Source: Prosthecobacter fusiformis
GTDB taxonomy: Bacteria > Verrucomicrobiota > Verrucomicrobiia > Verrucomicrobiales > Verrucomicrobiaceae
Assembly (NCBI RefSeq): GCF_004364345.1
Contig: NZ_SOCA01000001.1
Location: forward strand, 806,001-870,000
Reading direction: 5' to 3'
Length of the DNA: 64,000 nucleotides
Each line of letters starts with the position of its first letter. The first letter of the stretch is position 1. The notes below the pieces were generated by a model that saw nothing but the letters and a program-made list of their open reading frames with translations, did no database searches and had not been told where the DNA came from. The position numbers were made by a program, and so were the translations under genes. This document shows, piece by piece, positions 1-64,000 of this stretch.

Positions 1-1763
1 TCTCGAGCCGACGCCTCAGCACATCTCAATATCTCCTCTCCTTCCAGGGGCCTACCTAACAATTTCAAAATTTGGGCTTTCTTTACCCAGGCATCCACCA
101 AGCCTAATTTGTCATGAGATTGCTCAAAGTTTAGCCAGCTATCAACCACAATAAGCGCCTCTTGATACGCATCGGCCATGGTAAGAATCTGGGTCGTGGC
201 GTTGTAATATTCTGGACGATCTGAAAACCTTTTTACTCCAGCCATCAATAGATCGACAGAGTCTTGACGTAATCCTTGAAGTCTCAACTCCTCTGCCAGA
301 TTCGTCCAATATGAGGCCCAACCCGTGACTGATGCCGTAATGTTAACCAGCGCCTTCCAATCCAATCCGCGTTGGTGCCTGTTAGGTGCGAGAGCCTGAA
401 TCCATAACGCGCGCGCCGCTCCCAATACTCCGGCAAGTCCAGGCCAATCGGATTTTTGAACTGAGAAAAGATGTTGTCGTTCCTTCCGAAAAGTTTCCAG
501 CAGCGCGCTTCGCTCGGATTTCGTCATTCTTGGTAAGCTCAATAGTACACCCCTGAGAATGGTTCCTTCCGAGTTGAAAGCCGGTGTATTCGCCAAATAA
601 TTCAGAGCGTGACGCAACCATCCAGGGTAGGGTTTGTCTGGCTCAGTTTGAGAAGTGAGCGAGGACAAAATGGCTTTAGCAACCTTCGGCTCCAGCCCTG
701 CATCCCAGGATAGAGCTTTGGTAAGTGGATGCTCCAACGGAAGCCCGTCCTCCTTCTGTTTACCTGCCTCATCCTGACCGGATAGCTTGAAGCGGAGCGG
801 CTCGATTTTGCCCCCCAAACGGTCTGCAAGATGGCGGTATTTTTTTGCAGGCTCCGAGTCCTCATGCCTGAGGAGTATGGGATCCTCAAGGAGCGCAAGC
901 TGTGCATTATACGGAATCTGTATCGGCGTTGGAACCAGGCCAATCTCGCCGAACATTTCTCGCTCCTCAACATCCACATGCCTGCCCAAGGTATCGGCAA
1001 TGGCCCGTGAACGCTTCTCCGTCAATTCAAGTTCTCCCAGAGGCACAGGGCTGACAACAATGGTGATACGCCTCAACCAATCCGCAGTTTCCACTGAACG
1101 CTGAATCTCCAGCAGAGTGGATTCCAATCCCCAGAGATTTTGTTGATTGAGTCCTGTAACCAGGACAATGCGGTCAGAGGACTGGGTGAGAAGCAAATCT
1201 GCAATCCCGGTAATCCCAGTGCGGGCGTCAATAAAAATGGCATCTGGCCGTTCTGCTTCAGGCAAGGTGACAAACTGGGAACGAATCTGCTCGATCACCG
1301 GGTTTTTTCCCCCGTCCTTATGGGTGCGGCGAATCACCTCTGTAAGAGGAGCATCCATCGCATGTACGCGATCAGAATAATGGGTTGTCCCCGAGCAGTC
1401 GTCCTTGAGCAGAGCCGCAGGAACGAGCTTCAAAAAACCTGCCCCCTCCTTAAGCTTGGAGGCAATCACAGGAGAATAAGCGCACGCGGCCAAATTGATG
1501 GGTGGCGGAGGCGGCTCTCCCCGACGAACGGCTTCGTCCAGCAAGACGAGCCATTCGAAGAAATCCAGAACCCCAGGACGAGCAGGGTTAGTCTCATCCT
1601 CTTCTGCCTTCATGCATTCCATGAGGCTGAGGCCTGGGGCGTGAAGATCAAAGTCAATGAGCAGCACATTTTTTCCCCGCTGGGCAAACTCACAGGCGGT
1701 ATTGAGAAGCGCCTGGGTACGGCCCACCCCGCCCTTGAAGCTGAAAAATGTGATGATCTCCAT
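1..1763 (-). CDS. KGGVGR-motif P-loop ATPase, C-terminally truncated by the window edge
   Basis: The frame is open from the ATG at 1763 to base 1 (at least 587 codons, no stop), so the C-terminus lies outside the window. Residues 3-17 carry a deviant Walker A, FFSFKGGVGRT, in which the usual P-loop lysine before T is arginine while the upstream signature lysine K10 is kept. LLIDFDLHAPGL (about residues 40-51) is the switch I/Walker A' strand of MinD/ParA-type ATPases, and AIFIDARTGIT is a Walker B-like strand. After about residue 300 the protein is helical with no recognised domain, possibly TPR-like. It is the last of three tightly spaced genes (19 bases after the previous stop). KGGVGR ATPases occur in accessory and conflict-type clusters; the function here is unknown. 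Confidence 0.85.
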   Translation of the reverse strand, partial: MEIITFFSFKGGVGRTQALLNTACEFAQRGKNVLLIDFDLHAPGLSLMECMKAEEDETNPARPGVLDFFEWLVLLDEAVRRGEPPPPPINLAACAYSPVIASKLKEGAGFLKLVPAALLKDDCSGTTHYSDRVHAMDAPLTEVIRRTHKDGGKNPVIEQIRSQFVTLPEAERPDAIFIDARTGITGIADLLLTQSSDRIVLVTGLNQQNLWGLESTLLEIQRSVETADWLRRITIVVSPVPLGELELTEKRSRAIADTLGRHVDVEEREMFGEIGLVPTPIQIPYNAQLALLEDPILLRHEDSEPAKKYRHLADRLGGKIEPLRFKLSGQDEAGKQKEDGLPLEHPLTKALSWDAGLEPKVAKAILSSLTSQTEPDKPYPGWLRHALNYLANTPAFNSEGTILRGVLLSLPRMTKSERSALLETFRKERQHLFSVQKSDWPGLAGVLGAARALWIQALAPNRHQRGLDWKALVNITASVTGWASYWTNLAEELRLQGLRQDSVDLLMAGVKRFSDRPEYYNATTQILTMADAYQEALIVVDSWLNFEQSHDKLGLVDAWVKKAQILKLLGRPLEGEEILRCAEASAR

Positions 1764-1782
1764 GGGGCAGAATTTATTCCTA

Positions 1783-2760
1783 CTACGCTGCTGCCTTTAG
1801 GCAGTCGAGCAAGTCGGTCGTAACGGATCCGGTTGGGGATTTGTACTTTAAAGGGATCTCTTCATGGGCTTTTTTTGCGGTTTGTGGGAGCCTCTCAGGA
1901 GATTTACAACCAAGAATTGCTTTTCGCTTGGCTTCATTCCTGAACAAGGCGCTCATGCATTCGACAAAATGGTCCCAGGGCAGGCCGCGCTCTTCATGTC
2001 GGCGGTCCTGGAGATACCCTCCAAAATCGTCATGCAGCTTGGTCAACTGTTCCTGACCTGTTGCGCTGACCTCCAGAGATGCTCCAACCACATAGAACCA
2101 GCGCTTGATCTCCTGAACAGAAGCATTGCGATTCACAGCAACCCGCCAAAAGTCCGTAAGCCGGTCTACGGTGACAAAGGAGGGATGACGAATTGCTGCG
2201 TCCTCCAAAAAGAGACGTGCCCCCTGATCTAGGGGCCATGCTTTGTCGCGCAGGGCGTTGAGCCACATGGTTTCCAACCAAGCCGGCTGAAGAGCATGCC
2301 ACCCGAGGTAGAGGCGGAAGGATTCAGTCCAAAAGTCATCTGGCTTAACTTTGGAACCAGCCACAAGGACCAAAAACTCCTGCCTCTCTGCCACAAGTCC
2401 GGAAAGCTTGCGCACGCAACGACCCTTGAAAGACTCTTCCGGCATGCCCTCTGGCAACATTCGGAGAAGACGCACCATGGCAAAGGCGAATGGCCAGTCG
2501 CAAACCGTCGCTTCGTTCTGGATCCTGGCCTGCTCCAAGTCGTCAATAAGCTTCTCCGCACAGTTCTCAAACGCCTCTCGGCCTCGGGGGGCTACTTCCT
2601 TCCATGCCAGAGCAGCGGTCGCCACTGGATCATGCTCATCAGGGTCAAGGGTTGCAGGATTCCGGTCAACCATCACGGCCCGGATTTTCGTCGCGAAACC
2701 GGGATCGTTTTTTTTTGCGAGGACGTTCAATTCGTCCAATAGGATGGTTCGGAGACTCAT
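1783..2760 (-). CDS. Hypothetical helical protein of the KGGVGR ATPase operon
   Basis: A 325-residue soluble protein with no signal peptide or membrane segment. I do not recognise a family. It is rich in helix-forming residues, with a charged N-terminus and conserved-looking Trp/Leu blocks such as FWTESFRLYLGWHALQPAW and RWFYVVGASLEV. Its ATG overlaps the stop of the upstream gene by four bases (2757-2760), and the KGGVGR ATPase starts 19 bases after its own stop, so the three are very probably co-translated. It may be an adaptor or regulator of the ATPase, but this rests on position only. Confidence 0.75.
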   Translation of the reverse strand: MSLRTILLDELNVLAKKNDPGFATKIRAVMVDRNPATLDPDEHDPVATAALAWKEVAPRGREAFENCAEKLIDDLEQARIQNEATVCDWPFAFAMVRLLRMLPEGMPEESFKGRCVRKLSGLVAERQEFLVLVAGSKVKPDDFWTESFRLYLGWHALQPAWLETMWLNALRDKAWPLDQGARLFLEDAAIRHPSFVTVDRLTDFWRVAVNRNASVQEIKRWFYVVGASLEVSATGQEQLTKLHDDFGGYLQDRRHEERGLPWDHFVECMSALFRNEAKRKAILGCKSPERLPQTAKKAHEEIPLKYKSPTGSVTTDLLDCLKAAA

Positions 2761-3809
2761 GGGGGCGAGAGACTATTCCATGCGGTTTCACATTCTGCAT
2801 CAAATAACCCAAGAAGATGGACGGTGCGAACACCGCCTTCGAGAGCCGGAACTGCAATGTGGGGATGGACAAATTCCCGTAAACCGTCCTTTGCCGAATG
2901 CCGGCGCAGGATCTTTAAAAGCGGCCAAGTCAGGCCATGAGGGTCAGGGGCCTTTCCCGGCAGAAAACAATAGCCCTTGAAGTTCAAAGCATCCATGGCG
3001 GTCGGTTTCCACGCCCCTCCTTGAATGACCCCGTCCACGAGCAGCGCAGCGTCAAACTCGATTGCAACCAAGCCCATGGCCTCCCTGCGGCGACCGCGTG
3101 TTTCGTAACCCGGCAGGGCCAACTCGCGCAACACTGTCCATGCGGCGTCTTGCGTTCCCTGTTTCATTCCTTTCGCAGCCAGCAGATCCAAGGGAGATTG
3201 ATCCGAGAGCCAGAATGATGAACCGTTGGCGCACAGGCTGACCAAACCGCCGTCAGGCTGCACTGGCAAACTGGCTGGCGCGGCGGCGGTGAACCAATCA
3301 TAGACTGCCTTTTTCCAAACCCCACCGGCCCCCAAAAAATTGAAGCGAAGAGCATTCAGTGGAGCAACGTTCCACACGCGCCCGGTGAGGCTCTCAAACG
3401 CCGAAGCTTTGCGAAAAAAGAAGTCGCAGCCTGCACCTGCGATCATGGGATTGAGTGCTTTACCGGCCTCCATGAGCAAATCAGCGAACGAAAGTCCTGC
3501 CGCTCGCGATGACGGACGCGCATCTAAACGTCTTGTGGCTTCTGCCAAGGCGGGAAGAGGGAGATTTTCTCCGCGTCCGGGAGGTGCACCGTTTGGATAA
3601 GTCCACGATGCTGAACGGAGAGTTGGCGCATCAAGCTCCAAATTTTCCACCAAACGCTTTCTCCGACGGGTGGCCAAAATGGGCATTTTGTGCCCTGAGT
3701 AGGGCCCAGGAGCATTGGCAAGTTGGTCAAGGAACTGTTGCATTAAGGAAAAGAAGGAGAATCTCAAGCGAAGATCCCTCAGATAGTCAAGAAGAAACGG
3801 TCTAAACAC
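2757..3809 (-). CDS. Hypothetical protein, first gene of the KGGVGR ATPase operon
   Basis: A 350-residue protein that I cannot place in a family. The longest frame starts at a GTG (3809); an ATG at 3743 would give a protein starting MQQFLDQLANAPGP and is a reasonable alternative. The N-terminal stretch is hydrophobic and aromatic but not a clean signal peptide. The middle has glycine-rich and aromatic stretches (GAGCDFFFRKASAFESL, GAGGVWKKAVYDWF). It overlaps the next gene by ATGA. No gene lies upstream for about 1 kb, so it heads the operon. Confidence 0.7.
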   Translation of the reverse strand: MFRPFLLDYLRDLRLRFSFFSLMQQFLDQLANAPGPYSGHKMPILATRRRKRLVENLELDAPTLRSASWTYPNGAPPGRGENLPLPALAEATRRLDARPSSRAAGLSFADLLMEAGKALNPMIAGAGCDFFFRKASAFESLTGRVWNVAPLNALRFNFLGAGGVWKKAVYDWFTAAAPASLPVQPDGGLVSLCANGSSFWLSDQSPLDLLAAKGMKQGTQDAAWTVLRELALPGYETRGRRREAMGLVAIEFDAALLVDGVIQGGAWKPTAMDALNFKGYCFLPGKAPDPHGLTWPLLKILRRHSAKDGLREFVHPHIAVPALEGGVRTVHLLGLFDAECETAWNSLSPP

Positions 3810-4453
3810 GTATAGGTCAAACAGTGAAGCGGTGGCAACATTACTATTGACTGCTGCGACTCTATGAGAGAATGCGGTCCTGGGGGGGACCGCGCTTGAA
3901 TGGCGCGGCTAGAGGCGGAACCCCGTTGGAGTTCGACGGGAAGGGTATCTTGGGAGCATACGCCCAGGGTCCTGCCCGTTTCCAGGGGTGAGCTCGTGAG
4001 ACTCGCCCTAACCCTTCGCTATGGTCTGGAAGCCCGTTGTGCTTTGAGCATGGGTGAGGGCTTTGTATGAAGAGGCTGGAGGGGAAGACCTGGGTCCATG
4101 AAGTGATGGGGGAAATGGTATCTGTTATTTAGGCATGATGTTTTCCAGAATGCCGCATGAATGCGGGACTAGACAACGGTTGCGGCCAGGAGTGTCCGCG
4201 CTCATCTCGAAGGGGCTCTATTGTAACCTCTGGTCATTTCTTCAGTTCCAGCTTTCATCCCGCCTCGCATCACTCGGAGAGTGATGAATACTTTCCAGGC
4301 AGGCTGCTGCATCACTCGGATCGTCGTAGTCGCGGGACAGGAGGGGTGAATACGGTCTGCCGCAGAGGTGCGGTGGGGGACGGCATTTTACCGCTGGCAT
4401 GAGGGCGAGACGCATAAAATGGCCTGCAGGACGCGGACGCTCTAAGGAGGGCA

Positions 4454-4515
4454 GATGCCGCAGCATGTGAGGCCATCCTGGCCTCAGTTATGCGGGCGGG
4501 ACGCCCGCACTCCTT
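4454..4515. repeat. REP-like double-hairpin repeat, copy 1
   Basis: Identical over 62 bases to 4624-4685. It contains two perfect hairpins: GAGGCCA-TCC-TGGCCTC and GCGGGCG-GGA-CGCCCGC, each with a 7-base stem and 3-base loop, separated by AGTTAT. The compact double palindrome in an intergenic site is typical of REP/BIME-type elements mobilised by RAYT transposases; no RAYT gene is in the window. Confidence 0.8.
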
Positions 4516-4623
4516 GGGGGGCTGGAAGGTCTGCGGGATTTAGGGTGATGGGGGATGTCTGGGGACGGTTTTCCGCGAGACGCTGGACCGCCTGCGGGAT
4601 GCGGGTGCTCCATGGGGGGGACG

Positions 4624-4685
4624 GATGCCGCAGCATGTGAGGCCATCCTGGCCTCAGTTATGCGGGCGGGACGCCCGCACTCCTT
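4624..4685. repeat. REP-like double-hairpin repeat, copy 2
   Basis: Second exact copy of the 62-base element at 4454-4515, in the same orientation and offset by 170 bases. Both copies end in CACTCCTTG before diverging. The identity over the loops as well as the stems argues for recent duplication or transposition rather than convergence. Confidence 0.8.
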
Positions 4686-4706
4686 GAGGGGAAGGTCGGG
4701 AATGGG

Positions 4707-4749
4707 TGGGCTTCGAGCTTGCTTTCCGCTCAGGGACTGAGCGGGCTAC
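4707..4749 (+). repeat. Dispersed palindromic repeat, family B, copy 1
   Basis: The core CCGCTCAGGGACTGAGCGG is a hairpin (CCGCTCA / TGAGCGG), flanked by GGGCTTCGAGCTTGC on one side and GCTAC on the other. A closely similar element lies in opposite orientation at 53631-53674. The matching flanks mean that this is a repeat family and not just a chance stem. Confidence 0.65.
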
Positions 4750-4756
4750 GGGGCAC

Positions 4757-4793
4757 AAAAAAACCCCGGGCTGCTGTTGGGCAGACCGGGGTT
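4757..4793 (-). terminator. Intrinsic terminator of the Gfo/Idh/MocA gene
   Basis: Read on the minus strand, the stem AACCCCGG / CCGGGGTT (4793-4786 with 4769-4762) is followed by a run of seven T (4763-4757). It lies about 85 bases downstream of the oxidoreductase stop codon and would end that operon. Confidence 0.8.
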
Positions 4794-4877
4794 GATGGGG
4801 TTCTGGGCAGAAGTTTAAACCGGGGGGAGGCGGAGACGGCACTCGAGGGGGGCGTGCGCTGCGCCTTTCGGCTTCGC

Positions 4878-6275
4878 TTAGATGATCTCGACGCCTTCGA
4901 CTTTGATGCCGGGGATGGCGACGGGGTAGCCGCCGTCGGCGGTGGGTTTGGCGGGGGGCTCGGTCTCGGCGGTGACGATGGCGGGCATGTGCTGGACTTT
5001 GGAGCCGATGCATTCATCCCAGGTGATTTCCTTGCCGGAATAGGTGGCCATGCGGCCCATGACGGCGGTCATCGTGGATTCGGCACCGTAGTAGGCGTTG
5101 TTGATCGGCGTATTGTCGCGAACGGCGGCCTGGAGGATGTCGTGCTCGGTCTGGTAAGGATCGGGATCGCTGGCACGGCGGGATTTCTTCGGCTTAGCTG
5201 CTTCGGCGACGGGGTCTTCACCGCCGATGGGGCGGTATTTCCAGATGACGTTGCCCTTGTGGTCAACGGCGTAGCAGTTGGGCTTATTGTCCAGATAGAG
5301 CTTGCCCTTGGTGCCGGTGAATTCTTCGCGGACGGCATTGTAAACGCCGGACTGGTGGCGGCACTGGCTGTTGATGCGGACGCCGTTTTCATAGGTGAAC
5401 TCGACGTAATGATGGTCAAAGATCTGGCCGAACTTTTTGTCCACGCGCTGCTCGCGGCCGCCCATGCCCTGGGCGCTGACGGGATGCCCGCCGATGAACC
5501 AGTTGGCCACGTCGATGTTGTGGATGTGCTGTTCATTGATGTGGTCACCGCAGAGCCAGGTGAAGAAGTACCAGTTGTTGATCTGGTACATGAGCTCGGA
5601 CTGGTTAGGCTGCTTGTCACGGAACCAGATGCCGCCGCCATTCCAGTACACCTGGCCGGAGACGATATCGCCAATGATGTTCTGCTCCTTCACCTGCTTG
5701 AGGGCTTCTTTGTAGCAGTTTTGGTAACGGCGCTGGAGGCCGACGACGACTTTCAGATTTTTCTCATCGGCGATCTTGGCCATCTCCAGCACTTTGCGCA
5801 CGCCGGGGGCATCGACGGCGACGGGTTTTTCCATGAAGATGTGCTTGCCTGCATTCACGGCGGCTTCGAAGTGATAAGGACGGAAGCCTGGAGGTGTGGT
5901 GAGGATCACGAGGTCGCAGGTATCGATGACCTGCTTGTAGGCATCCAGGCCGGTGAAGATGCGAGAATCATCCACTTCCACTTTTTCTGCATGCTTGGTG
6001 CGCAGGTTGGAAAGGGCGCTGTCAGCCTTTTCTTTGAAGGCATCCGCCACGGCGTGGAGGATGACGCCTTCCTGCTTGGTGCTGAGCGCCTGGTTGGCGG
6101 CGCCTGAGCCACGGCCACCGGTGCCGATGAGGCCGACTTTAATGCGGTCGCTGCCGGCCACATTGGCGGACTGGGCGATGGTGAGGCCGGTGCTGGCCAC
6201 GGTGGCGACCGTGGCCGTGGCGGCGGTTTTGCCGATAAAGTCGCGGCGTGTGGTGGGGATTGTCTCGGTATTCAT
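4878..6275 (-). CDS. Gfo/Idh/MocA family oxidoreductase, Tat-exported
   Basis: An NAD(P)-dependent sugar or inositol dehydrogenase-like protein of about 465 residues. The start is set at MNTETIPTTRRDFIG (6275), because the twin-arginine motif TRRDFIG then falls at the expected place before a hydrophobic alanine/threonine-rich stretch ending near AQS. The Rossmann nucleotide-binding loop is VGLIGTGGRGSG, and the catalytic-region lysine motif is EKPVAV. The frame extends upstream by ten codons, but that would bury the Tat signal. It follows a sugar isomerase gene by 39 bases on the same strand, the common pairing for periplasmic polyol or keto-sugar breakdown in this phylum. The substrate is not deducible. 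Confidence 0.93.
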   Translation of the reverse strand: MNTETIPTTRRDFIGKTAATATVATVASTGLTIAQSANVAGSDRIKVGLIGTGGRGSGAANQALSTKQEGVILHAVADAFKEKADSALSNLRTKHAEKVEVDDSRIFTGLDAYKQVIDTCDLVILTTPPGFRPYHFEAAVNAGKHIFMEKPVAVDAPGVRKVLEMAKIADEKNLKVVVGLQRRYQNCYKEALKQVKEQNIIGDIVSGQVYWNGGGIWFRDKQPNQSELMYQINNWYFFTWLCGDHINEQHIHNIDVANWFIGGHPVSAQGMGGREQRVDKKFGQIFDHHYVEFTYENGVRINSQCRHQSGVYNAVREEFTGTKGKLYLDNKPNCYAVDHKGNVIWKYRPIGGEDPVAEAAKPKKSRRASDPDPYQTEHDILQAAVRDNTPINNAYYGAESTMTAVMGRMATYSGKEITWDECIGSKVQHMPAIVTAETEPPAKPTADGGYPVAIPGIKVEGVEII

Positions 6276-6314
6276 GATATCTGGGTTGGTTTGAACAATT
6301 AACAAAAAGTGTGA

Positions 6315-7169
6315 TTACGCATTCCAGGCTTTTTTGATCACCTCGATGCCTTCCAGGTACACCTGCTCTGGCGATGGGAAGAAATCACGCCAGACGCGGG
6401 TGGCGGCGGCGAGGTCCGGCAGGGAGCCGCCGAAGGCTTCGATGGTCATCCAGCCATCGTAGCCAAGGGACTTCAGCTTTTGGATCTGCTCGGTGATGTT
6501 GATGTGGCCACGGCCAGGGGTGCCGCGGTCGTTTTCAGAAATGTGCACATGGTTCAGCTTGCCGGAATTAAACACGGTCTCGATGGCAGTGAACGGACAT
6601 TTTTCTTCGATGTTGGCGTGGAACGTGTCGTACATGGTGCCGAAATTGGCGTGGTCCACCCGCTTGGCGTAGCTGGCCGCCTGCTCCATGGTATTTAGGA
6701 GGTGGGATTCAAAGCGGTTCAGGGCCTCAATGGCGCACTTCACCCCGGCGGCTTCGGCCACGGGGGAAATCGCGCGATGTACTTCTGCGGCGTGGTTCAG
6801 CTCTTCCTCGGTAGGATACTTGCCGGTGAACTGGCCCAGCACCTGGTAATAAGGGCCGCAAAGGGTCTGCACGCCTGCATTGTGGGCGCATTCGAAGACG
6901 CGCTTCAGGTGATCGATGGCTCCCTGGCGGTTCGCCGCCACTGGGCTGATGGCATTGTGAGCTTCGTCTGGCAGCACCGTCACGGCGGTGGCTTCTAGGC
7001 CGTTATCCTTTAACACGCGGCCGATGGTGGAAAAGTGGCCGGGATTGCTGACATCGAAGATGGGGATCTCCACGCCGTCGTAGCCGGCGGCCTTGAGTTT
7101 CTCAATGACGGGGAAGTTTTCATCGGTCACGTGACCGGTCCAGAGGAGGAGATTGAAGCCAATTTTCAT
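6315..7169 (-). CDS. Sugar phosphate isomerase/epimerase (TIM barrel)
   Basis: A 284-residue xylose isomerase-like TIM-barrel protein similar to D-tagatose/D-psicose 3-epimerases and hydroxypyruvate isomerase. Metal-binding and catalytic residues can be read in order: Glu in CAIEALNRFESH, Asp/His in MYDTFHANIEE, His in LNHVHISENDRG, and Glu in MTIEAFGG. There is no signal peptide, so it acts in the cytoplasm. It is the first gene of a two-gene operon with the Gfo/Idh/MocA oxidoreductase. Likely role: epimerising a keto-sugar made or used by its partner; the exact sugar is unknown. Confidence 0.9.
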   Translation of the reverse strand: MKIGFNLLLWTGHVTDENFPVIEKLKAAGYDGVEIPIFDVSNPGHFSTIGRVLKDNGLEATAVTVLPDEAHNAISPVAANRQGAIDHLKRVFECAHNAGVQTLCGPYYQVLGQFTGKYPTEEELNHAAEVHRAISPVAEAAGVKCAIEALNRFESHLLNTMEQAASYAKRVDHANFGTMYDTFHANIEEKCPFTAIETVFNSGKLNHVHISENDRGTPGRGHINITEQIQKLKSLGYDGWMTIEAFGGSLPDLAAATRVWRDFFPSPEQVYLEGIEVIKKAWNA

Positions 7170-7272
7170 GTAGGGGAGGGCAGACTAGAAAAGCGCCAGG
7201 AAAACCGCAAGACTTGCTTTCCGGCGATTTTGCAGCGAGCCCATGAAAACGCAGCCAGCACGGCCAAGGTTT

Positions 7273-7285
7273 CATGTTGAACATG
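7273..7285. promoter_or_regulatory. 13-base palindrome between divergent genes
   Basis: CATGTTGAACATG is a perfect 6+1+6 palindrome in the divergent spacer between the isomerase (start 7169) and the LysM lipoprotein gene (start 7341). It could be an operator; there is no other evidence and it may be chance. Confidence 0.25.
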
Positions 7286-7340
7286 CCAAACTGAAAACCA
7301 TACTCAGAACTGTCCTCTCTATAACTTCCTTTCCCCAACG

Positions 7341-7841
7341 ATGATCTCCGCTGCCCGCCTCCTCCTCACCGCCCTGACCTGTACCCTGCTGGCTTCCTGT
7401 GAAAATGGTCAAAATCCATTTGGCCAGACGGGCGGCAGCGATCCCTATGTCTCCAATTACGGCAATGACGGCGGCTACAACCCCTACCCTGGCCAGACTG
7501 GTTATGCCCAAGGCGGAAGCAGCAGCTACTCCAGTGCGCCGACCTATACCCCGCCGCCAGCACCGGTGGAGGCGGATCCATACGCTTTCAATGCCCCTAG
7601 CAGCACGCCGAAGACCAGCTCCAGCTCGTATAGCGCTCCGAAAAAAACGGTTTCATCCTCCAAACCTAAAACGTCCAGCAAAAGCACCGCGAAGAAATCT
7701 GGCGGAAGTTATAAGGTGGTCAAAGGCGACACCCTGTATGGCATTGCCCGCAAACGCAGCACCACCGTCGCCAAGATCAAATCTGCCAATGGCCTCAGCA
7801 CGGACATCATTCGCCCAGGGCAGACCCTGCGAATCCCGTAA
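7341..7841 (+). CDS. LysM-domain lipoprotein
   Basis: A 166-residue secreted lipoprotein. The N-terminus ends in a lipobox, LLASC, with the acylated cysteine at about residue 20. A long low-complexity linker rich in Ser, Pro, Tyr and Lys follows. The C-terminus is one LysM domain (SYKVVKGDTLYGIARKRST through IIRPGQTLRIP) that should bind peptidoglycan glycan strands. It probably links the outer membrane to the cell wall. The start codon follows a pyrimidine-rich leader without a Shine-Dalgarno. Confidence 0.9.
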   Translation: MISAARLLLTALTCTLLASCENGQNPFGQTGGSDPYVSNYGNDGGYNPYPGQTGYAQGGSSSYSSAPTYTPPPAPVEADPYAFNAPSSTPKTSSSSYSAPKKTVSSSKPKTSSKSTAKKSGGSYKVVKGDTLYGIARKRSTTVAKIKSANGLSTDIIRPGQTLRIP

Positions 7842-7943
7842 ATGGATCTGGCAAGGGCCGGTTCCATAATAAGAGCCAACGTGGAATGGCGGCAGGGGTC
7901 GAATGAATCTCTTCTATCTACCGTCCATTCAGCTCACACGATT

Positions 7944-8639
7944 ATGGAAACACCTCCCCACATCCCCGCTAGCCCGCCTTCCCTTCCTCCTGCCCAAGCT
8001 CCTCTTCGTCAGGGGCCGTCAGGAAAGAAGATCATCCTCACCATCTTGGGCGTTTTTGTCCTCGGGTGTGGCATCGCCGCCGCCACCACTGCGTGGTGGG
8101 TGAAGCGTAACATTTACGCCAGCCCCATCCAGCCCGTCAGCCTCAGCCAGAGTGAGCATCAGGCACTGGAGGCCAAAATCCACGTGCTGGAAACCAGCGC
8201 TGCGCCTTCCGGCCTGCCGGATGTCTCCCCAGGGGAGCAAGAGCGAACCCTGGTCATCACGGCGAAGGAGATCAATGCCTATCTGGCCAGCCAGGAGCTG
8301 GGGGAAACCATCCAGGTGGACCTCGGGCATGACAGCATCTCCGCCACGGTGCTCGCTCCTGTCCCGGCAGACGCGGGTCTTCCTCTTATTTCTGGAACGA
8401 CCCTCCGGCTCAGCCTTTCCCTCACCGCACGGATGGATGAAGCCAAAAAAGTCGCTTTGATTGTCCGTGATGTACGAATGGGCGGTCTTCCTATGCCTAA
8501 CGCGTGGCTGGGAGACATCAAAGGCGTGAACTTGGCCGATGAAAATCTCTCCAACGACCCGGCCCTCCAGCGTTTCTTCGCAGGGATTGAGAGTCTGCAG
8601 ATCACACCCGACGGGCTGCGCGTGGTCCTCGCTGAGTAG
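7944..8639 (+). CDS. Membrane-anchored hypothetical protein
   Basis: The frame is open from 7842, directly after the LysM gene stop, but METPPHIPASPP at 7944 is preferred because the upstream codons look like intergenic DNA. The resulting 231-residue protein has a short proline-rich cytoplasmic tail, one transmembrane helix (IILTILGVFVLGCGIAAATT), a short coiled region and an extracytoplasmic domain with alternating beta-like segments. The pattern TAKEINAYLASQ followed by beta strands resembles small lipid-binding-like periplasmic domains, but I cannot name a family. Confidence 0.75.
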   Translation: METPPHIPASPPSLPPAQAPLRQGPSGKKIILTILGVFVLGCGIAAATTAWWVKRNIYASPIQPVSLSQSEHQALEAKIHVLETSAAPSGLPDVSPGEQERTLVITAKEINAYLASQELGETIQVDLGHDSISATVLAPVPADAGLPLISGTTLRLSLSLTARMDEAKKVALIVRDVRMGGLPMPNAWLGDIKGVNLADENLSNDPALQRFFAGIESLQITPDGLRVVLAE

Positions 8640-8712
8640 ATAAATGCACGGTTTGTGCACCCGTTTGACAGAGGTTGATTTGATATTGCTCAATAATTTT
8701 CAGAAAAGATGC

Positions 8713-8740
8713 TTGGCAATACCCTGAGGGGTGCTTTAAT
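8713..8740 (+). promoter_or_regulatory. Sigma-70 type promoter of the outer-membrane barrel gene
   Basis: TTGGCA (8713-8718, 5/6 to consensus), a 16-base spacer, then TTTAAT (8735-8740, 5/6). It would start transcription near 8747 and leave a leader of about 60 bases before the ATG at 8807. A second TTGACA at 8665 has no good -10 partner. Confidence 0.5.
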
Positions 8741-8806
8741 ACCAGTGCACGGTGGTAGGTCTCCCGGACCCACCTCCATCTCATCAACAAACCAAAATCG
8801 ACCATC

Positions 8807-9682
8807 ATGAAATTGAAGAGCATGACCTCCGTCATCACTAAGTCGGCACTCGTTCTGGCAGCTACGGCTTCCCTGAGCGCTTTCGCTGGCACCTCCGCTC
8901 CTGCAAAGGGCGTCGTTCCTCCAGTGGAACCAGAATCCGGCGCACTGTTTGACACACTCGGTGCTACCATCGAAGTGGGTTACGACACCCGCACATACTA
9001 CCGTGGCCTCTGGTTCGCGGACAACGCTACCTGGACCGGCCTCAGCCTGAGCATCCCTCTGACTGAACAGCTTTCCCTTGGCCTTGGCGCTCTTTACCTG
9101 AGCACCGTTGACACCCTGGTTAACGACGAAATCGGCGAAACCGAACTCGACTATTCCGAGCTCGACCTCACCGCTTCCCTTAACTTCGACGCTGGCTTCG
9201 CCAAGTTCGGCCTTGTTTACACTCACTATGAGTTCTTCGACGGTTTCGGCGGTCGCACAGCTGCTGGTCCTTTCGGTGCCGGTGAAGGCAACGTTTCCAG
9301 CGCTGACGAAGTCGGCATCACAGTGGCTGCTGCTGCAGGTCCAGTGAACCTCTATGCAGGTTTCTACTATGACTTCCGCATCGGTGGTTCCTACGCTGAA
9401 ATCGGCGCTGACCTGCCTATCGAAATCACTTCCTGGTTGAGCATCGTGCCAGCCGTGAAGACTGGCTACGGTAACGACTACTACACCAGTGGTGTGGTCG
9501 CCGGCAGCCGCAGCGGTGGTTTCACACACGTGATCCCTTCCCTGTCTGCTCCAATCAAGCTGACTTCGATCGCTACTCTGACCCCTTACATCGCTTACAA
9601 CATCTCCCTCGACGCTCGTCGCGCCCTGAACACTCAGGACAACGAAATCTTCGGTGGTGTGAAGCTGAGCGTGAGCTTCTAA
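8807..9682 (+). CDS. Outer-membrane beta-barrel protein
   Basis: A 291-residue protein with a signal peptide (MKLKSMTSVITKSALVLAAT through AFAG) and a body of alternating hydrophobic/polar strands with many Gly, Tyr and Ser. It ends GGVKLSVSF; the terminal Phe is the usual Bam recognition residue of outer-membrane barrels. Codon use is visibly restricted (GCT, CTC, GAC, GGT repeated), unlike its neighbours, suggesting high expression. It has its own promoter and a strong terminator, so it is monocistronic. It may be a porin or structural protein; the substrate is unknown. An alternative start is the Met at 8822. Confidence 0.85.
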   Translation: MKLKSMTSVITKSALVLAATASLSAFAGTSAPAKGVVPPVEPESGALFDTLGATIEVGYDTRTYYRGLWFADNATWTGLSLSIPLTEQLSLGLGALYLSTVDTLVNDEIGETELDYSELDLTASLNFDAGFAKFGLVYTHYEFFDGFGGRTAAGPFGAGEGNVSSADEVGITVAAAAGPVNLYAGFYYDFRIGGSYAEIGADLPIEITSWLSIVPAVKTGYGNDYYTSGVVAGSRSGGFTHVIPSLSAPIKLTSIATLTPYIAYNISLDARRALNTQDNEIFGGVKLSVSF

Positions 9683-9713
9683 TTCTGTCGGAGTCTTAAA
9701 GATTCCTTCATCC

Positions 9714-9752
9714 AACTCCCAACCAGTGCTCCTGGTTGGGAGTTTTTGTTTT
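9714..9752 (+). terminator. Strong intrinsic terminator after the barrel gene
   Basis: Perfect 13-base stem AACTCCCAACCAG / CTGGTTGGGAGTT with a 5-base loop (9727-9731), followed by TTTTTGTTTT. It lies 32 bases after the stop codon. Confidence 0.9.
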
Positions 9753-9843
9753 ATACCTGTGCTTCGTTCTTGTTTTTGATGCCCTTCCGTAAAGAAATCA
9801 GGCAGAACTAGGCTTCTGGCCTTTCAATCTTTCCTCACACCCC

Positions 9844-11514
9844 ATGCCCGCACATCGCCTCAACTGGAATTCTTCTTCACTTACTCATGGATGGCAGCGG
9901 GGTGTTAAATCATTCTACTGGGGCCTGGGTTTCCAGGAGGCTGATTTTGAAAAGCCTCAAATCGGCATCGCCACCCCGCTTCTGGACGGCAATCTGTGCA
10001 ATATGAAGGCCTATGAGGTGGCCAAACTCATCCAGGCTGGCTGTGCGGAAGCTGGACTTATTGCCTTTCCTTTTGGTGTTTCAGGCGTCAGTGACAATAT
10101 CACCCAGGGTCACGAAGGGGGGGCGTCGTCACTCGTTTCCCGCAATCTCATGGCCAACGGAGCGGAAATGGTCACCAGTGCCCATTGCTATGATGGCATG
10201 ATCGGTGTGCATCATTGTGATAAAAATGGCCCAGCCTTCGCCATGGCTCTCGCTCGATTGAATTATCCCGGCCTCATCGTGAATGGCGGCAGCATCCTGC
10301 CCGGTTGCCACGCCGGAAAACCTGTCACTATCCTTGATTCGTATGATTCCCAAGCTCAGGCCAACAATGGCACCATGAGCTACCAGGAATCCGAGGACAT
10401 TATCCGCGCCGCCTGTCCTGGTGCGGGCGGGTGTGGCATCGCGGCCTCCTTCAATACCTGGGGCATTGCCCTGGAAGCTATGGGCCTCAGCCTTCCGGAT
10501 ACCTCCTCCATTCCCGCTGTTGATCCCGCCAAAAAAGACGATTGCCTCCGTGTGGGTCAGGCCATGCGTCTCCTTTTGGAGATGGACCTCCGACCTCGCA
10601 CCATCATCACCAAAGCGTCCATCACGAATGCCATGACGGCCATTGCGGCCATGGGCGGCTCTACCAATGGTGTCCTTCATATCCTCGCCGTCGCCCGGGA
10701 AGCGGGCGTGGATTTTACCCTCCGGGATATCCAGGCCATCTGCCGCCGCACACCCGTGTATTGTAACTTTGCCCCTCGTGGCCGTGGCACCATGGCGGAC
10801 CTCCATCGCATCGGTGGCACCGCCATGCTGCTCCGACATTTCCTCAATGCGGGCCTCCTTGACGGCAGTTGCATCACCGTCACGGGTAAAACTTTAGCCG
10901 AAAATGTCTCCCATTGTCCTGATGTACCCGTGGATCAGGACCTTATCGCGCCCCTCGGACAGCCTTTCAAAGACTATGCCGACCTCCAGGTTTGCTTTGG
11001 CAACCTCGCCCCCCACGGCATGGTTTTCAAAGTTTCCTCCCGCCAGAGTCCGCGCTTTAAGGGCCGCGCCATCTGTTTTGACAGCGTGAAAGCAGTGTCC
11101 GATGCGGCTGCGGAAAAACGTATTCGTCCAGGCCACTTCGTCGTCCTCCGAGGCGTCGGCCCTATTGCTGCGGGCATGCCGGAGTTGCTCGTTGCCAGCG
11201 CAGCGCTGGCAGTTCCTGAACTTGATGGCCAAGTTGCATTCCTTTCGGATGGTCGCGTCTCCGGTGTCTCGCATGGCGTCATGGGCATCCATTGCTCTCC
11301 TGAAGCAGTCGTGGGTGGGCCTATCGCCGCCATTGAAGATGGGGATGAAATCGAGTTCGATTTGCTTGAGGGGACCATTCATCTCCATGCCGATCTTTCC
11401 ACCCGCAAGGCTGAATGGGCCAAGCCCGTGCCTGGTCGCGGATACCTGGCAGATTTCGCCGCCACTGCCCAGCAGGCCCACGAAGGCTGTGTCTCGTCCT
11501 GGGTTCTCAGGTAA
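9844..11514 (+). CDS. ilvD: IlvD/Edd-family dehydratase, divergent dihydroxy-acid dehydratase
   Basis: 556 residues, normal for dihydroxy-acid dehydratase, which converts 2,3-dihydroxy acids to 2-keto acids in valine/isoleucine synthesis using an Fe-S cluster. The three cluster cysteines are present: NLCNMKAYEVA, VHHCDKNGPA and ACPGAGGCG. Family blocks KASITNAMTAIAAMGGSTNG, TVTGKTLAENV and FLSDGRVSGVSHG are clear. It is divergent: the usual GMYTANTM after the third cysteine reads GIAASFNT, and the motif normally PTSAI (catalytic Ser) reads ASAAL at residues 451-455, with Ala where Ser is expected. It may therefore be a paralogue acting on another sugar or hydroxy acid; the gene symbol is tentative. 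No other branched-chain gene is adjacent. Confidence 0.75.
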   Translation: MPAHRLNWNSSSLTHGWQRGVKSFYWGLGFQEADFEKPQIGIATPLLDGNLCNMKAYEVAKLIQAGCAEAGLIAFPFGVSGVSDNITQGHEGGASSLVSRNLMANGAEMVTSAHCYDGMIGVHHCDKNGPAFAMALARLNYPGLIVNGGSILPGCHAGKPVTILDSYDSQAQANNGTMSYQESEDIIRAACPGAGGCGIAASFNTWGIALEAMGLSLPDTSSIPAVDPAKKDDCLRVGQAMRLLLEMDLRPRTIITKASITNAMTAIAAMGGSTNGVLHILAVAREAGVDFTLRDIQAICRRTPVYCNFAPRGRGTMADLHRIGGTAMLLRHFLNAGLLDGSCITVTGKTLAENVSHCPDVPVDQDLIAPLGQPFKDYADLQVCFGNLAPHGMVFKVSSRQSPRFKGRAICFDSVKAVSDAAAEKRIRPGHFVVLRGVGPIAAGMPELLVASAALAVPELDGQVAFLSDGRVSGVSHGVMGIHCSPEAVVGGPIAAIEDGDEIEFDLLEGTIHLHADLSTRKAEWAKPVPGRGYLADFAATAQQAHEGCVSSWVLR

Positions 11515-11640
11515 ATCTGCGCCAGCCTGTTATTTTCGAGCTAAAAAGAGGCCTCTAAAATGAAGGTCCGCGTACTTGCTTCGGCCCCTTTCTGCTCGTC
11601 ACACCGACTTAGTGCCCTTATGGTTTAACGAATTACTTGT

Positions 11641-12666
11641 ATGAAATCCACATGGTCCATCCGGCTCGTCCGGGCCTTGTTCTTTGCCCTGTTTGTCTTC
11701 ACTGGCATCACCATTGCCCTGGGGTTTCAGCAGCCGGCCTGGATCGGAGCTACGACGGGGGCCTGCATCATGGGATTGCTCCTTGTGCTGGATCTCCTGT
11801 TTGCCCGCTTCAGCCTGCGAGACTTTTCCCACGCCACGTTTGGCCTGGCCATCGGTCTTTTCTGCGCGTGGCTCATCACCCGTATCGGTGTTTTTCAGCT
11901 TATCTACTTCCAGTCCATGTTGGATGGAGATGCTGTTCGCAACGTTGTCGAAATCCTCATTTATACCTCCCTGGCTTTCTTTGGTGTCACCTTCGCCCTG
12001 CGCAGTGACCGCGACCAGTTCGCCCTCCTCATTCCGTATGTCCGTTTCCGCCGCGATGGCCTGGAGGGGGAGCCCCTTCTGCTGGATACCAATGTCATCA
12101 TTGATGGCCGCATTTCAGCCGTCATTCAGACGGGCTTTCTCACCGGTGCCCTGGTCATCCCGCGCTTTGTCTTGGATGAATTACAACGGCTCACCGAATC
12201 CGGTGATCCTCAAAAAGTGATCCGTGGCAGACGCGGGCTGGAGATCATGGAAAAAATGCGCATGGCGGATGATCTCCGCCTGACCATTCATGAGGATCCT
12301 CCTGGAAATTTCCGAGATATCCCGGTGGATACAAAACTCGTGTCCCTCGCGCGGGAGCTCAATGCCCGGCTGCTGACCAATGATGAAAACCTCGCCAAAG
12401 TGGCCCGCCTGCGCGGCATTGTGGTGCTGAGTTTTAATGATCTCGCCATTTCCCTGCAACCGCAGCTCAATCCTGGCGATGAATTGTCCCTTTCCCTGAC
12501 CAAAGCCGGAAAGGATAAGCATCAAGCCATCGGCTATTTGCCGGATGGAACCATGATCGTGGTCAACAATGCTGCGGCGCACATCGGCCAGACCGTTGAA
12601 GTCGCCATTTCGGGTGCACTTCCTACTTCAGCGGGTCGTCTCATTTTTGCCGAGCTCAAAAGGTAA
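11641..12666 (+). CDS. PIN-TRAM domain membrane protein (YacL type)
   Basis: 341 residues. Residues 1-125 form about four transmembrane helices. A PIN ribonuclease-like domain follows, with the acidic cluster LLLDTNVIIDGR, VLDELQRL and LLTNDENLAKVA, and the C-terminus is a TRAM RNA-binding domain (LSLSLTKAGKDKHQAIGYL through VEVAISGAL). The arrangement is that of Bacillus YacL-type proteins. The catalytic Asp residues look intact. Its last 11 bases overlap the end of the convergent protease gene. Confidence 0.92.
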   Translation: MKSTWSIRLVRALFFALFVFTGITIALGFQQPAWIGATTGACIMGLLLVLDLLFARFSLRDFSHATFGLAIGLFCAWLITRIGVFQLIYFQSMLDGDAVRNVVEILIYTSLAFFGVTFALRSDRDQFALLIPYVRFRRDGLEGEPLLLDTNVIIDGRISAVIQTGFLTGALVIPRFVLDELQRLTESGDPQKVIRGRRGLEIMEKMRMADDLRLTIHEDPPGNFRDIPVDTKLVSLARELNARLLTNDENLAKVARLRGIVVLSFNDLAISLQPQLNPGDELSLSLTKAGKDKHQAIGYLPDGTMIVVNNAAAHIGQTVEVAISGALPTSAGRLIFAELKR

Positions 12667-13630
12667 GATCCTTTTTTATCAGGTGGCGGCAGCGTCTAAG
12701 CCCGAATAAACCACCCACGATGAGCAGGCAAATCCCGCCTGGCTCAGGAACGCCTACGATGCTCTGAATTTCCAGAGCACTCGTCGAAATTCGCGCTGAA
12801 TAAAAGCTGGCCGCAGTTCCATTTGGCAGTGGCCCTACCCATCCGGATCCGTCGCTGCCCTGATAAAAGCCACCTCGGTCAAACAAAGCCGCATCAAACT
12901 CCGTGCCATCCCCTGTGATATTGTTCGTGTCAAAAAAACCATCCACTCCAAAATTGATCCCGGCCAGTTTCCATACCCCGCCGTCATTGACGAAGACAGC
13001 GCCGCCTGAATCCCCCACCGAAAGAGTGGCTTCATTCTGCCCGGCCACCGCATCGAATGAAGCCCGCAGGTACTCGTTTCCCTCCAACGTCGTGATGCCG
13101 TCCACCACATTCTCCCCCCACCGCACCACCCCGTCAGCCCCGGTGTGATACCAGCCCTTCAGGTCGCCACCCAGTTCCACTTCCGCACCGCGTGGCCCGC
13201 CTCTGCCAAAGACGACCAGATCCATTCCTTCCTCAGCCGTTCCTGTATAGAGCGTTGCATAAGAGGAAAAGGTCTCGTTGATCTTATAAATACGCAGATC
13301 GGTACCGCCGACCGTCCAGAACCCCTGCCCTCCGTTAGCCGAAGCATCAATCGTATAAGTCACGTCTGAAAGGCTCGTAAAAGTAGGATCAGCGGATACT
13401 CCGATATGCCCTGCCGTGATGAAATACTGCGGTGCAATCATCGTGCCCAGGAAATCTCCATACTCCCCCTGGTATGCCCAGCCGCTGTCCGTATAGATTC
13501 CCGTCGGGGCTGTCGTATTCTCGCCTGAATCATACAGGATCACCGCATTCCCATCCCGGGGCAGCAGGCTCCCGAACACTCCCACAAAAAGAAGTGCCTG
13601 ACGGATAAAATGCCTCCAGGGTAGCGACAT
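12656..13630 (-). CDS. Secreted trypsin-like serine protease with PEP-CTERM anchor
   Basis: 324 residues. N-terminal signal sequence, then a chymotrypsin-fold domain: His in MIAPQYFITAGHIG, a likely Asp in EEGMDLVVFG and the Ser motif SVGDSGGAVF. The C-terminus is a PEP-CTERM sorting tag, VPEPGGICLLIVGGLFG followed by Arg-rich residues, which targets proteins to the exosortase/EpsH system. The gene is probably monocistronic and overlaps the PIN-TRAM gene tail to tail by 11 bases. The substrate is unknown. No exosortase is in the window, so the sorting machinery must be elsewhere. Confidence 0.88.
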   Translation of the reverse strand: MSLPWRHFIRQALLFVGVFGSLLPRDGNAVILYDSGENTTAPTGIYTDSGWAYQGEYGDFLGTMIAPQYFITAGHIGVSADPTFTSLSDVTYTIDASANGGQGFWTVGGTDLRIYKINETFSSYATLYTGTAEEGMDLVVFGRGGPRGAEVELGGDLKGWYHTGADGVVRWGENVVDGITTLEGNEYLRASFDAVAGQNEATLSVGDSGGAVFVNDGGVWKLAGINFGVDGFFDTNNITGDGTEFDAALFDRGGFYQGSDGSGWVGPLPNGTAASFYSARISTSALEIQSIVGVPEPGGICLLIVGGLFGLRRCRHLIKKDLTF

Positions 13631-13903
13631 AGTATAAATTAAAACGAATTTAACATAATTTCCATATCAATCTCATCAGCAATGGCTGGGGTATAAACTT
13701 TTCATATGCTGCCTGCTGCGGAATGGGATAAATCTATTACCAGGGGCTGAAAGCGTGGACACCCCTATCGACTGAAAGGCACCTTCTGCATCGCAGGGAA
13801 CCATGCAGGTGGTCCTACGGCAAAAATCCGTGATTGATTTTGACGCGCGCATGCCTCACCATAATGATCAATTCAGCGGTAGCTTGAATATTAAGATTCT
13901 TTA

Positions 13904-14395
13904 ATGATGAGAAATGTCACCACCTGCCTGCTCTGTTTTGTCGCAGCGCTTCTTTGTTCCTGCTCTTCATCCGGAAGCAAGGTGAAGTCTCAAAAGGGCA
14001 CACGCATCACAGCCGTGCGCACGACTGCTTATACGCATAGTGAGTCCGACCATATTCAGTATGGTGCGCGTACGGCGGTGGGCTCCCAGTTGAAATACGG
14101 CAGTGTCCTCCGCAGCGCAGCAGCAGACTGGTCTGTGTATCCGGTCGGCACTATCTTCCAGATTGAAGGCACGCCTTACATTTACCAGGTGGATGATTAT
14201 GGCTCCGCGCTGGTGGGCACCAATACCATCGATATTTATCAGCCTACGAAAGCCCACATGAATGCCTGGGGCGTGCGCAATGTAAACATCCGGGTTCTCC
14301 GCTGGGGCTCCAAGTCCAAAAGCCTAGCCATCATGAAGGACCGCACCAAATACGATCACGTACGGAAAATGGTGCAGCGGCTCCAGCGCAGTTAA
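13904..14395 (+). CDS. 3D-domain lipoprotein
   Basis: 163 residues with a lipobox at ALLCSCSS. The C-terminal part is a 3D domain named for its three Asp residues; VDDYGSALVGTNTIDIY carries the diagnostic aspartates and the double-psi barrel seen in MltA-like lytic transglycosylases and YocH-type wall proteins. It is likely a small cell-wall lytic or binding lipoprotein. The endonuclease III gene starts 13 bases after its stop, so the two may be co-transcribed. A weak promoter-like TTGACG lies at 13840-13845. Confidence 0.85.
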   Translation: MMRNVTTCLLCFVAALLCSCSSSGSKVKSQKGTRITAVRTTAYTHSESDHIQYGARTAVGSQLKYGSVLRSAAADWSVYPVGTIFQIEGTPYIYQVDDYGSALVGTNTIDIYQPTKAHMNAWGVRNVNIRVLRWGSKSKSLAIMKDRTKYDHVRKMVQRLQRS

Positions 14396-14408
14396 TGGCT
14401 CCTTCTCT

Positions 14409-15062
14409 GTGACCAAGACAGAACGCGCCAGCTATGTGCTCCATCGCCTGGGGCAGCTTTATCCAGATCCCCCCATCCCGCTGGATCACACCGATGCTTA
14501 TACCCTGCTGGTCGCGGTCCTGCTCTCCGCCCAGTGCACAGATGTGCGGGTAAACCTCATCACCCCCAAGCTGTGGTCTCTGGCCAATACTCCAGAAGCG
14601 ATGGCCAAGATCCCGGTCGAAGAGATCGAAAAAATCGTCAAGCCCTGTGGTCTGGGGCCTCAAAAGGCCAAAGCCATCCAGAAACTTTCTCAAATCCTGG
14701 TGGATCAGTATGGGGGCCAGGTACCTCAGGATATTGATGCCCTTGAGCAACTGCCTGGCGTCGGACATAAAACGGCGCAGGTAGTGATGGCTCAGTCGTT
14801 TGGCGTTCCTTCCTTTCCGGTGGATACCCACATCCACCGCCTCGCCCAGCGCTGGAAATTGACCGAGGGAAAAAATGTTCTCCAGACCGAGAGGGATCTC
14901 AAGCGCCTCTTTCCCATTTCATCCTGGAACAAACTGCACCTGCAGATCATCTTTTACGGGCGCGAACATTGCAGCGCCCGGGGCTGTGACGGCACTGTCT
15001 GCGAAATCTGCACGACGCTTTTTCCTGAGCGAAAAAAGGCACTCAAAACGAAGAAGGCCTGA
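14409..15062 (+). CDS. nth: Endonuclease III, DNA N-glycosylase/AP lyase
   Basis: 217 residues, typical for Nth, which removes oxidised pyrimidines in base-excision repair. The helix-hairpin-helix LEQLPGVGHKTAQVV supplies the catalytic Lys and the following FPVDTHIHRLA the catalytic Asp. It starts with GTG at 14409; an ATG at 14396 reads straight into a stop. The C-terminal Fe-S loop has four cysteines, EHCSARGCDGTVCEIC, but the spacing is C-x4-C-x4-C-x2-C rather than the Escherichia coli C-x6-C-x2-C-x5-C, so the cluster may be altered. Confidence 0.93.
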   Translation: MTKTERASYVLHRLGQLYPDPPIPLDHTDAYTLLVAVLLSAQCTDVRVNLITPKLWSLANTPEAMAKIPVEEIEKIVKPCGLGPQKAKAIQKLSQILVDQYGGQVPQDIDALEQLPGVGHKTAQVVMAQSFGVPSFPVDTHIHRLAQRWKLTEGKNVLQTERDLKRLFPISSWNKLHLQIIFYGREHCSARGCDGTVCEICTTLFPERKKALKTKKA

Positions 15063-15064
15063 TC

Positions 15065-15081
15065 CGTGAAGGGGCTTCACG
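15065..15081. terminator. Hairpin between convergent genes
   Basis: CGTGAAG-GGG-CTTCACG, a perfect 7-base stem, fills almost the whole 19-base gap between the endonuclease III stop and the histidine kinase stop. The T-tract is weak on both strands, so it is only a possible bidirectional terminator. Confidence 0.4.
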
Positions 15082-16722
15082 CTACTTTACCTCAGCATCC
15101 CCAACTCTTTCCCTCTGTTCACTCAGCAGTGATTTAAGCTTGGTCACATCCACCGGTTTGACGAGATGATGATCAAACCCTGCCTCCATCGCGCGCTGTC
15201 TATCCTCTTCTTGGCCATAGCCGGTGACGGCGATGAGCAAAGGCTGGCTTTCCGCAAACTCCTGTCGCAACAGCCGCGCCACCTCATAACCATCCATGCT
15301 GGGCAGCCCGATATCCAGCACGACAGCCTGGGGGACCTGTCCACGGGCCTTTTCCAATGCCTCAGGGCCGTCATAAGCCACACTGACTTCATGGCCCACC
15401 CTCTTCAGGAGTTTAGACAGACCCACTGCGGAGTCCACGTTATCATCCACCACCAGCACCCGGAGAGATTTCCCCTTATCGGCGGGACCAGCCCCTATGT
15501 TCTGATCGCTGGATACCTGCGCCACTGCTGCGGGAAGATAAACCGTGAAGCTGCTGCCCAGCCCTGGCCCCTCGCTGTGAGCTTCCACTTTACCCCCATG
15601 CATTTCTGTGAGCTTTTGTACAATCGTCAGGCCGATGCCAAGTCCGCCTTCACTCCTGGCGATGGAGCGCTCCCCCTGGGTGAAGAGCTGGAACATTTCC
15701 GGCAACCGCTTCGGCTCGATGCCCATCCCATTGTCTTTGATGGTCACCACAATATCTTGTCCCTGACGGCTAGCCAGCAACTGGATCCTTCCGCCTTTAG
15801 GCGTGTATTTCGCCGCATTGGTGAGCAAATTCAAAACCACCTGTTCGATTCGTGTCGGGTCGGCTTTGAGATAAAGTTTCCCTCGTTCAAAGTCGCAGGT
15901 GAAATGGTGACCGCGCTCTGTCATCAATGGCCGCGCGGAATCACAAGCCCGGTCCAGGATCATGGCCATGTCTGTAATCGCATGACGAAGACGGATCTTG
16001 CCGGTCGTGATCCTGGATACATCAAGCAAGTCGTCAATCAGGTGAGCTAACTGGTTGGTCTGACGCTCAATCACCCCTGCTGCCCAGGCCTGAGTTTCGA
16101 GATCGCTCGTCGTCTTCAGCAGCGTGGCCGCGTTTGAGACCGAGGCCAGGGGATTTCGCAGTTCATGGGCGAGCATGGCCAGGAACTCATCCTTCCTGCG
16201 ATCCGCCTGCAAAGCATCAGCGGTCATTTTTTCCCTCTCCTCCAGCAGGGAGCGTACCTGGTACTGCCGCCGACGCGATCTCATGGCAGATTCCAAAGTA
16301 CTGACCAAGGTGCCTGGGCGTACAGGGCGCTCAATGATGGAAGCATTTCCAGTAGGCTCCAGAGCAGCAAGCTGCCTCCTGCGGATGGCGGATTCTCCGG
16401 TGCCAGTAATGATCACAATGGGCAGGTCTGACCAGGAGGGCTGCTTTTGCAGTAAAAGAATGAGGTGACGGATGGTATGGTCAGTCAGCACCTCTTCAGC
16501 AAGGAGCAGAGCTCCGCAGCCAGCCTCCACCCTCTGGCATAGATCGCCAAAACCTTCACAGATGGCAGCATCCAAGCCGGCCTTTTTTAGAAATTCGAAG
16601 GTCAACCGTGCATCATTTCGGGTGGGGGCCAGGATGAGGATATCCGACTCGCTTCTGCCTGCCGCTTCTCCTTCTGAGACTTGGCTCTCGAAGCGGGCAG
16701 ATGCTGCGGATGATTCTTCCAT
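15082..16722 (-). CDS. Hybrid sensor histidine kinase/response regulator
   Basis: 546 residues, cytoplasmic. Domains in order: a receiver-like fold (about 25-150) whose phospho-acceptor strand reads GALLLAEEVL with no Asp, so it is degenerate; a coiled linker; HisKA with H-box DEFLAMLAHELRNPLA; HATPase_c with N-box NLLTNAAKYT, DNGMGI and GGLGIGLTI; and a C-terminal receiver with VLVVDDN, phospho-acceptor LDIGLPSMDG and VKP. It is the second gene of a two-gene operon, 21 bases after the KaiC-like ATPase gene. No sensor domain or output domain is visible. Confidence 0.92.
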   Translation of the reverse strand: MEESSAASARFESQVSEGEAAGRSESDILILAPTRNDARLTFEFLKKAGLDAAICEGFGDLCQRVEAGCGALLLAEEVLTDHTIRHLILLLQKQPSWSDLPIVIITGTGESAIRRRQLAALEPTGNASIIERPVRPGTLVSTLESAMRSRRRQYQVRSLLEEREKMTADALQADRRKDEFLAMLAHELRNPLASVSNAATLLKTTSDLETQAWAAGVIERQTNQLAHLIDDLLDVSRITTGKIRLRHAITDMAMILDRACDSARPLMTERGHHFTCDFERGKLYLKADPTRIEQVVLNLLTNAAKYTPKGGRIQLLASRQGQDIVVTIKDNGMGIEPKRLPEMFQLFTQGERSIARSEGGLGIGLTIVQKLTEMHGGKVEAHSEGPGLGSSFTVYLPAAVAQVSSDQNIGAGPADKGKSLRVLVVDDNVDSAVGLSKLLKRVGHEVSVAYDGPEALEKARGQVPQAVVLDIGLPSMDGYEVARLLRQEFAESQPLLIAVTGYGQEEDRQRAMEAGFDHHLVKPVDVTKLKSLLSEQRERVGDAEVK

Positions 16723-16743
16723 GAATAAGCGCGGTTTTCGGTG

Positions 16744-18219
16744 TCACTTTTCGATCACAAAATTTGGCACCCCTGTGAGCACTCCCTGGAGTTCACGTAA
16801 AGGTTCCCCCACCTTGATCCCGGCGGCTGTCACCGTCATTCCACGGATCGTTCGTTCATGATCGCCACTGCGTTTCTTGATGACAGAAACTGCCTGTTTC
16901 ACCTCCCCCCGAGACTCATAAAAGCGAAGCAAGACCACGGTGTCCGCCAGATAAGTCAGATCCACTGACGACTGCATCTGGCCGATCAGGCCCTGCTGCG
17001 CCAGCACCATGATCGTGATGACCCCTTGCTGATTCAAATAAGCCAGGAGCTCGTGTAGTTGCAGGATGAGATAGCGCTCAGCAGGCATGGCATTCAGGTA
17101 ACCATTGATGCTGTCAATGATGATCATATTGAATCCATCCTTGCTCACAGCCACGCGGGCACGATGAGCCAGCTCTCCTGGGGAAATTTCTGCCGGATCC
17201 ACGCATTGGATATCAATCAGCCCATTCTCCACCATTGGCCTTAAATCCATTCCTAACTTGGCGGAGCGATCCATCAAGGTGCCCACCGTCTCATCAAAGA
17301 CAAACACCAACACTTTTTTCCCTTGCTCGGCAGCCGTTAGAGCAAATTGAAGAGTCAGGGTCGATTTGCCAGTCCCGGGCGGACCCATTAAAATCGTACT
17401 CGTGCCTCTGCCTAGACCGCCCCCCAAGAGCGAATCGAGCTCAGGGATGTTACTGGAAAAGTTTTCACGGGGAAATTCATAATTTAGTCTCTCTGTTACA
17501 AGGCGCGGGTAGATCACCATGCCGCCTTTCTTCAGGTTCAAGTCATGGGTCCCTTCCAGAAAGTCCGATCCCCGGATCTTCACCACGCGCAACTGCCGCT
17601 GTGAGACCCCATAACCTGAGCTTAAGCTCGACAGGTTTAGCACCCCATGAGCAATGCTTTCCACCTGCAAGTCATTGCTGTTAGAGGACCGGTCATCCAG
17701 GAGCAGAACAGTGCATTCCCTACCGGCGAAAAATTGCTTTAGCTGTAAAATCTGGCGTCTATAGCGCAGGGGTGTATCCGCCAACATTCTCAGTTCAGAA
17801 AGCGAATCGAACACGACACGCGCTGGACCAATGCGGATCACCTCATCGATCAACGCGCTGATGGTGCGGTTCAGCTCAATCTCGGATGGGTGAAAAAACG
17901 TATTTTCGCTGTCATTGCGGATCTTCTCTTCAATGGAAGAAAGTTCATAAAGCTGGATGCCAGAGAGATCCCACCCGTGAGAATCGGCAACGACCAGGAT
18001 CTCATCCCGTGTCTCAGAAAGGGTGATGTACAAGCCTTTTTCGCCGACTTTTTTTCCTTCCAGCAGAAACTGCATGGCCAAGGTTGTTTTGCCTACTCCG
18101 GGGTCTCCTTTTAGCAAATAAAGCCGATTCCTCGGCAATCCCCCCTTAAGAATGACGTCGAGCCCTTCGACGCCCGTTGCACAGCGGTCGCTGTGTAATA
18201 CAGTGGGCTGGGTATCCAT
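16744..18219 (-). CDS. KaiC-like double RecA-fold ATPase
   Basis: 491 residues with two tandem KaiC/RecA ATPase domains. The first has Walker A KGDPGVGKTTLA and the acidic pair TLSETRDE; the second has MGPPGTGKSTLT and FDETVGTL. Walker B strands are RVVFDSLSELR and MIIIDSINGYLN. This family, outside cyanobacteria, is usually paired with histidine kinases or response regulators and acts in signal transduction rather than a clock. The next gene is a hybrid kinase, fitting that pattern. No KaiA or KaiB is nearby. Confidence 0.9.
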   Translation of the reverse strand: MDTQPTVLHSDRCATGVEGLDVILKGGLPRNRLYLLKGDPGVGKTTLAMQFLLEGKKVGEKGLYITLSETRDEILVVADSHGWDLSGIQLYELSSIEEKIRNDSENTFFHPSEIELNRTISALIDEVIRIGPARVVFDSLSELRMLADTPLRYRRQILQLKQFFAGRECTVLLLDDRSSNSNDLQVESIAHGVLNLSSLSSGYGVSQRQLRVVKIRGSDFLEGTHDLNLKKGGMVIYPRLVTERLNYEFPRENFSSNIPELDSLLGGGLGRGTSTILMGPPGTGKSTLTLQFALTAAEQGKKVLVFVFDETVGTLMDRSAKLGMDLRPMVENGLIDIQCVDPAEISPGELAHRARVAVSKDGFNMIIIDSINGYLNAMPAERYLILQLHELLAYLNQQGVITIMVLAQQGLIGQMQSSVDLTYLADTVVLLRFYESRGEVKQAVSVIKKRSGDHERTIRGMTVTAAGIKVGEPLRELQGVLTGVPNFVIEK

Positions 18220-18309
18220 AACTCAATTGTTCAGGTTTTTTCGGATAGGGCTTGGTGAACCGTATCCTTTTACATGTATAATTCGTTTCGACGGCTCGGG
18301 ATGGACTTC

Positions 18310-18338
18310 AAAAAAAACGCCCTGAAAAAATCAGGGCG
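18310..18338 (-). terminator. Intrinsic terminator after the barrel gene at 18369
   Basis: On the minus strand CGCCCTGA / TCAGGGCG (stem 18338-18331 with 18325-18318, loop of five) is followed by eight T (18317-18310). It lies about 30 bases past the stop at 18369. Confidence 0.85.
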
Positions 18339-18368
18339 CTTAAGATTTGAAGGAAGATGGCTGGAGTA

Positions 18369-19190
18369 TTACCAGCGCATACGGGCCCCTGCCCGCACGG
18401 TCCGGCTCTCGTCACCCATATCCAGTCCCAGGTTCAGATCCACCTGGTGAAAGACACGGAAATAAGCTCCGAAATCGACGATCTTGCTATCATAATCGTT
18501 AGCACTGCTGACCGTCACCCCAGCCTGGAGTTCCAGCCTTTGGCCCAATTGATAGCGCAGGCTCGGCCGTATATAAATGCCTCCATCCGTATAGCTGATG
18601 CTGGTTCCTGAAGAGCTGAGGTTTGCATACACCAGACCGATTTCCCCGACAAAGTGCAGGTTGTTCGTGATGGCCAAATACGCACCCCCACCGATGGTGA
18701 TGACAGAGAGATCATAGTCGGCTTCGGAAGCGCCACGCACACTTTTCTTGCCCGTACCGCTGCTCCAGTTAAAGCCGCCTTTGATGAAAAAGATGGTCGG
18801 AAGATCCATCGAAAGAGTCACGCCCAGTCCATGACTGCCGTTCAGTTCGCCGCCTTTGGGATCCACATACCGATAGCCTGCTTCCAGGTACCGATAGTTC
18901 AGCATGTTACTCCCGTTCATGCTTTGCTGTACCCCGCCCCAGCTATTGGTCGTCGCCGGCTGCTGATATCCATATCCCGGTGCCGCAGGCTCCATCATGG
19001 TCGGCCCGGAATAGGGAGAACTCATGGTCGGCGGCGGCAAGGTCGGCGACATGGCCGTGTAACCCGTATTTCCATAAAGACCTGAACCTGCGGAGGGGTA
19101 TCCAGGATAAGCAGGAGCGCCAGGCGTCTGCGCGTCAGCCACAGCAGGAATGAATGCAGCGACCAGCAGGGAGATGAGAGCAGATTTCAT
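18369..19190 (-). CDS. Outer-membrane protein with Gly/Pro/Tyr-rich N-terminus
   Basis: The chosen start MKSALISLLVAAFIPAVADA (19190) is a clean signal peptide; the frame is open 29 codons further upstream, but that adds an unlikely prefix. The mature protein opens with about 80 residues rich in Pro, Gly, Tyr, Ser and Met, then a beta-barrel of some eight strands (MLNYRYLEAGYRYV, LGVTLSMDL, YIRPSLRYQLGQRLELQAGV) ending in RAGARMRW with an aromatic last residue. Likely a small OmpA/OmpW-like barrel; function unknown. Confidence 0.85.
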   Translation of the reverse strand: MKSALISLLVAAFIPAVADAQTPGAPAYPGYPSAGSGLYGNTGYTAMSPTLPPPTMSSPYSGPTMMEPAAPGYGYQQPATTNSWGGVQQSMNGSNMLNYRYLEAGYRYVDPKGGELNGSHGLGVTLSMDLPTIFFIKGGFNWSSGTGKKSVRGASEADYDLSVITIGGGAYLAITNNLHFVGEIGLVYANLSSSGTSISYTDGGIYIRPSLRYQLGQRLELQAGVTVSSANDYDSKIVDFGAYFRVFHQVDLNLGLDMGDESRTVRAGARMRW

Positions 19191-19323
19191 GGGTTTGCGG
19201 GGTAAACCTTGATTATTCGTATATCTTAAATAATTCAAAATAAACCCAACTGCACTCATTTTTTTCAATATTCTCACTTTTTGAGTCAGTGCGGCTGTTG
19301 TTTTGGCTACTGCCGCCTTATCC

Positions 19324-20574
19324 TCAGGATGAGGCAGGAAGAGATTCTAGCGCCCGCAGGCGCTCTACCAGAGGCGGGTGGCTGTAGTGCATCCACACCG
19401 TCAGCGGGTGGGGCTGCGGATGCGCCAAGTGATCCCGCGAGAGCCTTTTTAATCCTTCTGTGAGTGGCCGGTGACTTCCCACTGCCCTGGCGGCAAAGGC
19501 ATCCGCCTCAAATTCATGCTTGCGGCTCATGGCCAGGCCGAGCAGGCCCGTAAGGACACCCAGCGGTTTATAGATCATCCCAAACAGGACCAATCCCATG
19601 CCTACCGGCGTGCCATGCACCCCGAACGCGGCAAAGAACTGTGGCGATTTCAGCGCCCAGCCCATGAGTCCCAGCATCAGGCCCATTTCAGCCAGGCTCA
19701 GGGCCAGCATCACGGGTACATGGCGGCATTTATTGTGGCCGATCTCATGCGCCAGAATGGCCACGATCTCATCCGTGGTATGGCTTTTCAAAAGGGTATC
19801 ATAGAGAGCGATGCGGCGCGTTTTGCCAAAACCAGCGAAGAAGGCATTGCCCTTCGTGGACCGGCGTGACCCGTCCACCACGCTGACTTCATTCACTGGA
19901 AAGTCGAGTTTCCTGGCCAGCCCAAAGATGGCTTCCCGCAGTTCCCCCGCTTCCATTGGCTGAAATTTGAGGAAAAGCGGCATGATCACACGCGGTGCCA
20001 ACCAAGTCATCAAGAGAGTAAAGATGGCGATGAAAAGCCAGGCATACAGGGCCGGCCAAGCCTGAGTCTGGAAGAACCACACGATTACCCCCGCCACAGG
20101 CAGACCGATGACGGCCATCAGCGCTAGACTTTTGAAATGATCGCTGATGAAGGTGGCGGGCGTGGTCTTGTTAAAACCGTAGCGGGCCTCCACCCCAAAG
20201 GTGTCCCATGCATCAAACGGCAGGCTGATCCACGTCTGCGCCAGGACCACCAGGGCTATAACAAATACGCCAGTGACCACGGGGCCCCGTCCCTGGCCTT
20301 CAGCCCACGCTTGCAGCCAGCCAAAGCCGCCGCTCCACCAAAACACGACGAGCACTCCCAGCAGAGTCACATCCCGAGTGAAGCTGACCCGTTTGGAATC
20401 GCGAATGTAATCCACCAGTTTCTCACGTGTTTCTTCAGAGAAGACACCCACTAAAGAATCCGGAATCGCCCGCCCGAGGCGAGACAGGTTTAAAAGGGTG
20501 GCGAAAAATTCGAGGTGGAAAACGCCGATCACACCCACAAGGGCGGCGATGAACCATGGGTTGGACAAAGACAT
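19324..20574 (-). CDS. M48 family metalloprotease, Ste24/CAAX protease type
   Basis: 416 residues with about seven membrane helices. The zinc motif is ILAHEIGHNKCRH and the third ligand lies in SRKHEFEADAFAARA. Domain order and length match the Ste24p/CAAX prenyl protease 1 family; in bacteria these are thought to handle membrane protein quality control. It has the one clear Shine-Dalgarno noticed in the window. It lies downstream of acpP on the same strand but is separated from it by a strong terminator. Confidence 0.93.
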   Translation of the reverse strand: MSLSNPWFIAALVGVIGVFHLEFFATLLNLSRLGRAIPDSLVGVFSEETREKLVDYIRDSKRVSFTRDVTLLGVLVVFWWSGGFGWLQAWAEGQGRGPVVTGVFVIALVVLAQTWISLPFDAWDTFGVEARYGFNKTTPATFISDHFKSLALMAVIGLPVAGVIVWFFQTQAWPALYAWLFIAIFTLLMTWLAPRVIMPLFLKFQPMEAGELREAIFGLARKLDFPVNEVSVVDGSRRSTKGNAFFAGFGKTRRIALYDTLLKSHTTDEIVAILAHEIGHNKCRHVPVMLALSLAEMGLMLGLMGWALKSPQFFAAFGVHGTPVGMGLVLFGMIYKPLGVLTGLLGLAMSRKHEFEADAFAARAVGSHRPLTEGLKRLSRDHLAHPQPHPLTVWMHYSHPPLVERLRALESLPASS

Positions 20575-20581
20575 GCAGAAA

Positions 20582-20587
20582 CTCCTT
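20582..20587 (-). promoter_or_regulatory. Shine-Dalgarno of the M48 protease
   Basis: AAGGAG on the minus strand, 7 bases before the ATG at 20574. It is notable because nearly all other starts in this window lack such a site. Confidence 0.7.
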
Positions 20588-20615
20588 CACGCTCTTTTGG
20601 CTGATTTCCAACCAC

Positions 20616-20645
20616 AAAAAAAAGCAGACGGTTTCCCGTCTGCTT
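20616..20645 (-). terminator. Intrinsic terminator of acpP
   Basis: Stem AAGCAGACGG / CCGTCTGCTT (20645-20636 with 20631-20622) and, on the minus strand, a run of eight T (20623-20616). It starts about 25 bases after the acpP stop. A shorter T-run on the other strand could give weak bidirectional activity. Confidence 0.85.
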
Positions 20646-20669
20646 TTTGAAATGGATGGATACCGGGGA

Positions 20670-20909
20670 TTACTCGGCGTTTTCTTCGACGTAACGAACG
20701 ACATCACCCACGGACTGAAGCTTCTCAGCTTCTTCATCAGGAACGTCGATGCCGAACTCTTCTTCGAAGGCCATCACCAGTTCAACGGTGTCCAGGGAAT
20801 CTGCACCCAGATCTTCGATGAACTTGGCTTCTTGGGTCACCTGCTCAGGGTTCACGCCGAGCTGTTCGACGATGATGTCACGGACTTTTTCTTGGATGTT
20901 GTCTGCCAT
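20670..20909 (-). CDS. acpP: Acyl carrier protein
   Basis: 79 residues, acidic, with the phosphopantetheine attachment motif [11 protein letters not shown] (Ser carries the prosthetic group). It carries acyl chains in fatty-acid synthesis. The usual neighbours fabD, fabG and fabF are absent; the gene appears to stand alone, bounded downstream by its own terminator. Confidence 0.97.
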
Positions 20910-21014
20910 AAATTAAGGGGGATGGTGCGGCGGAGAGGTAGCGGCTGGTTATTATTTGGCAAGAACGAATTCGCTCTTTTTTTAAACTAACGGATTCCTT
21001 TCAATTGGAAGTGC

Positions 21015-21746
21015 TTACTCAGTCTCCTTTTTATCGTCCTCATTAACTGCCGCTGGTTCAGGTATCTTCTCGATCAGTTCTCCTTGGAAGTTGGCGGTTA
21101 AGCGTTCCAACACACGCACAGCGCCATCAAATTTCAGGTCGTCAATGATGGCCTTTTTTTCGCGTGTACCGTCTTTTTCGCGATGCCAGGCATAAGCCAG
21201 ACCTTTATTGTCCCATTTACGCTTATCCACTTTAAAGACCTGGGTAAAGAGCACCGTTTCTCCCTCAGGTGTGGTCCAGCGGTCCGCCTCTGCGCACAGG
21301 ACTTTCTTACAATTCAGAAACATATTCAATGCCACCCCTGCCGCCACCAGCAGGGTGCAGGTACCCCACCAAAACTGGTCCCGAATCTGCCTATCAGTCC
21401 ACCGGTGCGGTTTTTCCGGCCAGTTATGTTCAGCCGCATAGGATACCCAGCGAGGGGGCTCGCCATTTTTGCCTGCGGGCAGTCCCTGGGCCTCGGTCTC
21501 CTTCACCCACTGCTCCAGCCTCCCGCCAGACTTAGCTTCGTCATACCCCTTCAGCACCACCTTTTCGAACCAGTCCTTTTGATCCGCGATTTTGTTCGCC
21601 GCATGGTATCCGTATTTCCAGTCGTAAAGGAACCAAAGCCCCATCAGCGCCAGCATGCCGGACATCAGGCCCAGACGGCGAAAATACCACGGTGTGACGC
21701 GGCACACGATGGTCTCGGTGGATGAGGGTGGCGGTGACGGATCCAT
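21015..21746 (-). CDS. Membrane protein of unknown function
   Basis: The start is set at MDPSPPPSSTETIV (21746); a longer frame begins 19 codons upstream. About 243 residues with two membrane helices (LMSGMLALMGLWFLYDW and WWGTCTLLVAAGVALNMFL) separated by a Trp/Lys-rich loop, and a charged C-terminal domain ending in an acidic tail. No family recognised. Confidence 0.7.
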   Translation of the reverse strand: MDPSPPPSSTETIVCRVTPWYFRRLGLMSGMLALMGLWFLYDWKYGYHAANKIADQKDWFEKVVLKGYDEAKSGGRLEQWVKETEAQGLPAGKNGEPPRWVSYAAEHNWPEKPHRWTDRQIRDQFWWGTCTLLVAAGVALNMFLNCKKVLCAEADRWTTPEGETVLFTQVFKVDKRKWDNKGLAYAWHREKDGTREKKAIIDDLKFDGAVRVLERLTANFQGELIEKIPEPAAVNEDDKKETE

Positions 21747-21903
21747 GGTTTCACTCAGAGCCCCGCCGCACCGTGCTTGCAACCTGCGTTTTTTCTCACC
21801 CATCCATCACTTCCAAATTTGGCCTTACTTTGCAACGGCATGAAATTCAGGGCCGGTTATGCATAATGCGTCGTAATTTAAGCAACCCCCCAATCAATCA
21901 AGT

Positions 21904-22596
21904 ATGACAATGATACTACTGTTCCTCGGAACCATGGCTCTCTCGCTCTTCGCCTCATGGAAGGTGCGCAGTGCCTATAACCGTTATTCCCAGGTGCGTG
22001 CTTCCAGCGGCTATACAGGCGCGGAGATCGCCCAACGTATCCTGGACCTCAACAACATCCGGGATGTCACCATCCACTCCACGCCGGGCCACTTGACGGA
22101 CCATTATGATCCCTCCAACCGCCGCCTTGTGCTGTCGGAGGAAAACTACCATGGCACTTCTGTGGCAGCCCTGGGCGTGTCCGCCCATGAGTGTGGCCAT
22201 GCCATCCAGCATAAGCAGCTCTATGGCCCCCTCCAGTGGCGCATGGCGGCGGTCGGCATCACCAGCATCGCCAGCCAGATCGTCATGTGGGTACCCATCA
22301 TCGGGATGGTGTTTGGTTTCTTCCCTTATAACTTGGTCATCACCGTCATGGCGATCGGCTTCGGTATCCTCATGCTGTTCCAGTTGGTGACTTTGCCGGT
22401 GGAGTTCGATGCCACGGCGCGCGCTAAAAAAGTGTTGGCTGGCACGGGAGCCGTCGCTCAGGGAGAAGAGTTCAGAGCCATGAGCAAGGTCCTGGATGCG
22501 GCGGCGCTGACTTACGTTGCCGCCTTCGTCAGCACTCTCGGCTACTTCCTTTATTACCTGCTCCAGATGACCGGTGCCCGCAGCAGTGATGAATAA
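21904..22596 (+). CDS. Zinc metallopeptidase, YugP family
   Basis: 230 residues with several membrane helices. The zinc site VSAHECGHAIQHK and the preceding segment HYDPSNRRLVLSEENYHGTS are hallmarks of the YugP/Zn_peptidase_2 family; LPVEFDATARAKKVL is also characteristic. It is a membrane-embedded protease with unknown targets. A hairpin terminator follows it. Confidence 0.93.
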   Translation: MTMILLFLGTMALSLFASWKVRSAYNRYSQVRASSGYTGAEIAQRILDLNNIRDVTIHSTPGHLTDHYDPSNRRLVLSEENYHGTSVAALGVSAHECGHAIQHKQLYGPLQWRMAAVGITSIASQIVMWVPIIGMVFGFFPYNLVITVMAIGFGILMLFQLVTLPVEFDATARAKKVLAGTGAVAQGEEFRAMSKVLDAAALTYVAAFVSTLGYFLYYLLQMTGARSSDE

Positions 22597-22628
22597 TGGC
22601 GATTTTTGCCAAGCATGTGCAAATCACG

Positions 22629-22664
22629 ACCGGATGGGCGAATTTCGTCCATCCGGTTTTGTTA
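22629..22664 (+). terminator. Intrinsic terminator of the YugP-family gene
   Basis: ACCGGATGG (22629-22637) pairs with CCATCCGGT (22649-22657), and an inner CGAA/TTCG extends the stem; TTTTGTT follows. It lies about 33 bases after the stop at 22596. Confidence 0.75.
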
Positions 22665-22751
22665 TTGGATAAAGCGCGTTCGGATGACGATTGCTTCATC
22701 CACAACCTGTGGCCAAGTCTGTTCATGGACTGCCAGCCACGTATTCTCCCC

Positions 22752-23483
22752 ATGATGCCGCGTTTTCTCACTACCCTCATGCTTTTATCCAGCCTGGCGG
22801 TACTCCCTGCCCAGGAGGAAAAAGTGGATGGTGCCAAGCAGCTAGCCGAGGCACAGCAACGCCTCAAAAAGATGTCAGAAACGGATTATGAACTGGACGG
22901 CATCCACATCAATGCCGCCACGAAGGAGATCCGCATCCCGACTCGAGTGGAGCTAAAGCAGGCCCCCATTGAATACATGCTGGTCCATGAGACGGGGAAG
23001 ACGCATGAAAGCGTACTCACCACCTCCGTCAGCCCCACGGCCATCCAGGTGGCGCTGCTTTTGGCCAATTATCAGGCTGCTACGGAGGGCATGCTGACCA
23101 AGGTGCCGGAAGCCGAGCGGCCCAAAATATGGAAAGAGGAACCACCCGCTAAGCCCCAGGGCAACCGGGTGAAAATCACCGTGGAATGGAAAGTCGGGGA
23201 TGAAACCAAATCCTCCCCCCTCTCACAGTGGGTGCAAAATACTGATACCCGCCAGCCGCCACCAGATCTCGAGACTTGGGTCTTCAACGGCTCCTATGTG
23301 GATGAGCGTGGCTTCATCGGCCAGCATGAAGGCTCGATCATCGCCGTGTGGCTGGACCGAGGTGCTCTCATTAATTCCCCCGCCGAAGGTGCCTGGCGGG
23401 ATGATCTGTGGATTTCCCTGCCTGCCAACATCCCCGATGAAGGCACCCCGGTCACGCTCGTCATCAACCCCGTCCAACCATGA
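22752..23483 (+). CDS. Secreted YdjY-domain protein
   Basis: Set to start at MMPRFLTTLMLLSSLAVLPAQ (22752), a signal peptide; the open frame reaches back to 22596 but would read through the terminator hairpin. The mature part carries a YdjY-type domain: DGIHINAATKEIRIPTRVEL then PIEYMLVHETGKTHES. The role of this domain is unknown. It overlaps the next gene by ATGA (23480-23483), so the two are translationally coupled. Confidence 0.82.
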   Translation: MMPRFLTTLMLLSSLAVLPAQEEKVDGAKQLAEAQQRLKKMSETDYELDGIHINAATKEIRIPTRVELKQAPIEYMLVHETGKTHESVLTTSVSPTAIQVALLLANYQAATEGMLTKVPEAERPKIWKEEPPAKPQGNRVKITVEWKVGDETKSSPLSQWVQNTDTRQPPPDLETWVFNGSYVDERGFIGQHEGSIIAVWLDRGALINSPAEGAWRDDLWISLPANIPDEGTPVTLVINPVQP

Positions 23484-24646
23484 AACTCGCTGTCGCCCTC
23501 TCCCTAGCCCTGCCCTCCATGCTCCTCGCGCAGAGTGGCACCCAACCGGCTCGTCATGAATCCTTAAAGCAGGAAATCCGCCTCGCTTATGATCGCGGAC
23601 TGGCCTTTCTGAAAGGGAAGCAAAATACCGAAACCGGCCAATGGGGAGATGCTGAACCTGTCGCCTTCACCGCACTGGCCATTATCAGCCAGCTCCTCAC
23701 TCCGGGCCGCCAGCCTACAGATGCCCCTTCACCTGAAGTCGAAAAAGGCTATGCCTTCCTGCTGAAAAACGTCCAGCCGGATGGCGGCATCTACGTCAAA
23801 GCGCGCGCCAATTACAATACCTCACTGGCGCTCACTGCCCTCATGCTGAGTCCCAAGCCCCAGGATGAAAAGATCCTCCTGGCCGCGCGTCGTTTCATCA
23901 TCGGTCAGCAAAATGATTTCGATGAAAAGGGCAAGGCCGACAACGCCTTCGACGGCGGCATCGGCTACGGCACGCCCAAGCCCGACAAACCTGCTCACGC
24001 CGACCTTTCGAACACCCATTTTGCCCTGGAGGCGCTCTATTATTCCCAGGCCCTGCTGGCAGATAAAGGGGATGCTGGCAAAGACGAGCCCCAGCTTAAT
24101 TTTGCTGCCGCTATCCAGTTCATCCAGAACTGCCAAAACCGTCCTGAAACGAACAAGGCCTCCTGGGTCAGCACCGACAAGGCAGATGCGGGTGGATTCG
24201 TTTACAGCCCCGGTGAAACCCGTGGCAAAGAAGAAAAGACCCCAGACGGCCGCACCGCACTTCGCAGCTACGGCAGCATCAGTTATGCGGGCATGCTTAG
24301 TTTCATCTATGCTGGCCTAGACAAGGACGATCCTCGAGTCAAAGCCGTGATGCAGTGGCTGAGCGAAAACTACACGCTGGAGGAAAATCCCGGAGTCGGT
24401 CCTGAAGGCCTCTATTATTATTATCACACCATGGCCAAGGCCCTCGCCATCGCCGATGTGGATTTCCTGAAAACCAAAGATGGCCAGACTGTGGATTGGC
24501 GTGCCGACTTGGCCAAAAAGCTCCTCAACCTCCAGCAGGGAGACGGCTCCTGGGCGAATAGTGCCGGCCGCTGGATGGAAAGTGACACCACGCTTGCCAC
24601 CAGTTACATGCTCATGGCCCTGGCCAGGGTGCATGAAAGCATGTGA
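23480..24646 (+). CDS. Secreted prenyltransferase/squalene-oxidase repeat protein
   Basis: 388 residues with a signal peptide (MKLAVALSLALPSMLLAQ) and an alpha-alpha toroid of repeats such as GLAFLKGKQNTETGQWGD, DGGIYVKARANYNTSLAL and LNLQQGDGSWANS. This is the fold of terpene cyclases and protein prenyltransferases, but the secretion signal and lack of a clear DXDD cyclase motif suggest a binding or structural role. Coupled to the YdjY protein upstream. Confidence 0.87.
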   Translation: MKLAVALSLALPSMLLAQSGTQPARHESLKQEIRLAYDRGLAFLKGKQNTETGQWGDAEPVAFTALAIISQLLTPGRQPTDAPSPEVEKGYAFLLKNVQPDGGIYVKARANYNTSLALTALMLSPKPQDEKILLAARRFIIGQQNDFDEKGKADNAFDGGIGYGTPKPDKPAHADLSNTHFALEALYYSQALLADKGDAGKDEPQLNFAAAIQFIQNCQNRPETNKASWVSTDKADAGGFVYSPGETRGKEEKTPDGRTALRSYGSISYAGMLSFIYAGLDKDDPRVKAVMQWLSENYTLEENPGVGPEGLYYYYHTMAKALAIADVDFLKTKDGQTVDWRADLAKKLLNLQQGDGSWANSAGRWMESDTTLATSYMLMALARVHESM

Positions 24647-24745
24647 GCGGCCCATGCCTCAGGCCATGTTTCAAACTGGCCTTTCTCGGATGCATTTTAA
24701 GATTGTAGGGTTGACCATATCAGGTTTTTCCTACTAAAAGCGAGA

Positions 24746-26497
24746 ATGCGCATCTGCGGAAAAATCATTCTATTGCCCCTCCTGTGTCTGGCGCTGCTCC
24801 GCTCCGCAGCAGCCCAGGCACCAGCGCAGATTAACCTGGATGCCATTCTCGATTTGGCAGACCCTTTTGCCACATCCCTGGATCAGTTTAAGGCACTGCT
24901 CGATCCGGTAAAGCCCCATCATGTTGCCCCTGGCGGTGCCATGAATGAGCCTGACCTGGAGCTTTATGGGTGGAACTTGGGCGCTTCTAGCACGGTATCA
25001 GTTTTTGATAGGCAGTTCACTCTGCATGAACTGAATGTTTACACCTCAAATGTCGTCCCCGGTCGCTACTCGTTCACGCTGAATCTGCCATCTGGTCCCA
25101 ACGCTCATTTCCAAATGTTAGCGGACTATCTAACTTTGAAATTAACGGTCGAGGCGAAGGACTCGGAGATCACTATTCGTGGAACGCCGGAAAGGAAAGA
25201 ACCCATGAAAAGGTGGGACTGCGGGACGCACAGTATCGCCATCTTCAAATCCGCCCCGGATCTGTTGATGGTCACCGTGTCTGCGGGCGGCTCCACTCCG
25301 GCCAGCAGCCCTACGTCCCCCTTCTCAGCCCAGATAAACCATGTGGACGTGGATCTCGACTTACTCCTGAACCTGCCTGGATTCTGGAGCACTACCCCAG
25401 AAAAATTTGATCAAATCTACCGCGCCAAAACGGAAAAACCCCAAGAACAACTTCCCCAGTTTGAATGGCTCAACGCGGGCAAAACGCGCGCACGCTTTTC
25501 GCGCAAAATGTATACCAACCTGGAAGCCAACATCTCCATGTTTGGCAGATTCCTCAAGGTGGAGGAAGCCATTGTCGAATTCGTCAACAACCGCGCAGCC
25601 CGGGTCACGATCTCCCTCTACAACCGAGGAGATACGGGTGACATTGATCCCACCCAGTTCAGCCAGCTCTTCAAAAAGACCGGCCAGCACCTGGGTCAAA
25701 TTCTCAAAGTAGCTCCGCGCAACCAATCCGCCTCCATTTCTTCCGCCGTTAAAACGGTCAGTTGGCAGTGGCAAACGGCGGCGGGCATCGCGCTGCTGGA
25801 ACACAACGACTACAGCAATAGCGGCGGGCGTCCTGAATTTCTGCGCGTGAAACTGGCCTCACCCGACCAAGCGGACTGGAGCATGGGCAAGCTCACTGTG
25901 GGTGTCCAAAGAATGGCCTTGCTCAACAACATCACCAAAACGGCCGAGGGGGATGTCTATATCGCGGGTGTCCCTATGGTGGACCAGGGAGCCAAGGGCT
26001 ATTGCGTGGCCGCGAGCTGCCAACGCCTCTTTGAATACATGCAGATCCCCTGCGACCAGCACGAGATCGCCCAGCTTGTCAGCGTGGATGCGGAAAACGG
26101 GGCCAATATTCTAACCATGCAGAAGAGCCTGGCGAAGATCGATGGCCAATACAAAGTTGCCTTCAAGCCCTTCATCAATCCCGAGATCTATTACTCCGGT
26201 GGCAAACGCCGGGTATCCCTCCGCCAGTTTTCCATCATTGTTAAAGAGCATGTGGACAAAGGTATCCCCCTGCTTTGGGCATTGGAACTGGGGCATTTCC
26301 CTGAGGATCCGCCGTTGCCCAATGGTGGCCAGGTGAGCGGAGGCCACATGCGCATGATCATTGGATACAACAGTGCAAAGAATCAGGTCCTTTTCACCGA
26401 TTCCTGGGGCGCGGGCCATGAGCTGAAGCGTATGTCTGAAAACGCCGGTTATGAGGTCACTATGGGCCTCTATTCGATGTCGCCGCGCGGCTTATAG
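24746..26497 (+). CDS. Secreted C39-like cysteine protease with duplicated N-terminal domain
   Basis: 583 residues with signal peptide ending SAAAQA. The C-terminal part (about 395-583) is a papain-like/C39-type domain: Gln and Cys in VDQGAKGYCVAASCQRL, His in SGGHMRMIIGYN and Asp in FTDSWGAGHE. Residues 25-390 hold what looks like two copies of one domain: LDAILDLADPFATSLDQF with LELYGWNLG, and LDLLLNLPGFWSTTPEKF with FEWLNAGKT. The catalytic triad looks intact. Not in an obvious operon; 99 bases follow the toroid protein. Confidence 0.82.
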   Translation: MRICGKIILLPLLCLALLRSAAAQAPAQINLDAILDLADPFATSLDQFKALLDPVKPHHVAPGGAMNEPDLELYGWNLGASSTVSVFDRQFTLHELNVYTSNVVPGRYSFTLNLPSGPNAHFQMLADYLTLKLTVEAKDSEITIRGTPERKEPMKRWDCGTHSIAIFKSAPDLLMVTVSAGGSTPASSPTSPFSAQINHVDVDLDLLLNLPGFWSTTPEKFDQIYRAKTEKPQEQLPQFEWLNAGKTRARFSRKMYTNLEANISMFGRFLKVEEAIVEFVNNRAARVTISLYNRGDTGDIDPTQFSQLFKKTGQHLGQILKVAPRNQSASISSAVKTVSWQWQTAAGIALLEHNDYSNSGGRPEFLRVKLASPDQADWSMGKLTVGVQRMALLNNITKTAEGDVYIAGVPMVDQGAKGYCVAASCQRLFEYMQIPCDQHEIAQLVSVDAENGANILTMQKSLAKIDGQYKVAFKPFINPEIYYSGGKRRVSLRQFSIIVKEHVDKGIPLLWALELGHFPEDPPLPNGGQVSGGHMRMIIGYNSAKNQVLFTDSWGAGHELKRMSENAGYEVTMGLYSMSPRGL

Positions 26498-26596
26498 TCA
26501 GCAGGCCGACTTCGGATGCACAAAAAGGCGGCTTTGCAGAAATAATACAGTTCACTTGAACTGCATTAAGCGTAACTCTATTCTTCCTCACCCCCA

Positions 26597-29500
26597 ATGC
26601 TGAAGAAATCTGCCGCCAAGTCCCCTGCTCCCAAAGCTGTCACCGACGTCATCCAGGTCCGTGGTGCCTGGCAGAACAATTTGCAGGGTATCGACCTGGA
26701 TTTGCCCCTGGGAAAGCTCTGCGTGGTGACCGGTCCCAGCGGCTCAGGGAAGTCATCACTCGCCTTTGATACCATCTATGCGGAAGGCCAGCGCCGGTAT
26801 GTGGAGACCTTCTCCCCCTATACGCGCCAGTTTTTTGAGCGCATGGATAAACCAAAGGTGGATGCCATCCATGGGATACCACCGGCCATTGCCATTGAGC
26901 AGGTGAATAACATCCGCTCTACGCGCAGCACCGTCGGCACCATCACAGAGATCAATGATTACCTGAAGATGCTCTTCCCGCGCTTGGCGGAGGGCCAGTG
27001 CCCGGAATGCCACCGCCCGGTGAAACCGGAAACCCCGGAAAGCATCCAGCATGAACTGCTAACCACTCATGCAGGCCAGCAGGCGATGATTTGCTTTGGC
27101 GTACCCGTTCCTGCGGGGACCGCAGTCGAGGATTTCTTCACCTTCCTCCAGGGCCAGGGTTATCTGCGCATCTGGCTATATGGAGAAGCCATTCGCACCG
27201 ATGAGCCGGGAGCCATGAAAGGACGCAAGCTGCCCGCCATCGCCCTTGTCATCCAGGATCGCCTGGCCCTCGAGCCTAACCAAAAGTCACGTTTGAGCGA
27301 AGCCATCGAGGCCGCCCTTCGTTTGGGAAAAGGCCAGATGACGGCAGTCTTCTCAGAATCGGCCAGTGGAGCCGTCTCGTCCTTCTCCACCGACTGGCGC
27401 TGCGCTGATTGTGACATCCAGCTCCCGCCGCCGACCCCCGGCCTCTTTTCCTTCAACAGTCCCATCGGTGCCTGCCCCACCTGCAAGGGGTTTGGCCGCA
27501 CTCTCGGCCTGGACCTCCGCAAGGCGATGCCGGATGAATCGCTCAGCATCCGGGACGGCCTGGTCAAAGCCTTCAGCGGCAGCACGTATCGCGAAAGCCA
27601 GGATGATCTGGAGCGTGCGGCGAAACGCAAAGGCGTAGATCTGGATACCCCTTTCGCAGACCTGCCTGACGATGAGCAAAAATGGGTGGTCGAAGGTGTG
27701 GGCAAAGATCCTGAAGCCGCCTGGCAGGATGGCGAGTGGTATGGCGTTAGAGGCTTCTTCAAATGGCTGGAAGGACGTGCCTACAAGATGCATGTCCGCA
27801 TCTTTCTCAGCCGCTTCCGCGCTTATACCACCTGTGCGGATTGCGATGGTGGCCGCCTGAAAAAGGACGCTTACAACTTCCGCGTCGGTGGCCAAACCAT
27901 TGCCGATCTCTGGAACCTCCCTGTCACCGACCTCCTGCCCCTTGTGCAAAGCTGGGCTGTGACACCCGGTGATAATGCCACCCAGATGCTGCGTGATGAA
28001 ATCGGCGGTCGCCTCAGTTATCTGGACCGGGCCGGCCTCGGTTACATTCACCTGGACCGCCTCACCCGCACACTCAGCGGCGGGGAACTGCAACGCGTCA
28101 ACCTAACCACATGTTTAGGAGCATCATTGGTCAATACGCTCTTCGTTTTGGATGAGCCCAGCATCGGCCTCCATCCCCGGGATATTGGCCGCCTCATCGG
28201 CGTCATGGAAGGCCTCCGCGACAAAGGCAATACTCTCCTCGTCGTCGAGCATGAAGAGTCCGTGATGCGTGCCGCAGATCACGTCATCGAGATCGGCCCC
28301 GGACGCGGGGACAAAGGCGGTCGCCTCGTTTATGACGGCCCCTTGAGCGGCCTGGAAAAAATGGAAGGTTCCCTGACTGCCGATTACCTCACCGGCCGCA
28401 AAACCATCCAGGTACCGGACAGCCGACGCTCCATCAAAAAAGCACCCCGGTTGCAGATCAAAGGTGCCCGTCAAAACAACCTTAAAAACCTGGATGTCGA
28501 AATTCCCCTCGGCGTCTTCTGTTGCATCACCGGCGTCTCCGGCTCAGGCAAAAGTACCCTTGTGCATGAGGTTCTGTATCGCAATCTCCAGCGCCTACGC
28601 GGGGAAGTGGGCGAGGATGAACCAGGGCGCGTGCGCTCCATCAGCGGTCATGAAAAGCTCAGCCAAGTCATCATGGTGGACCAGTCTCCCCTGGCCCGTA
28701 CTCCCCGCAGTACACCTGCGGTTTATGTCGGTGCCTTTGATACCATCCGCACCCTCTTTGCGGAGAGTGAGGATGCTAAGGCACAGGGCATCACCCCTGG
28801 ATTCTTCTCCTTCAATTCAGGCGAGGGCCGCTGCGAACGCTGCATGGGCAATGGGTTCGAGAAGATCGAAATGCAGTTCCTTAGCGACCTGTATGTCACC
28901 TGCCCGGAGTGTGAGGGAAAGCGTTACCAGCCTCATGCCTTGAAGATTCGCCTGCATGACAAAAGCATTCACGATGTCCTCGGCCTAACAATTGAAGAAT
29001 CGGCCGAATGGTTTCTCCACATGCAGGCACCGGCAGGCAATGGCAATGCGCGCGCAGATGCCTCATTCATCCGCAAGGCCCGCCAAGTCGCAGATCAGCT
29101 TGCCATTCTCGTCGAGGCCGGTCTCGGTTATCTAAAGCTCGGCCAGCCCTTAAATACGCTTTCCGGCGGCGAAGCCCAGCGCCTGAAACTCGTCGGTCAT
29201 CTGATTGAGAGCGCCTCTGAAAAAGACGCTGATATGAAGTCCGCCCTGCTGCTCCTGGATGAGCCTACCACGGGGCTTCATTTTGATGACATCGCCCTGC
29301 TGGTGAAGCTCCTTCAGCGCCTCGTTAATGAAGGTAACAGCCTCCTTGTCATCGAGCACAATGTGGACGTGATCCAATGCGCCGACTGGGTCATTGATCT
29401 GGGTCCTGATGGTGGTGCCATGGGCGGGCAGCTCGTCGTGGCAGGCACCCCGGAGCAAGTCGCCGCCTGTGAGCAATCCTGGACCGGAAAATACCTCGCG

Positions 29501-32233
29501 GAAAAGTTTGGCGCAGGCCGTGCAGAGACACGAGTTGCTGAAAGAGCGGCTGAATACCAAGTCCGCAAAAATGCCGCCCCCATCGTCGCCACGCCGAATA
29601 CCATCAGCATCCGCGGTGCCCGTGAGCATAACCTCAAGAACATCTCCATTGAGATTCCTCGCGACCAGTTTGTGGTCGTGACCGGGCTCAGCGGCAGCGG
29701 TAAATCCTCCCTCGCCTTTGACCTCGTTTTTGCCGAAGGCCAGCGCCGTTTCCTCGATAGCATGTCCGTCTTCGCCCGCACCTTTGTGGAGCAGATGGAA
29801 AAGCCGGAGGTGGATGTCATCAGCGGCGTTCCTCCCACTGTCGCCATTGAGCAGCGAATCTCTCGTGGAGGGGGTAAATCCACCGTCGCCACCGTCACAG
29901 AGGTTTATCATTTCCTCCGTCTTCTCTTCGCCAAGCTCGGCACCCAATACTGTCCGAAATGCGACGTGCCCGTGCAAAAGCAAAGCCTCAGCGCCATCAC
30001 CCAGACCGTGGTGGAGCGTGCTAAAAAAGGCCCGTTGCAGATCCTCGCGCCTTTGATCAAGGCCCGCAAAGGTTTCCATACGGAGGTGGCCGAAGCTGCC
30101 GCTAAACAAGGCATCACCCTCCTCCTGGTCGATGGACAGTTCCGCGAGACCGCCAACTTTCAGCGACTGGAGCGGTTCAAAGAGCACAGCATCGATGCCG
30201 TCGTCGGTGATGTTAAAAAAGGCACTTCTGCCCTGGAGCTGCGACCTCTTTTGGAAAAGGCCCTGAAGATGGGCAAAGGGACCCTCAAGCTCTGGCTTCC
30301 AGGCAACACATCGCAAGTGCTCAGCACTGAGATGAGCTGCCCTAAATGTGACCTCTCTTTTGAGGAGCTGGACCCGCGTCTGTTCTCCTTCAACAGCCCA
30401 CACGGCTGGTGCCCGACCTGCCGAGGATTCGGTTTTAAAGTGTCTTCCAATGGGGCCACTCCACGCCGCGATGACATCTCCAAGCTGGAGGCCGAAATGG
30501 AGGAGGAGCGCCGCCTATCCCGCAGTGAAGATGACGATGAAGAAGACAACGTCCGCACCCTCTGCCTGGAGTGTCACGGCTCACGCCTCAATGAAACGGC
30601 ACGCTATGTCCGCCTGCAGGATTTCACTGTCCCGGACATCAATGCCAAGTCCGCTCTGGATGCCGCCGAATCCGTCAAAAAGCTCAGATTCAACGGCACC
30701 GAAGCCGTCATCGCCCGTGACATTATGGCGGAGATCGAGCAGCGCCTGCATTTCATGAAGGAAGTCGGCCTGGGTTATCTCCAACTCAACCGCAGTGCCG
30801 ATACCCTCAGCGGGGGCGAGGCCCAGCGCATCCGCCTCGCCGCCCAGCTCGGCAGCAATCTGCGCGGCGTTCTTTATGTCCTGGATGAGCCCACCATCGG
30901 CCTGCATCCACGGGATAATGAGCGCCTGCTCGATACCCTCGTCGCCCTGCGAGACAAGGGAAATTCCCTCCTCGTTGTTGAGCATGATGACGACACCATG
31001 CGCCGTGCCGATACCATCATCGACCTCGGGCCGGGAGCCGGGCGCTTCGGTGGCGAGGTCATCTCTCAGGGCAATCTCGCCCACATCCTCAAGGATAAAA
31101 AAAGCGTTACTGGCCAGGGCCTGCGCAATCCCTTCAAACATCCCCTCCAGGGTCAGTGGCGTGACCTCCCTGCCGCTAGAAGCAAGGACGGCTGGCTGAA
31201 AATCCTGGGGGCCCACGCCAATAACCTCAAGAACATTGACGTCCAGATTCCTGTAGGCCGCCTTACCGTCATCACCGGCGTGAGCGGCAGTGGAAAAAGC
31301 ACTTTTCTCCATCAGGTGCTCTTCCCCGGCATGAAGAATCTCCTCAGCAAGGAGAAGAAACGCAAGTCCGTCAACCAACCCTGGAAAACCATCACCGGCG
31401 CAGAAAACTTCGGCTTCGTCTATGAGGTGGACCAGTCCCCCATTGGCAAGACCTCGCGCTCCTGCCCCGCCACTTACGTGGGGGTCTTGGATGACATCCG
31501 CAAGCTCTTCGCCCAGGTCCCTGTGGCCCGTGCTCGTGGCTACGATGCCGGGCGATTCTCCTTCAATACTGAAGGGGGCCGCTGCGAAGCCTGCCAGGGC
31601 AATGGCAATGTGAAGGTGGAAATGAACTTCCTTCCCACCACCCGCGTGCATTGTGAGATCTGCAACGGATTGCGTTTTAACTCCGCCACCATGGAGATCG
31701 AATACAACGGAAAAAACATCGGGCAGGTGCTGAAGATGAGCATCACCGAGGCCGCAGAATTCTTCGCCCATCAGCAGCGCATCGCACGCCCCTTGCAGCT
31801 CCTGGCTGATACCGGCGTTGGATACTTGCAGTTAGGCCAGCCCAGCCCCACCCTCAGCGGTGGCGAGGCCCAGCGAATCAAGCTCGTCACCGAGCTCAGC
31901 GGCGGTGTCTCACGCTCCGCCACCGAAAAAATTCGCGGCCTGAAGAACCAGAAGAAGAACCTCTACCTCATTGAAGAGCCCACCATCGGCCTCCACATGT
32001 CCGATGTCGGCCGTCTCATCGACATCCTCCATCGCCTCGTCGATGATGGCCATACCGTCGTCGTCATTGAGCATCACCCCGATATCTTCGCCGAGGCTGA
32101 TTACATCATTGATATCGGTCCTGAAGCGGGCGTGGACGGCGGACAGGTCGTCGCGTCAGGCACTCCGCTGGAGGTCTCTCGCCACAAAGTGAGCCGCACC
32201 GCTCCCTTCCTGAAAAAGATCCTCACTCCGTAA
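26597..32233 (+). CDS. uvrA: Tandem-duplicated excinuclease ABC subunit A
   Basis: 1878 residues, about twice the usual UvrA. It is the damage-recognition ATPase of nucleotide excision repair. Two complete UvrA halves lie head to tail, giving four ABC ATPase cassettes: Walker [10 protein letters not shown] (about 46-54), [18 protein letters not shown] and GVSGSGKST, each with an LSGGE signature. Each half has its own zinc modules (for example CADCD/CPTC and CERC/CPEC in the first; CPKC/CPTC and CEAC/CEIC in the second). All nucleotide-binding motifs look intact, so both halves may be active, and a monomer could replace the usual dimer. Double-length UvrA is also found in chlamydiae. Confidence 0.96.
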
Positions 32234-32326
32234 CTCATCCTAAGCCATGCCCTCCAGGGCGTGGCGTTTGGGAGCCTCAATGAAAAGCGTGCCGATCTGG
32301 CCACGCTTCCCTCAAGAGCAAGGACC

Positions 32327-34195
<1,869 letters not shown>

Positions 34196-34255
34196 AGAGA
34201 CGCCGCGGATTCCTAGGGGGTAAATGACAGCCCGGTTAATGGGCTAAGAAGGGTG

Positions 34256-34283
34256 AATATCTTGGCGGCATCCATATGGTCAA
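34256..34283 (-). promoter_or_regulatory. Probable promoter of rpoD
   Basis: On the minus strand TTGACC (34283-34278), a 16-base spacer, then GATATT (34261-34256). It lies about 60 bases before the ATG at 34195. Match to consensus is 5/6 and 4/6. Confidence 0.4.
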
Positions 34284-34319
34284 GACAATCTTTGAATTAG
34301 CAGGTTTCTGAGGGTGCGC

Positions 34320-35555
34320 TTATGGATACAGCAGATATCGTTGCCGTGCACTGCGGAAAGAGCTTACCCAGCCATTCCACCCGGAAATAATACGGCTAGC
34401 AGGCACTCCCCGACGCAGGTCCCGATAAAGGGATTCACTACCATAAACTTTGTGGAAAAGATTCAGTTTTGATCCGCTCATGCGGCTGAGCACCTTGCCG
34501 CCGGTCAGCCGGTTCAGTTCCCCCAGCAGCATCACGTCCAGCGCCGTCAGGTCCGCCTGGGCACGGGGATGGATGTTTAAACGCACCCCGCCGAAACCGT
34601 TGCGGGAATAAGGGCTGAAGCTCACCCCAGGCACATTCCACCGCTGGCAGGCCGCCATCATCGCCTGCGGATCCACCCCACTACCGCCCGCATACCCGAA
34701 TGGGTTTTCCGTGCCGATCCCAATATCCACCGCAGAACCGCCGCCCAGGATACCTGTGGCCACATAGTACTGCGGCGATGTGGCATACGGGATGTTGGGA
34801 GAAGTCCGATACCACCTCAGCCCTGTATCCTGCCAGACCATGCTACGAGTCCAGCCCTGCATTTTCACCACGTTTAAACGCGGGGCGCGGGTGATCCAGC
34901 CCTTGCTCCCCGTCATCATCGCCAGTTCCCCTGCCGTCATCCCGTGCACATAGGGAACCGGGATCTGTCCCACAAAAGACTTCCATTGGGATTCCAGCGG
35001 CGGTCCTTCCACCCTCCAGCCCCCCATGGGATTCGGCCGGTCCAGCACCACAAACTGCTTGCCGTTTTCCGCACACGCCTCCATCGCCACCGCCATGGTG
35101 CTGATGTAGGTATAACTTCGGCAGCCGATGTCCTGGAGATCGAATACCAGCACATCAATCGGAGCCAACATCTGCGGCGTCGGCTTCCGGGTAGGGCCAT
35201 AAAGCGAGTAAACCGTCAGCCCGGTCACACTGTCCCGCCGGGTGCTGACATGGATACCAGCCCCAATGGTCCCGTCGATGCCATGCTCCGGGGCATAGAG
35301 CGCAGTAAAGGATGACCCTAGCGCCCGCTGCATCACCGTACGGGTCATTTCACCACGCCCGTTTACGCTGGTGTGATTGGTGATCAGCCCCACCCGCTTG
35401 CCTCTCAGCAGATCAAAATTTCGCGAAGCCAGGAAATCAATCCCCAGCATGAAGGGTCCCCCCTGCTGAGGGGGCATCGCCTGCGGCATCTGGCTCACCT
35501 GGCATCCGGTCAAAAACGCAGCGCCAGAAAGGAGAAAGGAACGTCGGGAACCCAT
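34320..35555 (-). CDS. namZ: Exo-beta-N-acetylmuramidase-like lipoprotein (DUF1343/NamZ)
   Basis: Set to start at MGSRRSFLLSGAAFLTGCQ (35555), which gives a lipoprotein signal with lipobox FLTGC; the frame is open 25 codons further. About 411 residues of the DUF1343 family, whose Bacillus member NamZ removes MurNAc from glycan ends. Family motifs: GLITNHTSVN, ALYAPEHGIDG with the conserved Glu/His, DLQDIGCRSYTYISTM and DRPNPMGG. Likely in cell-wall turnover. It follows pyrB by about 90 bases on the same strand. Confidence 0.87.
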   Translation of the reverse strand: MGSRRSFLLSGAAFLTGCQVSQMPQAMPPQQGGPFMLGIDFLASRNFDLLRGKRVGLITNHTSVNGRGEMTRTVMQRALGSSFTALYAPEHGIDGTIGAGIHVSTRRDSVTGLTVYSLYGPTRKPTPQMLAPIDVLVFDLQDIGCRSYTYISTMAVAMEACAENGKQFVVLDRPNPMGGWRVEGPPLESQWKSFVGQIPVPYVHGMTAGELAMMTGSKGWITRAPRLNVVKMQGWTRSMVWQDTGLRWYRTSPNIPYATSPQYYVATGILGGGSAVDIGIGTENPFGYAGGSGVDPQAMMAACQRWNVPGVSFSPYSRNGFGGVRLNIHPRAQADLTALDVMLLGELNRLTGGKVLSRMSGSKLNLFHKVYGSESLYRDLRRGVPASRIISGWNGWVSSFRSARQRYLLYP

Positions 35556-35645
35556 GGCCACGACAGAGGCGTTGCCAGCCTCATGGGTCAAATGGAGAAT
35601 CGTTTTCTGGGTAGATGCAAAGACATCCAATCCATCTTTATCTTC

Positions 35646-36575
35646 TCACACCGCGCCCGGTTTCAGCCAATAAAGTACGCTCATGCGCACTGCGATGCCG
35701 TTTTCCACCTGCTGGTTGATCAGGCTCTTCTCGTAATTCATGCCCTGATCCGTGATCTCCACGCCGCGATTGACGGGCCCAGGATGCATTAGCCATAGGC
35801 CGCGCTCCCTCAGGATCTGCACTCGGGCATCTGTGAGACCGTAATTTTTATGGTATTCGGCGGCGCTGGGGAAAAAGGGTTCATCCATGCGCTCGCTCTG
35901 GACGCGGAGGAGATAAACCACATCCGGCTTCCACTCCAGGGCATCCGCCCAGTTTCCAAAAAGCTTCACCTCTTCGGGTGTCTCGCGCGGCATCATGGAG
36001 CCGGGAGCCAGGTAAGAAACGTTCATGCCCAGCCGACGGAAAATCAGGCTGGTGCTGCGGGCCACGCGGCTATGCTGAATATCCCCGACAATGAGCACCC
36101 GTGCTCCCCGCATATCCTTGAACTTTTCACGCAGGGTAAAGGCATCCAGCAGCGCCTGTGTCGGGTGAGCATGCCAACCATCACCTGCATTGATCACGCT
36201 GGCGCGAGTATTTTTGGCGATCAAACTCGGGGTTCCTGACTGCTTGTGTCGCACCACGATGTAATCTACCCGCATGGATTCCAAGGTCTCGACTGTATCC
36301 AGCACCGACTCGCCTTTGACCACGCTGGACGACTCAATGTCAAAATGGGTCACGTCCGCAGAAAGGCGGTTGGCCGCCACTTCAAAGGAAGATCGTGTGC
36401 GTGTGCTCGGCTCATAAAAAAGTGTCAGCACCGTCTGCCCTTTCAGCGTCGGCACCTTCTTCACACTGCGTTTGAAGAGGTCCTTAAAAGGCACGGCATT
36501 GGCCAGGACAAACTCGATTTCCTCATTCGTCAGGGAGGCGATGTCCAGGAGGTCTTTGCGTGGGGTGATGCTCAT
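35646..36575 (-). CDS. pyrB: Aspartate carbamoyltransferase catalytic subunit
   Basis: 309 residues. Joins carbamoyl phosphate to aspartate, the committed step of pyrimidine synthesis. The carbamoyl-phosphate site STRTRSSFE, the HPTQALLD motif and HPGPVNRGVE are all present. Its start overlaps the pyrR stop by four bases (36572-36575), so both are coupled and co-regulated. Confidence 0.97.
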   Translation of the reverse strand: MSITPRKDLLDIASLTNEEIEFVLANAVPFKDLFKRSVKKVPTLKGQTVLTLFYEPSTRTRSSFEVAANRLSADVTHFDIESSSVVKGESVLDTVETLESMRVDYIVVRHKQSGTPSLIAKNTRASVINAGDGWHAHPTQALLDAFTLREKFKDMRGARVLIVGDIQHSRVARSTSLIFRRLGMNVSYLAPGSMMPRETPEEVKLFGNWADALEWKPDVVYLLRVQSERMDEPFFPSAAEYHKNYGLTDARVQILRERGLWLMHPGPVNRGVEITDQGMNYEKSLINQQVENGIAVRMSVLYWLKPGAV

Positions 36576-37132
36576 GTAGTTTTCTGTGGCCAGGGTCTGA
36601 CAAAGACTTCGTCGCGTCCGTCGCCATCGGCGAATCGCACGCTCACTCGTTCGTTCGGCGTCAGGTCCACGCGGATCCCGGCATAGTCAGGTTGTAATGG
36701 CAGCTCACGGCCTGCACGGTCCACCAGCACCGCAAACTGGACACAGCGCGGCCGCCCAAAATCCAGCAGCTCATCCAAAGCCGCGCGGGAAGTGCGGGCG
36801 GTATAAATCACCTCGTCACAAAGAATGACGACAGCGTCATCAAGGTCAAAGCCCAGTTCAGATCCCTCCAGCTTGGGCAGCACCGTCATCGTCTGCAGGT
36901 CATCCCGATATTGGGTGATGTCGATTTTACCAAAATCCACCTCCCGCCCCCGTGCACGCAGGCGCTCAGCCAGAGCCCGGGCGAAGGGGACCCCACGGCG
37001 GTAAACGCCAACGAGGGCAATCTTTTCCTCGCCTTTCCAGCGGGCATCCATGGCTGCCGCGATTTCATCCAGGCAACGCGCCACCCCAGCGGCGTCCAGA
37101 AGTTGGCGGAGTTTGTCAGGCGGTTCAGTCAC
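36572..37132 (-). CDS. pyrR: PyrR pyrimidine regulator/uracil phosphoribosyltransferase
   Basis: 186 residues of the PyrR type-I phosphoribosyltransferase fold; PyrR binds pyr mRNA and attenuates transcription in response to UMP, and also has uracil phosphoribosyltransferase activity. ALVGVYRRGVPFA and the PRPP loop VVILCDEVIYTARTSRAALD are recognisable; the loop residue usually Gly in YTGRT is Ala here. No PyrR-binding RNA loop was found upstream, so the regulatory function is uncertain. Coupled to pyrB. Confidence 0.9.
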   Translation of the reverse strand: MTEPPDKLRQLLDAAGVARCLDEIAAAMDARWKGEEKIALVGVYRRGVPFARALAERLRARGREVDFGKIDITQYRDDLQTMTVLPKLEGSELGFDLDDAVVILCDEVIYTARTSRAALDELLDFGRPRCVQFAVLVDRAGRELPLQPDYAGIRVDLTPNERVSVRFADGDGRDEVFVRPWPQKTT

Positions 37133-37225
37133 ACCCTGAGATGAATGCAGGGACGCGTAAGCGTCAACGGGATTTCATCCACAAGCCACGAAGCCGGGCG
37201 GGTAAACCTTTCGTTCGCCTCAGGT

Positions 37226-38305
37226 TCATTCCCCGCCCAGCATCACCGCTGCATTGTGCCCGCCCATGCCGGAGGCGATCTTTAGCACCCGCTGAGGAGA
37301 CGCCGGAACGTTTAAAGAAAGGCCCTCAGGACAAGTAAGCCCCGCCAGATTCCCCGGCAGCCCGCCCCGGCGCAGTGCCTCCGCCATCAGCGCCACATCC
37401 AGCAGACCGCTGGCCCCCAGGGTATGGCCCGTGAAAGGCTTCAGCAGCAGCAACGGCGGCACTGATTCATAGGCCCGATGCAGGGCATTCATCTCCGCCA
37501 CAGCGTGATTCGGCGTCCCGGTGGCATGCGGGCAGACCAGATTCGGTTTATCAAAACCCGCCAGCAATTCAGCCAAGCCCGCTCCATCCTCCGGGATCAC
37601 CAGGGAATCATAGGCATCACTGTTGGCTCCATATTGCAGCATGGCAGGCCCTGCACCCCCAGCCTCCAGAGTGATCGCCACGCCTGCTTCCCCTGGGTGA
37701 AAACCACTCGTCGCAGGGGATAGCGGATCATTCATCCCATTCTTGGAAAGCAGACGCGTATCCTCGAAGTCGCGCAGCAGTTCCGGGTATAAAGGCAGGT
37801 CCACCGCCACCACCAGTACGCGTTGCGTCATTCCTGCCTTCATCGCCATCCAGCCCAGGCCCAGCGCATCCAGCCCCGCCGAGCATCCATTCGAAATCAT
37901 CTGCCAAGGCCCGTGGATACCCAGTTCGATGCTGACTGCCGCAGCGATCTCGCTATGCAGGGTGTTGCTCGCGCTGAATCGCCGTGAGGGCCGCCGCCAT
38001 GCGTGGCTACCCAGCAGTTCACCTGCATTGCCACGACTGCTGGCAGCAAAGAGCCAGCACTTGCGTAGTTCCTCCTCGCTCCATCCCGCCTTGGCCACCG
38101 CCTTTCTGGCCACTTGCACTGCCAGATTGCTTGCCGCCCCATAGCGGCGACCTTTCAGCAAACTGCGGTCCGCGATCCTTCCTGCCAGCAGACCATCACA
38201 GTGTGTCAGTCCGCTCCTTCCCGCCGTCCACGTGGCCAGACTGGAATCCAAAGTATCTCCCAGGGCACAGGCGGCCTCGGCAGCAGTGATGGCGATGCGG
38301 CTCAC
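37226..38305 (-). CDS. Beta-ketoacyl synthase family protein
   Basis: 359 residues, about 50 shorter than typical FabF. The catalytic triad is intact: Cys in SNGCSAGLDALG, His in CPHATGTPNHA and Lys/His in LKPFTGHTLGASG. The gating Phe of FabF (FGG) reads GMGGHNA, so Met replaces it. It could be a condensing enzyme for fatty acids or a specialised lipid. It overlaps glcD by ATGA (38302-38305), an unusual partner, and no ACP or reductase is adjacent. Confidence 0.87.
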   Translation of the reverse strand: MSRIAITAAEAACALGDTLDSSLATWTAGRSGLTHCDGLLAGRIADRSLLKGRRYGAASNLAVQVARKAVAKAGWSEEELRKCWLFAASSRGNAGELLGSHAWRRPSRRFSASNTLHSEIAAAVSIELGIHGPWQMISNGCSAGLDALGLGWMAMKAGMTQRVLVVAVDLPLYPELLRDFEDTRLLSKNGMNDPLSPATSGFHPGEAGVAITLEAGGAGPAMLQYGANSDAYDSLVIPEDGAGLAELLAGFDKPNLVCPHATGTPNHAVAEMNALHRAYESVPPLLLLKPFTGHTLGASGLLDVALMAEALRRGGLPGNLAGLTCPEGLSLNVPASPQRVLKIASGMGGHNAAVMLGGE

Positions 38306-39720
38306 AGATCAAAAATCTTTCCTGGATTCAGCAGACACTGCGGATCCAGCGCTCGTTTGATGCTCCTCATCAGTTCATAGCTCCCATCTCCCAATTGCCG
38401 CCGCACAAAGGCTTTCTTGGCCAGCCCCACCCCGTGCTCGCCCGTGACCGTCCCGCCTAGGCGCAGGGTTTCATTCACGATCTCCTCCAAGGCTGCCTCC
38501 ACCCGGTGCATTTCTTCATGGTCTCTTTCATCGGTCAGGAAAGTCGGGTGCAAATTACCATCTCCCAAATGGCCAAACGTGCCCACCTTCAGGTTATGGC
38601 GTATGGCGCATTCGCGGATGTAGGTCACCATGTGGGCCAGTTCCGTGCGTGGCACCGTTACATCTTCCAGGATGGTCGTCGGCCTCACCCGCGCCAGGGC
38701 GGAAAAGGCATTGCGCCGGGCGGAGGCCAGCTTCGCGCCCTCTGCTTCATCCGCCGCCGCACGCACTTCACGGGCACCGTTCAGGCGCGCCAGTTGCATC
38801 ATTTGCTCCGCCTCTTCCTGGACCACGATGGGATGCCCGTCCGTCTCCATCAGCACCAGAGCCTCCACATCCGTCGGCAGGCCGATCTTGGCATAATCTT
38901 CCACGCATTGCACCGTCGTCCGGTCCAGAAACTCCAGCGTACAGGGAATGATCTTCGCCGCGATGATCGCACTGATCGTCTCCGCGGCAGATTCCAGCCG
39001 GTCATAGAGAGCCAGCATCGTCTTCCTGGCCACAGGCCGGGGCAACAGCTTGATGAGAACCTCGGTGATGATCCCCAGTGTACCCTCGCTGCCGATGAAA
39101 AGATCCTTCATCGAATACCCGGCTACATCCTTCACACACTTGTTGCCCAACCACGTCAGTGTCCCGTCCGGCAGCACCACCTGCAGGCCCATCACATAGT
39201 CCCGCGTCACCCCGTATTTGAGGCCGCGAAGACCGCCACTATTCTCGGCCACATTGCCTCCGATGGTGCTGATCTTCATGCTCCCGGGGTCCGGCGGATA
39301 AAACAGCCCCACCTTCGCCGCAGTGTCATCGATCTCCTTGGTGATCACCCCGCACTGCGCACGCATGGTCAGGTTTTTTTCATCCACCTCCAGGATCTTG
39401 TCCATCTGCACCAAACAGATCACCAGGCAGCCTTGCATAGGCACGCTCCCGCCGCTCAATCCCGTTCCAGATCCTCTCGTCACCACAGGGATGTTCGCTT
39501 CCCGTGCCAGCTTCACACAAGCCGCCACTTCTTCAGAGGTCTGTGGGAAAACCACTGCGCCAGGTTTTACCTTCAGCGCAGCCGTCCCGTCAAAGCTGTA
39601 CGGCAGGATGTCCTCGGCCTCAGTCAATACACGGTCCGGGGAAAGCAGGGCGCGAAGAGTCTCCGCATGGTTGGCAGTGATGGAATTCACGCCCGCACTT
39701 TTGGCGAGTCCGCCGGACAA
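38302..39720 (-). CDS. glcD: FAD-linked oxidase, GlcD/D-lactate dehydrogenase type
   Basis: 472 residues. FAD-binding PCMH fold with PVVTRGSGTGLSGGSVP and PPDPGSMKISTIGGNVAENS, then the C-terminal oxidase domain with HLGDGNLHP and TVTGEHGVGLAKK. Such enzymes oxidise glycolate, D-lactate or other 2-hydroxy acids. The longest frame starts with TTG (39720); GTG at 39690 is a possible alternative. The partner subunits GlcE and GlcF are absent. Overlaps the ketoacyl synthase gene. Confidence 0.92.
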   Translation of the reverse strand: MSGGLAKSAGVNSITANHAETLRALLSPDRVLTEAEDILPYSFDGTAALKVKPGAVVFPQTSEEVAACVKLAREANIPVVTRGSGTGLSGGSVPMQGCLVICLVQMDKILEVDEKNLTMRAQCGVITKEIDDTAAKVGLFYPPDPGSMKISTIGGNVAENSGGLRGLKYGVTRDYVMGLQVVLPDGTLTWLGNKCVKDVAGYSMKDLFIGSEGTLGIITEVLIKLLPRPVARKTMLALYDRLESAAETISAIIAAKIIPCTLEFLDRTTVQCVEDYAKIGLPTDVEALVLMETDGHPIVVQEEAEQMMQLARLNGAREVRAAADEAEGAKLASARRNAFSALARVRPTTILEDVTVPRTELAHMVTYIRECAIRHNLKVGTFGHLGDGNLHPTFLTDERDHEEMHRVEAALEEIVNETLRLGGTVTGEHGVGLAKKAFVRRQLGDGSYELMRSIKRALDPQCLLNPGKIFDL

Positions 39721-39879
39721 GGCAACTGGCCAGCGAATGCTTTATTGCCTGCTTTAACCTCTGTCCAACCCATGGATCACATTGAAATGCATCGCGGCCT
39801 CAACTTATTCCATCCTGCAGCCCGCTTGAATTCTGCCATACAGGCCTTTTAGTGAAAAAGCCCTTTATCCAGTTCCCTT

Positions 39880-40548
39880 ATGATCTCCAAACTCCCCTCC
39901 TGGATCTGGGCAGGAGCATGGGCTTTGGCCTTCGTCGCAGGCATGGTGAATGTCGTTGGGTTATTAGGTTTTGAGCATCAGGCAGTCACTCACCTGACCG
40001 GCACCACCTCCATGCTCGCCGCAGCGGTGGCCGAGCTGGATGGGGCTTCGGCACTCCACCTTGCCGCAGTACTTTTCTCCTTCATGGCAGGCACTGTCTT
40101 AAGCGGCTACATCATCCAGGACAGTACCCTCCAGCTAGGCCGCCGTTATGGCATCGCGTTGTTGCTGGAATCCTTCCTTCTGTGCCTCTCGGTCCCGCTG
40201 TTGAACTGGGGCAGCCCGTCCGGAATGTATGCCGCCTCCTGCGCCTGTGGTCTTCAGAATGCCATGGTCAGTGCTTACAGCGGTGCAGCTATCCGCACCA
40301 CCCACCTGTCCGGCATGTTTACAGATCTCGGCATCTTCCTCGGCCACTTCCTCAGGGGTTTGCCTGTGGATTCACGCCGTCTCTGGCTGTGCGTGCTCAT
40401 TATTTCCGGCTTCTTCTGCGGCGGCATCGTCGGTGCCTTGGCCTTTCGCTGGATCAGCTATTCCGCCCTGCTTATTCCAGGAGTACTCACGGCCTTAACA
40501 GCAGCCGGATACATCCTGCATCAATGGCGCACCCGGCCTGCTGGCTGA
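39880..40548 (+). CDS. YoaK-family (DUF1275) membrane protein
   Basis: 222 residues with about six membrane helices. Family signatures are VTHLTGTTS, SCACGLQNAMVSAYSG and RTTHLSGMFTDLGIFLG. Proposed as a small-molecule transporter or permease; the substrate is unknown. Convergent with the ABC exporter, with stop codons one base apart. Confidence 0.88.
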   Translation: MISKLPSWIWAGAWALAFVAGMVNVVGLLGFEHQAVTHLTGTTSMLAAAVAELDGASALHLAAVLFSFMAGTVLSGYIIQDSTLQLGRRYGIALLLESFLLCLSVPLLNWGSPSGMYAASCACGLQNAMVSAYSGAAIRTTHLSGMFTDLGIFLGHFLRGLPVDSRRLWLCVLIISGFFCGGIVGALAFRWISYSALLIPGVLTALTAAGYILHQWRTRPAG

Positions 40549-40549
40549 A

Positions 40550-42271
40550 TCAAGCCTCAATCAAGGATGTCCGGCAAAGCCGCGCGTACAGTCCGCCCTG
40601 GCTCACCAGCTCATCGTGGGTTCCTTGTTCAATGATCTGGCCACGCTCCAGCACATAAATCCGGTCCGCATGCCTGACTGTGCTTAGGCGGTGGGCGATC
40701 ACAAAGCTCGTGCGGTTTTCCATCAGCCGATCCAGGGCAGTCTGGATTTGCCGTTCTGTCTCTGTGTCCACGCTGGCTGTTGCCTCGTCCAGCAGCAGGA
40801 TCGGCGGATTTCGCAAAAGCGCCCGCGCGATGCTGATGCGCTGCTTTTCCCCCACACTCAGCTTCACTCCGCGCTCTCCCACCCGTGTATCCAGGCCTTT
40901 GTCCAGCCGCCTCACAAAGGCATCCGCATTGGCACTCTCCAATACCTGCCACAGCTCTTCGTCAGTGGCATTGCGTCGGCCAATCACCAGATTCTCCCGC
41001 ACCGTCCCATTGAAGAGAAAACTCTCCTGTGTCACATACCCGATGCTGCTTCTCAGCCAGGCCTTGTTCAATTCATGAACCGGCGCTCCGTCGATGGTGA
41101 TCACACCTTCATCGTATTCATAAAAACGGGTTAGCAGGTTGATCAGCGTGGACTTACCAGCCCCGGTCGGCCCCACCAGGGCGATGGTCTGCCCCGGCTG
41201 CGCTTCCAGGCGGATGCCGTGCACCGTCGGGATTTTGCCACCATAGCTGAAGCCCACGTCTTCATACTTCACGTGCCCTTTGATCTCCGTCAGCTTGCGG
41301 CCTTCGGTCGTATCCGTTTCAGGTTCGGTATCCAGAATATCGAAAACACGCTCACCAGCAGCCCGCCCTCCCTGAATGATCTGGTTGAGCTGATGCAGTT
41401 GCTCGATGGGGTCGTAGAAAAACTTCAGCAGCAGGAGGAAAGCCGCCAGATCCCCTTTTTCGATGCGCCCTTCCATCAGTCCTTTCGCGCCCACCCACAG
41501 AACCAGCACCATGCCGAAGCTGGTCAAAAAGTGCATCCCGGGCCGGTACATGGCCCAGATGCGCATCACATGCAGAGAGGCCTGTTTCAGCGTTTCACTC
41601 GCTCCATTAAAACGGGACAGCTCCTCTTTCTCCATCGCGTAGGCTTTGATCTGGCGCATCCCGGCCACGTTGTCATGTAGTAGGCTGTTCATGCCGCTGC
41701 TGGCGCGCCTCACCGCACGATGCCGGTCCTTGGATGTGCGCGTATAGGCCATTGCTCCCGCAGCTAAAAAAGGGATCGGCACCAGCGCCCACATCGCCAG
41801 CGTTACATCCGCTTGAAACATGAAGGCACCCACCACCGCGATCTGGATCACCGCCACCAGCCCCTGCTCAATGCCATCAATCAGCACCCGCTCCACGCTC
41901 GGGATATCCTCCCCCACCGTGGTCATGATGTCTCCCGTCGGGCGGTTGTCGAACCACCTCAGCGGCAGTGTTTGCAGCCTCTGGTAGAGATCACTGCGCA
42001 GGTCATAGATCACCTTCTGCTCAAAGGTATTGTTTAGCATGATGCGCAGGCTGTTAAACAAATGCTGGGCAAAATACGCCCCCAGCGCCATGAGGATCAG
42101 CGGGGTCAGTCGCTCCCATTGCGCCTTCGGCACCACCACATCCAGCACCTCCCTCGTCACTGCGGGGAAAACCACCACCATCAGCGTACCCGTGATAGCA
42201 CAAAAAAGCTGCGCAGCAGCCATCACCGGATAACGGCGCAGGTAGGAAAAGACGCGAAGGATGGTTTTCAA
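40550..42271 (-). CDS. MsbA-like ABC exporter, fused permease and ATPase
   Basis: About 573 residues from the TTG at 42271 (protein starting with KTILRVFSYLRRYPV after the initiator), or 592 from a TTG at 42328; the shorter is preferred because a 9-base inverted repeat lies across 42307-42334. Six membrane helices, then an ATPase with Walker A GPTGAGKST, the variant signature LSVGEKQR and Walker B ILLLDEATASVD. Homodimeric half-transporter; lipid or peptide exporter family. The substrate is unknown. Confidence 0.92.
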   Translation of the reverse strand: MKTILRVFSYLRRYPVMAAAQLFCAITGTLMVVVFPAVTREVLDVVVPKAQWERLTPLILMALGAYFAQHLFNSLRIMLNNTFEQKVIYDLRSDLYQRLQTLPLRWFDNRPTGDIMTTVGEDIPSVERVLIDGIEQGLVAVIQIAVVGAFMFQADVTLAMWALVPIPFLAAGAMAYTRTSKDRHRAVRRASSGMNSLLHDNVAGMRQIKAYAMEKEELSRFNGASETLKQASLHVMRIWAMYRPGMHFLTSFGMVLVLWVGAKGLMEGRIEKGDLAAFLLLLKFFYDPIEQLHQLNQIIQGGRAAGERVFDILDTEPETDTTEGRKLTEIKGHVKYEDVGFSYGGKIPTVHGIRLEAQPGQTIALVGPTGAGKSTLINLLTRFYEYDEGVITIDGAPVHELNKAWLRSSIGYVTQESFLFNGTVRENLVIGRRNATDEELWQVLESANADAFVRRLDKGLDTRVGERGVKLSVGEKQRISIARALLRNPPILLLDEATASVDTETERQIQTALDRLMENRTSFVIAHRLSTVRHADRIYVLERGQIIEQGTHDELVSQGGLYARLCRTSLIEA

Positions 42272-42306
42272 GGCAAAGGTAGGGAAGAGAGGAATACGTT
42301 TCGTAA

Positions 42307-42334
42307 CCCTGATTGGTCCGCATGACAATCAGGG
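42307..42334. promoter_or_regulatory. Inverted repeat upstream of the ABC exporter
   Basis: CCCTGATTG (42307-42315) and CAATCAGGG (42326-42334) form a perfect 9-base inverted repeat with a 10-base centre, just upstream of the preferred exporter start. It could be an operator or a hairpin. Confidence 0.4.
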
Positions 42335-42365
42335 AACAAAACTTGCCGCCTTCTGCTCACTCGCC

Positions 42366-42608
42366 TCAACCTGCCTGGTGGGCCTTCAAAAATGGAATCA
42401 GTTCATCGACCCCAAAATCTGCCAGCACCTCGCCATCCCAGTCCATGGTCGGTGCCTTGCTCTGCCCAGATAGCGCGATCATCTCCTTCATCGCCTCCGG
42501 ATTTCCTGAGACGACCACCCGTTCAAACGGCACCTCATTCGCCTCCATGTAAGAGATCACATCATCACACCACGGGCAGCCAGTTTTCACATACAGGATC
42601 GGAGTCAT
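42366..42608 (-). CDS. Glutaredoxin
   Basis: 80 residues from the ATG at 42608; the frame extends far upstream, but only this part has the fold. Active site TGCPWCDDV (CPWC), with the cis-Pro region KAPTMDWDG. A small thiol-disulfide oxidoreductase, perhaps supplying electrons to reductases. Divergent from the methyltransferase at 42663. Confidence 0.9.
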   Translation of the reverse strand: MTPILYVKTGCPWCDDVISYMEANEVPFERVVVSGNPEAMKEMIALSGQSKAPTMDWDGEVLADFGVDELIPFLKAHQAG

Positions 42609-42662
42609 AAGATTACAAAGAGAGGTTGGTTTCTCTTCTAGCATACGCATCCCACTTCTTCC

Positions 42663-43697
42663 ATGGTTCCCTTCATGACTGACCTCACTGCGTCTCCCGT
42701 CACCGATCCCCTCAGCATTTATCGTTATCGCGATGGCCTTTATGCCGTGGATCTGGTCACTGCCGCCCTCAGCCTGGATTTCTTCACCTGGCTCGCCGCC
42801 CATCCCTCCACGCTCGCGGAAATCTGTGTCCATCACGGCTTTAAAGAGCGCCCCGCTGATGTGATGATGACTCTCTTCGTCACCAATAGCTGGGTGCGCT
42901 GCAATGGCTCCACCTTCCACCTCACGCCCACCGGCCAGGAACACCTCTGCTCCGGCTCAGAATGGTTCCTCGGGCCTTATTATGCTTCCCTGCATGACCG
43001 GCCCATCGCTCGCGATTTCATCCAGGTCCTCCGCACGGGCAAACCCGCCGGCTGGTCCGGGGACAAAGCTGCCTTCGACTGGCATAAAGCCATGGAGCAG
43101 GAAGACTTCGCCCGCAGTTTCACTGCCGCCATGGATTGCCGTGGCCGTTACCTGGCCCAGGCATTGGCTAAAAAACTCGACCTCACCGGGCGCAACCGCC
43201 TGCTCGATATCGGCGCAGGCTCCGGCATCTATGCCTGCTCCATCGCCGCGCAGCATCCTCATCTGAGCGCCGTTGTCTTCGACCAAGCCCCCGTGGACCG
43301 CATCGCCGGAAAACTCATCACTGAGCGTGGCTGCGCAGATCGCGTCACCGTCACCACGGGCAACATGTTCGATGGCCTCCCCACAGATTGTGATGTCCAC
43401 CTCTTCTCCAATGTCCTTCACGACTGGGATGTGAATGAGGTGCGCCAGTTGCTGGCCATCTCCCACGCCTCTCTTCCTCCTGGTGGCCTCCTCATCATTC
43501 ACGATGCCTTCATCAATGCGGATAAAACCGGCCCTCTCCACGTCGCCGAATACTCCTGCCTGCTCATGCACTCCACCCAGGGAAAATGCTATAGCACAGG
43601 CGAATACGCAGCCCTCCTAACGGAGGCCGGTTTCACCCCTGGCGAATACCAGGATACCGTCGTCGGGCGTGGTTTCATGCTCGCCACCCGTGGTTAA
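42663..43697 (+). CDS. SAM-dependent O-methyltransferase-like protein
   Basis: 344 residues (alternative start Met at 42675). An N-terminal winged-helix dimerisation domain is followed by a Rossmann methyltransferase: SAM motif LLDIGAGSGIYACSIA, acidic VVFDQAPV and FSNVLHDWD, where the His-Asp resembles the catalytic region of plant-type O-methyltransferases (acetylserotonin methyltransferase family). The substrate is unknown. No biosynthetic neighbours. Confidence 0.88.
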   Translation: MVPFMTDLTASPVTDPLSIYRYRDGLYAVDLVTAALSLDFFTWLAAHPSTLAEICVHHGFKERPADVMMTLFVTNSWVRCNGSTFHLTPTGQEHLCSGSEWFLGPYYASLHDRPIARDFIQVLRTGKPAGWSGDKAAFDWHKAMEQEDFARSFTAAMDCRGRYLAQALAKKLDLTGRNRLLDIGAGSGIYACSIAAQHPHLSAVVFDQAPVDRIAGKLITERGCADRVTVTTGNMFDGLPTDCDVHLFSNVLHDWDVNEVRQLLAISHASLPPGGLLIIHDAFINADKTGPLHVAEYSCLLMHSTQGKCYSTGEYAALLTEAGFTPGEYQDTVVGRGFMLATRG

Positions 43698-43779
43698 ATC
43701 ACCGCAGCTCGGTCCCAGCAGCGCTTTTTCTGCGATAAAAAGCAAAGTCGCGCGCCCCTGGCACGTCTCTGATACGCAC

Positions 43780-44277
43780 ATGAAATACACCCTCATCGCT
43801 TCGCTCCTCTTTTTAGCCTCCTTCGCCCAGGCGGAAACCACCGTCACGCTCGAAGGCGTGCACAACTGCTGCAAAGGCTGCACCAACGGCATCGTCAAAT
43901 CCGCGGCTGGCATCAAAGACACCACCGTCACCGCCGAGGGCAAGACTGTCACTATCACCGCTAAGTCCCAGGCCAACGCCAAAAAAGCCGTCGCTGCCAT
44001 CATGGAGGCTGGATATTACGGCAAGCCTTCCGATGAATCTGCCGCTCCTAGCGCATCCTCATCTGCTAAAAAACTCACGGATGTCACCGTCACCGGGGCT
44101 CACCTTTGCTGCCAGAAATGTGTCAATGCCATGACCGCCGCCGTCAAAGACGTCCCCGGTGTCACCGGATACACCATCGAAAACAAAGCCAAGACCTTCA
44201 CCGTCCAGGGCGAATTTACCGAGTCTGACCTCCTCGCCTCCATGAACAAGGCTGGTTTCCACGGCACAGTGAAGTAA
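43780..44277 (+). CDS. Secreted protein with tandem heavy-metal-like domains
   Basis: 165 residues from the Met at 43780, with signal peptide MKYTLIASLLFLASFAQA. Two ferredoxin-like HMA-type domains follow, with sites HNCCKGCTNGIVKSA and HLCCQKCVNAMTAAV, separated by a Ser/Ala linker. Both sites read C-C-x-x-C rather than the usual C-x-x-C. Probably periplasmic. It may bind copper or zinc, or have lost metal binding. A terminator follows. Confidence 0.82.
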   Translation: MKYTLIASLLFLASFAQAETTVTLEGVHNCCKGCTNGIVKSAAGIKDTTVTAEGKTVTITAKSQANAKKAVAAIMEAGYYGKPSDESAAPSASSSAKKLTDVTVTGAHLCCQKCVNAMTAAVKDVPGVTGYTIENKAKTFTVQGEFTESDLLASMNKAGFHGTVK

Positions 44278-44315
44278 GGCAGCTCCGGCATTCACTCGCG
44301 GTAATCCGCAATTCG

Positions 44316-44355
44316 ATCTCCGGTCACCTCCCCAGGTGCTCGGAGATTTTGTTTT
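44316..44355 (+). terminator. Intrinsic terminator after the tandem HMA-like gene
   Basis: Outer stem ATCTCCG / CGGAGAT (44316-44322 with 44341-44347), inner stem CACCT / AGGTG, then TTTGTTTT. It sits 39 bases past the stop. Confidence 0.75.
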
Positions 44356-44450
44356 CCCACGGGACCTCAGCCACTCTCCGCCCAATGCATCCCCCTCTTG
44401 CCCTACGCGCCCCCTTGGTCTAGTCTCTCTGCCCTTTTCCCGAATTTCCC

Positions 44451-47195
44451 ATGAGCGCCGAGCCAGCCCCCGCCAAAAATTACAAAGACACCGTCCTCCT
44501 GCCGAAGACCGATTTCCCCATGAAGGCGGACCTCGTCGCCCGGGAGCCTCAGCGTCTGGCCAAGTGGCAGGAAGGCAAGCTTTACCAGCGCATCCAGGCC
44601 CAGTCCAAAGGCAAGCCCACCTTCATCCTTCATGACGGCCCACCCTTCGCCAATGGCGACGTGCACATGGGCACCGCCCTGAACAAGATCCTCAAGGACC
44701 TCATCGTGAAGTCCAAGACCATGGCCGGCTTCCACGCGCCCTTCATCCCCGGCTGGGACTGCCACGGCCTGCCCATCGAGTTCAAAGTTGTCAAACAAGC
44801 CGCCGGTCTCACCCCTGTGGAAGTCCGCCAGCGCTCCGAGGCAGAAGCCCGCAAATACATCGACATCCAGCGCAACAGCTTCAAGCGCCTCGGCGTCTTC
44901 GGCGACTGGGAGAACCCCTATCTTACCCTCAATCCCGGTTATGAAGCCGGGATCCTTCGCACCTTCGGCAAGGCCGTGGAGCAAAACCTCGTCTATCGTA
45001 TGAAGCGCCCCGTCCTCTGGAGCTACGGTGCCCAGACTGCCCTCGCTGAGGCTGAGGTCGAATACAAAGAGAAGACTAGCCCCGCTGTCTTCGTCAAATT
45101 TGCGCTGCCAAATGACTCCGCCCTCGTCATCTGGACCACCACCCCCTGGACCCTCCCGGCCAACCTCGCCATCGCCCTCCATCCGGAGTTCGAATACACC
45201 GCCGGCACCTTCATCCACGAAAACGGCCGCACGGAAAAACTCACCATCGCCACCTCCCGTGTCGAGGCTTTCTCCGCCAGCACCGGATTCAAGCTCGATG
45301 CCGAGCAGCCCGTCACGAAGCTGAAAGGCAAGGACCTCGCAGGCCAGGAAGCGCAGCATCCCTTCCTCCCCCGCACGTCCAAAGTCATCAACACCCTCTT
45401 TGTCACCGATGACACCGGCACCGGTGCCGTCCACATCGCCCCAGGCCATGGCGCGGACGACTATCAAGCCGGGCGGGAGCACGGTCTCGACATCCTCTCC
45501 CCGGTGGATGCCGATGGCAAATACACCGCCGAGGTCGGCCTGCCCGAGTTCGTCGGCAAACACGTCTTCCAGAGCAATGAAGGCATCATCGCCCTCCTCG
45601 AAGAAAAAGGTGCTCTCTTGGGTAACGAAAAGTATGTCCACCAGTACCCTCACTGCTGGCGCTCCAAGACGCCCATCATCTTCCGTGCCGTCGAGCAGTT
45701 CTTCATCAAGATCGACGACATCCGCGCCCGTGCCCTGACCGAGATCGACAAAGTCACCTGGCTGCCCGCTTGGGGACGTAACCGCATCTACGGGACGGTG
45801 GAAAGCCGCCCGGACTGGTGCATCAGTCGCCAGCGCACCTGGGGCGTCCCGCTTCCCGTCTTTTACACAGCGGAAGGCACCATCATCATGGACACCGCCA
45901 TCATCGGTAAGGTGGCTGACATTGTCGAAAAACAGGGCACCAATCTCTGGTTCGAAAAAGACGACGCCTGGTGGGCGGACGCCGTCGGCCTGCCTGCGGA
46001 CACCAAGCGTGGAAACGACACCCTCGACGTCTGGATCGACTCCGGCTGCAGCCACGTATCCGTGCTCGATCAGCACCCCGAGCTCCATGCCCCGGCTGAC
46101 ATGTACATTGAGGCCACCGACCAGCATCGCGGCTGGTTCCAGAGCAGCCTCATGATGAGTATCGTCGCCCGCAATGCCGCTCCATATAAGAGCGTCATCA
46201 CCCACGGCTTCGTCGTGGACACCAGCGGCAAAAAGATCAGCAAGAGCGACCAGGGTGCAGCAGGCAAAAGCGCCAAACCCATGACCGCCGACCACTACTA
46301 CAACACCTACGGTGCCGATATGGTCCGCCTCTGGGTTGCAAGCGTGGACTACCAAAACGAGGTGCCCTTCTCTGAAGATCTCTTCAAACAGAACAGCGAA
46401 AACTACCGCCGCATCCGCAACACGTTACGCGTCTTGTTAGGCAATCTTCATGACGAGCCCAAAAATCAGGAATCAAAAAATCCAGGTTCGACTCTAATCG
46501 ACCGCTGGATACTCGAGCGTCTCCATACCCTCACCAAGGACTGTGTGGAAGCCTACGCCACTTACGATTTCCGCAAAGTCTTCACCCTAGTGAACCAGTT
46601 CATCACAGGCGACCTCAGCTCCCTGTACATCGACATCACCAAGGACCGGATGTACTGCGATGCGGCCGACAGCCCGCGCCGTCGCGCCACCCAGGCAGCC
46701 ATCCGCGAAATCACCGAGACCCTCTGCCGCCTCCTCGCTCCCATCCTTGCCTTCACTGCCGATGAGGCCTGGGAGCATCTGGGTCATGCGGACAGCCTCC
46801 ACATGGAGCTCTTCCCACAGCCAAATCCCGACTTCGCCCCCAGCGAGGACGCCGCCACAGCCGTGGATCAGCTCCTGCAGGCCCGCGCCGTCATCCAGCA
46901 GGCCATCGAAAAAGCCCGTCAGGAAAAGAAAATCGGCTCTAACCTCGAAGCCACCGTCTCCCTCACCCTTCCAGAGAAAGGCTTCGACCACACCGTCTTT
47001 GGCGATCTCGGAACCCTGCAGGAATTCTTCATCCTGAGCGACCTCAACATCACCAAGTCCGGCACCGACCTCGCCGCCTCCGTCACCGTCTGCACCAACC
47101 CCAAGTGCGCCCGCTGCTGGAAGCTCCTCCCCGATGTCGGCACCGTCGAAGCGCACCCAACCCTCTGCGTCCGCTGCGCCGAAGCCGTGAGTTAA
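44451..47195 (+). CDS. ileS: Isoleucyl-tRNA synthetase
   Basis: 914 residues. Charges tRNA-Ile with isoleucine. The class-I signature is ANGDVHMGTALNK (HxGT form of HIGH) and the second motif is GKKISKSDQ (KISKS). The editing domain includes IWTTTPWTLPANLA and DTGTGAVHIAPGHG, and the C-terminal zinc module is CTNPKCARCW with LCVRCAEA. Length is normal for the bacterial type. It begins without a Shine-Dalgarno after CTTTTCCCGAATTTCCC. Confidence 0.98.
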   Translation: MSAEPAPAKNYKDTVLLPKTDFPMKADLVAREPQRLAKWQEGKLYQRIQAQSKGKPTFILHDGPPFANGDVHMGTALNKILKDLIVKSKTMAGFHAPFIPGWDCHGLPIEFKVVKQAAGLTPVEVRQRSEAEARKYIDIQRNSFKRLGVFGDWENPYLTLNPGYEAGILRTFGKAVEQNLVYRMKRPVLWSYGAQTALAEAEVEYKEKTSPAVFVKFALPNDSALVIWTTTPWTLPANLAIALHPEFEYTAGTFIHENGRTEKLTIATSRVEAFSASTGFKLDAEQPVTKLKGKDLAGQEAQHPFLPRTSKVINTLFVTDDTGTGAVHIAPGHGADDYQAGREHGLDILSPVDADGKYTAEVGLPEFVGKHVFQSNEGIIALLEEKGALLGNEKYVHQYPHCWRSKTPIIFRAVEQFFIKIDDIRARALTEIDKVTWLPAWGRNRIYGTVESRPDWCISRQRTWGVPLPVFYTAEGTIIMDTAIIGKVADIVEKQGTNLWFEKDDAWWADAVGLPADTKRGNDTLDVWIDSGCSHVSVLDQHPELHAPADMYIEATDQHRGWFQSSLMMSIVARNAAPYKSVITHGFVVDTSGKKISKSDQGAAGKSAKPMTADHYYNTYGADMVRLWVASVDYQNEVPFSEDLFKQNSENYRRIRNTLRVLLGNLHDEPKNQESKNPGSTLIDRWILERLHTLTKDCVEAYATYDFRKVFTLVNQFITGDLSSLYIDITKDRMYCDAADSPRRRATQAAIREITETLCRLLAPILAFTADEAWEHLGHADSLHMELFPQPNPDFAPSEDAATAVDQLLQARAVIQQAIEKARQEKKIGSNLEATVSLTLPEKGFDHTVFGDLGTLQEFFILSDLNITKSGTDLAASVTVCTNPKCARCWKLLPDVGTVEAHPTLCVRCAEAVS

Positions 47196-47330
47196 TCACT
47201 GTTTGTGGCGCCCAGACTTCAAATAAGTCTGGTTGTCACACCCCTCTGATTTCAAAGAACTCATTTTATCTGGAATGAAATTCTTGGCCCTTTGCCAAAT
47301 CCAGCTACAATGAGTGCTCACATTCCCCAT

Positions 47331-47415
47331 GCCGCTGTGGTGAAATGGTAAACACAGCAGACTTAAAATCTGCTGGGAGGTAACTCCCTTGCCGGTTCGA
47401 GTCCGGCCAGCGGCA
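47331..47415 (+). tRNA. tRNA-Leu (anticodon UAA)
   Basis: Acceptor GCCGCTG pairs with CAGCGGC. The anticodon stem-loop CAGACTTAAAATCTG places TAA in the anticodon position; there is a long variable arm, as expected for leucine tRNA, and the T-loop GTTCGAGTCC is intact. The 3' CCA is not encoded. Confidence 0.95.
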
Positions 47416-47498
47416 CCCTTGTCTTAAAAGGGTAGGCAGACTTCCACCCTTGCCCTGCCATGGAAGATGTCTTTTGATGCGCACGTAGTCCCTCATTC

Positions 47499-48998
47499 AT
47501 GCGTCTTCTGCTCCGCTCCCTATCTGTCCTCCTTTTCTCTACCCTGGTCATACGTTCTGTAGAACCGACCAACGCCAAAGAACTGGCCGAGAAAAAAGTC
47601 GCCGCTCAAAAGGACCTGTCTGAAAAATTCGCCCTCTGGAAAGCCACTCTTCCACCTGAACAGCAGGCCTGGGAAACCGTTTTGGAGGAAAACCTGGGCA
47701 TGGGTTTTTATCTCCCTATTTATCAGCGGGAGAAACTGGAAGGCAAAGTCACCGCCTGGGATTACGTGGAGGATGATCCCAAGCTCCCCCGCGTCCTGCT
47801 GATCGGGGATTCCATCTCACGGGGATATACCCTGGCCACCCGCAAAGCCCTGGCGGGCACGGCCAATCTTCACCGTGCCCCGGAAAATTGCGGCCCCACT
47901 ACCAACGGCCTCAAAAAACTGTCCATTTGGTTAGGCCAGGGCAAATGGGACATCATTCATTTCAACTTCGGCATCCATGACCGCAAGACTCCCCTGGCCG
48001 ATTACGAGCAACGGTTGGACGCCATTGCCACCCAACTCAAAGCCACCGGTGCCACAGTCATCTGGGCCAGCACCACACCCGTGGCTGAAGGCGGTATGAA
48101 AGACGCTACCAATGCCGATATCATCGCCCGCAACGAAGTCGCCGCGCGCGTCATGCAAAAGCACGGCATCAGCATCAACGATCTTTATACCTGGATCCAG
48201 CCTGACCTGACCACGCTGCAAAACCCCAAAGACGTACACTTCAGCAATGCTGGTTATACCCGCATGGCCGAAAAGGTCGCAGGCTCCATCACCAAGATCA
48301 TTCCCACACTCACCACGGTCAACACCGCCATCATCCCCGTCGGCAAACTGGAAAAGGACGGCTACGAATGGGAGCAGCGTCATGCCGAGGTCATGGAGAT
48401 CAAGGACAGCATCAACCCCGAAATCATCCTCATTGGTGATTCCATCACCCATTTCTGGGGCGGTCAGCCAAGTGGCGACAAAAAAGGCACCCGCGGCACT
48501 GAATCCTGGCATACTCTTTTCAGCGACCGCCGCGTGCTAAATCTCGGATTCGGATGGGACCGCACTCAAAACGTCCTGAAACGCATTCAGTTAGGTGAAC
48601 TCGATGGTCTTACCCCCAAGACTATCATCATCCACATCGGCACGAACAACACTTCCAAGACCGTCAATGCCCGAAACAATACCCCGGCAGAGATCGCTGA
48701 AGGCATCACTCTCATCATTGAAAAAGCCCAGACCAAATGCCCCGGTGCAAAGATCATCCTTATGGCCATCTTCCCCCGTGGAAAATCCGCCACCGAACCC
48801 AGACGTGCACTCTTGAAAGACATCAATCAACGCTTGGCACCACTGGGCAGCAAACCAGGCGTCACCTTTCTCGACATCACGGAAAAGTGGCTGGAACCCG
48901 ATGGCACATTGTCCAAAGACATCATGCCCGATGGCGTCCACCCCAGCCAGAAGGGATATGCCATCTGGGCGGAAGCCTTGAAAGCACACCTGCCATAG
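47499..48998 (+). CDS. Secreted protein with two SGNH/GDSL hydrolase domains
   Basis: 499 residues with an N-terminal signal peptide. Domain 1 (about 95-265): nucleophile VLLIGDSISRGY, block III FGIHD and catalytic Asp-His in KDVHFSNAGY. Domain 2 (about 305-499): ILIGDSITHFWGG, HIGTNNTS and DGVHPSQKGY. Both catalytic sets look complete. SGNH enzymes of this type are often carbohydrate or acyl esterases, and the second domain resembles PAF acetylhydrolase-like sugar esterases. A tandem fusion is uncommon. Confidence 0.9.
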   Translation: MRLLLRSLSVLLFSTLVIRSVEPTNAKELAEKKVAAQKDLSEKFALWKATLPPEQQAWETVLEENLGMGFYLPIYQREKLEGKVTAWDYVEDDPKLPRVLLIGDSISRGYTLATRKALAGTANLHRAPENCGPTTNGLKKLSIWLGQGKWDIIHFNFGIHDRKTPLADYEQRLDAIATQLKATGATVIWASTTPVAEGGMKDATNADIIARNEVAARVMQKHGISINDLYTWIQPDLTTLQNPKDVHFSNAGYTRMAEKVAGSITKIIPTLTTVNTAIIPVGKLEKDGYEWEQRHAEVMEIKDSINPEIILIGDSITHFWGGQPSGDKKGTRGTESWHTLFSDRRVLNLGFGWDRTQNVLKRIQLGELDGLTPKTIIIHIGTNNTSKTVNARNNTPAEIAEGITLIIEKAQTKCPGAKIILMAIFPRGKSATEPRRALLKDINQRLAPLGSKPGVTFLDITEKWLEPDGTLSKDIMPDGVHPSQKGYAIWAEALKAHLP

Positions 48999-49043
48999 CC
49001 AGACGTTGTGGACGACCGTGCATGACTATTGCAGACTCGCCCC

Positions 49044-49223
49044 ATGCCCTCCTTGCCCAAGCGACCCGGCCCGTACATCCTCACGCTCCTTCTTATCATT
49101 CTCGGCATCCTCACCCTCTGGATGCTGAAGGTCATCGATGACCCCGCCGTCAGAAGAGCTATCGAGGCCAACAAAGCCTCTCGGGAAAAACTCAAAAGCG
49201 AACCCACCCTAACACCTCCGTAA
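49044..49223 (+). CDS. Small single-pass membrane protein
   Basis: 59 residues from the ATG at 49044 (the frame starts earlier with a TTG). One membrane helix, YILTLLLIILGILTLWML, then a charged helix. No family recognised. It follows the SGNH gene by 45 bases and may be part of its operon. Confidence 0.5.
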   Translation: MPSLPKRPGPYILTLLLIILGILTLWMLKVIDDPAVRRAIEANKASREKLKSEPTLTPP

Positions 49224-49307
49224 GCGCCATCATCGCAGCACCGATGACCGTATTCAAGGCAGCCCCGCGCGAAACGGGGCCACCCCTGAACCAACGAGAC
49301 CGCAGGA

Positions 49308-50822
49308 TCAATAGCTCCTCGCAAAAATCACCCTCTTGCTGCTGGGTTTGCCCGTCAGGAAACACTTCCCTTCCTCAGCAAACTCATCGCTGATCGGCAC
49401 GCAGCGGATCGTCACCTTCATATCCTTGGCGATTTTGTCTTCCTCCTCATTGCTCCCGGCCCAGTGCATCAGAGCGAAGCCGCCTGGGCTGCCTTCAGCA
49501 AAGAATGCCTGGAATTCCTCCATCGTCTCCATCTTCTTCATGTTTGCATCCCGCATTTCCGTCGCACGGGCCAGCAATGCATCTTGGATCTCCTGAAGCT
49601 TCTCCGTCACATCGCGGAGGAAGTCTTCCTTGCCCACGATCTCCTTGGCCTTCGGTCCCTGGTCACGGCGGCACACCGCCACGCTGCGGCTGGTGATGTC
49701 ACGCGGCCCCATTTCCACACGCAGAGGCACCCCTTTCTTGATCCATTCCCAGTTCTTCGCCCCGCCCTGCAGGTCGCGCTTGTCCACATGCACCCGCAGC
49801 AGTTCACCATGGAAAGTCTGCGTCCGCAGCGTCTTCGCCAGCGCTTCACAGGCATCGATCACCTCCTGCCGGGTATCCGGCTTCGGCGTAACCGGAAGGA
49901 TGACAATCTGGTACGGAGCCATGCGTGGTGGCATGATCACACCGTCATCATCCCCATGCGCCATGATCAGCGTACCGATCAGTCGCGTGCTCATGCCCCA
50001 GCTCGTCGTGTGTGCAAACTGGCGCGTGTTGTCACGGCCCAGGAACTGGATGTTCGCCGCTTTGGCAAAGTTCTGCCCCAGATAATGGGACGTCCCCGCC
50101 TGGATCGCTTTCCGGTCCTGCACCATCGCTTCCACCGTAAAAGTATTCACCGCACCAGGGAAGCGCTCGTTCTCCGTCTTCTCCCCAGGGATCACCGGGA
50201 TAGCCAGATGGTTGCGCAGGAAGTCGGCATACACCTTGTGCATCAGCTTGGTTTCTTCCATCGCCTCCTCCTCCGTCTCATGCGCTGTATGCCCTTCCTG
50301 CCACAGGAATTCCGCCGTGCGCAAGAACAGGCGAGGCCGCATCTCCCAGCGCATCACATTGGCCCACTGGTTGATCAGCAATGGCAGGTCGCGATAGCTC
50401 TGCACCCAGCGCGCAAAGGCCGCGCCAATGATCGTCTCGGATGTCGGCCGGATCACAAAAGGCTCCTCAAGTTTTCCGGTTGGGATCATCTTGGTCGTTC
50501 CGTCCGGCTGCTTCTGCGCCTCCAACCGGTGATGCGTCACCACCGCACACTCCGTGGCAAAACCTTCCGCATGCTGCGCTTCCTTCTCCAGATAGCTCAG
50601 CGGGATCAGCAGCGGGAAATAGGCATTCACATGTCCCGTTTCCTTAAACTTCACATCCAGTTGCTTCTGGATGTTCTCCCACAGTCCATAGCCCCACGGC
50701 TTGATCACCATGCACCCACGCACCTCCGAGTTCTCCGCCATGTCGGCGGCTCGGACGACTTGTTGATACCACTCAGGAAAATCTTTCTCGCGGGTCGGGG
50801 AAATAGCAGGGGCTTGGCTCAT
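49308..50822 (-). CDS. proS: Prolyl-tRNA synthetase, archaeal/eukaryotic-type (ProS3)
   Basis: About 504 residues from MSQAPAISPTREKDFPEW (50822). Class-II synthetase with motif 2 VMRWEMRPRLFLRTAEFLWQ, motif 3 GMSTRLIGTLIMAHGD and the anticodon-binding domain. It lacks the long editing insertion of the standard bacterial ProRS and ends KRVIFARSY, as in the ProS3 type. Charges tRNA-Pro. The frame extends 11 codons upstream, but this Met matches the family N-terminus better. Confidence 0.96.
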   Translation of the reverse strand: MSQAPAISPTREKDFPEWYQQVVRAADMAENSEVRGCMVIKPWGYGLWENIQKQLDVKFKETGHVNAYFPLLIPLSYLEKEAQHAEGFATECAVVTHHRLEAQKQPDGTTKMIPTGKLEEPFVIRPTSETIIGAAFARWVQSYRDLPLLINQWANVMRWEMRPRLFLRTAEFLWQEGHTAHETEEEAMEETKLMHKVYADFLRNHLAIPVIPGEKTENERFPGAVNTFTVEAMVQDRKAIQAGTSHYLGQNFAKAANIQFLGRDNTRQFAHTTSWGMSTRLIGTLIMAHGDDDGVIMPPRMAPYQIVILPVTPKPDTRQEVIDACEALAKTLRTQTFHGELLRVHVDKRDLQGGAKNWEWIKKGVPLRVEMGPRDITSRSVAVCRRDQGPKAKEIVGKEDFLRDVTEKLQEIQDALLARATEMRDANMKKMETMEEFQAFFAEGSPGGFALMHWAGSNEEEDKIAKDMKVTIRCVPISDEFAEEGKCFLTGKPSSKRVIFARSY

Positions 50823-50905
50823 GATCGGACTCGCATAGTAAGACCATTCGGCCAACGGTCAATCATCGGCCTGTTCGTTCGATGAACAACTGCACGCCAG
50901 CCAGA

Positions 50906-51463
50906 TCACTCAAACCGCACCGATTTCACGATCGTTTCCCCGATGAAAACAGAACGCGAACCCGTGTTTTCAAAAATACACATGACCATCCAGTAGCGGG
51001 AGCCCTTGATCACATAGACACCCTCCACCCGCAACTCTTTGCCAAAGCGATTCGCCTTGAAGGAAAGCCGGACCGCCGAATCCGCCCCTGGAATGACCAC
51101 GTCCTGGATGTTTCGGGTAGGGTTCTGGATGCCCTCCAGTTTACTGATGCCATCAGCTGATCCGCCAGCAGCTCCTTGAAGACTGAGAATACTGATGTCC
51201 TTAAACTCTTGGGATTCTATACTGACTTCCACGCCCTCCGCCACCGCCCCCAAAGACTCCCGGCTCACAAGCAAGTCGTCGAGGCCAGGAATGGGCTTTG
51301 ACACCTTTTTCTCTAAAGTGACAGGGCAGTTTAACTTCAGTCCGCTCACATCCCGCAGACTGCTCGCAGCAGGAGGGGCCGTTTGGCCTTGCACCTGGCT
51401 GCCTACCCCAGTCAAACAAAATAAAAATGCGGATGCCAGTAAATAGGAACGGACGTTGTTCAT
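50906..51463 (-). CDS. Secreted hypothetical protein
   Basis: 185 residues from MNNVRSYLLASAFLFCLTGV (51463), a signal peptide with cleavage near VQGQ. The rest is beta-rich with Val, Ser and Gly, ending in GSRYWMVMCIFENTGSRSVF. No family recognised. A longer frame starts 19 codons upstream. Confidence 0.75.
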   Translation of the reverse strand: MNNVRSYLLASAFLFCLTGVGSQVQGQTAPPAASSLRDVSGLKLNCPVTLEKKVSKPIPGLDDLLVSRESLGAVAEGVEVSIESQEFKDISILSLQGAAGGSADGISKLEGIQNPTRNIQDVVIPGADSAVRLSFKANRFGKELRVEGVYVIKGSRYWMVMCIFENTGSRSVFIGETIVKSVRFE

Positions 51464-51605
51464 ACGAGCGTTAAAAATAACACCGGCAAACTGCCCATTC
51501 CACATCAACGGATCAATCATATTTATCGAAAATTACAGTCCGCCTCCTAAATCAGAGCCACATCCTCCACTTGGCAAACACACCATTCCGGCAAGTTTAA
51601 TTCTC

Positions 51606-52478
51606 ATGCATTATGACATCGCCATCAAACGGCTCATGGAAATGGGCGGCACCGGAATATTGCGCACCATCGCTGGCCTGGAATTGAGAGAACTCCGCAC
51701 CCTGGATGAGTTGCCGCAGGAACAGACAGCTCTTCTCCGCTGCGATTATGCCGCCCAGTTTACGGATATGCAGGGTGGCGAGGGCATTGTGCTGGTGGAG
51801 TTTCAAACACGATGGCAGGAGGACAAGATTCTCGATCTCGTCGCCTATACCGTCCAAAGAATGAGGCGGCATAAACTCCCCGTCATTCCCATCATGCTCC
51901 TTTTTAACCCGCATTCAGCTGCGCGGGACTTTTTTGAGCGGGGTCCACTCCGCCGGTTTGAATTTCGCCTCGTTAAGATCTGGGAAATCGAGGCGGCAGA
52001 CCTGCTCGCCACTGACCAGCCCTGGCTTTGGGCACTGAGCCCCCTGACACACGATGGCGTTGCAGCCGCAGGGAAAGTGGATAACTTATTGCACACGGCA
52101 CCCGTATCTAAAACCGAGAGAAGTGATCTTCTGACCATTTTTGTCATTTTTATGGGCATGCGAGACACTCTAGTCACCCAGCAAATCATCGAACGAAGGA
52201 GAGAGCTTATGATCGAATCCCCATTCTACGAAATGATCAAGCAGGAAGGCCGGGAAGAAGGCCGGGAAGAAGGCCGTGAGGCGGGTCGAGAAGAAGGCCT
52301 GGTGAAGGGCCTGCGTGGTTCGTTGCTGGATGTCCTCAGCGTGCACCTTGGAGAAATTCCACTTCCCTTGCAAAGCCGCATCGCAGCCGTCAATGACGCA
52401 GTCCTGCTCAGGCAGTGGTTCCAGATCGCGCTCAGGTGCAAATCCCTCGCGGAATTTGAAAAGCGCCTGGACGGCTGA
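51606..52478 (+). CDS. Rpn family PD-(D/E)XK nuclease/recombination protein
   Basis: About 290 residues from the ATG at 51606. Pattern of the Rpn/transposase_31-type family: an N-terminal PD-(D/E)XK nuclease core with acidic residues in LLRCDYAAQF and the E-x-Q motif VLVEFQTRWQ, then a helical region and a charged repeat tract GREEGREEGREAGREEG. Rpn proteins promote recombination and are often carried in variable regions. No insertion-sequence ends were found. Confidence 0.8.
   Translation: MHYDIAIKRLMEMGGTGILRTIAGLELRELRTLDELPQEQTALLRCDYAAQFTDMQGGEGIVLVEFQTRWQEDKILDLVAYTVQRMRRHKLPVIPIMLLFNPHSAARDFFERGPLRRFEFRLVKIWEIEAADLLATDQPWLWALSPLTHDGVAAAGKVDNLLHTAPVSKTERSDLLTIFVIFMGMRDTLVTQQIIERRRELMIESPFYEMIKQEGREEGREEGREAGREEGLVKGLRGSLLDVLSVHLGEIPLPLQSRIAAVNDAVLLRQWFQIALRCKSLAEFEKRLDG
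52248..52307 (+). repeat. 12-base tandem repeats in the Rpn-family gene
   Basis: Five units of 12 bases, the first two identical (GGCCGGGAAGAA), the others diverged, encoding GREE/GREA/GLVK units. The in-frame length can expand or shrink by four residues without a frameshift. Confidence 0.75.
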
Positions 52479-52480
52479 CC

Positions 52481-53551
52481 TCACGCCCACGCCTTCCGGA
52501 GCACGCGCAAAAAGTTCCCGCTCATCACGTTCTCGATGTCTGTTGACGCATAGCCCCGTTTCGCCAGCAGGTCGGGGATACGCACCAGATCCGCGATGGT
52601 ATCCAGGTCCTCAGGCGTTTGCTCGGTCCCATAGCCGCCATCCAGATCCGTGCCGATTCCTGAATGCAACGCATTCCCCGCCAATTGGCAGATGTGGTCG
52701 ATATGATCGCAGATCACTTCCAGTTTCAGTCCCGCCTCCTGCGGCGTCGTCTTCCCGCGGGTCCACCCCGGGATCATCATCCAGGCATCCAGCGCCGCGC
52801 CTAAAACCGCCCCTCGCTCAATCAATGCCTTGATTTGTTCATCGCTAAACTGGCGCACATCCGGCACCAGCGCACGGCAGTTGCTGTGGCTCGCCCAGAT
52901 CGTCCCTTGAAAAAGATCCAGCGCCTCCCAAAAGCAGCCATCTGAAAGATGCGTCACATCCAGGATCATCCCCAGCCGGTCCATCTCCCGGATCAGTTCC
53001 TTCCCCTGCGCAGGCAGCCCGCCTACCTGGTCATGCCCCAGCGCATAACGGCATACCCCATAATGCGCAGGCCCCATCGCCCGCAGCCCCTGCTCCCAAT
53101 GCCGCTCCAGGTCTCCCACCCGGCGGATGCTGTCCGCACCCTCCAGGCTCAAAATGTACCCGATCGGCTTGCCCTCACTCGGCGTCCCGTCCGTCCAAAG
53201 CTGGACCAGCGCCTCCAGCCCACGCAGATCCAGGATCTGCCGCATCTGCCCGTCCTCCTCCATCGCCCTGTACCAGGCCAGTTGCCCCTGCGTCTGCGCA
53301 TAGGCCTGCTCGGGGGACATCCAGTTCGCCATGGGTCGCGCCCCCACCATGCATCCCGCCAGTTGCGTCGCCACACACAGCCCCACCTCCGCTTTCCTCA
53401 TCTCTGGAAACGCCGTCGTCCCTGCCGCCCGTCCTTTGAGATCCATCATCCCCTCTTCCCGGCGGCGTATCTCATGCACTGGCAGGCGCAGGTCGCGGTT
53501 ATATTCCAGGGCATTCAGACTGAGGTCCAGATGAGCGTCAAAAGTGAGCAT
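52481..53551 (-). CDS. Membrane dipeptidase (M19 family)
   Basis: About 356 residues from MLTFDAHLDL (53551); the frame is open further upstream without support. Zinc residues fit the M19 fold: FDAHLDL (HxD), LSLEGADSI (Glu), ASHSNCRAL (His) and GTDLDGGYG (Asp). Hydrolyses dipeptides, perhaps D-amino-acid containing ones from wall turnover. Its stop lies three bases from that of the convergent Rpn gene. Confidence 0.92.
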   Translation of the reverse strand: MLTFDAHLDLSLNALEYNRDLRLPVHEIRRREEGMMDLKGRAAGTTAFPEMRKAEVGLCVATQLAGCMVGARPMANWMSPEQAYAQTQGQLAWYRAMEEDGQMRQILDLRGLEALVQLWTDGTPSEGKPIGYILSLEGADSIRRVGDLERHWEQGLRAMGPAHYGVCRYALGHDQVGGLPAQGKELIREMDRLGMILDVTHLSDGCFWEALDLFQGTIWASHSNCRALVPDVRQFSDEQIKALIERGAVLGAALDAWMMIPGWTRGKTTPQEAGLKLEVICDHIDHICQLAGNALHSGIGTDLDGGYGTEQTPEDLDTIADLVRIPDLLAKRGYASTDIENVMSGNFLRVLRKAWA

Positions 53552-53630
53552 GGGTGAGACTGGAACGTGCCCAATCCCCACTTTATGCGCACAGAAAGCA
53601 CCAGCTTCCATATTGATATACCTGCTGGAA

Positions 53631-53674
53631 GTAGCCCGCTCAGTCCCCTGAGCGGACAGCCACCTCGAAGCCCA
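53631..53674 (-). repeat. Dispersed palindromic repeat, family B, copy 2
   Basis: GTAGCCCGCTCAGTCCCCTG followed by AGCGGACAGC and CTCGAAGCCCA. It is the reverse complement of 4707-4749 with a few differences, showing an inverted pair about 49 kb apart. It lies upstream of the dipeptidase gene. Confidence 0.65.
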
Positions 53675-53817
53675 AACCTTTCCACTCTTTTCCAACTCCC
53701 GCCGAAACCCCTCTTGCCCCTCCCTCTCTCATTCCGGATACCCTCATCTCTACAGGATAAGAACCCCGCTCCCTCATTGACCTCCGCCCTCTCCTGCGAA
53801 TGGTTCCATCCCCCGCC

Positions 53818-54588
53818 ATGTTGACCTCCCTCGCCGACCTCCCCTTAAAAAAACAAGCCGGTGAACGTGTCACCGTCCTCACCGCCTACGACTACCCCAC
53901 AGCACGATTACTGGATGAAGCCGGCATTGACCTCCTCCTCGTTGGCGACTCCCTCGGCATGGTCGTCCTGGGACTGCCGGATACCACCGGCGTCACCCTG
54001 GACATGATGCTCCACCACACCGCCGCCGTCCGCCGCGGCGTGAAAAGAGTCCCCGTCATCTCAGACCTTCCCTTTCATACTTACGACACCCCAGACCAGG
54101 CCCTTGCCAATGCCCGCCGCCTCATTCAGGCCGGAGCTGATGCCGTAAAGCTGGAAGGCGGCGTTCCCTTCATCCCGCAAGTCCGCTCCATCATCCAGGC
54201 AGGCATCCCCTTCGTCGGACACATCGGCATGCTCCCTCAGAGTGTCGTTGAGGAGGGCGGTTATAAAAAGAAGGGCAAAACCCCCGCCCAGGCAGAGCAA
54301 CTCATCGCCGATGCCCTCGCCCTCGATGCCGCCGGAGCCTGCGCCATCGTCCTCGAAAGCATGGTTCCCGATGTCGCCACGGAAATCACCCGCCAGGTAA
54401 AAGCCACCACCATCGGCATCGGTGCCGGTTCAGGTACCGATGCGCAAGTCCTCGTCACCCCAGACCTCATCGGCAGCTTCCCCTGGTTCCGCCCCCCCTT
54501 CGCCAAAGCCCGCGCCGATGTCGCCAGCGAAATCCAGCGCGCCGTCAAAGAATGGATGACCGAAGTGACGGCAAAAACCGCCTCCTGA
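53818..54588 (+). CDS. panB: 3-methyl-2-oxobutanoate hydroxymethyltransferase
   Basis: About 256 residues from the Met at 53818 (a Met at 53800 is the alternative). Makes ketopantoate for pantothenate/CoA synthesis. TIM-barrel motifs: LTAYDYPTARLLDEAG, LVGDSLGMVVLG, VKLEGG, HIGMLPQ and IGIGAGSGTDAQVLV. Stand-alone; panC and panD are not adjacent. Confidence 0.96.
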   Translation: MLTSLADLPLKKQAGERVTVLTAYDYPTARLLDEAGIDLLLVGDSLGMVVLGLPDTTGVTLDMMLHHTAAVRRGVKRVPVISDLPFHTYDTPDQALANARRLIQAGADAVKLEGGVPFIPQVRSIIQAGIPFVGHIGMLPQSVVEEGGYKKKGKTPAQAEQLIADALALDAAGACAIVLESMVPDVATEITRQVKATTIGIGAGSGTDAQVLVTPDLIGSFPWFRPPFAKARADVASEIQRAVKEWMTEVTAKTAS

Positions 54589-54670
54589 TCAGCCTACTCC
54601 CCCGGCTCCCTGCCGCAGCGCGACGCACGAACCCCTCGACCTCAGCATTGCGGTCACCTGCCCACCAACC

Positions 54671-55708
54671 TCACTTCGCGTGAGCATCCTTGTAGTGCTC
54701 CGCCAGCAGATCCCGGCCAAAGTCACCGTCAAAGCTGCGCAGCACACTGTGCGGGTGGTTCGCCTGGCCCTGCACGTTGTCGTATTCGATCAGGAAAGTC
54801 TTCCCCTGCACCCGATAGTAGTGCGGCTCACCACGTTCCTTGCCACCTGCCCAGGCAAAGAAAACCGGACCGCTCTTCTCGATTTCTGCCCAAGTTTCCG
54901 CCGCGATTTCCGGGCGCAGACGGCCCAGGTATTCGTCGATGATCTCACGCAGCTTCGCCTTCTGCACCGCATTCAGCTCCGTATCCGCCAGCCCCTCAGG
55001 CTTCAGAGGGTCCACTTTCTTCGCAGCCTCAGTCAGCATCTCCTTGGGTGCCACCACATCCACCAGCGCCACCTTGAACTGCGCCTCATCCAGGGACTTC
55101 ACCAGTTCCCGGCCCAGATCCTCCTCCTTGCCCAGCACCCGCAGTCCCGTCAGCGGCCCCTGGCGCAGCTCACCCGGATTCGTCCCCATGAAGGAAGGCG
55201 TCGCACGCAGCAGATTGCCATCCTTGATCGTAAAATTCAGGGACATGTGATGCCCTTCAATGCGCCAGCCCCAAGTCCCCTTCGGGTCCGGCGTGCCGAA
55301 AATGCTCACAAAGTACTTCTCTGGATCCCGCTTCTCACGCGCGGCCGCCCGCTTGGATTCCTCCGCACCTTCCATTTGGAAAAGCACTTCCTCCAGGGAC
55401 ATGATCGTCACCGCCTTCGCCGCTCCGCGGAACCCCATTCCCGTATTCATCAGCGCATGCGCCAGCAGCCTCTGCTGCGGCGTCATCTCCTTCATCGGCA
55501 GGCCCAGGCGCTCACGCGGGATGAAATGCCAGTTGATGCGCTCCTCATCTTCAAACTTGAACGTCGCCTTCGCCTTCTGCTCCTCATTCAGGGACAGCAG
55601 AAACACATTCGCCACCTCGGCCATCTGCACCCCAGCCTCATGAGCCCTCCCCGCAGAAAGGGAAAAAACAACAGCACAAGCCAGCGAAACAAGGGGTAAA
55701 CGAAACAT
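54671..55708 (-). CDS. Secreted DUF3500 protein
   Basis: 345 residues with signal peptide (MFRLPLVSLACAVVFSLSAG). DUF3500 signatures include NWHFIPRERLGLPMKEM, WGWRIEGHHMSLNFTI and HYYRVQGKTFLIEYDNVQ near the C-terminus, ending in HPHSVLRSFDGDFG. The family is common in bacteria, but the function is unknown. Confidence 0.88.
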   Translation of the reverse strand: MFRLPLVSLACAVVFSLSAGRAHEAGVQMAEVANVFLLSLNEEQKAKATFKFEDEERINWHFIPRERLGLPMKEMTPQQRLLAHALMNTGMGFRGAAKAVTIMSLEEVLFQMEGAEESKRAAAREKRDPEKYFVSIFGTPDPKGTWGWRIEGHHMSLNFTIKDGNLLRATPSFMGTNPGELRQGPLTGLRVLGKEEDLGRELVKSLDEAQFKVALVDVVAPKEMLTEAAKKVDPLKPEGLADTELNAVQKAKLREIIDEYLGRLRPEIAAETWAEIEKSGPVFFAWAGGKERGEPHYYRVQGKTFLIEYDNVQGQANHPHSVLRSFDGDFGRDLLAEHYKDAHAK

Positions 55709-56219
55709 AGGAAGGTAAGGAATGCCAGTAACGAACGCTCGTCACAAGCCCAGTTTGTCATCCAACACACCTCACCGGCAGTTTTCCTCCCAGCCTCCCA
55801 CCTTGCACCGGCCGCGTTCTTCAGCTATCATAAGATAGTATTAAAGCATATCCAACACCCCGTTTTTGTGAGCAAAAAACGTGCATCCCCAAATCCCCAT
55901 CCTTCCCCATTCCCCACCGCATGGGGAATCCAATCCCCATGCACAATCCGTTGGCTTACAACAATATAGGCCAGAAAATCCCCAAATGGGGAAAAATAGA
56001 AATTCTTCCCCATCCCCATCCTGAACCCCCAAAATCCATGGGAGTGCCCATCCCCGAAGGCCCGTGCCATCCGGCCCCTGGGATGCCAGACTCTTCATAT
56101 CCACCTAGCGTCGGTCTCTCAAAAGAAATCATCAGCAAGCGCCCGCCGTGATTGACACTCAACGCCAAAATCCTCTACTTTGATTATTCTCCAAAAAATT
56201 TCCGCGAACCCCCCGCCGC
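55709..56219. promoter_or_regulatory. Upstream region of the secretion operon with CCCCA/TGGGG cluster
   Basis: 511 bases with no gene. Between 55887 and 56040 there are about nine CCCCA and two TGGGG boxes, including hairpins ATTCCCCA / TGGGGAAT (55909-55916 with 55922-55929) and TCCCCA-AA-TGGGGA (55979-55992). The promoter for the operon is downstream, at 56152-56181. Confidence 0.5.
56152..56181 (+). promoter_or_regulatory. Probable promoter of the secretion operon
   Basis: TTGACA (56152-56157, perfect -35), an 18-base spacer, then TACTTT. It lies about 40 bases before the ATG at 56220. Confidence 0.45.
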
Positions 56220-57872
56220 ATGTATTCAAACGAAGAGTATCTCCTGGAACTGCTGACTGAGTCAGGGCTCATTTCCGACCGTGACATCCAACAGACCAAG
56301 ACGACCAAGAAGCCTACCGAGACGCTGCTTGAGTGCCTGATTAAAACCGGCGTCGTCAGTGACGAGCAGGTCGCCCAGACCGTCGCCGTCAATTCCGGGA
56401 TGGAGTACGTGGACCTTCATGGTTTCGCCGCCGGACCTGCGCTCAAAGCCCTGGTGCCGATGGAAGTCGCCCAGCGCTACAAAGTCGCCCCTCTAGGCAT
56501 GAACGGCTCCGCCATGCAGGTGGTGGTGGCAGACCCTTACGACTTCGAGACCCTGGATTCCCTGCCCCACGTCCTCCAGCCGGACCTGGAAATCTTTTGC
56601 TCCACCCCGGCACTCATCAAGACCCTCCAGGCCAATATTTATGGCAATGACATCTTTGGCCTCGGCAATGTCAAAGGTGCTGGCGCTGCGGGCGAAGGCG
56701 ATGCCCCCGTCATCAAACTGGTGACGAACATACTCATGGAGGCCTTTAAAAATCGCGCCTCTGATATTCACATCGAGCCGCTGGAAAAAGACGTCCGCGT
56801 GCGCCTCCGCATTGACGGCGTGCTTCATGATGTGGAGCACCACCCAAAACGCCTCCATTCCTCCATCATTGCCCGCATCAAGATCATGTGCGGTTCCATG
56901 AGCATTGATGAAAAGCGCGTCCCGCAGGACGGTCGTCTCCAGATGGCCTTCAACGACAAGGAGTTGGACATGCGCGTCTCCATCATCCCTACCAACAACG
57001 GGGAAAGCGTCGTCATGCGTGTGCTGGACAAGAGCAGCCTCCGCCTCGGTCTGGCCGATCTCGGCTTCCTTTCGGATGACCAGGACACTTTCGAAAAACT
57101 CATCACCCTGCCAGACGGCATCGTTCTCGTCACCGGCCCTACCGGTTCAGGCAAAACGACGACGCTCTACGCCTGTCTCAACTTCATCAACCGGCCTGAC
57201 CGCAAAATCATCACCGTGGAAGACCCGGTGGAATACGAGCTGGCAGGCATCAACCAAGTCATGGTCCGTGAGGATGTCGGCATGAGCTTCGGTGCGGCCC
57301 TCAAAGCCATCCTTCGTCAGGCGCCGAACATCATCATGATCGGGGAAATTCGAGATCTCGAAACCGCCTCCATCGCCATCAATGCCTCCCTCACCGGCCA
57401 CTTGGTCTTTAGTACTCTCCATACCAATGATGCCCCTAGCTCCGTCGCCCGTCTTTCGGACATCGGCGTGAAGCCCTTCCTCATCGCATCCGCCGTCCGC
57501 GGCATCCTCGCCCAGCGCCTCGTCCGTAAACTTTGTAGCGAATGCAAGCAGCCATCCGGACTCAGTGACCGCGAGCTGCGCAGCCTGGGATTGGAAGCCA
57601 GCCAGCTCTTCAATGCCAACATCATGGGGCCTAAAGGTTGCAACAAATGCCGCCAGTCTGGCTTCAAAGGCCGAATGGTGATTGATGAAATTTTCAAGGT
57701 GGATGACGAAGTCCGCAACATGATCAACCAGCAGCTCACCACGCCCCAGATCCGCAAACGCGCCCGCGAGCTCGGCATGCGTACCCTCCGTGAAGACGGC
57801 GTCCGCAAAGTGCTCGCCGGCATGACCACGGCTGAGGAAGTCATCGAAGCCACCATGGCAGACGCCGATTGA
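56220..57872 (+). CDS. Type II secretion/type IV pilus assembly ATPase, first copy
   Basis: 550 residues. An N-terminal MshEN/GspE-N domain is followed by the secretion ATPase: Walker A LVTGPTGSGKTTTLY, Asp box IITVEDPVEYELAGIN, Walker B IIMIGEIRDLETA and His box STLHTNDAPSSVARL. The zinc tetracysteine is LCSEC with GCNKCRQSG. Powers pilus or pseudopilus assembly as a hexamer. First gene of a four-gene operon; 57 bases to the second ATPase. Confidence 0.94.
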   Translation: MYSNEEYLLELLTESGLISDRDIQQTKTTKKPTETLLECLIKTGVVSDEQVAQTVAVNSGMEYVDLHGFAAGPALKALVPMEVAQRYKVAPLGMNGSAMQVVVADPYDFETLDSLPHVLQPDLEIFCSTPALIKTLQANIYGNDIFGLGNVKGAGAAGEGDAPVIKLVTNILMEAFKNRASDIHIEPLEKDVRVRLRIDGVLHDVEHHPKRLHSSIIARIKIMCGSMSIDEKRVPQDGRLQMAFNDKELDMRVSIIPTNNGESVVMRVLDKSSLRLGLADLGFLSDDQDTFEKLITLPDGIVLVTGPTGSGKTTTLYACLNFINRPDRKIITVEDPVEYELAGINQVMVREDVGMSFGAALKAILRQAPNIIMIGEIRDLETASIAINASLTGHLVFSTLHTNDAPSSVARLSDIGVKPFLIASAVRGILAQRLVRKLCSECKQPSGLSDRELRSLGLEASQLFNANIMGPKGCNKCRQSGFKGRMVIDEIFKVDDEVRNMINQQLTTPQIRKRARELGMRTLREDGVRKVLAGMTTAEEVIEATMADAD

Positions 57873-57929
57873 TGCCCGGGACCTGACCGCGAATTCATAA
57901 ACCTCGAACGAACGACCTCCCCCCCTTTT

Positions 57930-59585
57930 ATGACAGTCCAGAATGTGGTAGATATGCTTCAAGCCCGCGGCTTGATCGACAGCGGCCAGGCTGATGACAT
58001 CACCCATGATGCCGTCCAAAATGGCAAAGAAATCCTCCAGGTCGTGCTCGATTACGGCATCTTCACTGGCGAAGACGAATTTTGGGCCTTGGTCGCCGAA
58101 GAGCTTGGCGCGGATCATTTTGACCTGAAGGAATTCGAGCCCCCTCCCTCCGTCATCGGCCTCATCCCCGCTGGCATGGCCCGTCTTTACGGTGCCTTTC
58201 CCATCACCCTGGATGGCAGGGGGCTCCACGTCGCCTTTACTGACCCGCTCAATCCTCAGCTTGTCGAGGATCTCCGCTTCGGTCTCGACAAAACCGTCGT
58301 TCCTGTCGTTGCACGCCGCACCCAGGTGCAGACCTTGATTGATAAGCATTACGGGACCGCCGCTCCTAGCATTGACGAAATCTTCGGAAGTCTGAAGGAC
58401 TCCAAAAATTCGCCTGAAATGGAGGCCAACTCGGCACCCATTGTCAAATTTGTGGACCTGGTCATGACCCAGGCCATCAAGGAACGTGCCTCGGACATCC
58501 ACTTTGAGCCGTTTGAGCATGAGTTCAAAATCCGCTATCGTGTGGACGGCTCACTTTATGAGATGGCACCTCCGCCAGTCCACTTGGCCACCAGCGTGAT
58601 TTCACGCATCAAGGTCATGTCCAGCATGAACATTGCTGAGCGCCGCATCCCCCAGGACGGACGCATCATGACCTCCGTCAATGGCAAGCCCGTGGACATG
58701 CGCGTCAGCTCCCTGCCCACACAGCATGGTGAATCAGTCGTGCTTCGTGTTCTTGACCGCAGTTCGGTCAACCTGGACCTGGAGCAGCTCGGCATGCCCC
58801 CGTATCTCTTTGATTACATCACTGAGACCATCAACAAACCGAACGGCATCTTCATCGTGACCGGCCCTACCGGGGCAGGTAAGACCACCACGCTTTACGC
58901 CTGTCTTCGCCGCATCAACACCATCGACACCAAGCTGCTGACGGCCGAAGACCCCGTCGAATATGAGTTGGATGGTGTCATGCAGGTGCCCGTGAACGAC
59001 GCCGTCGGCCTCACCTTTGCCCGTGCCCTGCGTGCCTTCCTTCGTCAGGATCCGGACCGCATCATGGTGGGGGAAATGCGCGACAAAGAAACCGCCCAGA
59101 TCGCCATCCAGGCCTCCCTCACAGGACACTTGGTGCTCAGCACCCTCCATACCAACGACGCTGCCGGTGCCGTCACCCGTCTGGTGGACATGGGCGTGGA
59201 GCCCTTCCTGGTCTCCGCCACTCTGGAAGGTGTGCTTGCCCAACGTCTTTTGCGCACCGTCTGCAAAAACTGCCGCGTGGCTTATGAACCCAGCCTTTCC
59301 ATTCTGAACCAGCTCAATCTGAGCCAGTCAGACATCGGTGGAAAACAGTTCTACACCGGCAACGGCTGTGAAAAATGCGGCGGCAGCGGTTACAAAGGCC
59401 GTAAGGGCATCTATGAACTCCTTCACGTTACCGATCCCATCCGCGAGCTCATCACCCAGAGAGCGCCCACGCTCGTCTTGAAACAAAAGGCCATTGAGCT
59501 CGGCATGTTGACTCTGCGTGAGGATGGTCTGCGTAACATTTACGATGGTGAAACTTCCATCGAAGAAGTCCTCAAATACACCTGA
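57930..59585 (+). CDS. Type II secretion/type IV pilus assembly ATPase, second copy
   Basis: 551 residues, the same domain order as the previous gene. Walker A VTGPTGAGKTTTLY, LLTAEDPVEYELDGVM, IMVGEMRDKETA, STLHTNDAAGAVTRL, and cysteines CKNC with GCEKCGGSG. The sequences clearly differ, so this is an old duplication rather than a recent copy. It may form a mixed hexamer with the first ATPase or act separately. Confidence 0.94.
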   Translation: MTVQNVVDMLQARGLIDSGQADDITHDAVQNGKEILQVVLDYGIFTGEDEFWALVAEELGADHFDLKEFEPPPSVIGLIPAGMARLYGAFPITLDGRGLHVAFTDPLNPQLVEDLRFGLDKTVVPVVARRTQVQTLIDKHYGTAAPSIDEIFGSLKDSKNSPEMEANSAPIVKFVDLVMTQAIKERASDIHFEPFEHEFKIRYRVDGSLYEMAPPPVHLATSVISRIKVMSSMNIAERRIPQDGRIMTSVNGKPVDMRVSSLPTQHGESVVLRVLDRSSVNLDLEQLGMPPYLFDYITETINKPNGIFIVTGPTGAGKTTTLYACLRRINTIDTKLLTAEDPVEYELDGVMQVPVNDAVGLTFARALRAFLRQDPDRIMVGEMRDKETAQIAIQASLTGHLVLSTLHTNDAAGAVTRLVDMGVEPFLVSATLEGVLAQRLLRTVCKNCRVAYEPSLSILNQLNLSQSDIGGKQFYTGNGCEKCGGSGYKGRKGIYELLHVTDPIRELITQRAPTLVLKQKAIELGMLTLREDGLRNIYDGETSIEEVLKYT

Positions 59586-59700
59586 CCCTCTGGTCCCAAA
59601 TGGCGCTTTGTCGCTTGGGACAGCATTTATTTGTTGGACATTGCACCTCCCGACCCGGTAATCTCAAAAACGTTTCAGAACCCCCTCAGCGCCCTTTTCT

Positions 59701-60975
59701 ATGCCGAAGTACCACTACATCGCCCTTGATCAAAACGGGCAAGAAGTCGCCGGTGAACTTGATGCCTCTACCGAAGCCGAGGCCATCAATCTCCTCCGCC
59801 AAAGCCAGCTTTACCCGACCCAGGTAGCTCAGGAGGGCAAGGGCGACGCGGCAGTGAAAAAACGCGCAAAAGCCTCCGCCGGTGCCCAGAACCGCAAAAG
59901 CGTCAAAGCAGGCGCAGGAGCCAAAGTGAAGGCCAAGGTCCTCATGATCTTCACCCGCCAGCTCGCCACCCTTATTGATTCCGGCCTGCCCCTTCTGCGC
60001 GGACTCACCGTTCTCGCCCGCCAGGAGCCAAACCCGGTGATGAAGAGCACTGTCTCCACCATCGCAGAAAACGTCCAGACCGGCAGTACCTTCTCCGAGA
60101 CCCTCTCCCAATATCCCAAGATCTTTAACAAGCTTTACATCAACATGGTGAAAGCTGGTGAGCTTGGCGGTGTTCTTGAAGTCGTCCTTAACCGCCTTGC
60201 CGAATACCAGGAAAAGGCCCAGAAGCTGAAGAACAAGGTCGTCGCCGCGATGGTTTACCCCATCATCGTGATGATCATCGCCGTGCTCATCATGGTCTTC
60301 CTCATGCTCGTCATCGTTCCGCGCTTCGAGAAGATCTTCGAAGACATGCTGGGCTCCGCCGACAAGCTCCCAGGCCTGACCAAAGTCGTCATCGGCTTCA
60401 GCCGGTGGATGCAGGGTAACTTTATTTACCTCGTCCTCGGTGCTGCCGTGATCGTCATCTTCTGGAAACTTTATTCCGCCACTGTCGGCGGTCGCCGCGT
60501 CATTGACCGGCTTAAACTCAAGATGCCGCTCTTTGGTGATGTCCAGCGCAAGACTGCCATCTCCCGTTTCAGCCGCACCCTGGGCACACTTGTGACCTCT
60601 GGTGTCCCGATTCTCCAGGCCTTGAACATCACCCGCGAAACCGCTGGCAACGTCGTTATTTCCGATGCCATCACCAAAGTGCATGATGCCGTCAAAGAAG
60701 GTGAATCCATGGTAGCTCCTCTTGAGGCCAGCAACGTCTTCCCACCGATGGTGATCTCCATGGTGGACGTCGGCGAGGAAACAGGCCAGCTCCCAGAAAT
60801 GCTTCTCAAGATCGCCGATGTGTATGAGGATGAAGTGGACAACGCCGTCGCCGCTTTGACCTCCATGCTCGAGCCGCTCATGATCGTTCTCCTGGCCGTC
60901 GTCGTCGGAGTCATCGTTATGGCCCTTTTCCTTCCGCTTATCGAGGTGATCAAAGGCCTCAGCAGCGGTTCATAG
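59701..60975 (+). CDS. Type II secretion/type IV pilus inner-membrane platform protein (GspF/PilC)
   Basis: 424 residues. After an N-terminal variable part, two copies of the T2SSF domain: KVLMIFTRQLATLIDSGLPL and a second around KTAISRFSRTLGTLVTSGV, with three membrane helices. It contacts the ATPase and the pseudopilin. Follows the second ATPase by about 115 bases; 25 bases before the pseudopilin gene. Confidence 0.95.
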   Translation: MPKYHYIALDQNGQEVAGELDASTEAEAINLLRQSQLYPTQVAQEGKGDAAVKKRAKASAGAQNRKSVKAGAGAKVKAKVLMIFTRQLATLIDSGLPLLRGLTVLARQEPNPVMKSTVSTIAENVQTGSTFSETLSQYPKIFNKLYINMVKAGELGGVLEVVLNRLAEYQEKAQKLKNKVVAAMVYPIIVMIIAVLIMVFLMLVIVPRFEKIFEDMLGSADKLPGLTKVVIGFSRWMQGNFIYLVLGAAVIVIFWKLYSATVGGRRVIDRLKLKMPLFGDVQRKTAISRFSRTLGTLVTSGVPILQALNITRETAGNVVISDAITKVHDAVKEGESMVAPLEASNVFPPMVISMVDVGEETGQLPEMLLKIADVYEDEVDNAVAALTSMLEPLMIVLLAVVVGVIVMALFLPLIEVIKGLSSGS

Positions 60976-61000
60976 AACCAACCCGCAAGCCCCCCAACCT

Positions 61001-61651
61001 ATGAAAAGTCATTTGCGGAAACCTGTTCCGGCAGGTTTCACCATCATTGAATTGCTCGTCGTCATCACGATCATCGCGCTGCTATTCGCTCTCACCATCG
61101 GTGGCTTCACCTATGCTCAGCGATCCGCCGCACGCAGCCGCACCACTGTCACCCTGAACGCCATTAAAAGTGCCCTCGAAAGGTACAACAATGAGTTCGG
61201 TGAATACCCGGCCCCGCAAAACGCGGGTGATGCCATCGCCATCGGTGACAAGAGTTATTCAGTAGGCGGTGCAGCCATGCTCTATCAGGCATTGAGCGGT
61301 GATGGATTTGATAACATCTTGATCGCACAGGCCCCCTCAAACGCAGGCCCGCCGCAGTCCAACGGCTCCACCGAAGAGGAGGAATCCAAGAACATCATGC
61401 TGACAGACATGCCAAAGGAAATGTGGATCAAGCGGGATGACCGCTATTTCATGGCTGACGGTTTTGGCCGTCCTTTCCAGTATGAAAAAGCCGTTCCTGT
61501 CGCCCTCGGGGAAGACCAAGTCACCATCAATTCAACCTATGACATCTGGTCCTACGGTGAAGATGAAGAGAACACCACCGCAAGATCCATCGACACCCAG
61601 GCTGGCGGCCCAGTCAAAGACGCCAGCCAGAAGTGGATCAAGAACTGGTGA
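61001..61651 (+). CDS. Type II pseudopilin (GspG-like)
   Basis: 216 residues. Prepilin motif PAGFTIIELLVVI, with cleavage before Phe and Glu at +5, then a hydrophobic helix and a globular domain with ERYNNEFGEYPAP, as in GspG. The C-terminal domain is longer than usual for GspG. It is the main pseudopilus subunit of the operon; no prepilin peptidase, secretin or minor pseudopilin lies nearby. Confidence 0.93.
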   Translation: MKSHLRKPVPAGFTIIELLVVITIIALLFALTIGGFTYAQRSAARSRTTVTLNAIKSALERYNNEFGEYPAPQNAGDAIAIGDKSYSVGGAAMLYQALSGDGFDNILIAQAPSNAGPPQSNGSTEEEESKNIMLTDMPKEMWIKRDDRYFMADGFGRPFQYEKAVPVALGEDQVTINSTYDIWSYGEDEENTTARSIDTQAGGPVKDASQKWIKNW

Positions 61652-61758
61652 TTTCTTCGCCTGGAACAGCGGGTTCAAAACTTTGTTCATTTAACTCGTT
61701 TTTTCAGTTGAGAAACTTTGGGGACAGCGGATTATACCCACCCCGACCCAAGGCGTTT

Positions 61759-61843
61759 GCGCGCGTGGCGGAATTGGTAGACGCGCTAGATTCAGGTTCT
61801 AGTGAGTAACATCGTGGAGGTTCGAGTCCTCTCGCGCGCACCA
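61759..61843 (+). tRNA. tRNA-Leu (anticodon CAG)
   Basis: Acceptor GCGCGCG pairs with CGCGCGC. The anticodon stem CTAGA / TCTAG brackets TTCAGGT, giving CAG; there is a long variable arm and T-loop GTTCGAGTC. The 3' CCA is encoded (61841-61843). Confidence 0.95.
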
Positions 61844-61875
61844 CCTCAACAATTTGTTGGGGTGCCGTTAAAAAC

Positions 61876-62556
61876 ATGCAGGACGCCGGTTATGTCAAAA
61901 AAGCCTTCGCAGGCATCGCCCGGCGTTACATGCTCGCCAATCATGTCCTCAGCATGGGCATTGACGTCCTCTGGCGGCGTAAAACGTCTAGCCTCGTCGC
62001 CGCACACCAGCCTCGCTTGATCCTGGATCTCGCTACCGGCAGCGGAGACCTCGCCCGCGAGCTTCAACGTCGGTGCCCAAATGCCAAAGTACTGGGAGCC
62101 GACTTCTCGCTGCCCATGATGCGCGAGGCCCAGGCCCATCACTTCAGCCAGCTCGTAGCCGCCGACGGCATGAACCTGCCCTTCCAAAGTGGAGCCTACG
62201 ATGCCCTCACCGTTGCCTTCGGCCTGCGAAACATGGCCTCCTGGCCTGAAGCTTTGCAAGAGATGAGCCGGGTATTGAAAACCGGAGGCCGCCTATACGT
62301 CCTCGATTTCTCCCTGCCCACCCTCCCCCTCATCCGACCCGCCTATCTCTTCTACCTCAAGAAGATCATGCCTCGCATCGCCGGCTGGATCACCGGAGAA
62401 CGCGCCGCCTACGAATACCTGTGCAGTTCCGTCGAGCGCTTCCCCTCCGGGTCCGCCATGGAGCAACTTATCCAGAATGCCGGCTTCACAGGCGTCAAAT
62501 CCCACCGCCTTTCCCTCGGCATCGCCTCCCTATACATCGGCATCAAAACCTCTTGA
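61876..62556 (+). CDS. ubiE: UbiE/MenG-family methyltransferase
   Basis: 226 residues. Demethylmenaquinone/ubiquinone C-methyltransferase type: VKKAFAGIARRYMLANHVLS at the start, SAM motif LDLATGSGDLARELQ and the family signature VAFGLRNMASWPEAL. Likely the last step of menaquinone synthesis. The gene starts about 30 bases after the tRNA-Leu. Confidence 0.93.
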   Translation: MQDAGYVKKAFAGIARRYMLANHVLSMGIDVLWRRKTSSLVAAHQPRLILDLATGSGDLARELQRRCPNAKVLGADFSLPMMREAQAHHFSQLVAADGMNLPFQSGAYDALTVAFGLRNMASWPEALQEMSRVLKTGGRLYVLDFSLPTLPLIRPAYLFYLKKIMPRIAGWITGERAAYEYLCSSVERFPSGSAMEQLIQNAGFTGVKSHRLSLGIASLYIGIKTS

Positions 62557-62567
62557 TGGTGGTAAGC

Positions 62568-62948
62568 CTATTCAGTCATCTTCAATTCAACTTCATTTCC
62601 CGTAAGGTAGGCATTGAAATCAGAAGGTGATTTCATGGTGAACTCGAAATACGTCACCTCGGTGCCATGGCCTACCCTTGTTGCCGTATCAACATTGGTA
62701 TGGTCTAAAATATTCACACAGGTGACCAGTCTTCTTATTCCAGCGAAAACCCATCGAGCCTTTTTCCCATTCCAGGTGAAGGAATCGTCGCACGTTTCCT
62801 CACTGCCAGTGCCAAATTCACGGGCGATTTTCTCGGCTTCTTCTGGATTTTCAGCCTCCACTAAAACGATGTTCTCCCAAACAGGGAAATCCTCTTGGAC
62901 ACCGTCGGTATAGACGACCTGCATCACCACATGAGCTGAGTATAGCAT
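62568..62948 (-). CDS. DUF4288-like hypothetical protein
   Basis: 126 residues. Conserved features: MQVVYTDGVQEDFPVWENI, VEAENPEEAEKIAREFG and WNGKKARWVFAGIRRLVTC, matching my recollection of DUF4288. Soluble, with no signal peptide. No functional context; convergent with ubiE (11-base gap). Confidence 0.75.
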   Translation of the reverse strand: MLYSAHVVMQVVYTDGVQEDFPVWENIVLVEAENPEEAEKIAREFGTGSEETCDDSFTWNGKKARWVFAGIRRLVTCVNILDHTNVDTATRVGHGTEVTYFEFTMKSPSDFNAYLTGNEVELKMTE

Positions 62949-63356
62949 GACAATGATTTGAATTGGATTCCCGAGCGTGCGCTCCAGCAGTTCACTCTGA
63001 CTTCACTTTTCCGACTCATCTCTAGCCTTGCTTTTGCGACCATCGGAAACCGAATCGTGGTGCATGTAAGAGGGTAAGAAGTAACGTGAATAAGCCAAAA
63101 ATACACCTGCCTAGTTGATCATTCTGGAGTTGCACTCGAGCATTTCGGTGAGTTTTAGAGTGCCTAAAACAATCAAGGCGAACTGAAGCGCCTTTACGGT
63201 GAATAAGAAAATCAGACGGAAAGCGTGGGGCATGATCAGTCGATACCCGTTTTTTCTATTCGTCTAAGGAACACCAACGCGAAGATTCAATGGAAGCTGT
63301 TTAGCCACTTTTTATGGGGCGTCTTTGATGAAAGTATCCCTCGAGTCCCAAAGGAG
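62949..63356. other. Intergenic spacer with no recognised gene
   Basis: About 400 bases between the DUF4288-like gene and tRNA-Met. Short open frames here look random, and one on the plus strand would run through both tRNA genes. I saw no terminator or repeat. Confidence 0.4.
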
Positions 63357-63428
<72 letters not shown>

Positions 63429-63441
63429 ATGTGTGTTTTGA

Positions 63442-63516
63442 TGGCTCCTGAGGTAGGGTTCGAACCTACGACCTAGTGGTTAACAGCCACCCGCTCTACC
63501 GCTGAGCTACTCAGGA
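63442..63516 (-). tRNA. tRNA-Asn (anticodon GUU)
   Basis: On the minus strand TCCTGAG pairs with CTCAGGA; anticodon stem GGTGG / CCACT with loop CTGTTAA gives GTT; T-loop GTTCGAACC. The CCA end is encoded (63444-63442). It is 13 bases upstream of tRNA-Met and probably co-transcribed with it. Confidence 0.95.
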
Positions 63517-63616
63517 GTGTAATCCCCGTTCTTGTGAAACGGGCCGACATACTGGCCTACCTTGGAGCATCTGGCAAGTGATTGTTTCACTGTTTGACCA
63601 GTTTTGAGCTGACGAT

Positions 63617-64000
63617 TCAGGCAGCCGCCCCTCGGCTTCTTTTCCCGGCGATCAGGCCGTGTTTGGGGGCAAAGATGAAGGCGAGGGTGAAAAAGAGTGC
63701 CTGGGCGAGGACGATGCAGGCTCCAGTGGAGCCGTTGATGAAAAAACTGGCATAGACGCCGAGGCAACTGGCTAGCACGGATGAGCTGGAGGCGATGAGC
63801 AGCATGTGGTCAAACCGGTCGGTCAGGAGGCGGGCCGTGCAGCCTGGGGTGACGAGCATGGCCACAACGAGAATGATGCCGACGGCCTGCATGGAGGCGA
63901 CGATGGTGGCGGCCAGGAGGGCCAAAAAGACATAATACGTGAGGGCGGTGTTCTGGCCGATGGCCCGTGCATGGGCGGGATCAAAGCAGAACAGGAGCAA
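63617..64000 (-). CDS. Metal ABC transporter permease (ABC-3 type), 5' end outside the window
   Basis: 127 codons to the stop, open to the right edge. Membrane helices at TYYVFLALLAATIVASMQAV, IILVVAMLVTPGCTARLLT and following. The pattern VGIILVVAMLVTPGCTARL is typical of ZnuB/MntB-type permeases that import zinc, manganese or iron. The N-terminal half, and any ATPase and binding-protein genes, lie beyond 64000. Confidence 0.85.
   Translation of the reverse strand: MLLFCFDPAHARAIGQNTALTYYVFLALLAATIVASMQAVGIILVVAMLVTPGCTARLLTDRFDHMLLIASSSSVLASCLGVYASFFINGSTGACIVLAQALFFTLAFIFAPKHGLIAGKRSRGAAA

What the first reader, a model, noticed from the sequence alone, without database searches (positions are those of the whole stretch)
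1..3809. Possible undescribed three-gene system with a KGGVGR ATPase
Two proteins I cannot assign to any family (350 and 325 residues) are coupled by an ATGA overlap and followed 19 bases later by a large P-loop ATPase. The operon is flanked by 1 kb of repeat-rich DNA, the usual setting of an accessory island. KGGVGR ATPases are known in conflict-type and peptide-modification clusters, but I do not recall this gene set. It could be a defence or signalling module; that is inference from architecture only.
Basis: partly seen in the sequence, partly recalled or inferred. Interest (0 to 1): 0.6.

Follow-up and report, generated by a model that had tools for sequence, protein, structure and literature searches.

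The report
Three-gene cassette with KGGVGR ATPase
A bacterium carries an accessory three-gene set whose switch-like ATPase belongs to a family that elsewhere sits beside toxin-like proteins, so the set is probably a defence or self-restraint module with an undescribed partner protein.

Summary
Three closely packed minus-strand genes: A (350 aa), B (325 aa) and C, a KGGVGR ATPase that leaves the window and is 1005 aa long, ending in TPR repeats. A and B hit nothing in Pfam, NCBIfam, PADLOC or PHROGs.

The operon is accessory: in one same-genus genome its flanking genes lie 466 bp apart; in the relative with the best flank matches the site holds about 6.7 kb of other genes.

The layout recurs. 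In front of 34 KGG-x-GR ATPases I found TIR (6), a possible ADP-ribosyltransferase pair (5), an A/B pair called type II here (5), MqsA-like (4), HEPN-like/PDC-M28 (7), unassigned (6), and the window. Window A shares a C-terminal motif with type II A proteins (0 of 50,000 shuffles), but its N-terminus does not match, its full-length profile score is not significant, and B's homology is unproven. The window's ATPase is sister to one whose A and B are unlike its own, which suggests cassette exchange.

Best reading: a TA/abortive-infection-like module in which C is the TPR switch, A the likely effector and B an adaptor. New variant of a known kind; no function was tested.

The parts
2757..3809 (-). 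Gene A, 350 aa, candidate effector; C-terminal blocks shared with type II A proteins
   Evidence: no family hit; block test
1783..2760 (-). Gene B, 325 aa, predicted all-helical; candidate adaptor or antitoxin
   Evidence: no family hit; single-sequence model, mean pLDDT 57
1..1763 (-). Gene C, KGGVGR ATPase with TPRs, cut by the window edge (full ORF 1005 aa, L002:12746-15763)
2757..2760 (-). ATGA overlap of A stop and B start
4446..4521 (.). Copy 1 of a 76-nt dispersed repeat in the right flank
4616..4691 (.). Copy 2 of the same repeat, 95% identical

Best explanation
An accessory biological-conflict operon of toxin-antitoxin or abortive-infection kind. C, a ParA/MinD-like ATPase with arginine in place of the P-loop lysine and a TPR array, is the nucleotide-dependent switch and sensor scaffold that keeps its partners inactive. 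A is the likely effector, B a helical adaptor or antitoxin between A and C. On a trigger, probably infection or another insult sensed through the TPRs or B, C changes state and A acts on the cell. A+B is an exchangeable cassette: other lineages of the ATPase carry TIR, HEPN-like, MqsA-like or another A/B pair in the same place. Shown: gene order, ATPase family, TPRs, recurrence of the layout, variable site, clustering of partner type on the ATPase tree. Inferred: every functional step, and that A rather than B or C is the effector.
For: Variable site. Among 34 ATPase loci the upstream genes vary by type; all 6 TIR-type genes score above Pfam's TIR_2 cut-off and one MqsA-type gene above that of MqsA_antitoxin. 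ATPase tree: TIR one clade (98/90), HEPN-like one clade (96/89), nine label changes against a shuffled mean of 22.4. The window ATPase is sister to L053's (100/99) although A and B of the two loci are not similar. Five other loci have the order A, B, KGGVGR ATPase of type II (L037, L054, L112, L116, L127). C-terminal blocks built without window A give it 43.6; 0 of 50,000 shuffles reach this, and the best unrelated ORF of 918 scores 28.8. Of 7 plasmid relatives read (of 17 found), one lies beside BREX-2 pglX, one near hsdR and a recombinase gene, four near integrases. Precedent: HEPN + ParA/Soj-like ATPase dyads proposed as TA systems (PMC3710099, passages); inactive MinD/ParA-like domains in VMAP ternary systems (PMC7159879, passages).
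Against: No defence model matches 10 neighbours of this copy. No fold or catalytic motif recognised in A (model mean pLDDT 33; type II A profile against the PDB, nothing below E 0.55). Full-length type II A profiles give window A E 0.57-1.7, and in three of four models unrelated ORFs rank above it; hhalign probability is only 4.3% (E 0.0096). Its N-terminus does not match (16,020 of 20,000 shuffles reach the score). B's relation to type II B is inconclusive. The A blocks were placed after I had seen the likeness. No function was tested.
Confidence: 0.5

Rival explanations
1. A regulatory or signalling module (development, surface or peptide processing) in which C scaffolds A and B through its TPRs, without toxicity.
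For: KGGVGR-type and MinD/ParA-like domains are also reported with peptide-processing clusters (PMC7159879, passages); no defence model among 10 neighbours.
Against: The operon is at a variable site, and related ATPases carry TIR, MqsA-like and HEPN-like genes. No radical SAM gene was recognised by eye nearby.
Confidence: 0.22
2. A ParA/MinD-like positioning or partition accessory, with A and B as cargo or adaptor.
For: C is of the ParA/MinD fold (AAA_31, CbiA and ParA models above cut-off; ParA-like PHROG).
Against: The P-loop lysine is arginine in all 31 family members listed; TPRs are unlike partition ATPases (recalled); the partners vary between TIR, MqsA-like and others.
Confidence: 0.1
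3. A fast-evolving or decaying accessory operon with little current function.
For: B has no detectable relative and A only a short motif.
Against: All three frames are intact and coupled; the layout is kept in five type II and five type I loci.
Confidence: 0.1

Closest known systems
HEPN (MAE_18760 family) + ParA/Soj-like ATPase dyads (Anantharaman et al. 2013, PMC3710099)
   Same: A small partner gene beside a SIMIBI ParA/Soj-like ATPase; the ATPase is proposed there as the antitoxin (passages read)
   Different: The window has two partner genes without HEPN similarity, and C carries TPRs
PDC-M28 (PADLOC candidate system)
   Same: The PDC-M28B model matches C over residues 3-243 (E 2e-26, 91.1 bits)
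   Different: Only model positions 130-342 of 438 match, against 1-435 and 488 bits for L041; the small HEPN-like gene and second P-loop-like gene seen at L041 are absent
VMAP/vWA-MoxR ternary conflict systems (Kaur et al. 2020, PMC7159879)
   Same: Multi-gene conflict systems that use inactive MinD/ParA-like domains and TPRs (passages read)
   Different: No MoxR, vWA or VMAP gene recognised in the ORF lists around the operon, by eye only
Type II A-B-ATPase operons seen here (L037, L054, L112, L116, L127)
   Same: Gene order; A with the shared C-terminal motif; B in the same place; KGGVGR ATPase (TPRs shown by call for L112, and L037; not tested for the others)
   Different: Window A is longer with an unrelated N-terminus; B homology unproven; the window ATPase pairs with L053 (type I), not with type II ATPases

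Membership tests
NF047398 KGGVGR-motif variant AAA ATPase | Score above the curated cut-off (90 bits) and the KGG-x-GR motif | tested here: met
   113.6 bits; KGGVGRT, VLLIDFDLHAPG and DAIFIDARTG stretches
PDC-M28 | Full-length match to the ATPase model | tested here: not met
   positions 130-342 of 438 only; L041 matches 1-435
PDC-M28 | Small HEPN-like gene and second P-loop-like gene alongside (layout of L041, not PADLOC's own rule, which I did not see) | tested here: not met
   ORF maps; A and B have no PADLOC hit
HEPN + ParA/Soj ATPase TA dyad | HEPN-domain partner | tested here: not met
   no Pfam hit at E<=1 for A or B
VMAP ternary system | MoxR, vWA and VMAP genes | tested here: inconclusive
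   none recognised by eye in the ORF lists; neighbours were not scanned with Pfam
FxSxx/RiPP peptide-modification cluster | radical SAM enzyme and precursor peptide | tested here: inconclusive
   no radical SAM ORF recognised by eye; short peptides not searched
Type II A-B-ATPase operon (defined here) | A with the C-terminal PT..[DE]A ... G[LM]T..L blocks, two genes upstream of a KGGVGR ATPase | tested here: met
   0 of 50,000 shuffles, best unrelated of 918 ORFs 28.8 against 43.6; with three-protein blocks 1 of 10,000 shuffles and 34.3 against 45.7
Type II A-B-ATPase operon (defined here) | Full-length profile match of A | tested here: inconclusive
   hmmsearch E 0.57-1.7; hhalign E 0.0096, probability 4.3%
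Type II A-B-ATPase operon (defined here) | Homologous N-terminus of A | tested here: not met
   16,020 of 20,000 shuffles reach the score
Type II A-B-ATPase operon (defined here) | Homologous B | tested here: inconclusive
   64 and 17 of 10,000 shuffles in two block tests, four unrelated ORFs ranking above in the first; hhalign E 0.13-0.48
Anti-phage defence system | Protection against phage | not testable with these tools
   needs an experiment

The most novel reading that the evidence does not exclude
A defines an undescribed effector family, and A+B is an exchangeable cassette on a KGG-x-GR ATPase platform whose other cassettes are TIR, HEPN-like, MqsA-like and possibly ADP-ribosyltransferase proteins: one switch, many weapons, with cassette exchange visible between the window and L053.
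Probability: 0.4. Interest if true: 0.65.

Novelty: new variant of a known kind. Interest (0 to 1): 0.5.

Why it matters
If the reading holds, KGG-x-GR ATPases are a shared control platform for many toxic effectors, as STAND NTPases are (recalled), and the unknown genes in front of them become a catalogue from which new effector families can be predicted. Window A and the type I A proteins would be the first candidates to test. It also poses a clear biochemical question: how a ParA-like switch works with arginine in place of the P-loop lysine.

Tried and rejected
Direct homologue searches for A and B found no relative: genome-contig scans, plasmids at E<=1, 96 relatives for B, 387 phylum genomes for A. 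B was not searched beyond the 96 relatives in the genome search. The one other A match (L005, E 2.3e-4, residues 103-220) lies inside a 506-aa ORF that looks like glycogen synthase by eye: taken as chance. A search of 387 genomes with L037's A gave itself and four weak matches (E 0.0013-0.007), not followed up.

Type I A/B as homologues of window A/B: rejected (window A against three type I A proteins z 0.6, 2.1 and 0.8; window B against three type I B proteins z -0.2, 0.1 and 0.0; hhalign E 0.087 for A and 0.51 for B).

Homology of B with type II B proteins: not established; even L037's B is not significant against the other three (795 of 10,000 shuffles). N-terminus of A: no similarity. Full-length type II A profiles: window A at E 0.84 behind two unrelated ORFs, not among the 14 listed, at 1.7 behind two, and first non-member at 0.57 (four models). 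Smith-Waterman of window A against L037's A: z 3.4, 2 of 400 shuffles.

Structure: A modelled alone, mean pLDDT 33, not used. B alone, pLDDT 57, helical; Foldseek against the PDB had no match at E<=0.001, so no fold is assigned. PDB profile searches with type I A, type II A and type II B gave nothing below E 0.35. The ADP-ribosyltransferase reading of type I A rests on invariant H44, Y86 and E204 and recall only.

Composition: the operon (GC 0.51-0.57 in 1-kb windows) is not clearly different from its surroundings. Rfam: no match in window 1-8000. 'KGGVGR' occurs in one held paper, on mushroom lectins (listing only).
Full report
What is there. The window is G000:C1:806001-870000 of a 5.83-Mb genome. 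Its left end carries three genes on the minus strand: A (2757-3809, 350 aa), B (1783-2760, 325 aa, ATGA overlap with A) and C, which starts 19 bases after B. C is cut by the window; with the sequence to the left it is 1005 aa (L002:12746-15763). C scores 113.6 bits on NF047398 (cut-off 90) and ends in TPRs: its best PDB matches are TPR proteins (names and repeats recalled) over residues in about 585-880, and the DNA holds a 120-nt tandem array of 6.7 copies. A and B have no match in Pfam, NCBIfam or PADLOC at E<=1 or PHROGs at E<=0.1.

Variable site. The flanking sulfatase-like and Gfo/Idh-like genes (named by eye) were sought as DNA in 46 genomes of the genus, the own one included. In G018 the two matches lie at C18:110808-112902 and C18:108050-110341, 466 bp apart, with no operon. 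In G042, which has the best matches to both flanks after the own genome (80% and 88%), the space is about 6.7 kb, holds other ORFs and has no blastn match to the window's operon. B has no match in the other 95 of 96 relatives. The repeat on the right belongs to a family with 19 matches in this genome and is no island mark.

Recurrence. NF047398 above its cut-off is rare: 8 of 387 phylum genomes, the own one included. C residues 1-367 match 19 of 278 order genomes at E<=1e-8, the own one included. I read the genes in front of 34 KGG-x-GR ATPases (loci; ORFs or annotation). Dropped before the count: G501 (L104/L128, a copy with a stop, on a short piece) and L115 (contig end). The 34 are: window 1; TIR 6 (all six above Pfam's TIR_2 cut-off); type I pair 5 (L053, L055, L057, L113, L114); type II pair 5 (L037, L054, L112, L116, L127); MqsA-like 4 (L039 by Pfam; L065 and L068 by annotation; L038 by resemblance to L039); PDC-M28/HEPN-like 7 (only L041 was tested with PADLOC, 488 bits; L041 gives a HEPN_AbiV match below the cut-off, E 0.0046, L119 and L121 give none; L040, L042, L066 and L071 are labelled by layout); unassigned 6 (L056, L058, L067, L069, L070, L117). 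Matches below the cut-off were not examined. All 31 ATPases listed have arginine where ParA/MinD proteins have the P-loop lysine (the comparison is recalled); most were fetched for matching a KGGVGR query.

A resembles type II A proteins at its C-terminus. The A proteins of L054, L112 and L116 are 47-50% identical, L127's aligns with them, and L037's A joins (hmmsearch E 0.00094 among 918 ORFs; hhalign E 6.5e-5, probability 64%). Window A shows the same C-terminal pattern. A three-block score built from the other five gives window A 43.6; 0 of 50,000 shuffles reach it and the best unrelated ORF scores 28.8. With four-protein blocks 0 of 20,000 shuffles; with three-protein blocks 1 of 10,000, best unrelated 34.3 against 45.7. 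I chose the block region after seeing the likeness, so these numbers are optimistic. Against it: full-length profile E 0.57-1.7, with unrelated ORFs ranking above in three of four models; no likeness at the N-terminus. A profile search with window A among five rows found, besides the own genome, one new locus in 295 class genomes (G790, E 1.2e-42); it lies in front of a B-like gene and a KGGVGR ATPase (L127), but it is much closer to the other rows than to window A.

Tree. A 33-row ATPase tree groups by partner: TIR one clade (98/90), HEPN-like one clade (96/89), type I and type II two changes each, nine label changes in all against a shuffled mean of 22.4. The window ATPase is sister to L053's (100/99); L053's A and B are type I and not similar to the window's. 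Both lie in a weakly supported group (84/89) with the other type I and three type II ATPases. This fits exchange of the A+B cassette while the ATPase stays, but it is one case, and L037 has a long branch whose place is unsure.

Mechanism. ParA/Soj-like ATPases paired with HEPN toxins were proposed as TA systems (PMC3710099, passages); inactive MinD/ParA-like domains occur in VMAP ternary systems and beside peptide-processing systems (PMC7159879, passages). By position, and by analogy with the TIR and HEPN-like operons, I take C as switch with TPR sensor, A as effector and B as adaptor or antitoxin. None of this is shown here. None of 10 neighbouring proteins of this copy matches a PADLOC model at E<=1e-5. 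Of seven plasmid relatives read, out of 17 found, one lies beside BREX-2 pglX, one near hsdR and a recombinase gene, four near integrases, one near neither.

Novelty. The kind (small partner plus ParA-like ATPase in a conflict setting) is known. This A/B pair and the cassette view across partner types I did not see in the listings of the literature searches or in the passages read of PMC7159879, PMC8195603, PMC3710099 and PMC12839542; these cover openly licensed PubMed Central papers only.

Noticed in passing
L053:6736-8318, L055:9173-10716, L057:5675-7170, L113:5722-7233, L114:470-1981: A second three-gene type (type I) in front of KGG-x-GR ATPases; its five A proteins share invariant H44, Y86 and E204 and may be ADP-ribosyltransferases, unproven.
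   Followed up: partly
L092:6340-13024: In G042 the same genomic site holds about 6.7 kb of other genes, among them ketosynthase-, acyl-carrier- and epimerase-like ORFs (by eye): the site takes different cargo.
   Followed up: partly
window:4446-4521 and 4616-4691: GC-rich intergenic repeat, dispersed with 19 matches in the genome.
   Followed up: partly
L059, L118, L120, L122, L123, L124: Two-gene TIR + KGG-x-GR ATPase layout recurs in this phylum and forms one ATPase clade.
   Followed up: yes
L071 (NZ_CP035707.1 13993-22697): A KGGVGR ATPase and its neighbours lie between BREX-2 pglX and a DUF6079 gene on a Sphaerotilus plasmid.
   Followed up: no
L002:991-4451: Ku- and LigD-like genes (by eye) lie about 8 to 12 kb left of the operon; probably unrelated.
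   Followed up: no
L002:13107-13910: The TPR-coding part of C is a 120-nt tandem array of 6.7 copies at 71% match, which could allow changes in repeat number.
   Followed up: no
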